Source of the DNA: Tilletiopsis washingtonensis | Taxonomy: Eukaryota; Basidiomycota; Exobasidiomycetes; Entylomatales | Assembly: GCF_003144115.1 (NCBI RefSeq) | Contig: NW_020312002.1 | Span: forward strand, 476,859-540,858 | Reading direction: 5' to 3' | Length of the DNA: 64,000 nt | Shown here: positions 1 to 64,000 of the stretch, piece by piece | How the letters are laid out: each line of letters opens with the position of its first letter | Position numbering within the stretch: position 1 is the stretch's first letter | Made by a program: the position numbers and the translations under genes | The notes under the pieces: generated by a model | What the model was told of the DNA's origin: nothing | The model's input: the letters and a program-made list of their open reading frames with translations, nothing else | Databases searched by the model: none

Positions 1-1738
1 CGCTGGCGCGGGCACGGGCACGGGGCGAGCCCTTGGCCTTGCGCAGACGAGCCGAGGTGGCGGCGTCCTTGCCCGAGTTCTTCGACGTGGCCTTCTGCTT
101 CTCGGCGCTCCAGATGACGGGCTGGCGGCCCCACGGCGTGTCCTCCTTGGCGCCGCCGTACTTCCAGCCGAGCTGGATCTTGCCCGAGATCGTCTCGGTC
201 CACTCGCCAGTAACTAGGAGCTTAACTACCTTGCCTAAAGGGGTCTTCGCTAGGAGGTTGACTGCCTTACCAAGGATCTGCGTACAGAGTCAGCATTCGC
301 ATGATCGCCCGGCTCGCCTCCCGGCCCATGACTCACCGAGCCCTTGGGAGCGACGGTGTTGACCACCTTTGCAACGACCTTGGTGACCTTCTGGAGGGCG
401 GCACCGATCTTCTTGAGCGACCAGCCGCGGCGCTGAAGCTCCTCGACGCTGAGGCTGCGGCGCGTGGGCGTCTCGAGGTTGAGGTCGGCCAGCGTGTCGG
501 GGTCGATGTAGTCCGAGGCGGCAAAGCTTCCGAGACCGGGGGCCAGGGACTTGAGCGAGTTCTCAAAGTCACCCTCGAAGTCCAGGAAGCCGTTGATGGC
601 GTCGAGCTGCGCGTCGAAGTTGGGGCCGCACGACACGCCGGCGGGCGTCGTGCCGCAGCTGCCGGGCATCGACGGGCCGGCACGCTTGACGAAGTGGGCC
701 GGCTCGGCCCAGCTGTCCGTCTCGTTGAGCTGGTTGAGAGCGACGACCTCCTCGAGGCTGCGCGCGACGGGGTTGGGGTGGATGTGCTCGAAGTCGACCT
801 GGTAGTCGGGGTCCTTCTGTCCGAAGTCGAGGTGGATCTCGTCGAGGGCGTGCTCGATGGCGAGCTCGGAGGCCTTGGCGAAGACGGAGTGCGTGTGGTC
901 GTCGAAGTGCAGCTGCGAGGCCAGCCAGAAGGTGCGCTCGTCCTCGCTCTGGCTCGAGCCGCAGCCGTGCGTGTGGGTGACGAGGAGGAAGCCGTGCTTG
1001 CGGTCCCACGACTGGGCTGCGAGCTCGTAGGCCTCCGACGTCGTAAAGGGAATCTGGAGGTGGCCGCTGTCGGGGCAGGTGATGTGGCCGACGAGCGACG
1101 TGTGCGTCAGGACGACGGCGTCGTAGTTTGCATTCGAGGTCATGTTGACGAGCATGGCGCTGGCCTCGGAGCGGTGGATGCCGTGGTCAGAGTAGTAGAG
1201 GTCGACGGCGGGGATGGGCTCGAGGTTGTGCAGCGCCTCGGTGTCCTTGCCCCACGGCATCGTCGACTGCAGCGAGTTGACGACGGCCTCGGTGGTCGGC
1301 GCCGGCAGGCAGCGGCTAAGGCGCTGCGAGCAGCGGCCCGAGCCGCAGTTCTGGTCCTTCTCGCAGAAGGCGCCCGGCTGCACCTTGGCCGTGCACTTGC
1401 CGAACTGGCAGTTGCCGCTCTCGCAGACGATGCTCGACGAGCACTGCGAGCCGTTGGAGAGGAACGTCGAGGCGCACGTCTTGCTCTCATAGTCGCAGGT
1501 GCGGCCGAGACAGTCGCTCTGCAGAGGCATCAGGTCAGCGGAGCCCGTCGCAGATGCAGGCCACACCACTCACGTCCGCCTCGCACGCCTCGTAGAGGAA
1601 GGCCTTCTGGGCGCGGTGCTCCATCTTGACGTGCGAGCGAGTCACGAGGAGGGCCGGAGTAGGCGCCGCCGAGCTCTGGCCGACGATCGCCGCCAGCGCA
1701 AGCGCCGCGAGTGCGGATCCCTTGAAGAAAGACCGCAT
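1..1738 (-). CDS. Secreted cysteine-rich protein with DUF7029-like domain (3' end outside window)
   Basis: Exons 1738-1574, 1518-337 and 277 to the window edge, with introns of 55 and 59 nt; at least 541 residues. The start at 1738 opens a signal peptide (MRSFFKGSALAALALAA). Residues ~56-125 carry 11 cysteines in a Dickkopf/EGF-like spacing (SDCLGRTC, CESGNC, CEKDQNCGSGRC). Residues ~150-265 follow the pattern of the fungal secreted DUF7029 module: a V-LTHTSLVGHITC stretch, a Trp, LLVTHTHGCGSS and ERTFWLAS. Then come a Lys/Val helix-like stretch and a basic tail (KAKGSPRARARA). The first ~25 codons of exon 3 use AT-ending codons (CTA, TTA, GTA) unlike the rest. Function is unknown; an extracellular or wall-associated role is inferred from the signal peptide and cysteines. 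The domain name is recalled from pattern, not searched. Confidence 0.7.
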
Positions 1739-3458
1739 GGTGGAGGAGGACGAGTGTTGCTTGTGAGGAGACAGTGGGGCTCGACGAGCGGCATGCTCAG
1801 CTATATGAGGCGTACGAGCTTCCGGCCAGCGCAGCGGTGTGCTCTGCGCCCTGGCACTGCCCGCTACGTGCTGGCAGGCGCAAGCCACAGGAAGGTGGGC
1901 CGACTTCCCGCTGTGCGGCGGATCTGCGTGCTGCCGTGCGTCTCTCGTTCGCGCACACTGCGGACAGCTGCACATTGGACGGGATGCAGCGCCGGTCCCG
2001 AGCACCGAATGGCTCATCCGTCCATCAGCCACATCTCCGCAGGCCTTTCCCGGGTGCGGTGGTCTGTCGGAGGGCTCGCCGAGCCTGCAATGCAGCTGAG
2101 CGTGAAGCACACCTCGCATGCACCCTTCACGGGTGGCTTGGAGCCGCGGGAGGCGGAGCCTGGAGCCTCTCCTTGACCGTCCCGCTGGAACAAACGTGCA
2201 GCAGCATGCAGTGACAGGGATAACCTAAGGTCGGGCCGAGCGGGAAGCAATGCGGCGCTCGCGGGCGCAGGTGCCTCGCCGACGGCGGAGCGCCGCGCGC
2301 TGCTCCTGGAGGAGCGTCGGAGGCGGCCGCGGCGCCACTCTGTACCCTTCCGTGCATCCCGAGGTGCAAGGCACACCCGCTCAGGGTGCAGCTGCCAGCA
2401 GCCCGGGGACAGGCGCTCGCCGAGGATGTGGCGCATGCGTGTGTGCGGGTGTTCCGTGCAGCGCTGCACCGGTGCGGGCACGGGAGCGTTGGAGCGGCGA
2501 GCCGGCGTGCATGTGCATGTGCCGCTTCGGGAGCGGCACCGGGTAAGGGTGCTGGTGTGTGGGCGACGGGTGCTTGCGGGTGCATGTGGTGAGCGGGCAG
2601 CCGGCCCACCTGGTGCGGGTGCTGGCGGCGGCGGCGGCACGAGATCTCGGGACACGCGCCGGCCGCGCGGGCGCGCAGCAGCAGGCGACGGTCTGCGGCT
2701 GCCGCTGGCGCGGCTGCGGCACGAGCACCAGGCCGCGGCCGTGCAACGCCGCCAGCAGGATGCAGCCGCAACGTGCTGCAGCGGCCCAACACGATCGCAC
2801 GCGCAGGACAGCAGTCGACGGCACGGGCTCAGCGCTCAGCCTGAAGCGCTGGGCGGCAGATGCTCGTTTGTCCGCGCCTGCTGCCTGTGGCGCGCAGCCT
2901 TGCCTCCGCTCGTGCAGGGTGCAGCATGCGCGATGCGTGCGCGTGCATGGCGCATGCTGCAGCCTCATTCGCAGGCCGCGCCCCGCGGGCGCAACGCATC
3001 GCGCACCCTGCACATGCATCCGCAGCGCCGAGTGCACGCAGCAAAACGCAGAGGAGCGTCTGGGCCAGCGCTCAGGGCGTGCCCGCCGCGAGACAGCGCC
3101 GGGTTGCGCTGCGCAGCACCGTGGCGCCCCGTGGATGCACTCGGCGCCGGGGCCGGTCCCGACGCGTGGCTTGCACCTCGGTCCCTCGTGCGGCCGCGCC
3201 GCTCCGACGTCCTGCCCGACACACCGAGCGAGGGATGGGAGAGACAGTGTCGAGGGTACTGCAAAGACGGGAAGAGCGATGAAGCCACACCGGAGAGCAG
3301 CGCAAGGCCGCAAGCGCCCCTCCGCAGACCGCGGCACGACGCCTGCGGGACGCGCAGCACGCGTCCCCTGGAGTACAAAGGCAAATCGCGCGAAGCAGGC
3401 GGCAGTCTTTGCCTTCTCTCCACCACCTCTCAAGCCCTCTCCAGACGTCAAGGCCACC
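1739..3458. other. Intergenic region, GC-rich, no gene seen
   Basis: About 1.7 kb between two divergent secreted-protein genes. It is rich in GCAGC/TGCAG and GTGTGC words and holds long overlapping open frames on both strands, but these have Arg/Ala/Cys-rich translations without domain sense, as expected by chance at this GC content. It should contain the promoters of both flanking genes. Confidence 0.6.
1799..1809 (-). promoter_or_regulatory. TATA-like box of the DUF7029-type gene
   Basis: On the minus strand the sequence reads CTCATATAGCT about 60-70 bp before the start codon at 1738, a normal distance for a fungal TATA element. No other strong TATA-like word was noticed in the adjoining upstream stretch. 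Assignment rests on position and sequence only. Confidence 0.35.
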
Positions 3459-4304
3459 ATGCACTTCGCCTTCCTCACGTCGCTCCTCGTCGCGGGCTCC
3501 ATCGCCTCGGCGGCGGCCTCCGAGAACATCAGCGAGCGCCAGGCGCCCGCGCTGCCGGGCTCGAGCAGCGGCAGCAGCAGCTCCGGCGGCGCCACGACGC
3601 CGCCGAACCTGCCCGGCGTGTCGGCCAAGTCGATCGTCGTGCCGTTCGACGACCCCACGTCGTTCGACCGCGGCCAGGGCCTGAGCGCACAGACGTTTGC
3701 CGCGCTGCAGGCCGCCTCGGGCCAGGCCATCTCCCAGTACGACGCGGGCCTCGAGCCGACGGTCGATGACCCCACCGTCTTCAAGCCGGTGGACCTGCAG
3801 GGCGTCAAGTACTCGCAGATCCAGACTCAGGACGGCAAGCTCATCCTCGCGGCGGGCGGCAACGGCAACTTTGCCGTCGGTGCCGTCGGCTCGGCGGGCG
3901 CAGGTGTCGTGCTGCAGGCGGTCGACAACATTGTGGCACAGGACGACCAGGGCAACATCTTCGTCTACTGGCCCGCCACGATGAAGTCGCTGGGCGTCTC
4001 GCGCATCCGCATCGTTGACCCCGACTTTGTGCCCAAGGGCGCTCAGCTCGTCACGCTCGCGCCGCTGGCCGTGCCGGGCCAGTCGTCCGGCGTGTACCAG
4101 GCCGTCGACACGCTGGGCGGCAACTTCTTCCCCATCGTCTGCACCTACGTCGATGGCTCCGCATCCAAGGTCTTCCTCGCGGCCGACCCGGAGAAGGGCG
4201 TCGCGGCGCTCAAGTCGCAGTCGAACCAGGCTGCCATCACGGGCGGTGTCGTGCAGGACTGCGCCTACATGCCCTTCGTCTCGCCTGGCTACGCTGGAAA
4301 CTGA
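3459..4304 (+). CDS. Secreted protein of unknown function, 281 aa
   Basis: Single exon. The start is chosen at 3459 because the context is gccaccATG and a signal peptide follows at once (MHFAFLTSLLVAGSIASAAA, cleavage near ASA-ASE). The upstream open frame is not protein-like. After a Ser/Gly linker (~residues 33-48) the mature part reads as beta-rich repeats of Gly, Val and Asp (GKLILAAGGNGNFAVGAVG; LVTLAPLAVPGQSSGVYQAV). Only two cysteines occur in the mature part (IVCTY and VQDCAYM), possibly one disulfide. I do not recognise the family. No membrane anchor is seen, so a soluble secreted or wall protein is inferred. Confidence 0.75.
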   Translation: MHFAFLTSLLVAGSIASAAASENISERQAPALPGSSSGSSSSGGATTPPNLPGVSAKSIVVPFDDPTSFDRGQGLSAQTFAALQAASGQAISQYDAGLEPTVDDPTVFKPVDLQGVKYSQIQTQDGKLILAAGGNGNFAVGAVGSAGAGVVLQAVDNIVAQDDQGNIFVYWPATMKSLGVSRIRIVDPDFVPKGAQLVTLAPLAVPGQSSGVYQAVDTLGGNFFPIVCTYVDGSASKVFLAADPEKGVAALKSQSNQAAITGGVVQDCAYMPFVSPGYAGN

Positions 4305-6942
4305 TCCGTCACCTTCACCTTGCTGTATATACCGTGATCTCGAGCCTCCGACTGATAATGACACGCGCCTGACCCACAATGTCTCCAAGTCTGAGTTTGA
4401 GCGTGTGCTGCGGCGGCGCGCAGCACGCCGCGTGATGGCCTCGCGCGGCCTCCGAACGTCGCGTGCGCGTCCGACGCGCGTAGCCCTGAACGCCTCGAGG
4501 ATTGGTGCCCATCCCTCAGTGCACCGCGGCACAGTGGCTTTCCTGAGGCACTCAATGTCACAGCTGCCTCTCAAAATTACAAGGGTGCCATTTCGAGCCA
4601 TTTCGCTCGGTAGGTGCCATGAGACAGCCCGCGGCTGGCCGGCTGTACCGTTGCTGGTGTGTCAGACAGGCCGTCCCGCTCGGCCCGAGTCATGTCCTTC
4701 GTTACTTTGCCGCCCACGCATGCGGGAGTGCGGCTTTTCTCTGCTCCCTTCTTCGGCAGCGGCGGAGAGCAGCTGTGAGACGTGCAGGACAGGGTTTCGG
4801 GCCATCAGCCGTCCCTTGCGCGCAGCGAACCTTCCCGTGCTGCTCGTGGATGCTCTCGCAACCGCCTGCGGGTTCGCTCGATGCTCGGCGACGGCGCCAC
4901 CAGGCCCTGACCGACGGTACAGCGGAGAGGAGTGTCGGCCGATGTCAGGTGCCAAGTGCTACGGGAGCTGTCCCCGGTGCAGGCACCGGCGGAGGCCCAG
5001 GCGGAGAGGGCGATGGACCCCTCCGACCACCCACGGGAGCGGCTCGCGAAGCCACACGGGACCCTCTTTCCGCCGCAAAGGCTCGGCGAGGTCTTGGCCG
5101 TGCGGTTTTCTCGTCCTGGAAGGTGTGCAGCATGGGTGAGATGACCGGTGATGCGTGCTGTCAACGGCCTGGGAGGACGGCACTCGCGCGCACAGAGGGC
5201 CGGCTTGGCTCGCGGCGACGAGCCGCCGGCAGCGTGCTGTGCGGAGCCTCTGCAGCAGCTCCGCCTTGCCCTATAGCCTGTCTCTTGTAATGCGTTTCAA
5301 GAAGCTCAAGGCTCGCGCCGACGTGCTGTACATGTCACTTTGAGGTTTCAGATACAAGGAGCGCGCTCGGCCGCGCGCGCCCCGCCTTGCCCGCATCGAG
5401 CGTGCGCTGGCCGGAGCCGCATCGCCGCTGCTGCGCGCTGCAGCCTGCAGACATACAGCGAGAGGCCGGCCCGCAGGCGCCACGCGGAGAATGGAAGCGG
5501 GTGCGGCGCCGAGCATCTGCATGCTGCCGGCAGCGCCTGCAGCCCTGCCGAAGGCGAGGCGAGCATGCACGCGCGGGAGCGGAGAAGGTTGGGGCTCCGC
5601 AGCGCGCAGCACGGCACGCATGAAGGCAGCTTCCGCGCAGAAAAGTAGGCGTGGTGATGGACGAGGCACGCGCCTCGAGCCCTCCTGCACCCGAGGGGCA
5701 CGTCTGCGGCGCGGCCCAATCTTGAGCCGGGCGTTGCTGCCGCCTTGCTCGCTGTGGCGCACCGCGTGCAGCGCCGTGCAGCAAGCTCTAGCACGCGCAT
5801 GACACGCATGCGCGGGACAGGTGGCTCGCTTGCCCTCCTGCGCGCCCCTGCAGCTTGCTGCTTCGCTGCATGAAAGGTGCACCCAGCGATGTCCTCTGCT
5901 CTTATTCTGGGTGCGGCGCAGGAGCAGCGTCAGAGCAAGTTGCGCCGCAGCTGCCTCTTCGAGCAGCGTGCAGCAGCCGCAGCCGGGCAGTGCCGGCGCG
6001 TTCTGTCCGCGCACGCGCGCTCCGCCTCGGACGCCGGCACCCGGCTTGTGAGCTTGCGGGTGCTGCGCTCGTGCCTCGCTGCGGCTGCGTCAGGCGTGAG
6101 TCAAGCCCAGGTGCCGTGCCCCCTGACGCTCGCGGCGAACCCGCCGAGAGCACGCCGCAGGCACCGAGCCTGGCCCTCGCTGCTGCTGCTGGCTGCGGGC
6201 CTCTGCAGCCTGCGCTGCCGCTGCTGCAGCCGCTGCGTGCGCCGCGTGCGTGCTGCCTCCGCTCGCCCTGGCGGCCGCACCCTGCCCCTCGCTCACGCAC
6301 GCTGCACCTGCACGGAACACACCTCATGCTCGGCCTCGCACCGGCCCGCAGCGGCCAGTCGAGCACCCGAGTGGCGTCTGCAGCATGGATAAACCGCAGC
6401 GCTGCGCTCGCCGATACACCAACACGCGAAAACGCGCCGGCCCACTGGACGGGTGCATGGCGCTCCGCCGGCCGCAACGCACCTCGCAGCACAGCGAGCA
6501 TTCTCCCGCCCTTGCGCCTAGACGCTGCGTCTCTGCCCCTCGTGTGGCTCTCGGGACAGACAAGGCCTTCCCGAGCAACCTCCCGCGGGGTGAATGCAGC
6601 TGCAGCCACGTTGCTCGGCCTGCGGCGTTGGGTGTCCGACGCACCTGCGAGCGGGTCGGAGGGGCCGTCCATGAGCATCCAGCTCTGCCTCGGCTGCGCT
6701 GCCTCTGCCGAGGCGCCCTGGAGAATCCTTCTTTCGCTCCCGGCACGCACAGCTGAGGCGGCCGAGGCGAGGGAGCGACGAGATGTGGCTGCCTGACAGG
6801 CCGACACACGTACGCTGTGCCCGCCGCGACAGGCCTCCGCCGCCCACGGGCAGCTCGGAAAGCCCCTCATAAGGCGGAGCCTGCCGCTCTTGCTCTGCCC
6901 TTTCCTCATCCTCCTTCTCCACTCGACCGACTACCGCTCGCC
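4305..6942. other. Long intergenic region, no gene seen
   Basis: About 2.6 kb on the 5' side of the next + strand gene. The sequence is dominated by CTGCAG/GCAGC-type words, and its open frames on both strands look non-coding (Arg/Ala/Cys/Ser-rich, no motifs). A CT-rich leader (ctttcctcatcctcc) runs into the next start codon, typical of fungal promoters. I see no tRNA, repeat array or mobile element. Confidence 0.6.
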
Positions 6943-8527
6943 ATGAAGCTCCTCCACCTCTCCGGCCTTCTGGCACTCCTCATCGTGGCGCTCAGCGCCC
7001 GCGCCGAGCTCGAGCCGCGCGCCGTGACCCGCCCGCGCCTGCCCGGCAGCAAGGTCCTCCCCAAGAAGGCCGCCGTCGTCCAGAAGGCACCCAACCGCTA
7101 CACGCAGTTCTGCGCCAAGTACCAGGCCGCTTGCGTCGGCGCCGCGATGGACGGAAAGGCGTCTGGTCCCGTGGACATCAAGTTCAGCTGTAAAAAGGCT
7201 GTGAACAACATAAACTACGTATTTGGCTGCAGCGCGAACGGCAAGAACCTCAACAGCCAGGCCCTCCGCAACCTCGGCAGCGGTGCCACGATCACTGCGA
7301 CCAAGGTGGTCAACGGTGTGCCCGTGTAAGTCGAGCGAAGGCATGACGGAGGCGGCAGACCTACATCATGCTTACATGCACTCCCTCCAGCACCGTCACG
7401 ACGCAGGCTCTTGCCACGGCTACCCAGATCGTGACCTCGATTGCTACGTCCGTCATCACGAGCACCGCGACGGTCCCTACGGCTACGGTCACTACGACGC
7501 TCCTGAGCAACGGCGAGGGCGGCGAGACCTACCCGGTCACGGACTACGTCATCGCCCCCGCCGTGCCGGGCTCCAGCCTCAGCCGCCGCGACGGCGCCGA
7601 GTTCTGCGGCCTGTACCTCGCGCAGTGCGACACCGAGTGCAAGAAGGTCGGCACCGTGAGCCGGACCCGCGTGTGCAAGATCCAGAACGAGCTCGAGGGC
7701 CAGTACTCGCTCTCGTGCATCTGCCGCAACCGCCGCGTGCGCACGCAGACGGCCCTGCTCGCCATGGCCAAGGACGTCAAGGTCGTTGAGGTCCTGAGCA
7801 CCGCCACCGCCACCAACACGGCCACAACGACGAGCACCTCCACGGCACAGGTCGAGACCGTAGTCACTACGACCCTCTACGCCACGACGACGCTCAGCCA
7901 GGGCACTGCTACGTCGACCACGATCTACGCGCTTGCCCCCACGGGCCGCCTCGTCGCCAAGGACGCCAGCACGGACGCCCGCCTCGGCACCGTCAACGGC
8001 AACGGCCTCCCGGGCATCGACTCGACGGACTCGCAGTACATGTTCGTGCGCGACGGACCCTCGGGCCTGTACGCCTTCTCCGACCTCGCCGGCAACTTCC
8101 TCGTCGGCGAGCAGAACAAGGACGCGGCCAACTTCGCTCCCAACTCGGCCGACTACGCCCTCCTCAACCTCGGCCCCTCCAGCCAGACGGGCCCGCAGCA
8201 GCCGAGCGGCGTCGGCCAGGGCAACCAGCAGGGCTACGAGACGTACATCTACAACGTGCACCCGCTCGCCGCCGGTGGTCTCGAGATCACCCCCGTCTGG
8301 ACTCAGTCGACGGGCCGGTACGCCAAGACGTCGTGGCTGACCCTCCTTAAGGAGGGAACCTTCTATTACTTGTTCGCGTCGCCCGGTACGTCAAGCTCGC
8401 TGCCAGCCACATCGAGAGCTCCTACTGACACCGCACCACAGACGCTGCCGCCTTCCGCCGTGCCTACCCCTACACGGACGGAACGCAGACCAAGGACATC
8501 CGCCTCTTCCTCGAGGCCCCCAACTAA
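6943..8527 (+). CDS. Secreted Thr-rich protein with two related Cys-rich units
   Basis: Exons 6943-7325, 7391-8385 and 8442-8527 (introns 65 and 56 nt) give 487 residues. A signal peptide starts the protein (MKLLHLSGLLALLIVALSARA). Two Cys-rich segments resemble each other: residues ~45-100 begin RYTQFCAKYQAAC, and residues ~205-250 begin GAEFCGLYLAQC and end SCICRNRRVRTQTALLAM. They are separated by a Thr/Val-rich stretch likely to be O-glycosylated (TATVPTATVTTTLL), and a second such stretch follows. The last ~150 residues form a separate globular-looking part (SGLYAFSDLAGNFLVGEQN). I do not recognise the family. Being secreted, Cys-paired and Thr-rich, it may be a wall protein or a candidate effector; that is inference. 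Confidence 0.75.
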
Positions 8528-9910
8528 GCGCTGGTTCCCGAGTGGCGTGCGCCGCCCGTCCTTGCTCGCTGCACCGGCCTCCCTCCACAGACTGTCCTTT
8601 TCCGTTACCCCGTGGCACTGACCGCGCTCCGGCGCTAGCTCGCACTCTAGACCCAGCCCACACTCTCTTGGCCGTCGCAGCGATGCGCACGCACCTTGAA
8701 CCGCTGCAAATGTCACCGTTTTCCCCCGCACTGCGCGCCATGTTGCGACCAGCGAGTGAGACGCGAGACGGTGGCGGAGGAGAGGATGCATGGGCGACGG
8801 CCGCGGCGCTGCGCGGGCCGCGCGCGTGCCGACACGGGCGGGAGCGCGACTCAGCCTCGTGTGAGAGTGGCCTCCGGCAGGCGAGGCAGAAGAAAGTGGG
8901 TGGAACAGAGATGCGTGAGCGATGAGGAGTCGGGAAGGGAGGGGATGGTGGAGCTGAGCAGGGCGCGACGCACGCGCCGCGAGCGCCACGCCAGGCGATT
9001 GTTCCCACGGTCTGGGCCACGTCTGCCGCGCGTGGCTGTGCCCGCCGCGGCGGCCGCGGCGCCCACACACACGCCGGCGCTGGCCCACGCCTCTTTTGTC
9101 TGCTTCCTGCGCTCTGGACCTGCTCTACGTTCTGCAGTCAAAATCTTGGTTCAGCCCAGAGCTACTGTACCAAGCAGGCTGGGTGCTTGGCCTGCCTGTG
9201 GAGGCTGACGCCGGGCTGAGGTCCGCCCTGCGCTGTGGCCTGACACCCCTCGCACCCGCTGCCGCGCGCGCGACAGGCACGAGGTGCAGTCGGGCGCGCA
9301 GCGTGCAGCGGCCCAGCGGGCCATAGCGCATCTCGTGCCGTGCGCCGTCAGCAGGACAGCAGCAAATCAGAATGCCTCAGTAACCTCCTGGTGATGAGGC
9401 GGCGGCACAGGGCGAGGCCTCCGTGGCTTGGGCCACCGCCAGGGGCGCTGCCGTGGCGCCGCGGGCTGCGCCGTAAGCGTGCCGCGCGCCGCGCGGCACG
9501 GCAGCGCTGGGCCAGCGTCCGCCTGCGGCGCGTGGAATTGAGAATGGCGCGGCCTCTCAGGCCAAGACGCTTGTCCCGCCGCGTGTGCGCCTCCGTTCCG
9601 ACCACCATCTGCTCTCTTCTCTGGCTCCACCATCTCACTCAGCGAGAACGAAATGTCCCACGCAGCTAAGCGCACACCAGTCCAACTCTCTCGTGCGATA
9701 TACCGCCGTGCTCCTTCTGTGGCGCGCCACGGTCACGGGACTCTCGCTGAGCACGTCAAGACGACACACGGTCTCGCGCAGATACATGCGATTAGCGGAG
9801 GGCGCAGGGCCGCAGATGACGGAGGCTTAGGTGACGGGTGGGTGGTTAACATGCAGCACAGGTAGAGAGAGCCTTCAGAGCGACGAGGGCGCGTGGCTCA
9901 TCGCCTGCTC
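8528..9910. other. Intergenic region between convergent genes, no gene seen
   Basis: About 1.4 kb lying 3' of both neighbours. Overlapping frames on both strands are low-complexity and Arg-rich. No RNA gene or repeat was recognised. Confidence 0.55.
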
Positions 9911-12900
9911 TCATCGCTGCAGCGCCGGCGGACGCGGCGGCGTGCGGGCACCTCGCGGGCCGCGCGGCGCGTTGGGCGGAGGCGACGACCTGGCAATGGG
10001 CGGCGCTGCAGCCCAGGCTCGGCGGTCGGCCGCCGGTTCTGTTGGCGGGGCAGCTTGCGGCGGCCGCGGACCGGGCGGCGAGGAGGATGCGACATGCTTG
10101 AAGCTGCCGCGCAGTGCGGCTGGGCCGGACGGCGGAGGACGCGGTGGTGGCGGGCCCGGCGGCGGGCCCGGAGGCGGTCCCGGCGGCAGACTGAGCGGGG
10201 TGCTGCTCGCGCCTTGTGCAAGCGGCGAAGAGGCAAGTCCTCCCGACGATGCGCCGAGCATCGCCGACAGGCCCGGCGGCAGGCCAAGTGGCAGCGCTGG
10301 CGGCGCCGGCGCACTGCTGCCGTTCGTCGCCTGGGCTTCGCCATTTGCATGCGAGGCTCGCGCCGGCGAACTGTACGACTCGGGCGAGGCCAGGGTGCTC
10401 GACAGGCGCGAGGCATGGCCATTGACGCGCGTCCGGCCGTCGGCGTCGGGCGTCTGCGGAGTCGCAGCGCCCAGGCTGTCTGCCCGTGGGTGCTGAGCGT
10501 GAAGGCCCTTGCGCGCGACGAGCTTGCCGATGTACTCGTTGGCAAAGGCCTTCATCTTGGCCTTCTTCTCGGTCGGCAAGACCTCGAGCCGGTCGTCGCG
10601 CGGTGGCCACGAGGAGTTCTTCATCTCCTTGGCGCAGATCAGGTCAGTCAGCTGTGGAGTGGATGGTCAGCAGGGCAGCGGCAAGGTCGGAGCGCAGGAC
10701 GCACCTCGCGGGCGTGGCGCTTGAAGGTGTCGCGGTCCAGCTCGTCCTGGTGCCGACTCATGCAGCGCACGACGACCTCGCCCACGAGCTTCTTGAGGCG
10801 CTTCTCCATCGGCACATCCGCGTCGACAGCAAGGGCACTGCTGCTCGGCGCGCGACTGCTGCTCGAGCCAGTCGTAGCAGACGGCTTGCGCCGTTTGTCG
10901 CGCTCGCCGCCTCGCGTGCCGTTGGCGGCAGCACGCTTGCGCTGCTTGCGTCCTTCGCGCTCGAGCTCGCGTGCACGCTCACGCTCGCTGCGGTCCTGCT
11001 CCTCCTTCTGCCGCACGCGCTGTGCCTGAGCCTCGTTGGCGCGCCGGATGATCTCCTCGATCGACTGCGGCTTCGGCGTCGGCGCTGCGACCAGCATGCC
11101 AGCGAGCGGACCGCTAGGCGGGGCGCTGCCGTCGGGCGTGTGCGGCGTGCTGGGCGTCTGCGGCTCGAAGCGGCCCCAGCACTGCGTGCTGCCAGAGCCC
11201 ATTGCGGCAGGCAGGCCAAGCATGCCCGGGCCAGGCAACGGGCGAGCCATGGCCACGCGCGACGTGCCGAGCGGGCGCGCCACGATGCGGCTCAGGCTGT
11301 CCGACACGGCGTTGGGCGCGCGCGCCGAGTCGAGAGGCACGACGACGTCGTCGCCATCCGCCACGCGGCGCGCCTCGAGCCACGAGGGCGTCGAGGCGCC
11401 GTCCGGACCTGCGTCATCGGCAGCGTCGCGGCGCGCAATGCGGTAGCTCAACTCGAGCTGGTCCCACGCGCCCATGAGCTCGCGCGCCATGGCGGCAATG
11501 TCGGCGTCTTCGTGCTCCATGAGGTCGCGCACCAGCGAGTCGACGCCGGCATCGACGACCTTGTTGCGCGCAATCAGCGGCCAGCGCGCCAGGCTGCCCA
11601 TCGCCAGCAGCAGAATCTCCTTGTCGTCGCTCCACTCCTCGAGCACGCCGGCCATGAGCGGAAAGCCGTGCAGCCGCACGAGGGCGCGCTGCACGCTGCG
11701 GCCCTTGGTCATGCGGATGCGCTGCAGCAGCTTGTGCAGCAGCTGCCGGCTCGACGTCGCCTGGCGCACGGCAGTGATGACCTTGGCCACCTCGTGCTCC
11801 TCGATCGGCTGCATGAGCGGCTGAGGGCAGGGGCGGTCAGCTCCGCGGCGCAGCCGCGGCATCCGCCACACTCACTGTGAAGTCCTCGTCCAGGTGCCGG
11901 CTCTTCTTCTTGCGCGTGCCCTTGGCTTCGAGGTCGTCGACCTGCTCGGTGATGCCAAGCGCTGCAGAAAGCAAGTCAGCAGCAGCGCAGCGACGCCAGC
12001 AACACCCTGCTCACCATCGATGAACAGCTGGTCCATGCCGCCGATGTCCGTCTGCGTCTTGCCGCCGAGCGTGCCGACGCAGTTGGCCTCGCCGCAGAAG
12101 CACTCCTGCGCGTCGTGCCCGTAGCGGTCGACGTTGTAGTTGAACGTGAGCTCCTCGCCGGCAGCAATGTCGCGCTGCGCGAAGATGCCCATCCGCATGT
12201 GCTTGCCGACGTGCCACTTGGCCACGTAGCAGTTGGGCAAGCAGCTGTGATTGATGAAGCGCGCGCGCCCGCCCTTGAGCGTCGCGTCGAGGTACTGCGC
12301 GGCAGTGTCAGCTTTGGCAAGCGCAGCACACGCCGAGCCGCTCACCTCTTCGCGCTGCAGCATCATAAAGTAGAAGTGCCGTATCCCGTCGGCGGCGTAC
12401 TGCTGCATGCGCTTCATGAACGTCTTGTGCTCCACGACCTCGCCGACGTATTCGTAGATGAACGCCTCGCTGCAGGGCGCGTCAGTGGACCGCCATTGTG
12501 CGCGCGCGACTCAGTGCTGCACTCACGCAGGCAGGTCGCTGGCAGCGCGCAGGCCAAAGCCCTTCTTCTCTGTCTGCACGATCTCGACGTCGGCGTACTG
12601 CGAGCGCTGAAACCTGAGGCGCGCGCACGAAGCGTCAGAGTTTGCGTGACGCCTTGCGCAGCGCGCAGCGCTCACCTTTGGTTCTGGCAGTGTCCCTTGC
12701 AGTTGCACTCCGACTCGAGACACTCGACCTGCGTCAGACGATTGATGCAGCCTGCCTCCTCGCCGCACGCAACGCTCGGCGAGTCGACGCCTGATGTGCG
12801 CAAAGTCTGTCAGCTCAGTCGCGGGCGTCGCCAGGGTCACGCGCGAAGAGACGCGCTTCGCGTCAGTGAGCGCGCCGCTCGAGCCGCCGAGAAGCACCAA

Positions 12901-13828
12901 CCGCAGCGCGCAGAGATGCACAGCGCTTCGCTTGAGCATCGCACTGGGATGCCCGACTGCGCACGCATCAGCGCGCGCGCAACGACTCTGCGCGCGGTTG
13001 GGACGAGGCAACGCGCTGACGCCCGACTGTTAGCGATGAACGCGCTGCAGAGAAGCGCGCGCCGCACAGACAAGCCGCCGTCACGCTCACATCACTCGAT
13101 ACGGGCCACGCATACTCACCATACGTATAGCGGCACTCGCACACCATGCCCTCCTCCTGGCCCTTGCTGCGGCCCAGCTTGGAGGTCTGGTACCAGTTGC
13201 GCTTCAGCTCCTCAAACTGCGCCAGAGCCTCCTCTTCTGCACGCGGCAGGTGGTGGATGAGCTGCGGCGGACCCAGCTCGAGCTTCTTGCGCGCCGCCGG
13301 CCCACGCCGCTCGCGCTTCGGCGGCAGCGGCTGGGGTGCCGACGCTGAGGCTGAGGCAGAGGAGAAGGGCGAAGAAGTGCGCGTGTCGGCGCCGCCCGAG
13401 TCTTTGCGCGCGCGCGGCGACGAGTGCGGAGAGGGAGAGGCCGTGGGCGAGGGCGAGAAGGTGGGCGGCGGCGGCTTGCGCTCCAGCTCCATCTTGACTG
13501 ATGGACCAGCAGCTGCGTCGGCTGCGTCGTCGTCGTCGCTCATGTGCATCGGACTGCTGGCGGAGGAGACCGGCGCGCGTGGCGAGGAGAGCAGCGGCGA
13601 GTTGGAGCGGCGCGAGCCACCAGTACGGGGAGATGAGGGCGATTGCTTGACCTTGCCGGCTGCATCTGGTGAGGCTGCGGCTCGTCGAGGTGCAGACGTC
13701 GACGCCTCGCTCTTGACTGCGGCGGCGGACAAAGGCCCGGCGGCCACGTCTGCGCTGCCACTGCGGCTGGAGCCGGCGGCGGCAGCAGCGAGAGGCGACG
13801 CCGCGCGGCTAGAGCTAGCGTGCGACAT
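9911..13828 (-). CDS. SET2: Histone H3 lysine-36 methyltransferase Set2
   Basis: Eight exons: 13828-13120, 12790-12676, 12613-12527, 12469-12346, 12294-12015, 11961-11876, 11820-10705 and 10651-9911; 1085 residues. Set2 methylates H3K36 on transcribed chromatin while bound to elongating RNA polymerase II. Domains in order: a Ser/Pro-rich N-terminus; AWS (~227-275, VCECRYTYG then [11 protein letters not shown] and [11 protein letters not shown]); SET (~276-405, with [13 protein letters not shown] and [11 protein letters not shown]); post-SET cysteines ([11 protein letters not shown]); a TFIIS-like helical domain (~468-575); coiled coil ([17 protein letters not shown]); the SRI domain that binds the phosphorylated polymerase CTD (~807-885, [13 protein letters not shown] and [14 protein letters not shown]); and a proline-rich tail. 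Intron 1 is 329 nt, the others 51-62 nt. No clear WW motif was seen. It shares a 531-bp divergent promoter region with REV1. Confidence 0.93.
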
Positions 13829-14359
13829 TGCTCAGGCTCTCGCAGTGCAGCGCTGTTCTGATGCGTGTGGCGTGCCCAGCAGGAATGCCGGCTGCGCACA
13901 GCGCAGAGGAGACGGCGCGCGACGCGCCAGACGAGCTGCGACGCGCCGAGAACGCGGAGCAGGCGGCGGCACGAGAGGGCGGGAGTGGGAGGTCCTGGTT
14001 GTGGGGTGCGATATGTGCACGCGACCTGGAAGTGAGTCCGGCGGGCTGTGGCACGGAGAGAGTGCTGGCGTGGAGTGAGGAGAAGGAGCAAGGAGCGGCT
14101 GGCTGCGCGTGGCTGAGGCGCGTCTTGATGTGCCCTGTCTGAGCTTGATGGATGTGCGCTTATAGGGTCGGCCGGCCGTGTGACCACGCCGGACTCCGGC
14201 GCGGGAGTCGCACTCGCGCACCGCCCGGCCTCCACACCTCCACGCTCAGCCCGAGTCGGCTGCCTCCTCTCCATCATTCGCGCACCCCACCCTCTCGCTG
14301 CTGGGGCACTTCGCACCTGCACCACGTCCTCGGCGTCTCCATCATGCGCTTGTGCAGTG
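13829..14359. promoter_or_regulatory. Divergent promoter region of SET2 and REV1
   Basis: 531 bp between the start codons of two oppositely directed nuclear genes. A CT-rich run (ctcctctccatcattcg) precedes the REV1 start and a TATA-like word (cttataggg) lies near 14158. No separate gene is seen. Confidence 0.5.
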
Positions 14360-17300
14360 ATGTCTCCTCCGCATGACGCTCCCGCCGCGGCGCCGGGCGC
14401 GCTGGGCGCAGCAGTCCAGGCGCCGCTCTCACAGGAGAGCGTCGCGTCCGTCTCGGGCAGCAGCAGCTTCGGCGAGGATGAGGGCTTTCTGGCGGCGCTC
14501 GCCACCGTCGAGTTGACGCCTCCGGGGCGTGCGCGTGCCGACAGTGCTATCATGCCCCCGCCACGGCTGCCGCCAGCTGCGCTCGCCAGTGCGCGCAGCA
14601 GCACGGCGACTGGCATCGGCAGCACGCCACGCACGGCCAAGCGGGCACGCTTTGCCATGGATCCGTCTTTCGATGCGCTGCCAGATGTAGCCGAGCGTCA
14701 GGGCCCGAGTGACTCTCGGGGCAGTAAGACGCAGCCCCGAGACGCCGACCTGCAGATCCGCGCCGGCGAGGAGCGCTTCGACTCGCAGCTCGTCGACGAT
14801 GACGCAGAGGCACGAAAGCGTGCCTATCTCAACTCATCAACGTACGCACCCAGCGCCTTTGGAGACTTGCGCACCTACAAACACAACAAGCGCGGCAAGG
14901 TGAGTCAGATGAAGCCAGTGGCCTGACCGCAGCTACTGACTGCGCGACACAGCTCAAAGTGCAGGGCAGCTCGATGCTCGGCCAGGGCAGCAGCAGTGGC
15001 GACGGCGAGGCTGGCTCTTCCGACGGTCTGCTCTCGCGCATCTTTGAGGGCACAAATTGCTACATCAACGGCCACACGGATCCGCCATATGCCGAGCTGC
15101 GCCGCCTGCTGCTGCTGCACGGCGGCGAGCACATGGTGTACCTCGACACCAAGTCGCCGTGCACGCACATCATCGCCTCGTCGCTCACGCCCAAGAAGCG
15201 CATCGAGTTCCGCGACTACCGCACTGTGCGGCCCGAGTGGGTGACAGCAAGTATCGCCGCTGGTCGCATGCTCGACTGGCGCCGCTTTCGCTGCGATGCC
15301 ACCGCCGCAGGCGCGATGGACTTTGGCGCGGCCGCTGGCTCCAGACTGCCCGGATCTGTACGTGGTGTCGCGCCTACCCCGCAGGGCGCTGGAAGCTGGC
15401 GCAGCGCTGGCGCTGCCGCAGCTGCATCGCAGGTGGCCAGCAGCTCATCGCATCAACAGCGCCAGTCTGATGCCGTTGCTGCTGCCACGCGTTCGGTGCG
15501 CTCGGACGTGCAGAGTGCAGGCAACGCCGATCCGTGGGGCCGCGCGAGCGCCCAGACTACGCTCGCAGCGGCAGTGCTCCGCGGCAAGCGGCATGCCTTG
15601 CCCGAACCGGCAGAAGTGGCGGCACAAGCGCCAGCGTCGCCGACCAGCGAACAGCCAGCGTCTGGCGACGCCAGTAGCGTCGCAGGCGAGTGGGAGCCGA
15701 CGACGCCGCCGCGTTCATCGCAGTCAAAGGAGGCAGATCTTTCGCCAGCCTCTTGGCTTGCACAGCTCGAGACGCCGCCGAAGAAAGCGGCTGAAGAAGT
15801 CTCGTCGACGGCGGAGCGGCTAGAGAGCCGCAATGCGATGCTTGGTGGCACGCCGCCGCCTTCGAGCGCGCTCATGCTGGCGGAGGGCGAGCCGACGCAA
15901 GTGCCGCTCGAAAGAGGACAGCCGATCGAACGCGCCGGAGTCGAGCGTCGTAATGCCATGCCAGGTGGCACGCCGCCGCCTTCAAGCCTGGCGCTGCTGG
16001 CAGAGGGCGAGGCGACTCAGGCGCCGAGCAAGGGTGCGCACGACACTGCAACGACGCCGGCGAGACCGAGTGCAGCGTCGACGTTGCTCCTCGCGCGTCC
16101 GTCGCCGAATGCAGCAAAGCAGACCGCTGCGGCTCAGACTGAGCAGACCGCGCGGCAGGTATTCTCCTCATACGCCTCCAGGCCCTCCAACGCTTCAGCC
16201 GCCCGACTCTTGTCCTCGCCATCCTGGCGCAAGGAGAACACAGCGACGAGCACGGCTTTTCTGGCCGGCTACTACGGCAAAAGTCGCCTGCACCACCTCT
16301 CCACGTGGAAGCTCGAGCTGCAGGACATGGTCGGCCAGGCGATGCGAGAGTCGGGCCGGGCGGAGGGCAGCCGAGACCTGCCGCCTGGCGTCGGACGCGT
16401 GATCATGCATGTCGATGTGAGCCATTGCTGAGCACAGGGGTCATGAACGATGCTGACGCCTCTCGTACAGTTCGATTCCTTCTTCGTCACCGTCGGTCTT
16501 CGCTCGCGACCCGAGCTGCGCGAGCAGCCAGTCGCTGTGTGTCACGGCAGTGGCGAGGGTGCGTCTGGCGACGCGACGAGCACGTCGGAGATCGCCTCGT
16601 GCAACTACGTGGCGCGACGCTTCGGCGTGCGCAACGGCATGAGTCTTGGGCAAGCACGCAAGCACTGTCCAGAGATCCAGGCCATCCCGTACGAGTTCGA
16701 GGCATACATGGACGTCTCGATCCAGTTCTACTCCATCCTGCTGGCGCACGCAGACGTGCTCGAGTCCGTGAGCATCGACGAGGCACTGCTGGACGTGAGC
16801 CTGCTGCTGGAGAGCATGCGCAAGGGCGAGGAGCCCGAGGGCGCTGACATGGAAGAGCGCCGCGCGCTGCTCGCCTCGTACCGCGGCCACGTCAGCAGTC
16901 AGGGCGAGGTCTTCACGGCGGAAAAGCAGCTGGCCGAGGCGCTGCGCGACATCATCCGCACGCGCACTGGCTGCGAGGCCAGCATCGGTATCGGCGCCAA
17001 TGTCCTGCAGGCTCGTCTCGCCACGCGCAAGGCCAAGCCGGGCGGCTCGTTCCACCTGAGCCCGGAGAAGATGCTCGATTTCACCGCGGATCTCGACGTC
17101 GACGATCTGCACGGCGTCGGCTGGTCGATCCGCGGCCGGCTCAAGGAGCTTTTCGGGACCTTCAACGTCGGCGAGCTGCGCAAGGTGGCCAAGCAGGGGC
17201 GCCTCGTGGCCGAGCTCGGGCCCAAGAAAGGCCTCGTGCTGTGGGACAAACTGCACGGCCGCGAGCGCGACCGCCTCGAGGCATGCAAGCTGCGCCAGAG

Positions 17301-19230
17301 CCTCGGCGCCAGCGTCAACTACGCGATCCGCTTCACGACGATGGCCGAATCGGAGGCCTTCGTGCGGCGTCTGTGCAACGAAGTCGCCGAGCGCCTGCGC
17401 AAGGCCAAGCTGCGCGGCCGTCACATCACCGTGCAGGTCATGGTGCGTGCCGCCTCTGCGCCCGTCGAGGCGCCCAAGTTCATGGGCCACGGTGTCTGCG
17501 ACACGCACAACAAGAGCAGCGGCATTCCCGGCACGACGGCCGTCGACGACGGCGAGGTCATCTTCAGCGTCGCGTGGCCCATGATCCGCAAACTGGCGCC
17601 CGACGCCACGCAGCAGCGCGGGCTAAGTGTCGCGCTGCAGAAGCTCGAGCCCAGCGACGGCTCGGTGGCGCAACCAAAGGCTCTCCCGCGGCAGCCGCAG
17701 CTCAACTTCGCCAAGGCGCCACGGCCGGTGGCTGCAAATGCACCGGCGCTCGAAGCGCCGTCTTTGCGTGAAGCAGGCTCCTCGCGAGATTCAATACCCG
17801 CTGACGACGACGAAGACGAGGACGAGGCGCCGCACCCTGACCCTCTGCAACCCGGACCCGAGCCACGCCCGCGCCGCTCGCCCAGCCCGGCACCCCCGAC
17901 GCCTCGCAAGCTGGCGACGCCCGCGCCGATGCTGCCTCCGCCCGCACCGCGCGCCATGGCACCGCCAGCGCCGCCAGCACCACGGATGTGGCAGCCCGGC
18001 CCGCTCGCACAGCGGCCATTTGCGCCTCCGCCGGGCACACAGTTCGCCATCCCCTCGCAGATCGACGACGCCGTCGTCGCGGCGCTTCCGGCACGCATGC
18101 AAGAGCAGGTCGCTGCTGCGCGGGCCGCTCGTGCAGCTCGACTGGCCAGTGCGAGTGAGCCAGCTCTTGCTGTGTCCGGGCTTGCTGCTCGCGCCGTATC
18201 TGCCGAGCCGGATCTGGCCGTACAGCGAGGCCGGGAAACGCTGGCGCAGCCCTCGGTGCACGCTCGTGCCGCGTCGACGACGCCGTCCAAGCGGCGCGCC
18301 GCAGAGGACCGGGCGGCCTTCATGCCGTCCTTCTCTCAGATCGACCCTGGCGTGCTCTCCGCACTGCCCGACGATGTACGCGACGAGGTGCTGCGTGACG
18401 CCGCCATCCGCTCGCGCAGCGCTGCCGGCGCCTCGCGCTCCAAGTCAGAGTCGCCACGCAAGAAGCAGCGCACGGTGAGCCGGCCGCTGGCAAAGGCCTG
18501 GGGCAAGACGATCGTCCCTGCCGACCAGCCGCGCGCCAAGGTGGCCGTGCAGGCGGCAGACCCGAGCAAGCTCAGCGCTGCGGATCTCGAGGCGCTCGAG
18601 ATCGACCCGGCCTTCTTCCGTGCGCTGCCGCTCGACATGCAGCGCGACACGCTGCACAGCCAGACGCGCATCGTCGAGAGCAAGCGGGCGCGCTTCAAGG
18701 GCCGTCGGCACCTCGCCGAACAGACGCGCGCCGAGGAACGCCGCACTGCCGCCGAGCGCGCCGCCCGCGTGGCAGCTGATCCCGGCGGCGTCGCTGCTGA
18801 GGGCGGTGCGCCCTTTCCTCCTCTCGTGCTGGCCCGTTCGGCGCGCCAGCGCGATGAGGAGGCCGGGCGTGTGCCATCGCTCGGCGGCAAGCACACGACG
18901 CAGGACGTCGTGGCGCTGCTGCAGGCGTGGTTCGCTCGGCAGCGCCAGACCGGCCCGCGCGCCAACGATGCTGCGCGCTTCGGCGCCTTCCTGCTGGCAT
19001 GCGTGCATCCAGAGGCGACGCCCGGCGCGCCGGCGCTCGACCTCGACAAGGCCGCCACGGTGCTGCGCGCCTGGCTGCAGCTCCTCCGAGCCGCCGGCTT
19101 CGCAGAGCCGCCGTCGACGACTGGCGCCGACGAGGCGGCGCAGCGCTGGTGGAGCGCCTTCACTGCTGCCCGCGACGCCGTCAATGCGCGCGTGCAGCAG
19201 CGCTTCGGCTTTGCGCTCTCTCTGCGCTAG
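14360..19230 (+). CDS. REV1: DNA repair protein Rev1 (translesion deoxycytidyl transferase)
   Basis: Exons 14360-14899, 14953-16416 and 16471-19230 (introns 53 and 54 nt); 1587 residues, long for the family. Rev1 inserts dCMP opposite lesions and recruits other translesion polymerases. A conserved HNKRGKLK segment precedes a BRCT domain (~210-293, YINGHTDPPYAELRRLLLLH to VRPEWVTASI). The Y-family polymerase core starts at MHVDFDSFFVTVGL, which is rebuilt exactly by the second splice, and has the second catalytic motif SIDEALLDVS near residue 771. Three ubiquitin-binding-like motifs follow: IDDAVVAALPARMQEQV (~1199), IDPGVLSALPDDVRDEVL (~1292) and IDPAFFRALPLDMQRDTL (~1379). The C-terminal ~110 residues fit the Rev1 C-terminal domain that binds Pol zeta and other polymerases. 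Start 14360 is the first in-frame ATG. Confidence 0.93.
15825..16025 (+). repeat. 120-bp (40-residue) tandem duplication inside REV1
   Basis: The linker between the BRCT domain and the polymerase core contains two copies of a unit reading RNAM-GGTPPPSS...LAEGE-TQ. The words caatgcgatg at 15831 and taatgccatg at 15951 are 120 bp apart, and the second copy is incomplete at its end. The period is a multiple of three, so the frame is kept. Copies differ at several third positions and a few residues, so the duplication is not brand new. Confidence 0.8.
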
Positions 19231-19366
19231 CCCGCGCTCCCCAACTTCCCGCCTCCTTTCTATACCTCTTGTCTCTTATACCGGCTCATCACTGCACCTA
19301 TTGCCCTTGTGCCCCGCCGTCACGCGCAGATCCGTGAACGCAGCTCGATTGTCTCTGTGTGCCTGT

Positions 19367-20598
19367 CTAGGCGAACTCGGGCACGCAGAACTTGCCCGGG
19401 CCGTAGGGCTGACCGCAGCGCGTGAGCCAAACGCGCGCGATGCAGCAACTCTGCGTCACTCACCTCGGATGTCAGCGCCGTGCGGCCCTCTGCCGGCTCC
19501 GACGAGTGCCGGCCGCTCTGCGGGCCCGGCTTGACGGCCTTGCCGTCGCGCAGCGAGTCGAGGATCTTGATCGTCGTCTCCGGCGTCAGGTCCTCCTGCA
19601 GAGCTCGTCAGCATGGAGCGCGCGCATCGGAGCCGCGAGCTACGCACAAAGTAGTCGTCGTTGATCTGCACCATTGGTGCGTTGGCGCAGGCGCTGCATG
19701 GCAAGTGTGAGCGTGGGTTCGCCGCGCGTCTCTCCGCGCGGGGCCGGCAAGCGTAGGATGTAGACTGGGCAGGCGCAGCATCCAGGCCACAATCCGCTTC
19801 GTCTTTTGTGACACAGCAAAGCGGCCGCGAGGTCTTGACATCGTCCAGCCGCTCAGAAGACTCCGCCTGTACCAGCGCTTCGCTCGCACACCCGTTGCGC
19901 CATCACTTGCGCTCCTTCCGCGCTCCCACAACCTCGCTTGCACCGCACGCCGACTCACCCCAGGCACTCGACCTCGAGCAGCGTGAAGAGCTTGTCGTCG
20001 GTCGTCTGGCCGGCGTGGATGCCGAGGTGCGCCTGGATGGTGTCGAGGATCTTTGTGCTGCCGCAGCCGCCGAGCATGCAGGGCGTCGTGGTGCAGATCT
20101 GGATGAAGTACTTGCCCACGGGCTCGCGGTTGAACATCGTGTAGAACGAGGCCACCTCGTACACGCGCATCGGCGGCATCTCGAGCAGCGCGGCCACGTA
20201 GTTCATCACGCTGATCGACGTCCAGCCGCTGTTCTGCCGCTGGCCCAGGTCGAGCAGCGGGATCACGGCGGCCTTCTTGTACTGCGGCGGGTAGTGCGAG
20301 ATGATCTCCTTGGCCTGCGCCAGCGTCTGCTCGTCGAACTCGAAGGGGATCGACGGGTTGCTGCGGCGCGCGGTCAGCGATATGCGCGGTGGGGCGGCAG
20401 CGCTGCTGCTCCCTGCTGGCCTCACTTGTAGTCGGTGTTGCGGTGCACCATGAGGGCATCGGAGCGCGACACGGGCGCGCTGGAGAAGGTCCGGCGCGGC
20501 GCCACGGCGACGGCGGCGCGCGGCGCAGCCGCAGCGGTGGCGGTGCCCGCGCGCGCAGCGACGGCGGCGGAGCGGAGGAGCGAGCGAGCGAGAGACAT
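19367..20598 (-). CDS. NADH:ubiquinone oxidoreductase 24-kDa subunit (NDUFV2 / NuoE type)
   Basis: Exons 20598-20426, 20360-19959, 19693-19648, 19595-19464 and 19408-19367; 264 residues. It is a matrix-side electron-entry subunit of complex I and carries a 2Fe-2S cluster. The N-terminus is an Arg/Ala/Ser-rich mitochondrial presequence ([18 protein letters not shown]). Family landmarks run in order: [40 protein letters not shown], the cluster ligands [11 protein letters not shown] and [15 protein letters not shown], then EDLTPET and KPGPQSGR. Residues line up with the human subunit almost end to end. The 265-nt third intron is the only long one. It diverges from TIM8 with 268 bp between start codons and converges on REV1 with a 136-bp gap. 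Confidence 0.93.
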
Positions 20599-20866
20599 GG
20601 CTGTGGTGGAGAGGGATGACGGAGGAAGGAAGATCGCCAGAGCCGGCTGCGCGACGCTGCCCACTGCGAGCTGCTCGTGCGTCGGCGGCTCTCGAGCTCG
20701 CGCTCGGCGCGCGGCGACGCATCTGTCAGCGCCAGCCGTGGTTGGCTCGATGAGGCGCGCCGCTCGGCGCCGTCGGCCGAGCAGCGCCGCGCGCCTCGCG
20801 AGCCTTTGTGGGTGCGCAGCCTCGGCCACGCTCCTCCACTCTGACCACCCTCACCCCCCGCCCAAC
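20599..20866. promoter_or_regulatory. Shared divergent promoter of two mitochondrial genes
   Basis: Only 268 bp separate the start codons of the 24-kDa complex I subunit and TIM8. Both products go to mitochondria, so coordinated transcription is plausible. The stretch is GC-rich with a C/T-rich run (ccaccctcacccccc) just before TIM8 and no clear TATA box. Confidence 0.5.
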
Positions 20867-21390
20867 ATGTCCGCACAAAGCAAGAGCGGCCTCAACGAGG
20901 CAGACCAGAAGTGCGTCGCCTGGGCGGCACGGCATCGTCGCAGTTTCCGCCGCCTTCTAATCACCTCTTACGCGCCGCAGGGAGCTGCACTCGTTCCTCG
21001 AGACGAAGCAGGCCGAGGCACGCATCCAGAGCACCATCCACGACCACACCGACGTGCGTAGCTGCGTCTGCGCCTTGGCAGCTCATTGTAAGCCAAGCTG
21101 ACGCATGTCTGTAGCGCTGCTGGGACAAGTGCGTCAAGAGCGCACCGGGCACGTCGTTTGCGCGCGGCGAGGAGGCCTGCCTCGCCAACTGCGTCGACCG
21201 GTGAGTGCGCTCGGGCGGTGCAGCTTGTCGGCACTGCCTCTGAACCTCTCAATTTCCCTCTTTGTAGCTTCCTGGATACGTCCATCTTCATTGTGAGTCC
21301 TCGGCACAGCGCCGCGCCACAATTGCTCTGCTCACACCGCGACTGCGTCAGGTGAATAAGGTGTACGGCAAGGCCCAGGCCGGCGCCTGA
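20867..21390 (+). CDS. TIM8: Mitochondrial import inner membrane translocase subunit Tim8
   Basis: Five small exons (20867-20910, 20981-21053, 21115-21200, 21268-21292, 21352-21390) encode 88 residues, the usual length for Tim8. Small Tims form hexameric chaperones in the intermembrane space that carry hydrophobic precursors. The twin CX3C motifs are present (CWDKC and CLANC), spaced by ~16 residues, followed by DRFLDTSIFIVNKV as in Tim8. ELHSFLETKQAEARIQ precedes the first motif. Every junction restores frame and family sequence. There is no presequence, as expected for Mia40-dependent import. The gene has four introns in only 524 bp. Confidence 0.9.
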
Positions 21391-21662
21391 GCCACAAGCG
21401 CAATGCACAAATTGTAAGAGGAATCAGGAGCTGATGGCATTTCGTTAGGGCCGAAAGCAGACGGCTGTGAGACTGGACGGGGAGGCGAGAGCGCGCTCTC
21501 TGGCGCACGGTGAGGTTGCGCGCGTCGCGAGCGGCCGGCACCGTTGGGAAGCGGAGCGAGTCGTGGGTCATTGCAGCTTGTGAGGTCAGTAGTTGGAAGC
21601 GAGGCGCAGAGAAGCCTGGTGAGTGAGTGGAGGCGCGCCGGCGTAGAAGCTCGCCGCGCGAG

Positions 21663-23195
21663 CTACTCCTCGAACGTCTTGAGGCCGGCCTTGCGGAAGC
21701 GGCCGAACCAGCGGTCGTAGAGCTGGCGCTGCGTCTTCTCCTCGCCCGCGGGCGCCTTCTCGTTGACGGCGGCGAGCAGCTCGGCAAAGTTGGGCTTGTA
21801 CTCCTTGAGCGCCTTCTGCACCTCGGCCGCCAGCACGCGGTCCTCGGCCATGCTCCAGTGCGCCTTGGCTTTGCCGCCCTTCTCCTTGGCCGGCGCCGAG
21901 CCTGAGCCGGAGCCTTCGCCATCAGGGCTCGCATCGGCGGCAGCGGACGTCGACTTGGCAGCGGCCTGCGCGGCACCCTGCACCTTGCCCTTCTTCTTCG
22001 GCGACGGCGGCTGCGGCGCCTCGTCTGCGCGCTCGTCGTCGTCGACCTCCAGCGTGTCCTCGAGGGAGAGACGCTTCTTGCCGCCGGCTGCCGTCTTCGC
22101 CTTCTTGGCCGGCGGCGGCGGAGCCGCGTCCTCCTCTTCGCCCTCCTCGCCCTCCTCTTCCTCCTCCACGGCGGCGTCCTTGCGCGGATAAGGAGTGGGT
22201 CCGCGAGCGGCCTTGGCCGGCGGCGACGAGATCTCGCGCGTCTTGCGGTCGCTCGTGCTCTTGCCGTGCTTGGCGCTAGGAGGTGCCGCCGGCGACTCGC
22301 CGCGCTCCTGCGCCTGCTCCTCGACGTCGCTCGCCTCAGGCTCAGGCGCCGCGCGCTTCTTGCCGCCGGCAGTCGACGCGCCGCTGGCCGGACGCTTGCT
22401 CTTCGCAGCTGCCTTGCCCGACTTGGCCGGCGGCGGGGGAGCCGGTGCTTCCTCCTCGTCATCTTCCACCACTGCGGCAGCGTCGTCGGCCTGCTCGGCA
22501 CCATCGTGCTCGTCGTCGGACACCGGCGCCGCGCGCGAGGAAGCCTTGCCATTGCTCTTGCCGGCTGCGGGCTTGGCCGCCTTCTTGGACGCACTCGCAG
22601 GCGGCGTCGCAGCCTTGGCCGACGCCGGCTTGGCCTTGGGCGCTTGCTTCTTCTTCTGCGCGGCCGAAGTGGGCTTCTCGACGGCAACCGGCTCGTCATC
22701 GTCCTCGTCCTCAGCTACGACCGAGGCAGACTTGGACTTGGGCTTCGAAGCAGGCTTGCCGCTCTTGGCGGGTGCGGCGGCCTTCTTCGGAGGCGGCGCC
22801 GGCGCCTCGTCGGCGCTGCCGTTGTCGTCGGCCTGCGCGTCGTCGCTATCCTCCTCCGGCTCCGGCTCGACGGGCGACGGCTTCTTTGCGGCACGGCCGT
22901 TCGCTGCCTTGTCCTTGGATGTCTTCGCTGCTGCCGCCGCCTTGGCTTGCTGCACGTGCTTGACGACCGCGCTCGGCTCCTCTGCTTGAGCATCAGCTTC
23001 ATCGCCGCTTGCTGCCGCCTCCTTCTCCTCCGCCTCCAGCTCGGAGCCGTCGTCGTCAGAGTCGCCGGCGTCCTCGTCGTCGCTGAGGTCGCTCAGCAGG
23101 CCGGTGTTCTTGTGCTTCTTGAGTGCCGCCTCGGACGCCTGCGACTCGAGCGCCGCCTGCGAGAGGGCGCGCTTGCGCGTGGGACGGCCGACCAT
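21663..23195 (-). CDS. Acidic, Lys/Ala-rich nuclear protein with C-terminal SANT-like domain
   Basis: Single exon, 510 residues. The start at 23195 has context accATGg when read on its strand. The N-terminus (MVGRPTRKRALSQAALESQ) is basic, then ~380 residues alternate acidic runs (DDEDAGDSDDDG, EEEEEGEEGEEED) with Lys/Ala/Pro segments (KKAAKPAAGKSNGKA), typical of disordered chromatin or nucleolar proteins. The last ~70 residues look folded: HWSMAEDRVLAAEVQKAL and RQLYDRWFGRFRKAGLKTFEE resemble a Myb/SANT-type helix bundle with spaced Trp residues. Family not recognised; DNA or histone binding is inferred. Many repeats of PPPKKAAAP-type words could reflect slippage-driven expansion. Confidence 0.75.
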   Translation of the reverse strand: MVGRPTRKRALSQAALESQASEAALKKHKNTGLLSDLSDDEDAGDSDDDGSELEAEEKEAAASGDEADAQAEEPSAVVKHVQQAKAAAAAKTSKDKAANGRAAKKPSPVEPEPEEDSDDAQADDNGSADEAPAPPPKKAAAPAKSGKPASKPKSKSASVVAEDEDDDEPVAVEKPTSAAQKKKQAPKAKPASAKAATPPASASKKAAKPAAGKSNGKASSRAAPVSDDEHDGAEQADDAAAVVEDDEEEAPAPPPPAKSGKAAAKSKRPASGASTAGGKKRAAPEPEASDVEEQAQERGESPAAPPSAKHGKSTSDRKTREISSPPAKAARGPTPYPRKDAAVEEEEEGEEGEEEDAAPPPPAKKAKTAAGGKKRLSLEDTLEVDDDERADEAPQPPSPKKKGKVQGAAQAAAKSTSAAADASPDGEGSGSGSAPAKEKGGKAKAHWSMAEDRVLAAEVQKALKEYKPNFAELLAAVNEKAPAGEEKTQRQLYDRWFGRFRKAGLKTFEE

Positions 23196-23261
23196 GGCGT
23201 GGCGAGAGAGAGATTGGCGGTGGTCGTGAGGTGACAAGGCACGGAGGGCAGATAGGCTCAG

Positions 23262-23270
23262 CCTTTTATG
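23262..23270 (-). promoter_or_regulatory. TATA-like box of the SANT-like gene
   Basis: The minus strand reads CATAAAAGG about 70 bp before the start codon at 23195, a good match to a TATA element and a normal distance for fungi. Confidence 0.45.
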
Positions 23271-23734
23271 CCTTCGTGCCGGAGCAGCGTTGTCGACGGA
23301 GCAGGCTGCAATGCAATCAGGCCTCCGTGCTTGCCCCACATCCTTGTAGACTAGCGTGCCGGGGAGATGAACAATCTGCGTGTTCTCTCCCAACGGACCG
23401 CCGTTCCCGAGCGAGCAAGCTTGTGATAGGGGCGCGAGTTGGCAAGGACACAAAGGCGGCCCGCCAATTTGCAGGCTGATGAGCTTGGAGCGTCGAGGCG
23501 CTGCCAGTGAGGAGAACACGAGCGCGTTGCACGTTGAGGCTGCCCTTCGAGCACTGCCAATTGGCACCAACGTCTCGATGCCCCACACTTTGCCAACTTA
23601 TTGTAGCCTGCCGAGCAGACATCTCGATCGAGCAACGTCTTTGGCAGATTGTGAGCGCGATAAGCGTCCCTCCAAGACCTCTTGCTGCGCTCGCACGGGC
23701 ACGGCAGAGCGACCCCACTGCCGCTGATGAGCTC

Positions 23735-23757
23735 GCGGCGGCGGCGGCGGCGGCGGA
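23735..23757. repeat. GCG trinucleotide microsatellite
   Basis: About seven perfect units of GCG in non-coding sequence between divergent genes. It is likely polymorphic by slippage. Confidence 0.85.
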
Positions 23758-24554
23758 GCGGATTTCGATCTAGCGAGCGGGCGCTCCCACGCCTGCTGAG
23801 CGCGTGGGAAAGAGCACGTGCGGCGGCCACTCTTCTCGGACATTCGGAGCGCCCGTGTGTCCGACCAAGGGGTCACACGCGGTCAGCGCAGCCAGGCGAG
23901 GACGACGACGAGGGCGCCGTGAGAGCTGTGAGGCGCTGCAGACGTGAGAGGAGGCAGATGCAGCGAGAGGAGGCCGGCGGCATGGCAGCAGCACGCGACG
24001 CGCGGCGCGCCTGCACCCCTTGCCGCGCGGCCGGGCGCGCTTGGGCCTCCTCCCATTCCGCCCAGCGCGACGTCCAATCCGCAGCGCCGAGCAGGAGCGT
24101 GGCTGCTGGCTGCGGCGTGGCACGGGTGGCGATGAGATCACTGCGAGGCTCGAGCTCGCTGATGTCCTCAGCCCTCCTCTCGCCGAGCGACAAACGCCGG
24201 CGCGGCGAGACATCCATGTCTGGCTGCCTGTCAGGCGTGTCGAGGCGCGAAGTCGGGGCGGCGGAGCGGCATGCGCTGGAGTTGGTCGGGGTCGCGCCGG
24301 CGCAGCGCAGCACATGGGCACGAGAGCAGTCTCGTCGCTGGCGGGCTGATTTTGGCCCTGCGCGCGCTGGCGCAGCTGATGCTGCTGCCGCTGCGTGCGC
24401 GCCTGCTGCGCCCGCCTCGCGCGCCCGGGCGCCGGCTCCGCATGGCGCGCTCGCCGTGCGCCTTTGTGCGCTTGTGCGCCTTGCAGCAGCTCGACCTCGC
24501 GGCTGGTGCTGTCGCTGGCGCTGACAGACAGAGACGTGCCTTCCACACCTGCTC

Positions 24555-24573
24555 TTCGTCGTCGTCGTCGTCG
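24555..24573. repeat. TCG trinucleotide microsatellite
   Basis: About six perfect TCG units, roughly 175-190 bp before the CLA4 start codon, probably in its 5' leader or promoter. Confidence 0.8.
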
Positions 24574-24747
24574 AGCCACCACAGCACCTCGCACCCACCA
24601 CCACCGCCACCCGACCTCGCCGCACGCACCGCTCGCCGGTCTGCCCAGCGCACCTCTGCCGCCCACCTCTCCGCGGCCGCGTGACGCGCCTGCGCCTCGC
24701 GCCGCCTCAGCCCTCCCTCCTCGCCCCTCGCGCCTGCTCCGCCGAGC

Positions 24748-27660
24748 ATGTCCGGCTTCGGCGCCAGCAACGGCGGCGGCAGCAGCAACGGCGGCAGCGG
24801 CGGCGGCGGCTTCGCCTCGCTGACGCCCACGCGCCGCGCACCGCCCGTGCCCGCGTCGCAGCACAGCGACCCCTTCCTGCCGCCGCTCGCGTCCAACTAC
24901 GGCAGCAGCGCCTCGTCGACGTCGCCCGCGTCCGCCGGCGCATCGGGCATGCCCATGGGCGCCGGCGGCGGCGCAGGCGGCGGCTCGTACACGGGCTCGC
25001 TGCGCCCTGCTGGGCCGCAGCAGTCCGGCGGCAGCTCCTTTGCGCAGGGCACCGGCTGGAGCGGCACGCCGCCCGCCGCGGCACCCGGCGGCGGCGGCGG
25101 CATTGTGCGCAAGGGCTACGTCGGCGTCAAGGAGGACGGCATCCGCAGCTGGATCTGGAGCAAGCGCTGGCTGGCGCTGCGCGAGCAGACGCTCACCTTC
25201 CACAAGAACGAGGTGAGTTGCAGCAGGCATGCGCAGAGGGGGCCTGTGCTGAGCGGCTGGCTGGCGCACAGACGACGTACCAGGCCGTGGCGCTCGTCTT
25301 CCTCAAGGAAATCACAAACGTCACGCGCACCGACCTGAAGCCGTACTGCATCGAGATCGAGACGAAGGACAAGACGTACTACCTGCAGCTCAAGAGCGAC
25401 GAGGAGCTCTACGGCTGGATGGACGACGTGTACTCGCGCTCGCCGCTCATGGGCGTGTCGTCGCCGACGAACTTTGTGCACCAGGTGCACGTCGGCTTCG
25501 ACCCAGTGTCGGGCGCGTTCACGGGCCTGCCTGAGCAGTGGACGCGCCTGCTGACGACGAGCGCCATCACCAAGGAGGACTACGCCAAGAACCCGCAGGC
25601 CGTGCTGGACGTGCTCGAGTTCTACACCGACATTCAGAAGCGCGAGCGCGACGACTTTGGCCTTGCATCGCCTGCCGCAGGGCTGCGGCCGAGCGGAGCG
25701 CCGGCGCGCGACTCGCCAGCGCAGGCCACGCCTGGTCGCTTCGCGGGCACAGGCTTCGCGGGCAGCCAGGCCGCGGCGTCGTCCGGCAGCGGCGGCGACG
25801 GGCGCAGCACGAGCAGCAAGCCGCCGCTCACGCAGCAGCACTCGGGCTTCAGCTCCTCGTCTGCGCACTCCAACGGCTCGTACCACGGCTCCACAGCACA
25901 GGCCTACCGGCCGTCGCACGAGGGCGCGAGCAGCGGCAGCAGCTCCGCGCGCCCGTCCGTCGAGCGCGACGAGCGCCTTGCTGCGCCGTCGGGCGGCGCG
26001 CGCGCACCCAGCCCGGGGCCGGGCGCACGGCCAACAAACGCACCGACACCCACGCCGCGCGAGCGAGGCCCGTCGCCCGCTCAGGCGCAGAGCGATCTGG
26101 TGCCGAGCCGCAAGGCGCCCGCTGCGCCCGGCCCGCCGCGTCAGGCGCCGGCGCCGCCAAAGTCGGCTGCTGCCACTGCCAGCGCTGCGGCTGCCGCCCA
26201 GCAGCAGGCGCGCGAGCAGCAGGCGCAGCAGCAGCAGAGTGCCGCTGCGGCCGAGCGGGAGCGTGCGCGGGAGAGGGAGCGCGAGGAGCAGGCCCAGCGT
26301 GGCGTGGCGGCGCTCAACGTCAAGACAAAGGAGCTGAAGCTGGACCCGTCGGCGGCGAACAAGGCCAGCAGTCCGGCGTCTTCCTCGAGCAGCGCCAAGG
26401 GCCCGCCGCCGGCCGCGAGCAGCGGCACGGCGACGGGCGTCAAGCCGCTGCAGACGGCCAAGAAGCCCGACACGCCCGGCTCGGGCAAGAAGGAGAACGA
26501 GCGGCGCATCTCGACGATGAGCGAGGCACAGATCATGGAGAAGCTGCGGCAGGTGGTGAACCCGGACGATCCGAATGCGCTGTACTCGAAGATCAAGAAG
26601 GTCGGCCAGGGGTGAGTGAAGTGGGGGGCGTGAGGCGCAGGCGAGCGCGGAGCTGACGGCGAGGACCGCAGCGCATCGGGCTCCGTCTACGTCGCCAAGA
26701 CGCTGGCGACGGGGCAGCGCGTCGCCATCAAGACGATGGATCTGTCGCACCAGCCGCGCAAGGAGCTCATCGTGAATGAGATCCTGGTGATGAAGGAGTC
26801 GCAGCACCCCAACATCGTCAACTTCCTCGAGAGCTATCTCGTGCGCAACAACGAGCTCTGGGTCATCATGGAGTTCATGGAGGGCGGCGCGCTGACCGAC
26901 ATCATCGACAACAACACGCTCGAGGAGGACCAGATCGCGAGCATCTGCTTCGAGGTGCGTGGCAAGATGTGTTGACGAAACGTCGTCGCGATGCGCGCGC
27001 TTGCTGACTTGTCGCTTCGCCTCGCAGACGTGCAAGGGTCTGGAGCACCTGCACGCGCAGAGCATCATCCATCGCGACATCAAGTCGGACAATGTGCTCC
27101 TCAACTCGTCGGGCCAAGTCAAGATCAGTGCGTGTGCTCTCCTCTCCAGCTCTCCCTCTCGCCGCTGACACTCCTGCCCAGCCGACTTCGGCTTCTGCGC
27201 CAAGCTGACGGACCAGAAGTCGAAGCGCGCCACCATGGTCGGCACGCCGTACTGGATGGCGCCCGAAGTCGTCAAGCAGAAGGAGTATGGCGCCAAGGTC
27301 GACATCTGGTCGCTCGGCATCATGGCCATCGAGATGATCGAAAACGAGCCGCCGTACCTCGACGAGGAGCCGCTCAAGGCCCTCTACCTCATCGCGACGA
27401 ACGGCACGCCGACGCTCAAGAAGCCCGAGAAGCTGAGCAAGGAGCTGAAGGGCTTCCTGGCCGTCTGCCTCTGCGCAGACGTGAAGAGCCGCGCAAGCGC
27501 AGACGAGCTGCTGCAGGTGAGTGTGGCCTGCCTGTGCGCGGGGCTTCGAGCGAGCGCTGACGCACATGCTCCCCGGCAGCACGAGTTCCTGCGCAAGTCC
27601 TGCCCGCTGTCGTCGCTCGCGCCGCTGCTGCGCTTCCGCAACCGCAGCGAGCGCTCGTGA
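24748..27660 (+). CDS. CLA4: p21-activated protein kinase, Cla4 type (PH-CRIB-kinase)
   Basis: Exons 24748-25212, 25272-26611, 26672-26954, 27028-27127, 27182-27516 and 27580-27660; 867 residues. Cla4 kinases are Cdc42/Rac effectors controlling polarity, septins and cytokinesis. A Gly/Ser-rich N-terminus leads to a PH domain (~120-213, [20 protein letters not shown]) that marks it as Cla4 rather than Ste20. The CRIB/PBD starts near 215 ([18 protein letters not shown]). A long Pro/Ser/Gln-rich linker holds SH3-type proline motifs. The kinase (~592-850) shows [46 protein letters not shown] and [10 protein letters not shown], so it looks active. Several splice junctions fall inside the kinase domain and restore conserved residues. 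It converges on the oxidoreductase gene with 140 bp between. Confidence 0.94.
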
Positions 27661-27800
27661 AGGACCTGACCTCCTGCCTCCCTTCGTCGCCTCCCACTCC
27701 CTCTCCTACCGCCTGTACTTCTCTCCAGCACGAAGATGATGAAACGGCACGCTCCTTTTTCACGCTTTCTCGCGCAGAGAGCATCGATGCATTGCTGCGT

Positions 27801-29093
27801 CTACACCTCCTCTGTCCACTTGACGCTGCGTCCTTCCTCTGCGCTCTTGCGGCACAGCAGCAGTGCGCGCGTGTTGTCCTTCATCTGCTGCAGCGTGACG
27901 AAGCTGTCCGGCTTCTCCTCGCCTCTAATCGCGGCAGCGACGGCCTCATAGAAGCGCACGTATGCGCCGGGCAGTGTCGGGATGTCTGCGCTCGCCAGGA
28001 GAGGCTGGTTCGGCGCCTCGCCCTCCTTTGCGGGCTTGGGCGGCACGCTGGTGGTAAGGCGACCGAGGCGGAGCGAAGCGCGCTCTGAATCGCTGTAGGA
28101 GCCAAAGTTGGAGGAAGTGGGCGAGAGGCCGGCCTTGAGCTGGTTCTCCTGCGGGTCGAGGCCGCGCTTGAGGTAGCTGCCCTTGAGGCCCTGTGCGATG
28201 AAGCGCGGCTGCTCGGCGTCGAGGAAGGGCGACACGCAGGAAGCTCCTAGCGTGATGCGCAGACCGCCGACGGAGGTGGAGGGGTAGTGCAGGTGCAGCA
28301 GGAAGTCATCCTCGACGGACGACTCGGGCCGCCGCGTGGCCTGCACAAGGGCGCTGATCGCCTCGGGCGGGCCGAAGAGGAGCAGAGCTGCGCTCCGTGC
28401 GGGATCAGTCCTCCTGCCGGTTGCACTTCAGTGTCGTGACGCACCCTGATCGACCAGATGACTGCCCAGGTCCCACAGCACGCCGCCGCCCTCCTGCCAC
28501 GCCTTCTCCTCGCGCCAGCCGCCCTTGGGAAAGGGACGGTAGCGATCGAAGCGGCTCTCGAGGCGCGTCAGCTGGCCCAGCGGCGACTCGCCCGTCGGCG
28601 GCGCCAGGAGCGAGCGCAGCGTGAGGAAGTCGGCGTCGAGGCGACGATCTGCGGGCGCTGGTGTCAGCGGCAGCTTTGGACAGTGTGGACCACACGACAC
28701 ACTTTGGAACACGGTGCACACGACGCCGGCCTGCTCTGCCGCGGCCATGAGCTCGTCGGCCTCGCGCGTGCTCAGCACGGCCGGCTTCTCGACGACGACG
28801 TGGCACTTGTGCGTGATGGCCTGCATGGCAAAGTCAAAGTGCGTGGCGTTGGCGGTGGTGATGACGACGAGGCCGCGCTCGGGCAGGCGGTCTGCGCCGG
28901 CGAAGACTTCGGCGACGCCATCGACGATGCGGGCGTTGGGGAAGGAGGCAGAGGCGGGCGCGGAGCTCGAGGTGCTGCGCTGCTGGATGGTGTGGAGGGA
29001 GAAGGAGGAGGAGGAGGCGAGCAGCAGCGGCAGGTGGAAGGTGCGCGCCGAGGAGGAGAAGCCGAGGATGGCAACGGGAATGGGCGACGACAT
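27801..29093 (-). CDS. Gfo/Idh/MocA-family NAD(P)-dependent oxidoreductase
   Basis: Exons 29093-28703, 28648-28445 and 28387-27801 (introns 54 and 57 nt); 393 residues, normal for the family. These enzymes oxidise or reduce sugars, inositols or related substrates with a nucleotide cofactor. The N-terminal Rossmann fold starts VAILGFSSSARTFHLPLLL, with Ser replacing some usual Gly of the dinucleotide loop, as in related fungal members as I recall them. The family EKP motif is present (VVVEKPAVLS). Splice 1 rebuilds VFQNRRLDADFLTLRSLL and splice 2 rebuilds WDLGSHLVDQALLLFGPPEA, both typical of the C-terminal domain start. The substrate cannot be told. It is cytosolic, with no targeting signal, and shares a 241-bp divergent promoter with the Tma17-like gene. 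Confidence 0.9.
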
Positions 29094-29334
29094 GGCGGGC
29101 TGAGATGGATGGTGAGGGTGGTGGGAGGAGAGGAGCTGACTCGAGGAAGCAAGAGAGGAAGGAGCCAGAGTTCAGCCGCGGAAGCGAAGCAGGCCCGAGG
29201 CGCGCGCACGGCCGCCGGGCCATCAGCCGAGGCCGGAGCGCGCGGTGCGCAGCGAGCGGCTGCTCCACATGGCATGGCACGCGCCGCTGCGCCACGCTCG
29301 CTCCTCTCCCCACCCGCCCTACCATCCATCAGCC
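29094..29334. promoter_or_regulatory. Divergent promoter, oxidoreductase and Tma17-like genes
   Basis: 241 bp separate the two start codons. A CT-rich leader (gctcctctccccacccgcc) precedes the + strand start. No TATA-like word was seen. Confidence 0.45.
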
Positions 29335-29746
29335 ATGCCGCTCCTCGTCCCCACGCCCACCACCTCGCTTCTCTCCGGCGGCAGCCAGAGCGTCGGCGCC
29401 GCCACGCTGCGCACGCTGCCCGCCGAGCAGCTGCTGGCCGAGCACGCGCGCCTCGAGCACAGCGTGGCGCATCTGCAGCGCAGCAACGCCGAGCTGCACG
29501 CCAGCCTGGCCGTGCAGGGCGAGGGCACGGAAGAGTGGAGCGACGAGGATCGCAAGGAGCTGAGCGGGGCCGTGAGGGAGAATGAGGAGACTATGTGCGT
29601 TGGGCCTGAGAGGCGGCTCCGTCAGCTGTGCGGCTGCTCACACTCTACTCCACAACAGCCAAGCACAGAAGGACCTGATGCAGCGCATCCGCGACGTCAT
29701 GCACGAGAAGGGCGGCAGCCACGCCGGCATTGCGGGCTATGAATGA
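29335..29746 (+). CDS. Small coiled-coil protein, possibly Tma17-like proteasome-assembly factor
   Basis: Exons 29335-29594 and 29659-29746 (intron 64 nt) encode 115 residues. The core is helical: LPAEQLLAEHARLEHSVAHL, QRSNAELHAS, then after the splice ENEETIQAQKDLMQRIRDVM. A LE-x-S-xx-HL-x-RSN-x-EL block followed by an E/D-rich link and a V-x-EN-EE-TI block resembles the fungal Tma17/Adc17 family, small chaperones of the proteasome base, as I remember it; I could not search. No signal or membrane segment is present. A GA microsatellite begins at the stop codon. Alternative: an unrelated short coiled-coil protein. Confidence 0.65.
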
Positions 29747-29762
29747 GAGAGAGAGAGAGAGA
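29745..29762. repeat. GA dinucleotide microsatellite
   Basis: Nine GA units overlap the stop codon of the small coiled-coil gene and run into its 3' region. Slippage here would leave the coding part intact because the TGA is at the array's first edge. Confidence 0.85.
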
Positions 29763-30696
29763 TGTGTGAGAGGTGCCTCGAGTGTGATTGCGCGGCATGG
29801 AGATGGCGGACGATGCAGGTGCGAGGCTCGGCAGAGGGTGCGCTCGGGCGACATGCCGAGGTAGGCTGGGGCATCGGGAAAGGCTCCAAGCTCGCGACGT
29901 TGGGGACGGCAAGTACAGGTACTAGACGGCTGCTCGCATCACCCTGTCCGGGCCCATTCACTGCAGTCTTGGCTGCTCGTCGGCGTCGGTCGCAGAGCGC
30001 AGCAAGGAAGCGCGGGTCGACTGGGCGTTCAGCTGTGCATCCGGATGGGAACGGGGCCCCTATCCTCACGCAGCTGCAGCTCGTATATCTTCAGCACTGC
30101 CACTTGCGGCTCGTTATGTGCTGCGTCGCGCCAGGGCGCCAGCACAACCCTCCTGAGCGAGGCAAGCTCAGTGCGTGACGTTAGCGCCGCACAGAGAGGC
30201 TCGGGCTCGCAGGCCACGTCAGTTTGATTCATCATGAGGCATTTCTGAGACGCGAGACGCGCGAGAGGAGATGAGAGAGAGAGAGGCCGAAAGAGGAAGC
30301 TGAGTCACGTCGAGTTCTGGGGGTCGCGAGTAGTGTACACGGGAAGAGCGGCGGATCGGCGGGAGACGATCGGATGGACGAGGAGGTTGAAGATGTGCGT
30401 TGGAGATGTGAAGAGGGAGTGAAGTGGGGTGTGTGGAGATGGGGAGAGCCTTGCCGAAGAGGAAGACGAGGGAGAGCGTTCGAAGCCCGACTATTAGAGG
30501 CTAAGAGAGGCAGGAGAGAGAGAGACGAGTCGCAAAACGAGAGAAGCCGGCCGTTCCTGTACCGAGAGAGCATAGCGACTTGGCTCGATGACGCAGGACC
30601 GAAGCTCCATCCGCCGCCGCGATGCGCGTCTAGAAGCCGACGGTCGGAGCCGTATCTTCCGACGCCCCACCTGCGTCCTTGCAAACGCGCGCACGC
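29747..30696. other. Intergenic region between convergent genes
   Basis: About 950 bp. The part 30.2-30.6 kb is purine-rich on the + strand (GAGAGAGA, GAGGAAG) and less GC-rich; no protein-like frame, tRNA or repeat family was recognised. Confidence 0.5.
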
Positions 30697-31809
30697 TTAG
30701 TCCTCCATCAGATCGTCGACGCCCAGCTCCGCCTGTGCCAGGTTGCTGCTGTTGACGGGCGAGCCGTCCTTGCCGGGCGAGCCGTTGGAGCTGAAGCCCG
30801 TGGCCGTGGGGAAGGCGCTCACCTGCGGCTGGTTGCGCCCCATGCCGCGCGGGTCGGGCACGGCGACGGGCTGCGACGCCGACGCGGGGCCCAGCGACGA
30901 GGGCGCGCCGCCGGACGGAGGCGAGGAGACGGTCGAGGCATGCGGGATCGTCTCGGGGTTGGGAATGGCAGTGCCCACGGACTGAGGCGTCGCCTTGCCC
31001 GCCTTGCTCAGCGCATAGTCGCCCGAGTCAAAGTACTTGCGCTCCTGCGCGTTTGAGGGCAAGTCAGTCGAAGCGGCAAGAGCAGCAGCAAGTGGGGACG
31101 CACCTTGAGCTTGTTGCCGACAATGTCCTTGCGGTTCGGCAGCTTGCCGTAGAGGCGGAACAGCTTCTGCTCCTCCTCCGACAGAGACTGCAGAGGGCGA
31201 GCGTAGGGTCAGTCCCGACGCCTCTGATTCACGACATCGAGAATGCGAGTAGCGTCTGTCGGTCCGCCAGCTCGGCTGAAGCATGACTGTGTGCGTGCCT
31301 CGGCTCGAGAGGCACGGGCGTGCGCCTCTGAGCACGTCGCGCACCACCGCTCACCACCATGCGGACGGCCACGAACGGGCAACGGGCAAGCAAGCCAGCG
31401 CTGTGCCGTTCCTTCGGCCGGCAGCTCAGACGAGGGCTTAGATCGCCCGTGCTGCGGGCACTCAGGCGTGGCCTCGGCCGCCAGAAGCCAAAGGGCGGCC
31501 TGACCGGGGGCCCGACTGCGACGCTGGCGTCTCTCGCACCAGCAAGCAAGCGCACCGCCGTGCAGCGGAGCAACAGAGCGGCGCGTGCAGCTCGAGGCGT
31601 GCGCATGCGACAGGCGCCGAGCACAAAGACGTCGCTTCCTCGTGCAGCGCCCTGACCGACGTCCGTGCCAGGAGCCTGGCCCACCTTCTGAGCACCTCAC
31701 CACCACGCAGGCACCCCTTACTGTCCACCCGGGCCTCTCTCTTTCAAGCTTGCGCCAGGGCCGCAGCACTCACAGCAATGTCGACCTTGTTGCGCTGAGC
31801 GGGCAGCAT
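30697..31809 (-). CDS. Endosulfine/ARPP-19 family PP2A inhibitor (Igo1-like)
   Basis: Exons 31809-31774, 31187-31104 and 31044-30697; 155 residues. Endosulfines, once phosphorylated by Greatwall/Rim15 kinases, inhibit PP2A-B55 and promote mitotic entry or quiescence. The invariant motif is present in KYFDSGDYALSKAG with the target serine at residue 47; before it EEEQKLFRLYGKLPNRKDIV matches the family. The C-terminal ~95 residues are low-complexity Ser/Pro/Asn and end in ELGVDDLMED. Exon 1 codes just 12 residues (MLPAQRNKVDIA) and is followed by a 586-nt intron, very long for this window; the second intron is 59 nt. The start fits fungal homologues with N-KVD-I before the core. Confidence 0.9.
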
Positions 31810-33128
31810 GACGGAGCGACGGAGCAGTGCGCGGGGGCACGCTGCGGCGATGTAGACGTTGGGGCCGTCGAGGAGCAGGCCTCACCGACAGGCGAAGACT
31901 CTCTGCCACGAGAGAGGCAGAAGCTGTGCCTCAGGAAAGGAGAGGCGAGAGCGACAGCTGCGCAAAGCGTCGAGCAGCGAGCTGGGCGATGGCTGCGACG
32001 AGAGCCGAAGTCGAGGCACGGAGGCGCGCGCGTGTGTTCAGCGACGCAGGGGTCGAAGGCGAAGCGGTGTCGAGACGGCGAGAAGCGAAGAAGCTCGAGC
32101 AGAAGGAAGGTGTGTGGGCGTGCAAGTCTGAGTGGGTTGTGGGGCTGCAGAGCAAAGTGCGGGCGAGTCGAGGTGGGAAGTGCAGCGTGCGGCGACAGCG
32201 ACCGCGAGCGCTCGACGAGGTGGAGAGACGCCTGCGAGGCGCACGAGCGGACCTTGGCTGGGCGCGCGCCTAGGGCCAGTCTCCGTGCGCTGCTGGGTGC
32301 TGCGCGGCGACGAGGCGTGAGGGCCACGGGCCGGCAGGCGCAGGCGGGCACCAGAGCAGCGTCCCACTTTTCCCCTGCTGCTGCATCTGAGCCAAAGTGC
32401 AGGCGGCAGTGCAGCACTCTCAGGCTCGCACGCTGCCGAGATGCGGCAGCGCGCGGCCCGCACGCACGCACAGCACAGCAACCTGCGGCCCACCGACGTA
32501 CGGGCGCATGCACGCGGGCAGTGTGTGCAGCCGAGGCGCCTCGAGGGGCCATGCGCCACGGCGCAGCGGCTCCGCAAGCGCCGGCCGCGGCGGCGGGCTG
32601 TGCGGCGCCTCCGCCCGAGCTTGCTGCTCCCCCACGGCGCCTCTCGCTGCCTGGCGCTGCGGTGTGCTGGCGAGCGCCGCATGCCGCATGCCGATAGCCA
32701 CGAGCGGCCACGCCGGCGAGGCGAAGGCTGCACCTGTGCCTCAAATCTAATACGCCATTCTCCGAGAGAGTCTGAGTGAATGACGTGTGCTAGCGTCTCT
32801 GGGGTGCCCCAGAGGCCCACAGATGGCCAAAGAGGTGGGCGCGCCCAGCCAGCCGGCAGGAGAGGTCAAGGGGCCCTGAGCATGCCGCGGGCAGCTGGGT
32901 GCTGCAGGGGCAGCTTGTCTCGCTGCCTCTGCCTGAAGCGATGTGGACCCACAACGGGCAGGCAAGGTGCATGTCCAAGCGCACTGCGCCTCTCTTCAGG
33001 CTGTCAGCCCTGTGCTGCAAGCTGGACCAGGTCGACGAGCCTGACCGGCCACGTCCACTCTCCGAAACGCGCGGCAGCTCTCGCAAATGAGGGCAAAGGG
33101 GGGGGGGGTATACATTACGTCTTCGCGC
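31810..33128. other. Intergenic region, endosulfine promoter side
   Basis: About 1.3 kb between the endosulfine start and the ATG5 stop (same strand). Open frames are low-complexity on both strands. An 11-G run lies at 33098-33108. No gene was recognised. Confidence 0.55.
33098..33108. repeat. Poly-G tract
   Basis: Eleven consecutive G residues about 20 bp beyond the ATG5 stop codon, on the C-rich strand relative to that gene, in its probable 3' UTR. Confidence 0.85.
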
Positions 33129-34799
33129 TCACTCCTCCTCGGGCCGCACACATATGTTGACCCTATCGTCGAGCGAGTCCATCAGCATCCTCGCTCTCAC
33201 GTCTCTCTGGCACTCGCACGCAACTCACCAGCCATCCGCGCCCGCCGCCGCGCCGCCCAGCCACGGCAGCGGCGTCTCGCTCGGCATCTCCACGCCGTGC
33301 ACGTATACCCTCGCCAGTGGCCTCGCTCTTGCCGCAGTGCGCTCGGGCGCAAAGGTGCTCGTGGGCGGGAAGAGCAGGGGAAACGTGGCGCTGAGGGCGT
33401 GGCTGAGCGGCAGGGCGCGACCTGTTCGGCATCCGTCAGTACGGCAATGGGTGGAGTGGTGGTGCACTGCGGACGCACCGTCTTCAGACCACGCCTTTGC
33501 TGCCTCCATGAGCACGGGCGCGTCGGGCAGATGGATGCGCAACGGTGTCCGTCGTGCCGTCAGGTCCTTCTGCTGTCCCTGCGCCGCAGCCGTGCCGTTG
33601 CCACTGCTTGGCGGCGCAGCTTCGGGCGAGGAGACGGCGGGAGAGGCACCCGTCGCCGTGCTCGCCACGCTCGGCGACAGACTCGTACTGCTGGCGCCCC
33701 ACGCATTGGCGCCGAGACTGCCTGCTGTTGCGCCGCCTGGTGCGGCTGATGCAGAGGGCGCAGCGGAGTGGATAGAGCCGGCGACAGAGGCGCGCTCAGT
33801 CGCACTGCTTGACGCTGTGCTTGAGGCAGCTGCGAGGGTGAAGTCGTGCGGCACGGCAGGGAGCAGCTTGGAGGCGACGGCCTGATACGTGCCCCACTCG
33901 TCTGCCTCGCTCTCGTCAGCGAGGGCCCTCTTTGCACAGCACGATGGCCCCCACTCACGAGCACAGACGCCCTCCCACATCCGGTCCTGCTCCTCCTTGC
34001 GCAAGTTGCCCACGCGGCGCGTGTTGCCATGCCGCACAAAGTCCGACGACTTGAGCGCGCCCATGAACGCCGCCTTTGCCGCCGAGGCTTCGCCGCTGGT
34101 GCCCAGCCGCTCGGCGGAGGCGCCGCGCAGGTGCAGCGTGATGCGCCACGGCAGCGTGGGCGAGGGCCGCAGGTCGTGCTGCAGGCCTAATGGATGATGC
34201 CTGGGATGCTGTCAGCAGCAGCAAGGGATGGGCAAGCGCGAGATGCGCACCACTTGAGTGCGCCGCGCGAGTCGCTGAAGTAGTAGTCCGACGCCGGCGG
34301 CACGGGCAGCGCGAGGGCCGCACATGCCGGCTCGACGAGCTGCGCCTGCAGCGTCGGCAGCAGCAGCGGCAGGTACGAGATGCGCGGCGCGAGCATCTGT
34401 CGGCACACACCGAGTCTACATCAGCAGCGCGTCCCGTTGCACGCTGTCCAGCACCCACACACGCACCCAGTACTCCTCGACGCCGCCCTCGCTGCCGCGC
34501 GTGCTCCACCCCGCGGTGCGGCCGACGTCGGGCGCATGCAGCTCGATGTGCAGCGGCAGCGTGGCGCCGAAGATCTGTCTGCGCAGCGTGTCTGCCAAGC
34601 CGCCGGTGGGCGCCGCCGCGCCTGCTGCGTCGGCCTGCGAGCCGCTGCCGCTGGCGCTGAAGAGCGACGCGGCCGCCGCGGCCGACGCGGGCGCAGCGGA
34701 GGGCGGCAGCGAGACGTTGCCGAGCGACGTGAGCGGCGAGGCGGGCGTGGCGTTGCTCGGCGAGAGGGAGAGTGAGGGGGCGCGCGACGGCGGCGACAT
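33129..34799 (-). CDS. ATG5: Autophagy protein Atg5
   Basis: Exons 34799-34467, 34396-34251, 34200-33959, 33901-33479, 33421-33229 and 33162-33129; 456 residues. Atg5 is conjugated to Atg12 and, with Atg16, forms the E3-like complex that lipidates Atg8. After a Ser/Ala-rich N-terminus comes RRQIFGATLPLHIELHAP, then APRISYLPLLLPTLQ, LKWHHPLGLQHDL, LPWRITLHL and FMGALKSSDFVRHGN, where Lys210 is in the position of the Atg12 acceptor. The C-terminal ubiquitin-like fold includes TPLRIHLP and ends VYVHGVEMPSETPLPWLGG, then GWVNICVRPEEE. A ~65-residue Ser/Ala linker interrupts it. All six exons are needed to give the full family pattern. It diverges from the F-box gene with 217 bp between starts. 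Confidence 0.9.
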
Positions 34800-35016
34800 G
34801 GCGCCTCGTGGGAGAGGCAGAGGGAGAGAAAGGAAGGAGCGAGGGAGCGCCGCGAGTTGCACTCGGGGAGGCGGCGTCCGTGCGGGACTACAACTGACCG
34901 GGCGCGCGCTTGTAGTCGGCAACTACAACGCGTCGTGCGTGCCTCTTGCTGCGCCTCCACCTCGACACGGTCCTTCTCTTCCTCCCTCTCCCTCACCCCC
35001 CCCCTGGTCAGCCGCG
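34800..35016. promoter_or_regulatory. Divergent promoter of ATG5 and the F-box/UIM gene
   Basis: 217 bp between start codons. It contains a CT-rich run (cttctcttcctccctctccc) ahead of the + strand gene and two near-copies of gtagt-ggcaactacaac / gggactacaactg around 34883-34928 that could be binding sites. No TATA-like word is evident. Confidence 0.45.
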
Positions 35017-38000
35017 ATGCAGGCGCTGCCGCCCGAGCTGCAGCTGCACGTGCTCTCCTACCTCTCGCCGCCCGACCTGGCGTGCATCGCGCGCGTCAGC
35101 CGCGCCTATGCCCAGCTCGTCGCCGCGCCCGAGACGTGGCGCGCCCTCTTTGCACGCCGCTTCGCCGCCGCCGACGGCGCAGAGGGCGCCAGTGGCGGCT
35201 GTGTGGCGCTGCGGCGCGTCGAAGGCGCGTGGAGAGAGGAGGTGGTGAGGAGAGAGGAGCGCGAGCGGTGAGTGTCGCGGCGAGAGACCGGGATGGCGCA
35301 GCGATGCGGCTGCCTGCAGCGTTGCAGAGAGGCAGCAGCGGCCTCGCCTCGCCTCGCGATGCGGCCGTGCAGAGTCGCAGAGAGGCAGCAGCGGCTTCGC
35401 CTCGCTTCTCGCTCATCACTGCCTCATCCTCTCCTCTCAGCCAATGGCGCAAGTCGCGCTCTCCCTCGCTCATCCTCGACGCGCGCATCTCCGCCATCTC
35501 GCTCTTCGCCCTCTCCATCCCGCACTCCTTCCTGCTCTGCGTCTCCTCTGCGTACGGCGTCGCCTCGCGCTCCGATCCCTTCGCCGGCAAGGTCGCCTCC
35601 GGCTTCCTCTCCGCCGGCGGCGGCGTGCTCACGCATGCACATGTACGCGCACAAGAGACGCAGAGCACCGCTGCGGCGCTGGACTGCGATGCAAGGCGCG
35701 TCATTTGGGGCGACTCGGCCGGCGACCTCTGCGTCACGCTGCTGCGGCGGCAGGGATCGAGGCCACGCGGCCTGATCCAGTCCATCGCGCTCCGTGGCGG
35801 GCCCGGCACGCAGGGCCATCAAGCGCCCATCACGGCGCTGGCGCCTGCCTTCTTTGCGCAGCGCACGGGCTGCAGGAGCGGCGCAAAGGCGCCCGAGCGC
35901 ATGCGCGTCCGCAAGGAGCGCGCAGGCCAGAAGGGAGAGTGCTTTGCCTCGGCAGATGCCGAGGGCGAAGTCAAAATCTGGCATGCCGAGTCACGCACAC
36001 TGCCGCTGTGGGCCACCTCCATGCTCCGTCCGCCAGCGCCTGGCGCTGCTACTACAGCTCGGAGGCCGCCGCAGGCCATTACGACGCTCGACCTCGATGT
36101 CGAACAGGGCATGTTGTGTGCAGGCGACGAGAAGGGCAATGTGGTGGTGTGGCGAGAGCTGCAGCTTGACCAGCTCCTCGCTCTGCCAGCTCTTGCCTTT
36201 GAGGCAGGCAGGACACTCTCGACGACGAAGCAGGAGGACGCGCGAGCTGCTCGGCTAGCGCTGGAGAGGCTCGTCAGACGTGTCGACATCCCCTGCCCAC
36301 TCGAGATGGGCAAGCGGGCAGTGGAGAGCATCTGCATTGAGCGCAGCTCTGCTGCATCGACCTCCTCTACGACAGATGCAGCGCCCGTTCGCATTCTGGT
36401 GCAGCACGCCAACTCGCGCGAGCTCTACCGATGCGAGATCGACACCACGCCCGCCGCCGAGGCTTCACACGGCGTCTCTCTCGGTGCATCGCAGGCGCAG
36501 ACCACCAGCACCACCTTCTCGCTCCCCGCGTCCGACACCGGCGTCATCTCGTGCATTCTGCCCGACTTCGACCACGAGTCGCTCGCGGCCGAGACGCCGA
36601 GCGGCAGCGGAGTCGTCACGAGCATGACTGCCTCTGCCGCGCCTTCGCGCTCCGAGTCGCCCAGCCTGTCCGGCACACTGCCCTCGGCCATTCGCATCGG
36701 GCCATCTCTCGAACAGCTGCAGCAAGCGCGCTCGAGGCGTGGCGAAGCGGCATTCAGAGAACGGCCGTGCGTGTGGGTCGGCAGCAGCACGGGCGGGCTG
36801 TATGCCTTCGACTGGCTGGCATCACCCGCCCTGGCGCATGCAGCGGCAGCACAAGACGGCGAAAGCAGCACCGGCATCGTGTATCCTGCCTTCTCGCTGG
36901 CAGCACACCACACGCGCATCAGCGCGCTCGACTTTGCGCCCCACGCCATCGCCATTGGCGGCGTAGACGGCAGCATCAAGGTCTTCTCGCCTCTCACTGG
37001 CTCGCTCCTACGCGTCTTCAACGAGCGCACTGCCACGCGGCATGCTGCACGCGCTTTGGCCTCGCAGGCGCTCGATGTCGAGGCGGCAGCGCGCTTCGCC
37101 GTGCGCCAGATCAGCATTGGCCCCGACTCGCTCGTGGCCGCGGTCGGCGCTGATGTGCTAGCCTGGCGTTCCGGCCCTCCAGCCCGCTCGGGACGCCGCG
37201 CAAACGCGCTGGCAGCACAGTCTGCCAACGAGGCGGAGCGGCCGCAGAAGCCGCCGCGCACCAAGGAGGGCAAGTTTGTGCGCCCGACGGAGCTGCGCGA
37301 GGATGTGGAGCAGATGGACGAGGAGCTGCGACGGGAGAAGCGGGAGAGGGCCTCGCGCAGGAGAGAGGGGATCGACGTGGACGGTCTCGATGAGATGGAC
37401 GCGCTAGAACTAGCGCTGATGCTCAGCAGGGACGAGGCGGAGGCGAACGGACGTGGAGAGCCGCTGGATGAGGAGGAAGAGGAGCTGCGGCGTGCGCTGA
37501 GGGACATTGAGCTGGCGGAAGCACAGGAGGCGCAACGCAATGCCGCAGGTCCCAGCGGCACGACAACACGTCCGCCTGTCGACGATGTGGATCACCTCGA
37601 GGCGCTTGATTCGCACGACGACATGGACGAGTCCTTCGACTCGCACGATCTCGACGACGACGTGCAGCACCTCTCGCTCTCTCCGACGGCCCGACCCATC
37701 GCCTCGCGCTCGCGCCGGCCCTCGGCGCAGCGCATCGGCTCCTCGTCGACGCCCTCGCCCTCGCTGCGGCCGCTCACGTCGCCCAGTCGCGCCTGGGACA
37801 TTCTCGCGTCGGCCGGCTCCTCCTCTCGCCTCACGACGCCGGCGTCGCACGGACCCGACGCCAAGATCCGCACCATCGCCGTGCCCCGCTCGGCGCGCGT
37901 CGGCGTCAATGGGCACAATGGCGGCAGCAGCGAAGCAGAGGATCGCCTCTCGCCGGACCTCTCGCCCCAGCCCTCGCCCTCGCCTCTCAGCCGCAGTGCG

Positions 38001-38177
38001 CCGCGCGGAGCCTGGGCGCTGGGCTCTCCCTCTCTCCGCGCCGCTCTTGCTCCGCCAACGCCGCCGGCGCCAGCGGCCGCGAGACGCGGTCAGTCGGTCG
38101 AGGAGCGCGAGGACGAGGAGCTGCGCTTTGCCATTGAGCTCAGCCTGGCGGAGGAGCGCTCCAGGACGATGCAGTAG
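35017..38177 (+). CDS. F-box protein with WD-like repeats and C-terminal UIMs (Ufo1-like SCF adaptor)
   Basis: Exons 35017-35267 and 35441-38177 (intron 173 nt); 995 residues. The F-box opens the protein (LPPELQLHVLSYLSPPDLAC), which would bind Skp1 in an SCF ubiquitin ligase. WD40-type strands follow: DARRVIWGDSAGDLCVTL, ASADAEGEVKIWHAE, CAGDEKGNVVVWRE, FAPHAIAIGGVDGSIKVFSP. After ~residue 750 the chain is charged and then disordered, with ubiquitin-interacting-type helices ALELALMLSRDEAE, ELRRALRDIELAEAQ and, at the very C-terminus, DEELRFAIELSLAEERS. F-box, WD repeats and C-terminal UIMs together are the architecture of yeast Ufo1, known for Ho turnover. Orthology is inferred from architecture only. 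Confidence 0.82.
35324..35405. repeat. Two 53-bp imperfect tandem repeats in an intron
   Basis: The words gcagagaggcagcagcggc at 35324 and again at 35377 begin two near-identical stretches that also share the following tcgcctcgc. They fill most of the 173-nt intron of the F-box gene and explain its length. Confidence 0.75.
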
Positions 38178-39598
38178 CTCGATGAATGCCATGCGAGCCT
38201 GCCTCTGCCCTCTCTCTCTACTGTCGCATCACCGGGTAAAGTCGATGCGCCCGCGTTGCACCGAGAGTGGTCGCAACTCGCACGTGGTAGGAGCGCGCAG
38301 GCATCATGCGATTGTGAGCGGCCCGGAGGCATCTGTGGCCGCGCCTAAGCTCGGTGGCCGACGCACCGACGCAGGCTACGGCGTGAGATGACAGCGGCCG
38401 CAGCCGGCCACCTGTGGGTGCGCCTGCAGCTGAGTGGCTGGCGCCTCGACGTCAGGTGAGGAGGTCGTGGGGCTGTGCTCGAGCTGCCTCGGAAGTGCGT
38501 CGCTCTGCAGACGCTGCCTTGGTGGCAGCTTGAGCCGCGAGTGTTGCATTCACGTCAGAGGTGTGACTCTCGGGAGGCCGCCCTCGGAGAGATGGCTGCG
38601 CCCATCGGGTAAATAGTGGCTGACGGGGGGCGGGACGCCTCTTACCGCAGCGTCAGACGCAGGCCGGAGTAGAGTGCAGGCCTCGCAGGAGCCGCACGTA
38701 GGGCCGCCACTCGACTGGCCGCTGCAGCGTGCAGCGACGCAGCGGATCCGCCAGCTGCAGCATCAGCAGTGGCAGAGTTGGAGCGAGTCGAGGAGCGAAC
38801 ATGAAGGTGGAAAGGCGGGCAGTGCGGCGGTGCGCCTGTGACACACTCGCGGTGTCACCCCCGCAGCGTAGCGCCGCAATGCGCTGACGCCGGAGAGTGA
38901 GAGCCTCGCTGGGCCGAGCTGCTGCGATCAGGATCAGGTGAGGAGCGTCTGCGCCACAGTGAACGTGCAGCTGCAGCCTGCTGCAGCACGCAGAGGAACA
39001 CCTCGCTGCGATGGCATGTCCTTTCTGCCCCGCTGCCTGCGCTTTGCTAGCCGCGGCTGTCTCTTTGGCCGTCAGCAGCCTGCGGCCCAGGTTGCAGGCA
39101 GCGCGGCAGGGCGCAGGCAGGGCTCAGCACCGCAGCGCGAGCCCTCTGCTCTCTGCGTCTGGCGCCTCTCTCGGAGTGGCAGCGTCGCCTCGGAGTCCGC
39201 TCTGCTGCTCCTTGCTGCGTCGAGGTGCAATCAGAGAGGCTCCGCGCCTCGCCGCGCGGGGGCAGTGCAGCGGCCAGCCCATGGGCCGCCGGTCGACGCG
39301 GCTGCCTCTCCTGCGGCGAGGTGCCGGCGGCGCCCTCTGACTCTGCGGATGGAGGCGGAGGCGAAATCGCAATTCGCGCGATGCGGAGGCGTCACTCGAC
39401 TCAGGCGCAGCAGGGCAGCCTCAGAGCGTACCCGTGTAGGGTGCATCGCCGGTGGCTGCGAGGCTGTGAATCGCGATGGCCCTTCAGCACGCAGCGCTCG
39501 CTCCTCCAGCTCTCCTCTGCACCACTCTCACTCCTCGCATTGCCGTCGCGTTCGTGCAGCACACCTCCAGCCCAAAGCGCCCGCTCCTCGCCCTCGCC
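38178..39598. other. Intergenic region upstream of the bZIP gene
   Basis: About 1.4 kb. Chance frames on both strands are Arg/Ala/Ser-rich. The sequence next to the bZIP gene is CT-rich. No RNA gene or mobile element was recognised. Confidence 0.55.
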
Positions 39599-40802
39599 AT
39601 GGCCCGCGGCCGCCGCCAAGACCCCAACCTGCCGCCGTCGCGCCAGCTGCTGACGCAGCGCGCCTTCCGCGACCGCAAGGCGGCACACGTGCGCGGCCTC
39701 GAGGAGAGCGTCAAGACGCTCACCGCCGAGAACGAGGCGCTGCGCCTGCGCCTCGACGAGCAGCAGGCCGGCGGCGGCGCCTGTGAGTCGTGTCGCGATG
39801 CGCGCGAGCGGCGAAGCGCAGTGGTGAGTCTGGAGCTGTCGGCGCAGAGGGAGCGCAGCTGACTCCCCGTCGCAAAAGGCCGGAGGCATGGCGCGCGTCG
39901 ACTTCCAGCTCGTGACGCTGGCACACGCCATGTCCAACCTGCACACGGCCATCGGGCAGGCCAGCAGCGAGCTCGTGGACCGCGGCGAGGGCAGCAGCAC
40001 GGGACGGCACGCGTACGACGCCAGCCAGGGCATGTTTGGCAGTGGCTTCCAGACTGCCGGTCCGAGCTCAGGGATGATGCCCGACCCGAGCGCCTGGGGC
40101 CAGCGACCATCATCGTCGAGCGGCAGCGCCTCGCGTCCAAGAGCGCCCGGCTACGCAGAGCTGGCGTCGGGACAGGGCAGTCGCAAGCGCACGTCGAGCG
40201 ACTTCTCCAGCCTGCTCGAGTCGCCGCTTGCCGTGCCGCAGAGTCTGGCCGCCGGCTCGACGTCCATGGACGCGTGGGCCACTGGCCCTTCGTTCGCTCC
40301 ACACGTCGTCGGCCCTTCGGTGCCGCTGGCGAGTCGGCAGCACGACCCAGCAGCGCCCAGCCGCACGACCAGCCACGGCGATCCCTACTCGCGCCCCGGC
40401 AGCAGCAGCGGCGTCTCGTCGTCTGCGCCCACCGCCAGTGTGCAGCAGCTGCTGGCGCTGATGCGTGCCCGCGGCGAGCTGCCGCGTGATGCGTCGGCGG
40501 ACGGGCAGCATGCTCAGCCTGCTGCTGCACACGTGCAGCGGCAACGAACAGCGTCCAGCTCGTCGGAACGACCAGGCCGCAGCGGCCGTGCCTCGGACGA
40601 CACGTCGTCCAGCGGCGCAAGCCAGGCCGCGAGTCCGGCAGACGCGCCGCTGCTCTCGCTCTCCGTGCCACCGCCTTCGTCCGAGAGCGTCGCCGGCTTC
40701 CACCAGCCGACAGTCGCCACCGAGCTGGCGGGCTGCACGGCCGACGTCGACTCGTGCTGCTGGGGCATGCTCAACTGCAAGGACGGCACCATCCTTCTCT
40801 GA
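39599..40802 (+). CDS. bZIP transcription factor
   Basis: Exons 39599-39823 and 39879-40802 (intron 55 nt); 382 residues. The basic region and zipper lie at the N-terminus (~residues 3-55): PPSRQLLTQRAFRDRKAAHV then LEESVKTLTAENEALRLRL. QRAFRDRK matches Yap-type basic regions, but the usual Asn four residues before that Gln is Gln here. A CESC pair follows the zipper at ~63. After the splice the chain is Ser-rich and disordered until a cysteine cluster at the end (GCTADVDSCCWGMLNC). Start 39599 is the last ATG before the basic region; an in-frame ATG 123 nt upstream is possible. Likely nuclear and sequence-specific, perhaps stress or metal responsive by analogy with Yap/HapX factors; targets are unknown. 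Confidence 0.85.
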
Positions 40803-40983
40803 CCCTTCATCCCGCATTGGTTGCGCCGGGCGATGCATCGTCGCTCGACGCCTGTACATGGACGATACTGTAGCTATAAGTTGATGATACGTGACGGGCC
40901 GCGTGACATGATGGGATGGGACAAGGGCAGATCTAGAGCGGAAGAAGGGGCAGCAAGTCTATAGAATGTGTGCGGGGCGGAGC

Positions 40984-43636
40984 TCAGCGGCTGGTAGCGA
41001 TGTGCACGGCCTGCGAGTTGAGCGCATTCATGGCGGCATAGCGGAACGTGTCGGGCACGCTGCTGCCAGTGTCGTTCTCGTAGCGCAGAATCGTGCCGTT
41101 GCCGTTGCCGTACAGCGGCCAGCGCGGCACTATTGGGATGGACGGAGTGAGCAGGTGCGCAGCGACATGCAAGCGAGACGCAACTCACCGCCATCGGTAT
41201 TTGGGTTGCGCGTCGCAGCGAACGTCATCCACTGCTTGGCCATGATGCTGCCCAGCGGCGAGCGCTGCGACATGACTGTCGGAGCGGCGTGGTCAGTCTC
41301 TCATCCCGAGGCAGCAGCATCAAGCCAGACCGCAGACTCACGCGCATCGAGGTCCGCGCCGTGCGGCACGCCGAGCGCCAGCTGCTCGTTCGGCGGGCGC
41401 TGCGCATACACGAAGCTGCGCACGGGCACGTTGCGGTCGGCCGCCATCTGCGCAAAGAAGCGCCGGTTGGACTGGAAGCGAATGTCGCCGTAGATCGACG
41501 CGGCGCGGCGGTACTGGTTGGTCGTGCCGAACTGCAGCGCGGGACACGGTCAGCGGTGGGACAGCGAGTTGCAGCGCGTGGGGCAATCTCACAAAGCGGT
41601 CGTCTTGATCAGAGGCGTTGAGGTTGTACGGCGAGCCCAGCTTCGGGTCGTCCGGGTAGCTCGCCAGCAGCGAGGCCATGACGAGCTTGGACGAGCCGGC
41701 CTCGGGCTCCGCAAAGTAGATCGCTGACAGCCAAGGTCAGCTCGCAGCTCCAGCTCACGCGCGCAGCAAGACTCACTGCGGATCCAGCGCTCAAGCGCCG
41801 CCGTATCCTCGAAGTTGTGCGGTGCAAACTGCGTGCCCTCATCCTCCACGTCGCCCAGCAGCAGCGGCACGCGAGCAAAGTCGCCGGCCTGCAGCACGGC
41901 ACTCGGCTCATCGGCGAAGAAGCCGCCGTTCTCGGGGCCGCCATCGAGGCCGGCAGTCCACGGGTACGAGCCGAGAATGTACGACTCGGGCTGCAGTGCG
42001 CGGTCCGACTCGGCAATGGAGATGTGCCGCAGCTCCGTCCACGGCAGCGCGCGCAGACACGCAACGGCAGCATCGGGCGAGCTGTTGGGGCACTTGGCAG
42101 CGCTCAGGATGCGCTCAAACTGCGGGTCCTTGAAGCGCTGCGGCGGGCAGGCTGTGAAGGCGCGTGTCAGCGCAAGTGCAGGCGGGCGACAGCGAGCGAC
42201 ACTCACGGACACCGCCGGGGTTGCCGGACTGCAGGATGGCGGCAGAGAAGGGCGAGTTGGACGTGTCCGAGGCGTTCCGCCCAGTCGCCGCCTGACCCAG
42301 GATCTGCGCGCCCGTGCTGAACGCGCCGGCGCTCTGACCCCAGAGCGTGATCCTCGACGTGTCACCTGAGCGCCGAGGCGTGAGCAAGTGTCCCAGTCTA
42401 ATGCCGAAGCTGAGCACTCACCGCCAAAGTCCGCGATGTTGTCGCGCACCCACTCCGTCGCCGCCTTGATGTCGCGCGTGCCGGCATTCAGCACGGCATC
42501 AGGCTGCGTGCGGTTGGCAAGGCTCTCCATCATGGAGCCGCCCATGAAGCCAAAGGCGCCCAGGCGGTAGTTGATGACAACCACCATAGCCGGCGGCGCA
42601 CCGGCCTGGATGCCGGCATTCAGGAAGCCGCGCATGCCGGCAATGTACTGCGAGCCCGAGCCGGCCTGGAAGCCGCCGCCGTGGACGAAGAGCAGGACGG
42701 GCAGCGGCGTCGTTGGCTCGCCTTCGGGGCGGATGATGGAGAGGAAGAGGCAGTCCTCGGCGTCGTTCTTGCCCTGTCCGGGCTGCGGGCACGGACTGCC
42801 GGCGTACACGGCCTTGAGCAGCAGCTCCTGGTCCGACGCTGCCACAACATCGGCGCGGCGCAGCATCGGCGCGCTGAGCGAACGCCGGTTGTTGCGCATG
42901 TGCTTCGACGAGGTCGTGGTGCCCGACGTCGCCACAGTCGGCGGGCTGGGCGGCGGCTGCGGCGCTGCGAAGCGCAGATTGCCCACGGGTGGTGCGGCAT
43001 AGCGGATACCTGAGGGAAAGGGGTCAGACAGGGGCTAGGAGATGACTGAAGCTCAGGCCACGCCTGCGCGGCTGCAGCCTTGCCCGCTGCGGCATCTCTG
43101 CTGCGGCAAGAAACCGCGTGTGCTACGCTCCGTCACAACCTCGTGGACACCCACGCCGCAAGGCAGACAGGCATGTCTCCGCCCTCGCAGTATCGCGAGG
43201 ACCGCCATGCAGAGCATTGTGAGAGCACAGCCTTCGCAGGAGTTGCAGAGGCCCTGCTCATTCTGCCGCACCTCTTCGCCTCCTGCCAGACTCTGGCTCC
43301 TGCCACGCGCGGCCGCCTGTCTATTTCTGCCTCTCTTTCCACTGCGCTCGCCACAGACGGCCACTCACCCTTCCACTCGTCGAAGCCATACGCGTTGCTC
43401 GCCACATACGTGGCGTTGTTGCTGCCCAGCCGGACGCGCGGGCCGTTTGCCTGCGGCGCGCCGTCGCCGCGGTTGGGCAGGATGAGGGCGAGGGGCAGCA
43501 CGAGTGCGAGGAGGCAGGCCAGCGCCAGCGCGGCCATGAGGACGACCCAGCGGCGGCGGCGGTACCAGGGCCGCGCGCGCACCTCGTGCGGCAGCTTGGC
43601 CGACGGCGCGGGCGACGAGGCGGCGGGCGACGACAT
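40984..43636 (-). CDS. Membrane-anchored type B carboxylesterase
   Basis: Eight exons: 43636-43369, 43009-42422, 42365-42207, 42151-41777, 41723-41593, 41531-41342, 41275-41189 and 41129-40984; 647 residues. A short Pro/Arg-rich cytosolic tail and one membrane helix (~30-53, VVLMAALALACLLALVL) make it a type II membrane protein with an outside catalytic domain. Carboxylesterase/lipase landmarks: GIRYAAPPVGNLRF, AEDCLFLSIIRPE, oxyanion HGGGF, nucleophile GQSAG, acid in EDEGTQFAP and catalytic His in VPHGADL. The triad is therefore complete. Substrates could be esters or lipids outside the cell; not determinable. Intron 1 is 359 nt, others 53-66 nt. It converges on the bZIP gene with 181 bp between stops. 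Confidence 0.9.
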
Positions 43637-44711
43637 TGGTGCGAGGCACACGCCAGGCGGCGACAGCGAGGGGGCAAGAGGTGCGAGGCGCTGAGCGCAG
43701 CGGCGGTGCGAGACGTGCGCGGTGCGAAGAGATGGCGGTGGTGGTGGTGCAGAGGAAGCGACGAGGCATCAGGGTGCAAGCCAAGGAGGCGGTTGCGCCG
43801 CGTGCACGTTGCGCGCGTTACGGTTTCGCCCTCTTGCGCTCAAAGCGCTGAGGTGCTTCGGCGCCTCGGTGCGGCAGCGGAGGCGCGTTCTGCCAGATCT
43901 CGCGGCCGCTCGGCTTCGGACCGTTCGCCGTGGCTGGCGTGCTGCTGCACCTGCCCTCTGCGGAGATGAAGAGCATCCACCGCCAGCTCGCCTGCGAGAA
44001 GCACGCGGCTGCACGGCGCTGCACCTGCGTCTGCGCCACAGGACGCCAGCCGGCGGGGCACCGCAGCCGCAGCCGCACCCTTCATCTTGGCTCCGCAGCC
44101 GCATGGATGCCGCCCGCACCGCTCCGGCGGCGCTCTCGCCGCACGCGCGAGGGCTGCGCTGGAGCGCAGCGTGCATGCCCGCACGTCCAACGCCGATGCA
44201 TGAGCCGCATGTCGAGATACGCTCAGCCGCAGCAGCACCAGGATGGCGAGCTCGAGGCGAGCTCGAGGCGAGCGGAATGCACGATGCTTCGCCAGGGCAA
44301 GCCGGCTCGTCATGCCGTGCCGCTTTTCTGGCTCGTCAGGGCCACCCGAGGGGCTGTCACCACGGCTCGGCCCCTCAGACGCAAGTGCTCTCCAGTTCGG
44401 CCTCTTTCCGGAGGTGCGCCTCGTCGACGGCGCGCCGAGGGCCTCGAGGTCTGGGTGCTGCGCCCTGCGTGCGGGCATCGATCGGGCGGGCCTGCACCTG
44501 GCTGGGCCAGCATGTCCTCACACGCCGGCTGGCGTCTGCGCTCGGCATCATGCGCATCTGCGTGGACCGCGAAGGTGGCGAGAGAGGAGCGGTGCCGCGC
44601 ACGGCCGGCGTCGGCAGGAGACGCTGCCGAGGCGGCTCGAGCGCCGCGGCGCCGCTGCATCTTCAGCTCCTTCATCACCGCGGCCTCGCAACCCCGTCGC
44701 CCGCCGCAGAG
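43637..44711. other. Divergent intergenic region, esterase and HAD phosphatase
   Basis: About 1.08 kb between two start codons. One + strand open frame runs through it into the HAD gene, but its translation is Arg/Ala/Cys-rich with no domain, so it is judged chance. It must hold both promoters. Confidence 0.55.
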
Positions 44712-45742
44712 ATGAGTGCAGCCCCGCTGCGGCGGCCGCTGCACATCCTCCTCGACCTCAGCGGCACGCTGCACATCGGCGACACGCCCACGCCGGGCGC
44801 CGTGGCGGCGCTGGGCCGCCTGCGCGCCTGGCTCGCCGGCGGCTCGCAGCAGCAGGGCGGCAGCAGCGCGACACCAGCGCGCGGCTCGCTGCGCTTCTGC
44901 AGCAACACGACCAAGGCCAGTCCGGCCAAGCTGCGCCAGACGCTGCTGGCCGCCGGCTTTGCGCCGCACGACGTGCCCGAGGCGGCGCTGTACACGAGCC
45001 TCAGCGCCGCGGCGCGTGCGCTGGCGCAGCTGCGGCAGCCGGCGCTGCTGCTCCTCTCGCCGTCGGCCATGGAGGTGGTGCACGACGAGCCCGGCACCGA
45101 GCACTTCCGGCCCAGTCCCAAGCGCCTGCCGGCGGAGCTCGACGCACAGGAGCGCCGCCGCCTGGAGGCCTGCACGGCCGTCGTCGTCGGCCTGGCGCCG
45201 GAGCTCATGCGCGCAGAGTGGCTCGACGAGGCCTTCCGCGTGCTCAGCGGCGAGTATGCCAGGCCGGGCGAGCCGAGCGTGGAGCGGCGCATCATCGCGA
45301 CGCACAGAGGTGAGTCCGAGAGAAGGTCAGCGGCCACAGGCCCGCCGCTGAGCTCTGTGCAGCCAACTACTTCCGGCCAGCGCCCGACGCGCCGCTCTCA
45401 ATGGGCCCTGGGCCGTTCATCACGGCGCTCGAGACGGCCGCGCGCATCGACGCAAAGCGCACGCAGGTCTGCGGCAAGCCCACGGCCGAGTTCTTCCAGG
45501 GCTGTCTGCGCGAGATGCGCGGCGCCGAGCCGCTCGAGGGCGAGCGCAACATCGTAATCGGCGACGACGTGGATGCGGATCTCGGCGACGGCGCCGTGGC
45601 GTTGGGCCTGGAGCGCGTGCTCGTCAAGACGGGCAAGTACCGCGACGGCGACGAGAAGCGCGGCGCAAAGCCGCCAGACGCGCTGCACGACAGCTTCGCT
45701 GCCTGGGTCGACAGCCTGCTCAGCCAGGAGAGCGGGCAATGA
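44712..45742 (+). CDS. HAD-superfamily phosphatase, HDHD2/LHPP-like
   Basis: Exons 44712-45309 and 45363-45742 (intron 53 nt); 325 residues. Motif I is ILLDLSGTLHIGD, as in mammalian HDHD2, with the nucleophile Asp present and Ser at the usual second Asp position. Motif II is RFCSNTTKASPAKLRQTL. After the splice come ANYFRPAPDAP, GKPTAEFF (Lys of motif III) and IVIGDDVDADLGDG (motif IV acid pair), then a short C-terminus. The large C2-type cap between motifs II and III, containing LAPELMRAEWLDEAF, fits this subfamily. Substrate unknown; the family includes phosphatases of small molecules and proteins. It is cytosolic. It converges on the scaffold gene with a 107-bp gap. Confidence 0.88.
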
Positions 45743-45849
45743 GAGTCGTATTTTCCGCAGAGAGATGGCGCACGGCAGGGGTATGAGAAGGCAAGTGAGG
45801 GTGGGGAGCGTAGAGAGGCATGGAAATGAGAGAGAGGAGAGAAGCCAGA

Positions 45850-48800
45850 CTAGCCGCGCAGGCTGGCAAAGGCGGCAGCCCGCGCCGCAAAGGCCGGACC
45901 ATTGTCGCCGCCGGCGAGCGCGAAGCGCAGCCACTCGGTGTCGGAGCGCGTCGTAAAGGCTCGCTGGTCGCGCAGGATCATGGCCTGCTGGGCGCCGGCG
46001 TTGCGGCCGTCGCGGTCGAACGAGCTGCGCGACTGCTCGAGGCCATCGATGAGCATGTCGAGATCCTCGAGGATCGCCAGCAGGCTCTCGGCCGTGCGGC
46101 GGTGGAGCGCCTCGCGCTGACGCTTCGGGCCTGTGCTGCGCGGCGTGGCGACGCCAGATGACGAGCTGAGGCTGGCGCGTCGCGAAGGGCCCACGCCGCC
46201 GCCGCTCGGCGCCGGCGTCGACTGCAGCACCGTCTCGACGATGCGGCGCGTCTCTGAGAGGATCTGCAGCGCCTGCGCGTGGTTCTTGCGCGAGACGACG
46301 AGCAGGCTGCGCGTGATCATGTCGCTGACGAGGATCTCGATGCGGCGGCGCGTCACGACGGGGTCCGCCAGCGCCGCAGCGCCGCCGCCGCTGAGGCTCG
46401 AGCCGGCGATGGGGTCGGGCGAGTTGGCGTCGACCTCGAGCGTGAGCACGCACGGATTCGGCAGCCGCGTGAGCGCCTGGCCCGTGCCGACGTCGCGGAA
46501 GCCGGCGTCGACGCCGAACACGGCGACCTCGTCGATAAGGTTGTCCGAGCCACGCGCGTCGAACTGCGAGTCGCCGCTCGTGAGGCTGAGGTTCTGCAGG
46601 CCGAGGCGCTGCATGAAGTCGTCCGTCGCGCTGCCGGACTCGTATGCGGCGCCAGCGAGCTTGCGCGGCGCCCGGCGCCCGTCGGCAGACTCCTCCATGA
46701 TGAACGGCACGAGCGCGTTGAACTCGAGCTCCAGCTCGATGAGCAGCTCCTTGCACTCGCCGAAGCGCAGCTCGCCCAGCTCGATGTCCACGTCCTTGCC
46801 CGTCGCCGAGACGATGGCGCCCGTCGGGCCTGCCACCTTGCGCACCCGGAAGTGATTGTCCGACGGCACGTTGATGTGCAGGCGCACCTCGGTGAGCGCG
46901 ATGGACATGAGCGAGCCGATGCAGCCGGACACGCATTCGCGCAGCTGGTACCACTCGCGCACGAAGCTGCGGAAGTTGTCAGTCGATGTGCAGGACAATG
47001 CCTGCGGCGCGACTCACGTGTACGATCCGCGTGTGTGGTTCGAGATCAGCCAGAGCGACGATGGATCGTGGCTCTTGCCGAAGCCGAACGAGTGGATCGG
47101 CACGTTCGCCGCCTCAGCTCGCGCCATGACGAGATCCATCTGGCCGCGGCGCGGCGCATCGGCCGTGTCGTTGATGAGCAAGATGCCAGTGACCGGGTTG
47201 CGGCTCTTGCGCTGCAGCACAATGTCGAGGCCGACGTTGACGGCGGTGATCGTGTCGGTGCGGTCCGTCGAGCCGCCGAGGCGCTCGAGCGACTCGCGGA
47301 ACGGATCCTCGCCATCGCCCGACCACGGCTGGCCGATGCCCTCGATGAGAAGCTCGAGGCGCGCTCGGCTCTTCTCCTTGTTCGTGTTGAGCAGCGCGCT
47401 GCGCCGCACCTCGCCCTCAGTGCCGACGCTGTACGCGACGATCGCCAGCCGGTCCTTGGGCCCGAGATGCGAGACAACGAACTCAAGCGTGGAGCGGATG
47501 AGGCGCAGCTTGAGCGCGGCGGAGGACGACACCGACGAGCCGTGCTGCTGCGTCGGCGGAACGGCCGGCACGGAGACGATGATCACGAGGTCCATCGGCG
47601 TGTGCGGCAGGAGCTCGGGCGGCGGCAGGCCCGGGTCCAGCCCGCCGGACGCCGACCACTGCTGATGCGGCGCGTGCGCCAGCGGCTGGCTCGAGGAGCG
47701 GTTCATGAGGTGCAGCGACTCCGTCGAGCGGTGCTGCGCCATGGCAGGCGACTTCTGCATCCGGCTGGTCGGCGACGTGCCGCTCGTCTTGCCGCTCATG
47801 GCCGAGATGGTCGAGGTCGCGGTACCGCGCCGCGACGTGGCCGACGTGACTGCGGGGCTCGTCGGCGTGGCGTCGGGCTGCGAGAATGCGCTGCGCGAGG
47901 CGTCGCTAACGGGCGTCGAAGGCGGCTCCTGCGGCTTGTGCACCTGCACGAGCTCGACGAGCTTGCCGCGCCACGTCTCGAGCGTGCCGCGGTCCTTGAA
48001 GCAGAGGATGAAGTGGTTCAGGCTCTCGTCGTCGAGCTTGACGCTGAGGCTGAGGTTGCCGTTGGACGACGTGTCCTGCACGCGCCGGATGTGGCGCAGC
48101 CAGATGCGGCCCTTGAGCTTGAGAGCGGGCCTCGGGCCCGACCCGGGCGCAGCGCCAGGCTGGCGGATCGAGTCTGTGGCCGCGCCGGCGCTGCGCTCGG
48201 TCGGCCCGGTCATGAAGCGCGAGAGACCCTTCTCCTTCTTGCGCTCCTCGGCGACGCACAGCAGCGCCTCGTGGAAGAGATAGACGAAGAACTCGCGCAC
48301 GACCTCGTCCTGCCGGACACCCAGGTAGTCGTAGAGCACGAGCTGGCCGAAGCGCTCGATCGAGTGGCCCTTCCAGTCGGCAATGCGATTGCGCAGATCG
48401 TCCATCACGGGCTTGAACGGGTCCTCGTGCGCGATCGAGCCTGCAGCAGGCGTGGCGCCGAAGGAGAAGCCCTCCTCGTCGGCATCCGGCGAGCGCGGAG
48501 CCTCGCCGCGACGCTGGCCATTGTCCGGCGTGACAGGGCGATGGCCGTCCCGGACGTCTTGCTCATCGCCCGCCTCGCTCGGCGCCATGTGGTGCGAGTC
48601 GACCGTGCTGCCGCCGTTGAAGCGCGAGACGGCACTCACACTGCGCGTGTCACTCGCATCGTCGGCGTCGGCAATGCTGCCCAGCGCGGACCCGCCCACG
48701 GCCGACCAATTGCGCGCCAGCTGGCGCTGCTGCTCTTCCTGCTCGCCCAGCGATGGCGGTGGGCGCCGCGACGGGATCTCGACCGAGAGGACGCAGACGA

Positions 48801-51800
48801 CGTTCTGCTTGCCGCGCGCGCCCGTCGGGTCCTTGCGGTAGATGGTGCCGTACTCGGGCCGCACCTTGATGATGGGCTGCACCATGCCGCGCGCCTCGCC
48901 TCCACCGCCATGCGCACTGCCGCTGTAGCCGTACGGTGAGGCCGAGCCGCCGTCGCGCATCTGCTCGCGCGAGCGCGAGCGGTACGGCTGCAGTGTGTCG
49001 AGCGGATCGTCGCCGCCGGCGTTGCTGTCGCTGGATCCGGGAGCGGCAGGAGTGCGAGATTGCGAGCCTTCCACTCCCATCATTCCCGCCAGCTCTGCCG
49101 GCGGACGATAGAGGCGACGAACGATGGGCGTGGTGAGAGCGGTCGTCGAGCGGCGGGGTGCAGGCGGAAATGCAAGCGAGCGGTCGGACAGCCCCGAGGT
49201 AGAAATAGAAGAGCGCAGCGTTTGCGACCGATAAAGAAGCGAGACGGAGCGACGATCCGGGCCGGGCGCGGTGCGAGGAGGACGGGGTGGGGGAGAGGAG
49301 AAGGCTAGTGAGCTCGCGGTGCTAGAGGAGGTCGCGTCGCTCCGCCTGGAAGGAAGTGGGCGATGGAAGCCAGGAGTGGCCACGCCCAGCGGCGCCGCCG
49401 GAGCCGCGCCGCGATCGGGCTCGCTGAGACACGATTGATCGCGCCCAGCACCCCTCTGCTGCGGCAGCCCTGGCGCGGCGTGCAGATGCGAGCCGGCCGA
49501 GCCACCATCGACCGTCGCTCGTCGCCAAAGAGACGAAGAGCGGCGGCGGGCAGGCAGGCTGCCTAGCTCGCCGCCGTCGCCCCGACGGCGCCGCTCGACA
49601 AGCTGATTATAGACCTCGACGGCTTTGTGCAGCATAGCACAACCACATGCAGGGACGACGGTGCAAGGGGAAAGATGGAACGCTCTGTCGCTCGCATCGG
49701 TCCCTCATGGACAACAGGCTTTATATGCGTGCAGCGCCTGGCTCCCCTGAGAGGCGCCGCTGAGGCCATGCTGACGCCGAGCATGAGCTCGACGGATGTT
49801 TCAGCGCGCCACAGCTGTGCTGCTGACCAAGGACTACTACGCCCTCGGAGGGGAAGAAGCAGCTCGGCGCTGAGCGTTTGTGCCCGCGCACCTGCATGCA
49901 GATCCCACCCAATCTAGCCCCTCTAGCGTGGCCTCGCTGCTCAGGGGCTTTCCGGTCGCAAGAAAATGCATCGAAGCTGCACCTCGCAGCATGCGCGCCG
50001 ACCGCCATCACAAGCCATAACTCGCGCACGCCTTCCAGAGCAGGCGATCGAGACCCACAGCCGCGGTACCGCCAAATAGCCTCTTCCGCGACGGAAGCGC
50101 TCGCAGCTCTGACCAGCACACTCACTATTCTGACGCTTGTTCTCCCTCTCGTCGCCGAGGACAATGGGTCGGCGACAGACGCCGCACATGCCCGGCGGTC
50201 CGGCGTTGTTCGGGCGGCCGCTGCCTTCGCCGCCGCGAGAGCCTTGCTGTGCGAGGATCGCCTCTGGTTCGCCGTACACTGCCGTGAAGCAGGCGTGGTG
50301 CAACGAGTGGCCGCACACCGGCACGACGTGCGGCTTCTCGCCGGCAAGCCGGAAGGAGAGCAGCTCGAGGCAGACTGGACACGACGCGTCGTCTGGCAGC
50401 ATGCTGGCGGTCGTCGCCGGCGAGAAGCCGCCGTTCGACGACGCAGTGGCGGACTGCGTCTGCAGCCGCTCGACTTGCGGTGCGGTGCGCGGCATGGGGT
50501 TGCTGCTCGAGCGCGACATTGCGGCGGCGCCCTCGCCCATCATGCGCTCCAGCTTGCTCTTGCCGCCGCGCTGAGAATTGCCGCCGTTCGTGCTGCTCGA
50601 GGCACCCGGACTCGTGTTGAGGGAGCCGTAGTCGGACGGCCCGCTGGCGCTGCGCTGCGTCTGCGAGCGCATGCTGTCGAACGCATCGGACCGGTGCGAG
50701 CTGGCAGACGGCGGCTGTGCGTCGAGCAGGCCGATGGCGCCAGCCAGCCGCGGGTCAGACGGACGCTGCGAGGCTGCGTGATGCTCTGCGCGCTCGCGAT
50801 TCTCCGCGCTGTCCCACTCCTCCTTGTACTCGCCAACACCGCCGCCGCTGCGCTGCGAGCCGGGAGACTTGCCACGGCCGGGCAGGCTATCGCTGCTCGG
50901 ATAGTCGCGCACAGCCTGCACCGTGGGCGCGTGGTCTTGGTGCGACTGCGATGCGCTCGATGCGCTGCGCTTCGCAAAGGGCAGCTTCCACTTGCTGCTG
51001 CTGCCCTGTGAGTCCGCTCCGTTTGAGTTGACCATCTCGACCTCCGTGTCGCTAACCGAGCCGCTCAAATGCGGGCGCTGAGCCGAGAGGACTGTGTCTT
51101 GCGAGATCTGCTGCCTTGCCGCAGTGATCGTCGTCGAGCTGGCGCGCGGAGCGGGCTGCGGACGCGGCGCGAAGTAGTCTCGCGGCTGCTCGCCGCTCTG
51201 CTTCTGTCGAGCGAGAGGCGACTCCTGAGAGGCCTCGAGCAAGGGCGAGATCGCAGTGCGCGAAGGGTCGTGCTGCTTCTGCCGTGCGGCCTGCAGACGC
51301 TGGATGATGTCGTTCGAGACGGGCGGCGGACGCTCGTCTGGAGGCGAAGCCTCGACTGTCGCAAGGCCGCCAGGAAGGAGGCGGTCGCTACGCTGCGGGC
51401 GCAGACGACGCACAGACGGCGTCGAGCGGCTCCAGTCGGATTCGGTGCCCGAGCTGTCGTCCGTGGGATACGAGCGGACGTCGCTCGCAGATGCCTCTCT
51501 GAGGAGACCCGAGGAAGTGCGACGGTGCCCGCCCGCTCTCGGCTTGCCCTTGGCTTGCTCGGACGCACGCGCAGGCGTGGCCAAATGCGCAGGCGAAGCG
51601 GCGAAGAAGGGGCCGCTGTCGGCCGTCTGCTGCGGAGGGTGGTAGTGCGGCTGAACCGGCTCGTCCGACTCGAACGACTTCTGGCGGCGACGCTTCGGGC
51701 GCAGACGGCGCAGAAAGCTGCTCTCGCCTAGTGCCGACGAGGTGCTGGTGGCAGTCGAGCTCTGCGACGGCTGACGGCCGGGATGCGCAATGCGAGCACT

Positions 51801-52841
51801 ACTCTGCGGCTGGCGCGAGTCGTTGTACCTGTGCGGAAGCTCGTCGTCGCGGAAGTGACGCTGCGCCTCGAGCTCCTGCTGGCGCTTCTTCTCCTTCTTG
51901 GAGGCGCCGAAGAACTTGCGCAAGCCGAAGCTGTTGCTGCGCGGCTGCGGCTCTGGCCGTGCGCCCGGCTGCTGCAGCGGCGAGCCGCCGATTGAGAGGC
52001 GACGCCTGTCCGGCTCGCTAGGTGCGCGGTGCGGCTCGGTGCCGGCGCTGCTGCCGGCGCGCGAGGAGGTGCGCGAGCGGTAGAAAGCCTGCTCTGCGAG
52101 CTCTTGCGAAGCGGCAGAACCAGCAAGCTCACGCCTGACCAGATGCGCGGGCGGACGAGCGTCACTGCTCAGGCTCTGGCTGCGATCGAGCTGCTGAGCT
52201 GCAGGCTGCGAGTGCGAGCTCTCCGAGTGCGCGCTCGACTGGCACCAGCGGTGAGGCGCGCTCGAGACCGAGGCTGGGCCGTGGTCGGCTGCCGCGTCCA
52301 GCGAGCCGGTCGAGACGCTTTTGATCGAAGGCGCACCGCGGCGTTCGAGAGGCGCGTGCGGCGGGTCGAAGAGAGAGGGATCGAGCGTCGACACACGCCA
52401 GGCGGCAGTGCGTGCGGTGCGAGAGCTGAGAGGAGGGAGAGGAGTGGGAAGAAGCGGACGTCAGCTCAGGGTCGCTGGCGCATGGGTCGGGAGGCAGTCT
52501 TCCGGCGACCAACGGCAGGCGCAAGCCCGGCATTTGCCGACCTCGGTGCACCTCGCCTGTCACTCTGCCCCAGAGCTGCATGCCCGGACGTGACCGCATC
52601 ATGCCGATGCCGCCCCACGCCCCGCGAGGCAAGGATGCACTGCGACTCGCGGGTCGCACCCCTGACAGATCTCAAAGTAGATCTCAAGTGGCACGCAGCA
52701 CGCGCGCAGCGTGTCGCACGCGGGCTATCTTTGGCCGTGCCCGCCACATTGGCCATTTGTTCCTCGTCCCCCATCATGCCGCGCGACTGCCCATCTTGAT
52801 CCTGTGCGAACACCCGGGCGCAGGACTCACTGCAGCGACAT
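45850..52841 (-). CDS. Far1/Ste5-like MAPK-pathway scaffold (RING-PH-VWA), 2010 aa
   Basis: Model: exons 52841-52831, 52425-50126, 49622-47018 and 46966-45850. Exon 1 is only 11 nt (ATG TCG CTG CA); its phase joins exon 2 exactly. Exon 2 is disordered and Ser/Gln-rich, with a basic patch (FLRRLRPKRRRQKSF), and ends in a RING-H2-like domain (~684-757, CPVCLELL, CGHSLHHACF, CGVCRRPIVLG). Exon 3 has a segment typical of fungal Far1 proteins (DLRNRIADWKGHSIERFG, VREFFVYLFHEALL), a PH-like domain (~1240-1330, LKLKGRIWLRHIRRVQD, FILCFKDRGTLETWR) and a von Willebrand A domain (from ~1444, DLVIIVSVPA, LAIVAYSVG). Far1/Ste5 scaffolds link pheromone G-protein signals to the MAPK module and the cell cycle. 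The 503-nt intron between RING and PH exons is the weakest junction. Confidence 0.78.
49719..49728 (-). promoter_or_regulatory. TATA-like word inside the scaffold gene's 503-nt intron
   Basis: On the minus strand the sequence reads ATATAAAG some 90 bp before an ATG at 49635 that is in frame with the PH-VWA exon (MLHKAVEVYNQL). This could be an internal promoter for a shorter product without the RING domain, or chance. Confidence 0.3.
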
Positions 52842-55800
52842 GGCGGCGGACGGAGAGGAGAACGAACGAGACACGAGGAGTGAGAAGTGGTGGTGAGGAG
52901 AAGCAGGCGTCAGCTGCGGTCGCGCGCTGGAGGGCGCAGATAGAGAGCAAGCAGGGCGCGGACTCGGAGCTGCGACTCGGACGACGAGAGGCAAGACGGA
53001 GGACGGAAGCAGCGTCTGCCGATCGCAGCGACGCACCTTTAGAGGAATGCCAGCGGCGGCGCACGAGCCTCCAGCTGCTTGCTGACTGGACAGACGCGCG
53101 AGTACGCAGCGAAAGCCGAGGTCAAGCGATGCGCACGCCCGAGGCTCGCTGCGATCTGACGCCTTGCGCAAGACTGCGTGTCTGCGCACACGACATGACG
53201 TCGAGGCGGCATCAGCGCTGTGCTGCGCGATGGACAAGGACGAAGTCCAGAGCCAGGCACGAGCGCAGCCACCGCAGGCGGGCAGGAAGCCAATGATGAT
53301 GCTGGCTGCGCTCGGCCCTCTTTCCTGGACGCGAGGCGGCAGCAGGATCGCAGTCTGGGCGCCACGACTGCCGCCGCAGTGACGCTGCTGGATGAGGACG
53401 AGACACCATCGCCGCGCCTCGACGGGACGACGCGAAGCCGACACGAGGCCCAAGCGTCAGGCGCTCGCCGCTCGCGCCTCGCGCGCGTCCACGAGCCGAT
53501 GCCTCGCCGCGGCCCTTCGCTGCCTCATCGTGCACTGACCACCGGCAAGCAGAGCTGCCGACTCGTGAGAGCATGACTGGCCGATGCGCAGCCACAGCCG
53601 TCCAGCAGCTCCTCTGCGCAGCGACCTGGCAGAAGCTCGCCCGCCCGCTGCTCCTTTGTCGTGCTTCACGCCTCGTTGCCGCCCGGGCCGCCGGCGGGTG
53701 GTCAAAGGAGCGTTCTTCCTGTCACGACCTCTGCCTTGCCGCTGCGCCTTGCACTCTCGCTGCATCCCACCTTCTCCCATCTCCCTTTCCCGCGCCACTC
53801 TTCTGCTCGCCAGCCACACGCGCGCACAGCACTCACCTGAAGGTTGAGCAGTCAGGCTCAGAGAGAAGAGCTGAAGCCCAAGCGCGGGTGCTCTAGCGGA
53901 GCGTGACGAGATGCGGTGCGGTGCGAGAGAGAGCTCGGAGAGGGCCGAGAGCGATGGTCGTCGAGAAGGTGAGTGTGCAGCGAGAAGGTCGAGACGACGC
54001 GGCGCCGGTGCTTGCGAGCACGCGACTCTGACTGCGGCTGCGACTAGTGCGGGAATGCGAGGAGCGCAGAGACGCCAGCGCAACGGCCAGGCAAGGGCCC
54101 CGATGCCGTCGGTTGCAGCCGGCTGCGAGCCGGAAGGTGCGAGTGCGGCTTGCTGCGGCGCAGCTGCTGGGAGGCGGATGCAGAAGCGGAAGAGGAGCTG
54201 CAGCACGATGCAGAGTTGGCGCAGCAGGCGGCATCGCAGGCGCACCTCGCACCTCGCAGCCGCACCGCACACCGCGCGTGCTGCACCGCCGCTGCCTCGG
54301 CTCGGCTTGCGGTGCGTCGTCTGCCGGTGCCGCTCCGGCCAAGGCCAAGCGAGGCGTGGGAGGACGCGGCGCCGGCGGGCCAACCGCATGATGGCAAGGC
54401 AGCGCACGTCGAGGGCGGCGCCGCACGGCCTCGCACCCGCGGGCGCAGCATGAGCGTGAGCGATGCAGCAGCGCAAGCGCGCCGGTGGGGCCAGACGAGG
54501 GCAAGCTTCGGCTCAAGCTGGCGAGGCGCCGCAGCCTTCATCTTTGCGCTTCGCCAGCAAAGATGCGCAAGCGAGGCAGCCCCTTCGCATTCGACTTGCT
54601 CGCAGCGGGCATCCGCCCTCGGAAGGCTCCGGCACCGCAGCGAAGTCGGCAGGCGGTGCGGGCGCAGCCGCATGCCGCAGCGCGCAGCGGAAGAAAGAGC
54701 CCGCGGGCGCCGCTCGACGCGGCACCGCGCTCTAAATTTCGCGGATCAAGAGACGCTCCGCCTGCAGGGGGCAGGGTCTAGGCAACTCAAGAGGGCATCA
54801 GAGGTCCCTCGCCCCGCTCTTGACGCTGAAAGCTGAAGCTGGCGGCGGCGAGCTCTGAGACGACTCTTACTAGGAACAGAGCCACCGTCATGCACTCGAG
54901 GAGCAGACAACTCGAATCGATCGGGCACCGAGCCCAGGCGCTAAGCCGCCCTCTCGCGCGGGACCGCATGGCCGTGTCTCACCCGGTGCCGTTCCCACGC
55001 CTTGGGCCGCGCCTGCGCCCCTGTCTGCCACCGCTGCGCCGCGCTGCGCCGCGCGAACAGCTAGAGGTTACTGCCGCCTTCCCCGCTCGACGACGCCCTG
55101 AGGTCAGCTGCTCTACTCGGAGCCCTCTTTCTGCTTGCTAGGCCTGAGCAGCTCATCGATGTCGGCTGCCTGCTGCGGCCGCTCACGACCCCACCGCCTC
55201 GTCTTGCTGCCGCCGGCATCGCTGAGCCGCGGCCCTCCGGCGCAGCGGCTGCCGGCACTCGCGACTGCGGGCTCGGCCGCTCACCTCTCACCTGCCTCGC
55301 GCCACCTCTGACTCCACGCTGCGATGAGTAGGCCATCGCAGGCCTTCATGCCTGCGAGCGTTGAGGTGCCGATGCGATGCTGGAGAGGGCTCTTGCGTCG
55401 CGATCTCGACGGTGCCCGGCGCTGAGCGCCCAGCATCCCCCCAACCCGCTCCGTCGCCGTCTCTCGAGCGCGCGTAGCCTAGACGCACCTCGATCGAATT
55501 GATGCTCGTCCGTCCCCTCTGCGCATGTGATGAGATGCTGCTCTGCGAGATGCCCTGCGTCGGCATCTGGCCCATCGCGCGTGAGAACAAGGCGAGGCGA
55601 CTTCAAAATTTGCCCCTCGTCAGGCCATCAAAGGCACGCGCGGCGACGCTCCTGAGAGCCAAGAGCGGCGGCGCACGGCATCTGCGGCTGTCTTTGGCGG
55701 GCGCGAGGCGCAGCGCCATCACGCACGCCGCGAGCGCGCCGGTGCCGAGCGTGCCTCGCGGCGCCTCGCTCCCCGCGCCATGCACCTGCATGGTGCGCGG

Positions 55801-56075
55801 CACACTGGCGCAGTGCCCGCGGCGCGCTGCACCCGCCTCTGACATGCGCCTGCGCTGCCGTGCTGCATCGGACAGCCGCCGCGGCGCCGCCTCTCGCCGC
55901 GCCGCCACCGCGCTGCTCTCACAGCCCCGCCTGCCGGCCTTGCCTCTCCTCACCCTATACCTCCTTCGCCTGCACCTTCGCCTGCTCATACCGCGTGCTC
56001 GCACTTGCCTGCCACACTTCTGCTGCGCTCTCACCTTGCCGATTCCGCGCACCTCGTCGCGTCGCCCCGCCCGCC
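52842..56075. other. Long divergent intergenic region, no convincing gene
   Basis: About 3.2 kb between the scaffold start and the aspartyl protease start, the largest gap in the window. Frames on both strands up to ~340 codons are Arg/Ala/Ser-rich without domains. A few CT-rich runs (cttctcccatctccctttccc near 53770) look like promoter or leader sequence. No tRNA, mobile element or array was recognised; an unrecognised small gene or ncRNA is not excluded. Confidence 0.5.
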
Positions 56076-58315
56076 ATGCCGCGCCGCCGCGCCGACGTCG
56101 CGCTGCGCAGCGAGCCCGGCCCCTCGTCGGCACCGGCGCTCGAGCGCCGCACCATCGCCCGCGGCGCACGCATCGTGCTGCGCCCCGGCTTCGCCAACGG
56201 CCAGCTGCAGTATGCCGCGCCCATCGTGCTCGGCGACCAGAGCTTCTATGTGCAGCTCGACACGGGCAGCAGTGACTTGGTGCGTAGATGCCAGATGAGC
56301 GCAGGGTGCCAGGATGGGCTGGCAACTCGCGACGCTCTCCGACAGCCTGCGAGCAAGGCCCGACGCGAGGTCTGGAGCGCGCGCTGAAGGAGGTGGATGC
56401 GTGCAGCGCCAGGCCGATGAGGTGGCATCTCGTTGCTTATGACGACTGACACGCCTGCGCAGTGGGTCGCCTCGACGGCGTGCAACACCGCCAGCTGCCG
56501 GCCAAAGACTGGCAATGTGCCACGCTACAATGCTGGAACCAGCACAGCGCAGCGCACGGTGCGTGCTGCTGGCCTGGCCTCGCCCGCTGCCTGCTCACGC
56601 GCATCCGCAGAACCGCGATCTCTCCATCACCTACCTGGCAGGCAGCGCCGCTGGCCCCATCCTCACGACCAACACCAACTTTGGCGGCGCGAGTGTCTCG
56701 CACCAGGCCTTTGCGGCTGCGAGCGACGTGCAGTCGCAGCAGCTGGCGTCGATGGGCGTCAGCGGCGTCCTCGGCCTGGCGTTGCCCGCCAACAGTCTGA
56801 TCCAGGAGACGCTGGAGGGCGCGGGTCCGTCGAACCGCAACAACAGCCAGACGGACCCGAGCATGACGGGCAACATCTTGCCGGGGCTGTGGAACAACAC
56901 GATCGCCGGATCACGGTGAGCGGCATGCCTTGCGGCAGACAGCACTGGCGCTGACGCTCCCGCAAAGATACTTCAGCATCGGCTTGCAACGACTGCCGTC
57001 CGACGGCGGCAACGGCGAGTCGTCGCTGACGTTTGGCGGCGTGGACCAGGCGTACATGTCGACGCCGGCGCAGTTCTCGTGGCAGGCCGCGACCGCAGAC
57101 GGCGACGGCGTGACGCGCAAGTGGACGAGTCTGCTGACGCAGCTGCTCGTCACTGTCAACGGCACCGACGTGCCCATCACCACGCCGGCGCTGAGCGGCG
57201 CATTTCCTAAGGCCATCTGGGACACGGGCGCGTCGTTCAACTACGCCACGCCCGCGATTCTCAACGCGCTCTACGGCGCCTATGGCATCGGTCCGTCGAA
57301 CGATGGCAGCCGCGGCTACTACGTGCCCTGCGATCTGCTCATTCAGATCACGCTTGTGATCAATGGCCGCTCGCTCTGGACGCACCCGCTGGACAACAAC
57401 CTGCGCGGCGGGCAGGGCCCCGGCGCCAGCTCCAGCGGCTGCTTCGCCAGCTTTCAGCCGCTGCTCTCGGACAATCCGCCGGCCGACCTGGTGCTTGGCG
57501 CGCCGTTCATGCGCAGCGTGCCGACAGCCTACAGCTGCGACTCCATCCTGGAGAATCCGCCGCCGGGCGTCGCCACGACGCCGTGCGACCGGCCACAGAT
57601 CGGCGTCTTCTCGCCGTACGAGAACGACACGTCGCGCGCGGCGGCGCGCGACCAGTTCCACCAGGTGCGCGTGCTGGGCCGCAGCCTCGGCGACGACTCG
57701 AAGATCGAGGCCGGCGTCGGCCTCAACAACACCGACGAGGCTGCTGGCCGCGGCCTCAGCTCGGGCGCACGCATTGCCATCGGCGTCGTGTGCGGCCTCG
57801 TGGCCATCCTCTTCGTCATGGCCGCCGTCGTGCTCTTCTACAAGCGGCGACGCGCCCGCAGGAACGCCCTCGCTGGAGGTCGGCCCGGCGAAAAGGAGGC
57901 GGACGACCCGTTCCTCACGGCGCCAAACGTCTCGGCCAAGGAGCGTGCGGCGCAGCGCGAGCTGCTCATCCTCAATGGCCGCCTGCCCGAAGAGGTCATT
58001 GGTCCCGCCGACGACCAAGGCAACGGGCTCGCGGCGCCCACAGCCGACTGGGACACGGGCTCCAAGGGGTACTGGGAGGCGCGTGCCGTGGCCAACGACT
58101 GGAAGCGGCGCATGAAGGACGAGGAGGACGCCGCGGCGGGCGTCACGGGCCTGGCGGGCAACCGCGGCAGCGGCTCGTCGCATGCCTCCAACTCCAGCGC
58201 GCGCCGCCCGAGCATCGCGCGCATGAAGTCGGGCGAGGAGGAGTACGAGATGTCCGACGCCGGCAGCACCGCGGCGCTGCAGGGCATCTCGCGCCGACCC
58301 GACGACCACCTCTAG
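56076..58315 (+). CDS. Membrane-anchored pepsin-type aspartyl protease
   Basis: Exons 56076-56279, 56463-56558, 56611-56915 and 56968-58315; 650 residues. Both catalytic motifs are present: QLDTGSSDLWVAS, rebuilt by the first splice, and AIWDTGASFNYATP. The lobes also show NILPGLWNN and VLGAPFMRS. After the protease domain a single membrane helix (IAIGVVCGLVAILFVMAAVV) is followed by a basic stop-transfer KRRRARR and a ~150-residue cytosolic tail rich in Asp/Glu/Ser. Such anchored fungal proteases act at the cell surface or vacuole. No signal peptide follows the chosen ATG; an in-frame hydrophobic stretch just upstream lacks an ATG, so a further 5' exon may be missing. The gene lies 207 bp from the downstream Fanzor gene on the same strand. 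Confidence 0.87.
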
Positions 58316-58522
58316 TTCCTGTGCCCCCTACTTCCACTTTCTCGCTCTCTCTCTTGCTGTACTCTTGTCTCTCTCTCTCCATCGTTACCATCTATACTCT
58401 GCTGAGACGTGTACGCCCGGAATGTGGCCAGATTCAGCTGCCCATCGAGCGAAAGCAGTGCCACCGCACGCATCTGGCTGAGCAGTGTGACCTCCCGCCC
58501 GTAGAGTGCCACAGCATCACGC
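58316..58522. other. Short gap between protease stop and Fanzor start
   Basis: 207 bp: first a T/C-rich stretch (ctctctctcttgctgtactcttg) that could end the protease transcript, then mixed sequence with an in-frame stop at 58502 just before the Fanzor ATG. No inverted repeat matching the sequence beyond the Fanzor gene was seen. Confidence 0.4.
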
Positions 58523-59868
58523 ATGCTGAAGCACGGCTCGTCGGCGGTCTCGTGGGCGCGACGGAACTCGACGGCGGCAGGACTGGCCGAGTCGGACACC
58601 CACGTTGCGATCGCGCACTCGCGAGCGCGGACGTATCGAGGCGTCTTGCAGCGTGCGAGCAGGCCAATGCCGCCCGACGCCACGCTCTCGCTGCGCGTGA
58701 ACATTGCGCAATGGTCGATGAAGAGCGCCGAGGCCACGGCCGCCGGACGCCCAGTGCACTACGTGGGCATGGACCCCGGGATCAACAACGTGATCACGGC
58801 GGCGCGCGTCTTTGACCTCAAGGAGGGCACGCTGTACACGCTGCCCGGTCAGCAGACGCACCCGGACGGCCGCAAGCCCATCACAGACGCAGAGCGCCAG
58901 GACGCCGGGCTGCCGGCGCTCGACCCGAGCAAGAACGGCCGCACGACGCGCGACCCGCTCTTCCGTGCAACTCAGGCGGACACGGAGGAGTACGGGCGCA
59001 TCCAAGCCATCGCACTCACCAAGGGCACGCTCGACGAAGAAGCCAACCGGATCAGCGCCAAGATCCAGATGCTCGAGGCAGAGCACGAGCTGCCCGACAC
59101 GGCGGATCCCGGCACGCGCGAGCGACACAAGGCGGCGTTCAACCAGCGGCCCGATGTCAGCGCACTGCGCGACCTGCGGATGGTGGTGCAGGTGCGGCAG
59201 CGCAACCTTGCCGTCATGGCCATTCTCGAGTGGCTGCTGATGCGCGAGGGCGGAGTGATGGCGGAACGCCATCAGGGATGGAGCAGGGACGGCGCGCTGG
59301 TGGTGGTCAACATTGGCAACTGGCAGTGAGTCTAGCGCGCGCGGTGTTGCCTGCTGCCGCTGACCATCCTGCAGGTCCGTCAGGCGCGTCGGACTCCCGG
59401 CGCAGTGCAGCAGCGAGATTCTGCGGCGGTGCACGGCGCTCACCGAGATCCACGGCCTCCCCATCGTGTGGCGCCTGCAGGACGAGTACCTCACATCGTC
59501 GGTGTGCCCGGCCGGCTGCCTCTCAAAGGACGGCGCGCGCGTTGACGGCAAGGCTAATCCGCAGGGCACGTCTCAGCGGGTGGCGGCGCTGCGCAAGTGC
59601 TATGGCAACACTCCGTGAGTCGCCACTGGCATCCTTGCATCAAGTGCTGTGCTGACTCCTCCTTAGCCTGCGCGACGTCAAGTACTGCCCCTGCTGCGAC
59701 CGCGTCTTTGCGCGAGACGTGCTGGGCGCGCTCAACATCCGAGCTGCGGGCATGCACGAGCTGGCGTACAACACAGGGGCCTGGAGGCTGCGCAGAGCAG
59801 AGTCGGAGAGCATAGCGGCGCCTGCACCCCACACGGGGCGAGGCACGCGTGCCGCCGCTGGCTCGTAG
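58523..59868 (+). CDS. Fanzor-type RuvC nuclease (eukaryotic TnpB relative)
   Basis: Exons 58523-59325, 59375-59614 and 59667-59868 (introns 49 and 52 nt); 414 residues. Fanzors are eukaryotic relatives of transposon TnpB, and characterised ones are RNA-guided DNA nucleases. The split RuvC site is complete: motif I VGMDPGINNVIT (Asp84), motif II LQDEYLTSSVCP (Glu305) and motif III FARDVLGALNI (Asp365). Before motif II stands VVVNIGNWQSVRRVG, the usual Fanzor G-N block. Zinc-finger-like cysteines are CPAGC and YCPCC, the first pair spaced by three rather than two. Residues 100-260 are helical. The N-terminus before motif I is only ~83 residues, far shorter than in TnpB or known Fanzors, so the protein may be truncated or its upstream exons unrecognised. 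GC-ending codons match host genes. Confidence 0.85.
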
Positions 59869-59880
59869 TGAAGACCTACA

Positions 59881-59932
59881 GTTTGTGCATAAACCCACGA
59901 ACCTGGGCGGTTCTTGCAAGGTTTCGGCAAAC
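59881..59932 (+). ncRNA. Candidate guide-RNA scaffold: three small hairpins after the Fanzor stop
   Basis: The 143-bp gap after the Fanzor stop contains three short perfect stems in a row: GTTT-gtgcat-AAAC (59881-59894), GAACC-tgggc-GGTTC (59899-59913) and GTTT-cggc-AAAC (59921-59932). The stretch is less GC-rich than its surroundings. In known TnpB and Fanzor loci the guide RNA comes from non-coding sequence next to the 3' end of the gene, so position and structure fit. Stems are only 4-5 bp, so chance or a 3'-UTR signal for either convergent gene remains possible. Confidence 0.35.
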
Positions 59933-60011
59933 TTCGGTTGACGGGCCTGTGTGGGAACGACACCCCAATCAGAGACGCCATGTACATTGAGCATCAGCAA
60001 CCAGCCACCCC

Positions 60012-61933
60012 TCAGATGTCCTCCGCGGCAAGCTCCAGTTGCGGGCCGTACGGCTTGACGTTGAAGAAGCTCTGGTCAAACCAGTTGACGCGGACTGCAG
60101 AAGGGCGTCAGGTCCAAGGCCGCGCCGACCGGCTGCGCGCGTCACTCACCGTAGCCGTCCTCGCCGCCGCTGGCAAAGCACTTGCCGCTGGGGTGCACAA
60201 TGATGGAGTGGATGGGGCCGAAATGTTGTCCGATCGTCGCTGCGCGCAGGAGCGGGTCAGCAACGGCACGACTGACAGCAAAGCGGCGCAGCAAGACGCA
60301 CAGCACTCCTCCTCGAACACCTTGTGCCAGAAGCGCGCCTCGAAGCGGCCCTGCCGTGCCGACGTCGTCGTGACGTTCATGGCATCCTGGCCGCCGCCAA
60401 TGATGACGTATGGCCGCGTCGGGTGGATGGCGGCGCTGTTCAGAGGCGTGGCGGTGGTGTACGTCTTGAGAATCGAGAGCGATTTTGTGTCGATGAGCTG
60501 CGCGTGCGGATGTGTCAGTAAAGATGAGAGCACAGGGCTGGCAATGTGCGGCGCCCAAGAGCAGCATAGGCTCGTCCAGACGCAAGCCGACGGCTGTCCC
60601 GCAGCCGCGCGGATGCGCTCGGCGTGGCCCAGAGAGCACCATCCGCTGCTGCGCGCACGCAAAGGGCGGTCACAGCCCTTCCCGCACGAAACCCTGCAGC
60701 CCAGACCCCGCGCGCGCAGCCATGCAGCACTCACCTTGCTCGTCTTGTCCTTCGAGCTGGTGATGCAGTACGTCTTGTCTGCGCTCATCTGCAGGTCCGT
60801 GACAATGTGGTCGGGGTGGGCCATGACGCTGTTCTCCTCCAGCTCAGCGTCGACACCGCTCTCCGGCTCCTTCTCGTCGTGGTAGTAGAGCGCCACCTTG
60901 CCGTTGTCGTGGCCCGTGACGATGTACTGGTCCGCCGGTGCCCAGGCAGCGACAGTGGCCTTGGGGCCCGAGAAGGTAATGACGCGCAGCGGCTCGCGGC
61001 TCTGCGTCGTCCACGACGCCGGGTCGCGGTTGATGCGGAAGACCTGCAGCGTGCCGCGGAAGCCCATGCGCTGCTCGGTGATGGCCAGCACCTGCGTGCC
61101 GTCCTCGGAGAAGGCGACGCGCTTGACGGCCGTGTCGAACTCCCACGTGAAGATGCACTTGCCCGACGCCACCTCGTACAGCTTCATCTGGTTCGCCGCG
61201 GAGCCCGTGATGAGCAGCGACGACGTGTCTGTGCGCACTGGCGTCAGCCGCTGTGGGATGCGGAAGTGCAGCGTCGCGACAGCCCGCCCTCTCGCACGCC
61301 ACCTCTACTATCCTCGCGCGCGCTGTTGCCCTGCGTGCCAACGCGCATCTCTCTCTGTGTGCCTTGCCAGCTCCTCTCCAGAACGACGAGAATTGAGCAC
61401 GGGCGCCGCTGTGTGCTACCTCGCCTGCGTCTCGGAGCGCGCGCGCCTGTATGCGCAGCTGGACGAGCGAGCCGCAGTACTGCACCTTTCACTTGCGCCT
61501 GTCACTCCCTGCTCAGGCTGCACCCCTCCAGCTGCCCAACAGCGCTCATCGACAGCTTCGCCAGCGCACACTCCGTGCCCTCTGCGCCACTCCGCTGCTC
61601 TGCCGCTCTGCTATGCACGCCACTCTCGCGCAACGCTGCCGTCTGCCCCACCCCCGCCTGCCGCCCACTCACGGTCCGGGTCGATGCTCCAGACACTGCC
61701 GTTGTTGCCCTCGTACGTGCCGAGGCGCTCGCCGTTGTGCGAGTACCACACATTGACGACGTTGTCCTTGCTGCAGGAGAAGAGCAGGTCGCCCTCGCGG
61801 TTGAACTTGATCTGGTTGAGCGCACGCTCGTGGCCCGAGAGAAGGAGCGGACGCTGCGGGGCAAGCAGGAGCGGCAGCGTCAGCAGTGCTGCGGCAGTGT
61901 GGTGCGCAGCAGGTGCCGCGATGCGCTCACCAT
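60012..61933 (-). CDS. TIF34: Translation initiation factor eIF3 subunit i (WD40 protein, Tif34)
   Basis: Exons 61933-61931, 61853-61673, 61228-60735, 60497-60302, 60239-60150 and 60094-60012; 348 residues, normal for eIF3i. It is a seven-bladed WD40 propeller that joins eIF3b and eIF3g in the eIF3 complex. Exon 1 is the ATG alone; the splice gives [19 protein letters not shown], the standard N-terminus. Repeats include [89 protein letters not shown] and [20 protein letters not shown]. Introns of 444 and 237 nt interrupt the gene beside short ones (55-77 nt). It converges on the Fanzor gene and diverges from the PP2C gene. Confidence 0.93.
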
Positions 61934-62996
61934 GATGAGAGGAGACGCAGGGAAAGGGGTGGTGGTGTGCAGCAGCCCGGCGCTGCCCTGTCCGGCCCGC
62001 CAGGCGTGCGAAGCTCGGCGTGACGGCGGAGCGCCGCTCTCTCTGCCAGACGCGCTGTCCACGCTTTCGGCCGCACAAAGCCAGCCCGGCTCAGTCACGT
62101 GACGCAGCGCCCTTTTCGTCGCCAATCGCTCCACCTCGCAGCCAGCATGGGCCAGGCGGGTGATCGGCAGCATCGTCCCTGCAGATCATCTCAGGCCTGC
62201 ATCTGTTGCTGCGTCTGAGCATGGCCCCGCCATGGCGAGCTCGGTGCTGAGCGTGGCGCGGAGGCGCGTGACCACGGCGCGCGGCGAGGACGATCTCTCC
62301 GGCCGCCGCGCAGCCCCGCGCCGGCGCGGCCGGTCTGGGCCCTGCGTCTGTCTGCCGGAGATGCTGCTGCTGAGCGACATGCTTGATGCGCTGCTTCCTG
62401 CGCATGCAGAGCGAGCTGTATCAGCGGGCAGGCTGTTGCTGCGTCTGCATGCAGAGGCAGAGCGGCCGCCTTTGCGCGCGGCGAGGGCGCGCGTCACCGC
62501 CTTCGCCTCCGCTGCGCCACGCCGCGCGGCCCGTCGGCGAGCGGCAGGCAGGCGCAGGCAGACAGCCTCGCCGGGCAGACGCAGCAGCGCAGCAGAGGCA
62601 GCGCCACGCACGCACGCGGCCGCCGGGCGGCACACTCAACGTCTGCTGGCCGAGCATCGCCCGTCCTTCTCCTCCTCCACCCTCGCCGCTGCCACCTGCT
62701 CCTGCGGCCCTCGTCTGACTGCACTTCCTTGCGTCTTGCGTCTCTAGCCTCTCCGCTCCTCCACGCCGGCCGTTCTCCGCTTGCGCGCGCACTCGTCCGT
62801 CCGTCTTGCACGTCGCACTCTCATACCCTTCGTGCACCCATCCAAGCTCAAGCTCGCCTCGACTTGCTTCTATCTCCCGACCTCGCTTCTTGGCTATCTT
62901 GCTAGACCGCCTGCCTTGTCCTCTCGAGAGACAGCGCCAGCGCCCGACTTCCGCTCCCTCTTTTCTCGCCGCCTCGCGCCGCGCACCTGACTCATC
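61934..62996. other. Divergent intergenic region, eIF3i and PP2C
   Basis: About 1.06 kb between start codons. The last ~250 bp before the PP2C start is rich in CTC/CTT (tcctctcgagagacagc; ctccctcttttctcgcc), typical of a fungal promoter and leader. No gene or repeat family was recognised. Confidence 0.5.
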
Positions 62997-64000
62997 ATGG
63001 GTCAGACTCTCAGCGAGCCCGTCATCGACAAGGTGCGCATGTCGCCGCTGCTCGCTCGCTGGTCGGCTGTCGTCTGGGCTGTAGACCGTGGGCAGGTGCA
63101 GGATGCTGCGTGGCGCGCGCGCGCGCTTGAAGCCCGGGGATGGAGGACGATAAGGTGGAAGCTGTCGAGCTGCGAAGGGAGCGTGGTGGACAGTCCCGTC
63201 AGCTGACGCTGCGGCGCACTGTCAAGAGCAAAGGCTGCATTGCTGCGCAGCGGGCGCCGTCGCATGCATGCTCAGTCGTTCGGCACCGAGCCTGCGGGCA
63301 TGCGCACACCTCAGGGTGCATCTGGGCCTGCCTCCGGGCACTCTATCGCCGAGGCAGGTGAAGTGCAGCGGGGCACAGGTGGTGTTCGTGGCACACACTG
63401 TGACTCCTCGTGCACATGATGTTGCGAGAGGACTGCGCGCGCGGAGGTTGGGACGGGCTGTGCTGCCGAGCGCTGCCGGCAAAATGCCTGTACCGACCGC
63501 CTGTATGCTGACCCTTGCTCCACTCTGCAGCACACTTCGGCTGGCGAAGATGACACACTCGTGTACGGTGTCTCGGAGATGCAGGGATGGCGCATCAGTA
63601 CGTCTTTCGCAGCTCCGCACAGATGAGGCAGTGCTGAGCTGCTCGCGCGCGCAGGCATGGAGGATGCGCACGCAACCATTCTCTCGCTCGACGCAGCCAA
63701 GACTGGCGACGAGAAGGCGAGCTTCTTCGCCGTGTACGACGGCCACGGCGGCTCCAACGTGGCCAAGTTCAGCGGCGAGACGGTGCACACGCGCCTCGCG
63801 GCCACGGAAGAGTACCGGCGCGGCGAGTACGAGGCGGCGCTGAAGCGTGCCTTCCTCGGCACGGACGAGGACCTGCGCGCGAGTGAGTTGCGCGCGCGCT
63901 GAAGCCGCAGCTGTTCGCGGATGACGGCTCATCATGCTCGTGGCGCAGACGCAGAGTTTGCCAACGACCCCTCGGGCTGCACGGCTGTGGCCGCCCTGCT
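62997..64000 (+). CDS. PP2C-family protein phosphatase, Ptc2/Ptc3 type (3' end outside window)
   Basis: Exons 62997-63032, 63531-63597, 63655-63882 and 63949 to the window edge; 127 residues visible. PP2Cs are Mn/Mg-dependent Ser/Thr phosphatases; Ptc2/3 act on MAPK, checkpoint and CDK substrates. The start MGQTLSEPVIDK is a typical N-myristoylation site of this class. Splice 2 and 3 rebuild YGVSEMQGWRISMEDAHATI, the first metal-binding motif, followed by FFAVYDGHGGSNVAKF with the key Asp and Gly-Gly, and NAEFANDPSGCTAVAALL at the edge. Exon 1 codes only 12 residues and is followed by a 498-nt intron, unlike the 57- and 66-nt ones after it. Confidence 0.9.

Follow-up and report, generated by a model that had tools for sequence, protein, structure and literature searches.

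The Fanzor motif, D-X(125,275)-[TS][TS]XX-C4-X(5,50)-RD, comes from Bao and Jurka in 2013 (PMC3627910), and the accessible part of their Table 1 shows the fungi Spizellomyces, Rhizopus, Allomyces, Phycomyces and Mucor together with some yeasts. For SpuFz1, the Fanzor of Spizellomyces, the available portions of PMC11423790 give D383, E541 and D606 as the catalytic residues, and attribute the binding of guide and target in known Fanzors to WED and REC. In the available sections of Saito et al. (PMC10432273) the omega RNA of Spizellomyces lies between the stop codon and the 3' repeat, ghost loci occur, and no transposase is placed between the Spu-1 repeats.

We have analysed a 64-kb stretch of the genome of Tilletiopsis washingtonensis (the window; C5:476859-540858, 68.5% GC) and searched the genome (18.7 Mb in 32 contigs) for relatives of a gene found there. 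We consider it likely that this gene is a 5'-truncated, probably inactive remnant of a once mobile Fanzor family that carries a fused FEN1-like domain.

The Fanzor-type gene of the window

The three-exon gene described in the first-pass annotation was recovered: segments 58523-59325, 59375-59614 and 59667-59868 of the forward strand join in phase into 414 codons followed by TAG. The catalytic triad (D84, E305 and D365) is in place in the spliced translation, and so are the four cysteines proposed for a zinc finger (C312, C316, C355 and C358), to which a further one, C357, has to be added. The Fanzor-homologous part of exon 1 (58726..59325) holds the start of the RuvC domain with D84 (58772), a long insert and the VVVNIGNW strand. 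Exon 2 (59375..59614) contributes E305 in QDEYLTSSVC (59484) together with C312 and C316, and exon 3 (59667..59868) the cysteines C355/C357/C358, D365 (59716) in ARDVLGALNI and the TAG stop. Both predicted introns are as short as first described, intron 1 with 49 nt (59326..59374, GTGAGT...CAG) and intron 2 with 52 nt (59615..59666, GTGAGT...TAG). They are found at the same positions in the relatives C25 and C15 with other lengths (55 and 52 nt for the first, 123 and 50 nt for the second, respectively). The stretch 59788-59868 encodes a 26-residue tail beyond the point where C25 stops, absent from C25. The GC-ending codons are host-like, as had been noted, with a GC3 of 0.86 compared with 0.90 in the neighbouring protease and 0.95 in the eIF3i exon. 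The identity of these two neighbours was also borne out by Pfam: the 3' part of an aspartyl protease gene (56930..58315, forward strand; PF00026, E 5.2e-8) and eIF3i (60111..61238, reverse strand; PF24805, E 1.7e-65), the latter seen as a stop-free frame running across its introns.

Sequence comparison supports the assignment of the gene to the Fanzor-type RuvC-TNB nucleases. The full long motif is present, with D84, 223 residues, T308 S309 xx C312...C358, 5 residues and R364 D365. The TNB family matches all five members of our RuvC alignment at E <= 1 (best 1.4e-6), with C19 above the Pfam cut-off (29 bits) and the window copy alone below it (22.1 vs 26.3 bits). Among solved structures the top match of the family profile was the Spizellomyces Fanzor 8gkh, with a weak E of 0.079, keeping GDW on GDW and DEYLTSSVCP on DEYKTSSVCP in register; the Glu of the latter motif would be E541 of SpuFz1. 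The sub-threshold TNB score of the window copy and the weakness of the SpuFz1 match are what an unrelated RuvC-like or zinc-ribbon family merely resembling Fanzor might give, but with the complete motif, the TNB matches throughout the family and a Fanzor as the best structure, aligned in register over DEY-TSSVCP, we regard this as extremely unlikely. Against PDB sequences the window protein gave chance matches only. For this query and for alignment A3, built from three of the four full-length copies, 8000 candidate proteins each were scored and none reached E <= 1e-3. Viral contigs searched with alignments A1, A2 and A3 gave no confirmed relatives.

The 5' end of the model fared differently. 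Its residues 1-66 (58523-58720) had been taken as part of the gene and have no homology to the family; the start codon of this segment (58523..58725, forward strand) is doubtful, and an in-frame stop lies upstream at 58502. With C25 and C15 the family homology sets in at 58726-58730 (by BLASTN at 58727 and 58726, respectively), and with C1 and C19 at 58754. Antisense to the proposed 5' end there is another ORF (58312..58737, reverse strand), without a match in Pfam, that has relatives at C8:98-370 (E 6.5e-10) and C8:125054-125311 (E 8.8e-7); from these two its conserved portion extends over approximately 58390-58671. The relative at the end of contig C8 adjoins a stretch read as RNase H2, and the one at 125 kb sits within an open frame that encodes 651 aa or more.

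The word intact, used earlier of the catalytic site, is misleading, as the front half of the gene is missing and only the RuvC-TNB half is found in the window. When the four full-length relatives were compared with the 64 kb by tblastn (E <= 0.01) only RuvC-TNB was recovered and no counterpart of WED/REC. Lacking this N-terminal region, the gene is filed here as a fragment derived from a Fanzor rather than a complete one. The RuvC exon of C25 and C15 starts at a predicted intron ~35 nt before the point where window homology starts, so that the break lies at or near the start of this exon. An assembly error is unlikely, since the break is inside the contig with genes on either side, and so is a retro-copy, since the introns are retained.

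Full-length relatives and the flap-nuclease-like domain

Contrary to an earlier suggestion, the gene is not solo, since the same genome contains four full-length relatives and five partial pieces. The window protein finds 14 matching stretches at 7 places, the window included, and the flap-nuclease-like domain used as query finds 10 stretches that include three further partial places. The full-length gene models are those of C25 (1438 aa), C15 (1389 aa), C1 (1360 aa) and C19 (1357 aa). In the alignment the D-E-D triad is intact in the four of them, the last Asp of C19 being the one in ARDM (the neighbouring SRDV is another site). Over RuvC-TNB the window protein is 67% identical to C25, 49% to C15, 35% to C1 and 32% to C19, and its coding DNA is 69% identical to that of C25. 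The partial pieces are nearest to different copies: C5:860110-860888, which is flap-nuclease-like, to C25; C6:726627-727019 to C1; C15:119350-119688 to C19; and C8:79106-79213 (93% of 30 aa) and C6:869530-869655 (51% of 37 aa) to the window copy, indicating that several sub-lineages were once multi-copy. From the dispersal of these pieces we infer that the family was mobile. No near-identical duplicates of the protein-coding part were found in the genome. The piece at C5:860110-860888 is located on the window's own contig, ~324 kb away, and might be what the window copy lost at its front. Terminal repeats had not been seen at first, and at the four full-length loci no left-right inverted pair was listed either (E <= 1e-3) in a search that covered ~0.9-1.3 kb upstream of each full-length start. 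A near-perfect 64-bp palindrome (96.9%) is found at L020:4723-4786 (C8), close to a partial window-like Fanzor piece (L020:4835-5012).

Upstream of the Fanzor part, on its strand and within one predicted gene, each of the four full-length copies carries a FEN1/EXO1-like (XPG/Rad2) domain. The order is the same throughout: this domain (381-415 aa in the section used for alignment A1), then a charged linker, the middle part and finally RuvC-TNB. The middle part has ~470-540 aa (474-536) and is in the place of WED/REC by position, not by fold. The FEN-like domain starts with MG and has the acidic motifs VD, WDG, EAD, DxD and TDY in this order in every copy; the invariant columns are V57 D58, W113 D114 G115, E206 A207 D208, D230, D232 and T308 D309 Y310. 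We take these motifs to be the active-site acids of FEN1. Pfam XPG_I_2 matches three of the four members (best E 6e-4) and XPG_I one of them, under the curated cut-offs in both cases (19.9 vs 24.2 bits and 15.5 vs 24.9 bits), and the C25 domain is also under the curated cut-off in the search of its own genome (20.8 bits). For this reason the domain is named FEN1-like and not filed as a family member.

Among 3147 ORFs (from overlapping loci, duplicates included) the best non-family match of the FEN profile, at E 1.4e-4, was an exon of apparently EXO1-like type whose EAD and DSDLL align with the EAD and DSDLL of the profile. The second such match came at E 0.23, and host RAD2-like and YEN1-like ORFs were not among the best 50 matches listed. 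When A1 was compared by hhalign with three XPG pieces of the host, P was 0.0079 (probability only 5%) with the XPG-I motif in register, against 0.37 for each of the controls (the reversed host XPG pieces and A2). Against PDB, the C25 domain had no match and the FEN profile a single unrelated one (E 0.097). Two JGI metagenome proteins also carry the domain with its acidic motifs kept, P0001 (99% to C25) and P0002 (65% to P0001 over 350 aa). With a mean pLDDT of 34.6, the structure predicted for P0001 with P0002 was unusable, and therefore FEN1-like is meant here at the level of motifs, together with the sub-threshold profile matches.

The fusion of this domain with Fanzor in one protein is a prediction made from DNA. 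In C15 and C1 the frame crosses the junction with neither stop nor intron, and in C25 and C19 it is bridged by predicted GT-AG introns of 51 nt and 208 nt, respectively, that restore FGT in phase; all four have a similar motif, FG(T/I/L), at the junction. Unspliced, C25 and C19 have a stop between both parts, as would be expected if the flap-nuclease-like domain and the Fanzor were two separate neighbouring genes of one element, but the uninterrupted frames of C15 and C1, the shared motif and the phase of the two introns make such an arrangement unlikely. What appears new, within the searchable literature and with no claim of priority, is this combination of a Fanzor with a flap-nuclease-like domain. 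Among the matches listed, the literature on Fanzor fusion or domestication contained no such fusion by title, that on Fanzor, transposons and XPG no paper naming both Fanzor and XPG, and that on FEN1, flap endonucleases and PIN domains one review in which Fanzor and FEN1 are each mentioned a single time. Nothing was found joining Fanzor with Basidiomycota or OrfB_Zn_ribbon with XPG.

The conserved unit after the stop codon

The earlier description of the gene had missed a conserved noncoding unit of 98 nt located directly after the stop codon (59868..59966, forward strand), with two predicted hairpins, that is a candidate omega RNA scaffold. Its 25-nt core, TTTGTGCATAAACYCACGAACCTGG, searched throughout the genome with up to 3 mismatches, was found three times in forward orientation (in the window, C25 and C11) and not once in reverse or in the control; window and C25 differ at one of its 25 places. 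The complete unit is 87% identical between the window and C11:167850-167946 (L035:4851-4947). There it follows the stop codon of a RING-encoding host gene (read as RAD5-like) without a gap, and tblastn found no Fanzor piece within the 9.9 kb around it. Model R1 gave six matches in 11 sources, three strong and three (E 0.17, 0.32 and 3) treated as chance, and no match at the C15, C1 and C19 loci. Rfam gave a single chance match, far under the cut-off, on 58300-60200.

The fold z of the unit was -3.00 in C11, -3.25 in C25 and 0.06 in the window, so in the window copy the sequence is conserved and the fold is not unusually stable. We have also measured z at three nested lengths after the stop (90, 110 and 130 nt). 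The values were -3.79, -2.49 and -3.04 for C25; -2.34, -3.66 and -2.13 for C15; -1.72, -4.36 and -4.73 for C1; -2.61, -2.60 and -2.43 for C19; and 0.45, 0.17 and 0.60 for the window. Values of z <= -2 were obtained in 11 of the 12 measurements from the four full copies vs 4 of 100 background windows (98 nt, forward strand, not restricted to post-stop DNA), none of which reached -3. With the structure based on C11 as reference, five pairs differ in the window, four of them staying paired via G-U and one being broken. C25 keeps the first hairpin and the base, including one pair preserved by changes on both sides, and the second hairpin is absent.

Origin of the window copy and comparison with known systems

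By Nei and Gojobori counting with Jukes-Cantor correction, dN/dS between the window gene and C25 is 0.33 over 313 codons, compared with 0.47-0.87 in the other nine pairs. Neither indel nor stop separates the two over these shared codons, and the length of intron 2 differs by 71 nt. In a neutral simulation the share of stop-free sequences was 25% at 5% divergence, 5.4% at 10%, 1.4% at 15% and 0.4% at 20%. At 57 columns the other four copies are identical, and the window shares their residue at 53 of these. It has 22 unique residues and C25 has 20, and this lack of excess is not expected of an old dead copy. Unique nucleotide changes by codon position were 28/22/45 in the window and 21/25/42 in C25. 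These comparisons suggest that the window lineage was under protein-level constraint for much of the time since the split from C25. Of the earlier suggestion of a remnant still under selection, the constraint itself is visible; with a single genome compared it is not datable to after the truncation, and it may predate the loss of the front half.

The first-pass annotation had left the choice between a mobile remnant and a domesticated nuclease, and the remnant is the better of both, although it is not solo and the word intact is misleading here. A domesticated, functional host gene using RuvC-TNB alone, as an unguided nuclease or as a regulator of the full copies, would account for the 313 codons shared with C25 with no stop or indel, the low dN/dS, the distribution of changes over codon positions, the agreement at conserved columns and the host-like GC3. 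We find it very unlikely nevertheless, in view of the lost front half, the unremarkable 3' RNA fold and the existence of partial sister pieces. The part that binds guide and target in known Fanzors is missing, the proposed start is antisense to another conserved ORF, the window 3' RNA has none of the stability seen in C25 and C11, and the constraint may be older than the truncation. Some observations were counted against the remnant as well: neither terminal repeats nor near-identical recent copies were found, there is no excess of amino-acid changes on the window branch, and the C11 unit fits a 3'-UTR element too. This last point leads to another reading, in which the 3' unit belongs to the host, as a 3'-UTR or some other element, and is no Fanzor guide RNA. 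It would fit the C11 copy beginning directly after the stop of the RING gene, the z of 0.06 in the window, the mere three units found in all, the single hairpin that C25 has in common and the failure of R1 to find anything alike at C15, C1 and C19. Still, the unit has the position of the Spizellomyces omega RNA, from the stop to the element end in the sections available of PMC10432273, the full-length copies have foldable RNA after the stop, and the core differs at only one place between window and C25 while their coding DNA is only 69% identical, so that we hold the host element to be rather unlikely.

For the truncated remnant, the preferred reading, the full-length members indicate what the intact form might have done. 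They are predicted as single proteins of 1357-1438 aa with the FEN1/EXO1-like nuclease domain at the N-terminus; the RNA just past the stop would be the guide scaffold, with the guide taken from flanking DNA. The Fanzor part would cut under RNA guidance, the flap nuclease fused to it would then trim the DNA ends, and both activities might help the element to persist or to copy itself with no transposase of its own. In the window copy the FEN-like part and the place of WED/REC are gone; without WED/REC its product would not be expected to work as a guided nuclease, and it is most likely an inactive remnant. It is possible, and we propose it only tentatively, that the family encodes a bifunctional enzyme, Fanzor cutter and FEN1-like flap nuclease in one polypeptide guided by the post-stop RNA, that would spread or persist without a transposase, with the window and C11 loci as by-products or extra guides. 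A flap nuclease within the predicted gene suggests an answer to transposase-less persistence, namely an end-processing enzyme supplied by the element itself. If true, a single enzyme would couple cutting with the processing of the ends, and the family would offer a testable natural fusion of a guided cutter and a repair-type nuclease. The locus also calls for caution, as an intact RuvC triad by itself is no proof of an intact Fanzor.

Compared with SpuFz1 (PDB 8gkh), the window family has in common the DEYxTSSVCP motif before the zinc ribbon. In the accessible part of PMC3627910, however, SpuFz1 is encoded by a single ORF of 633 aa, inside an element that has terminal repeats, and no flap-nuclease domain is described there, whereas the window copy is devoid of WED/REC and repeats were not found at the full-length loci. 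The candidate noncoding RNA after the stop, the partial copies and the gene-less 'ghost' loci within one genome are similar to what the available sections of PMC10432273 describe for Spizellomyces. The Fanzors of Bao and Jurka resemble ours in the long motif and the fungal hosts, and in some viral elements of the Mariner type Fanzor is accompanied by other nucleases, but in the portions of that paper available (PMC3627910) these companions are GIY-YIG or restriction-type and separate proteins. With FEN1, EXO1 and XPG (Rad2) the family shares the MG start and the ordered acidic motifs VD, WDG, EAD, DxD and TDY, in a domain that here is very divergent, under the Pfam cut-offs and fused to Fanzor. 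Finally, TnpB of IS200/IS605 and IS607 combines a RuvC-TNB nuclease with a guide RNA at the 3' end, as the family described here would. Unlike TnpB, the window copy is missing one half, and the family is eukaryotic, with introns and, in its full copies, a large middle part and a flap-nuclease-like N-terminus.
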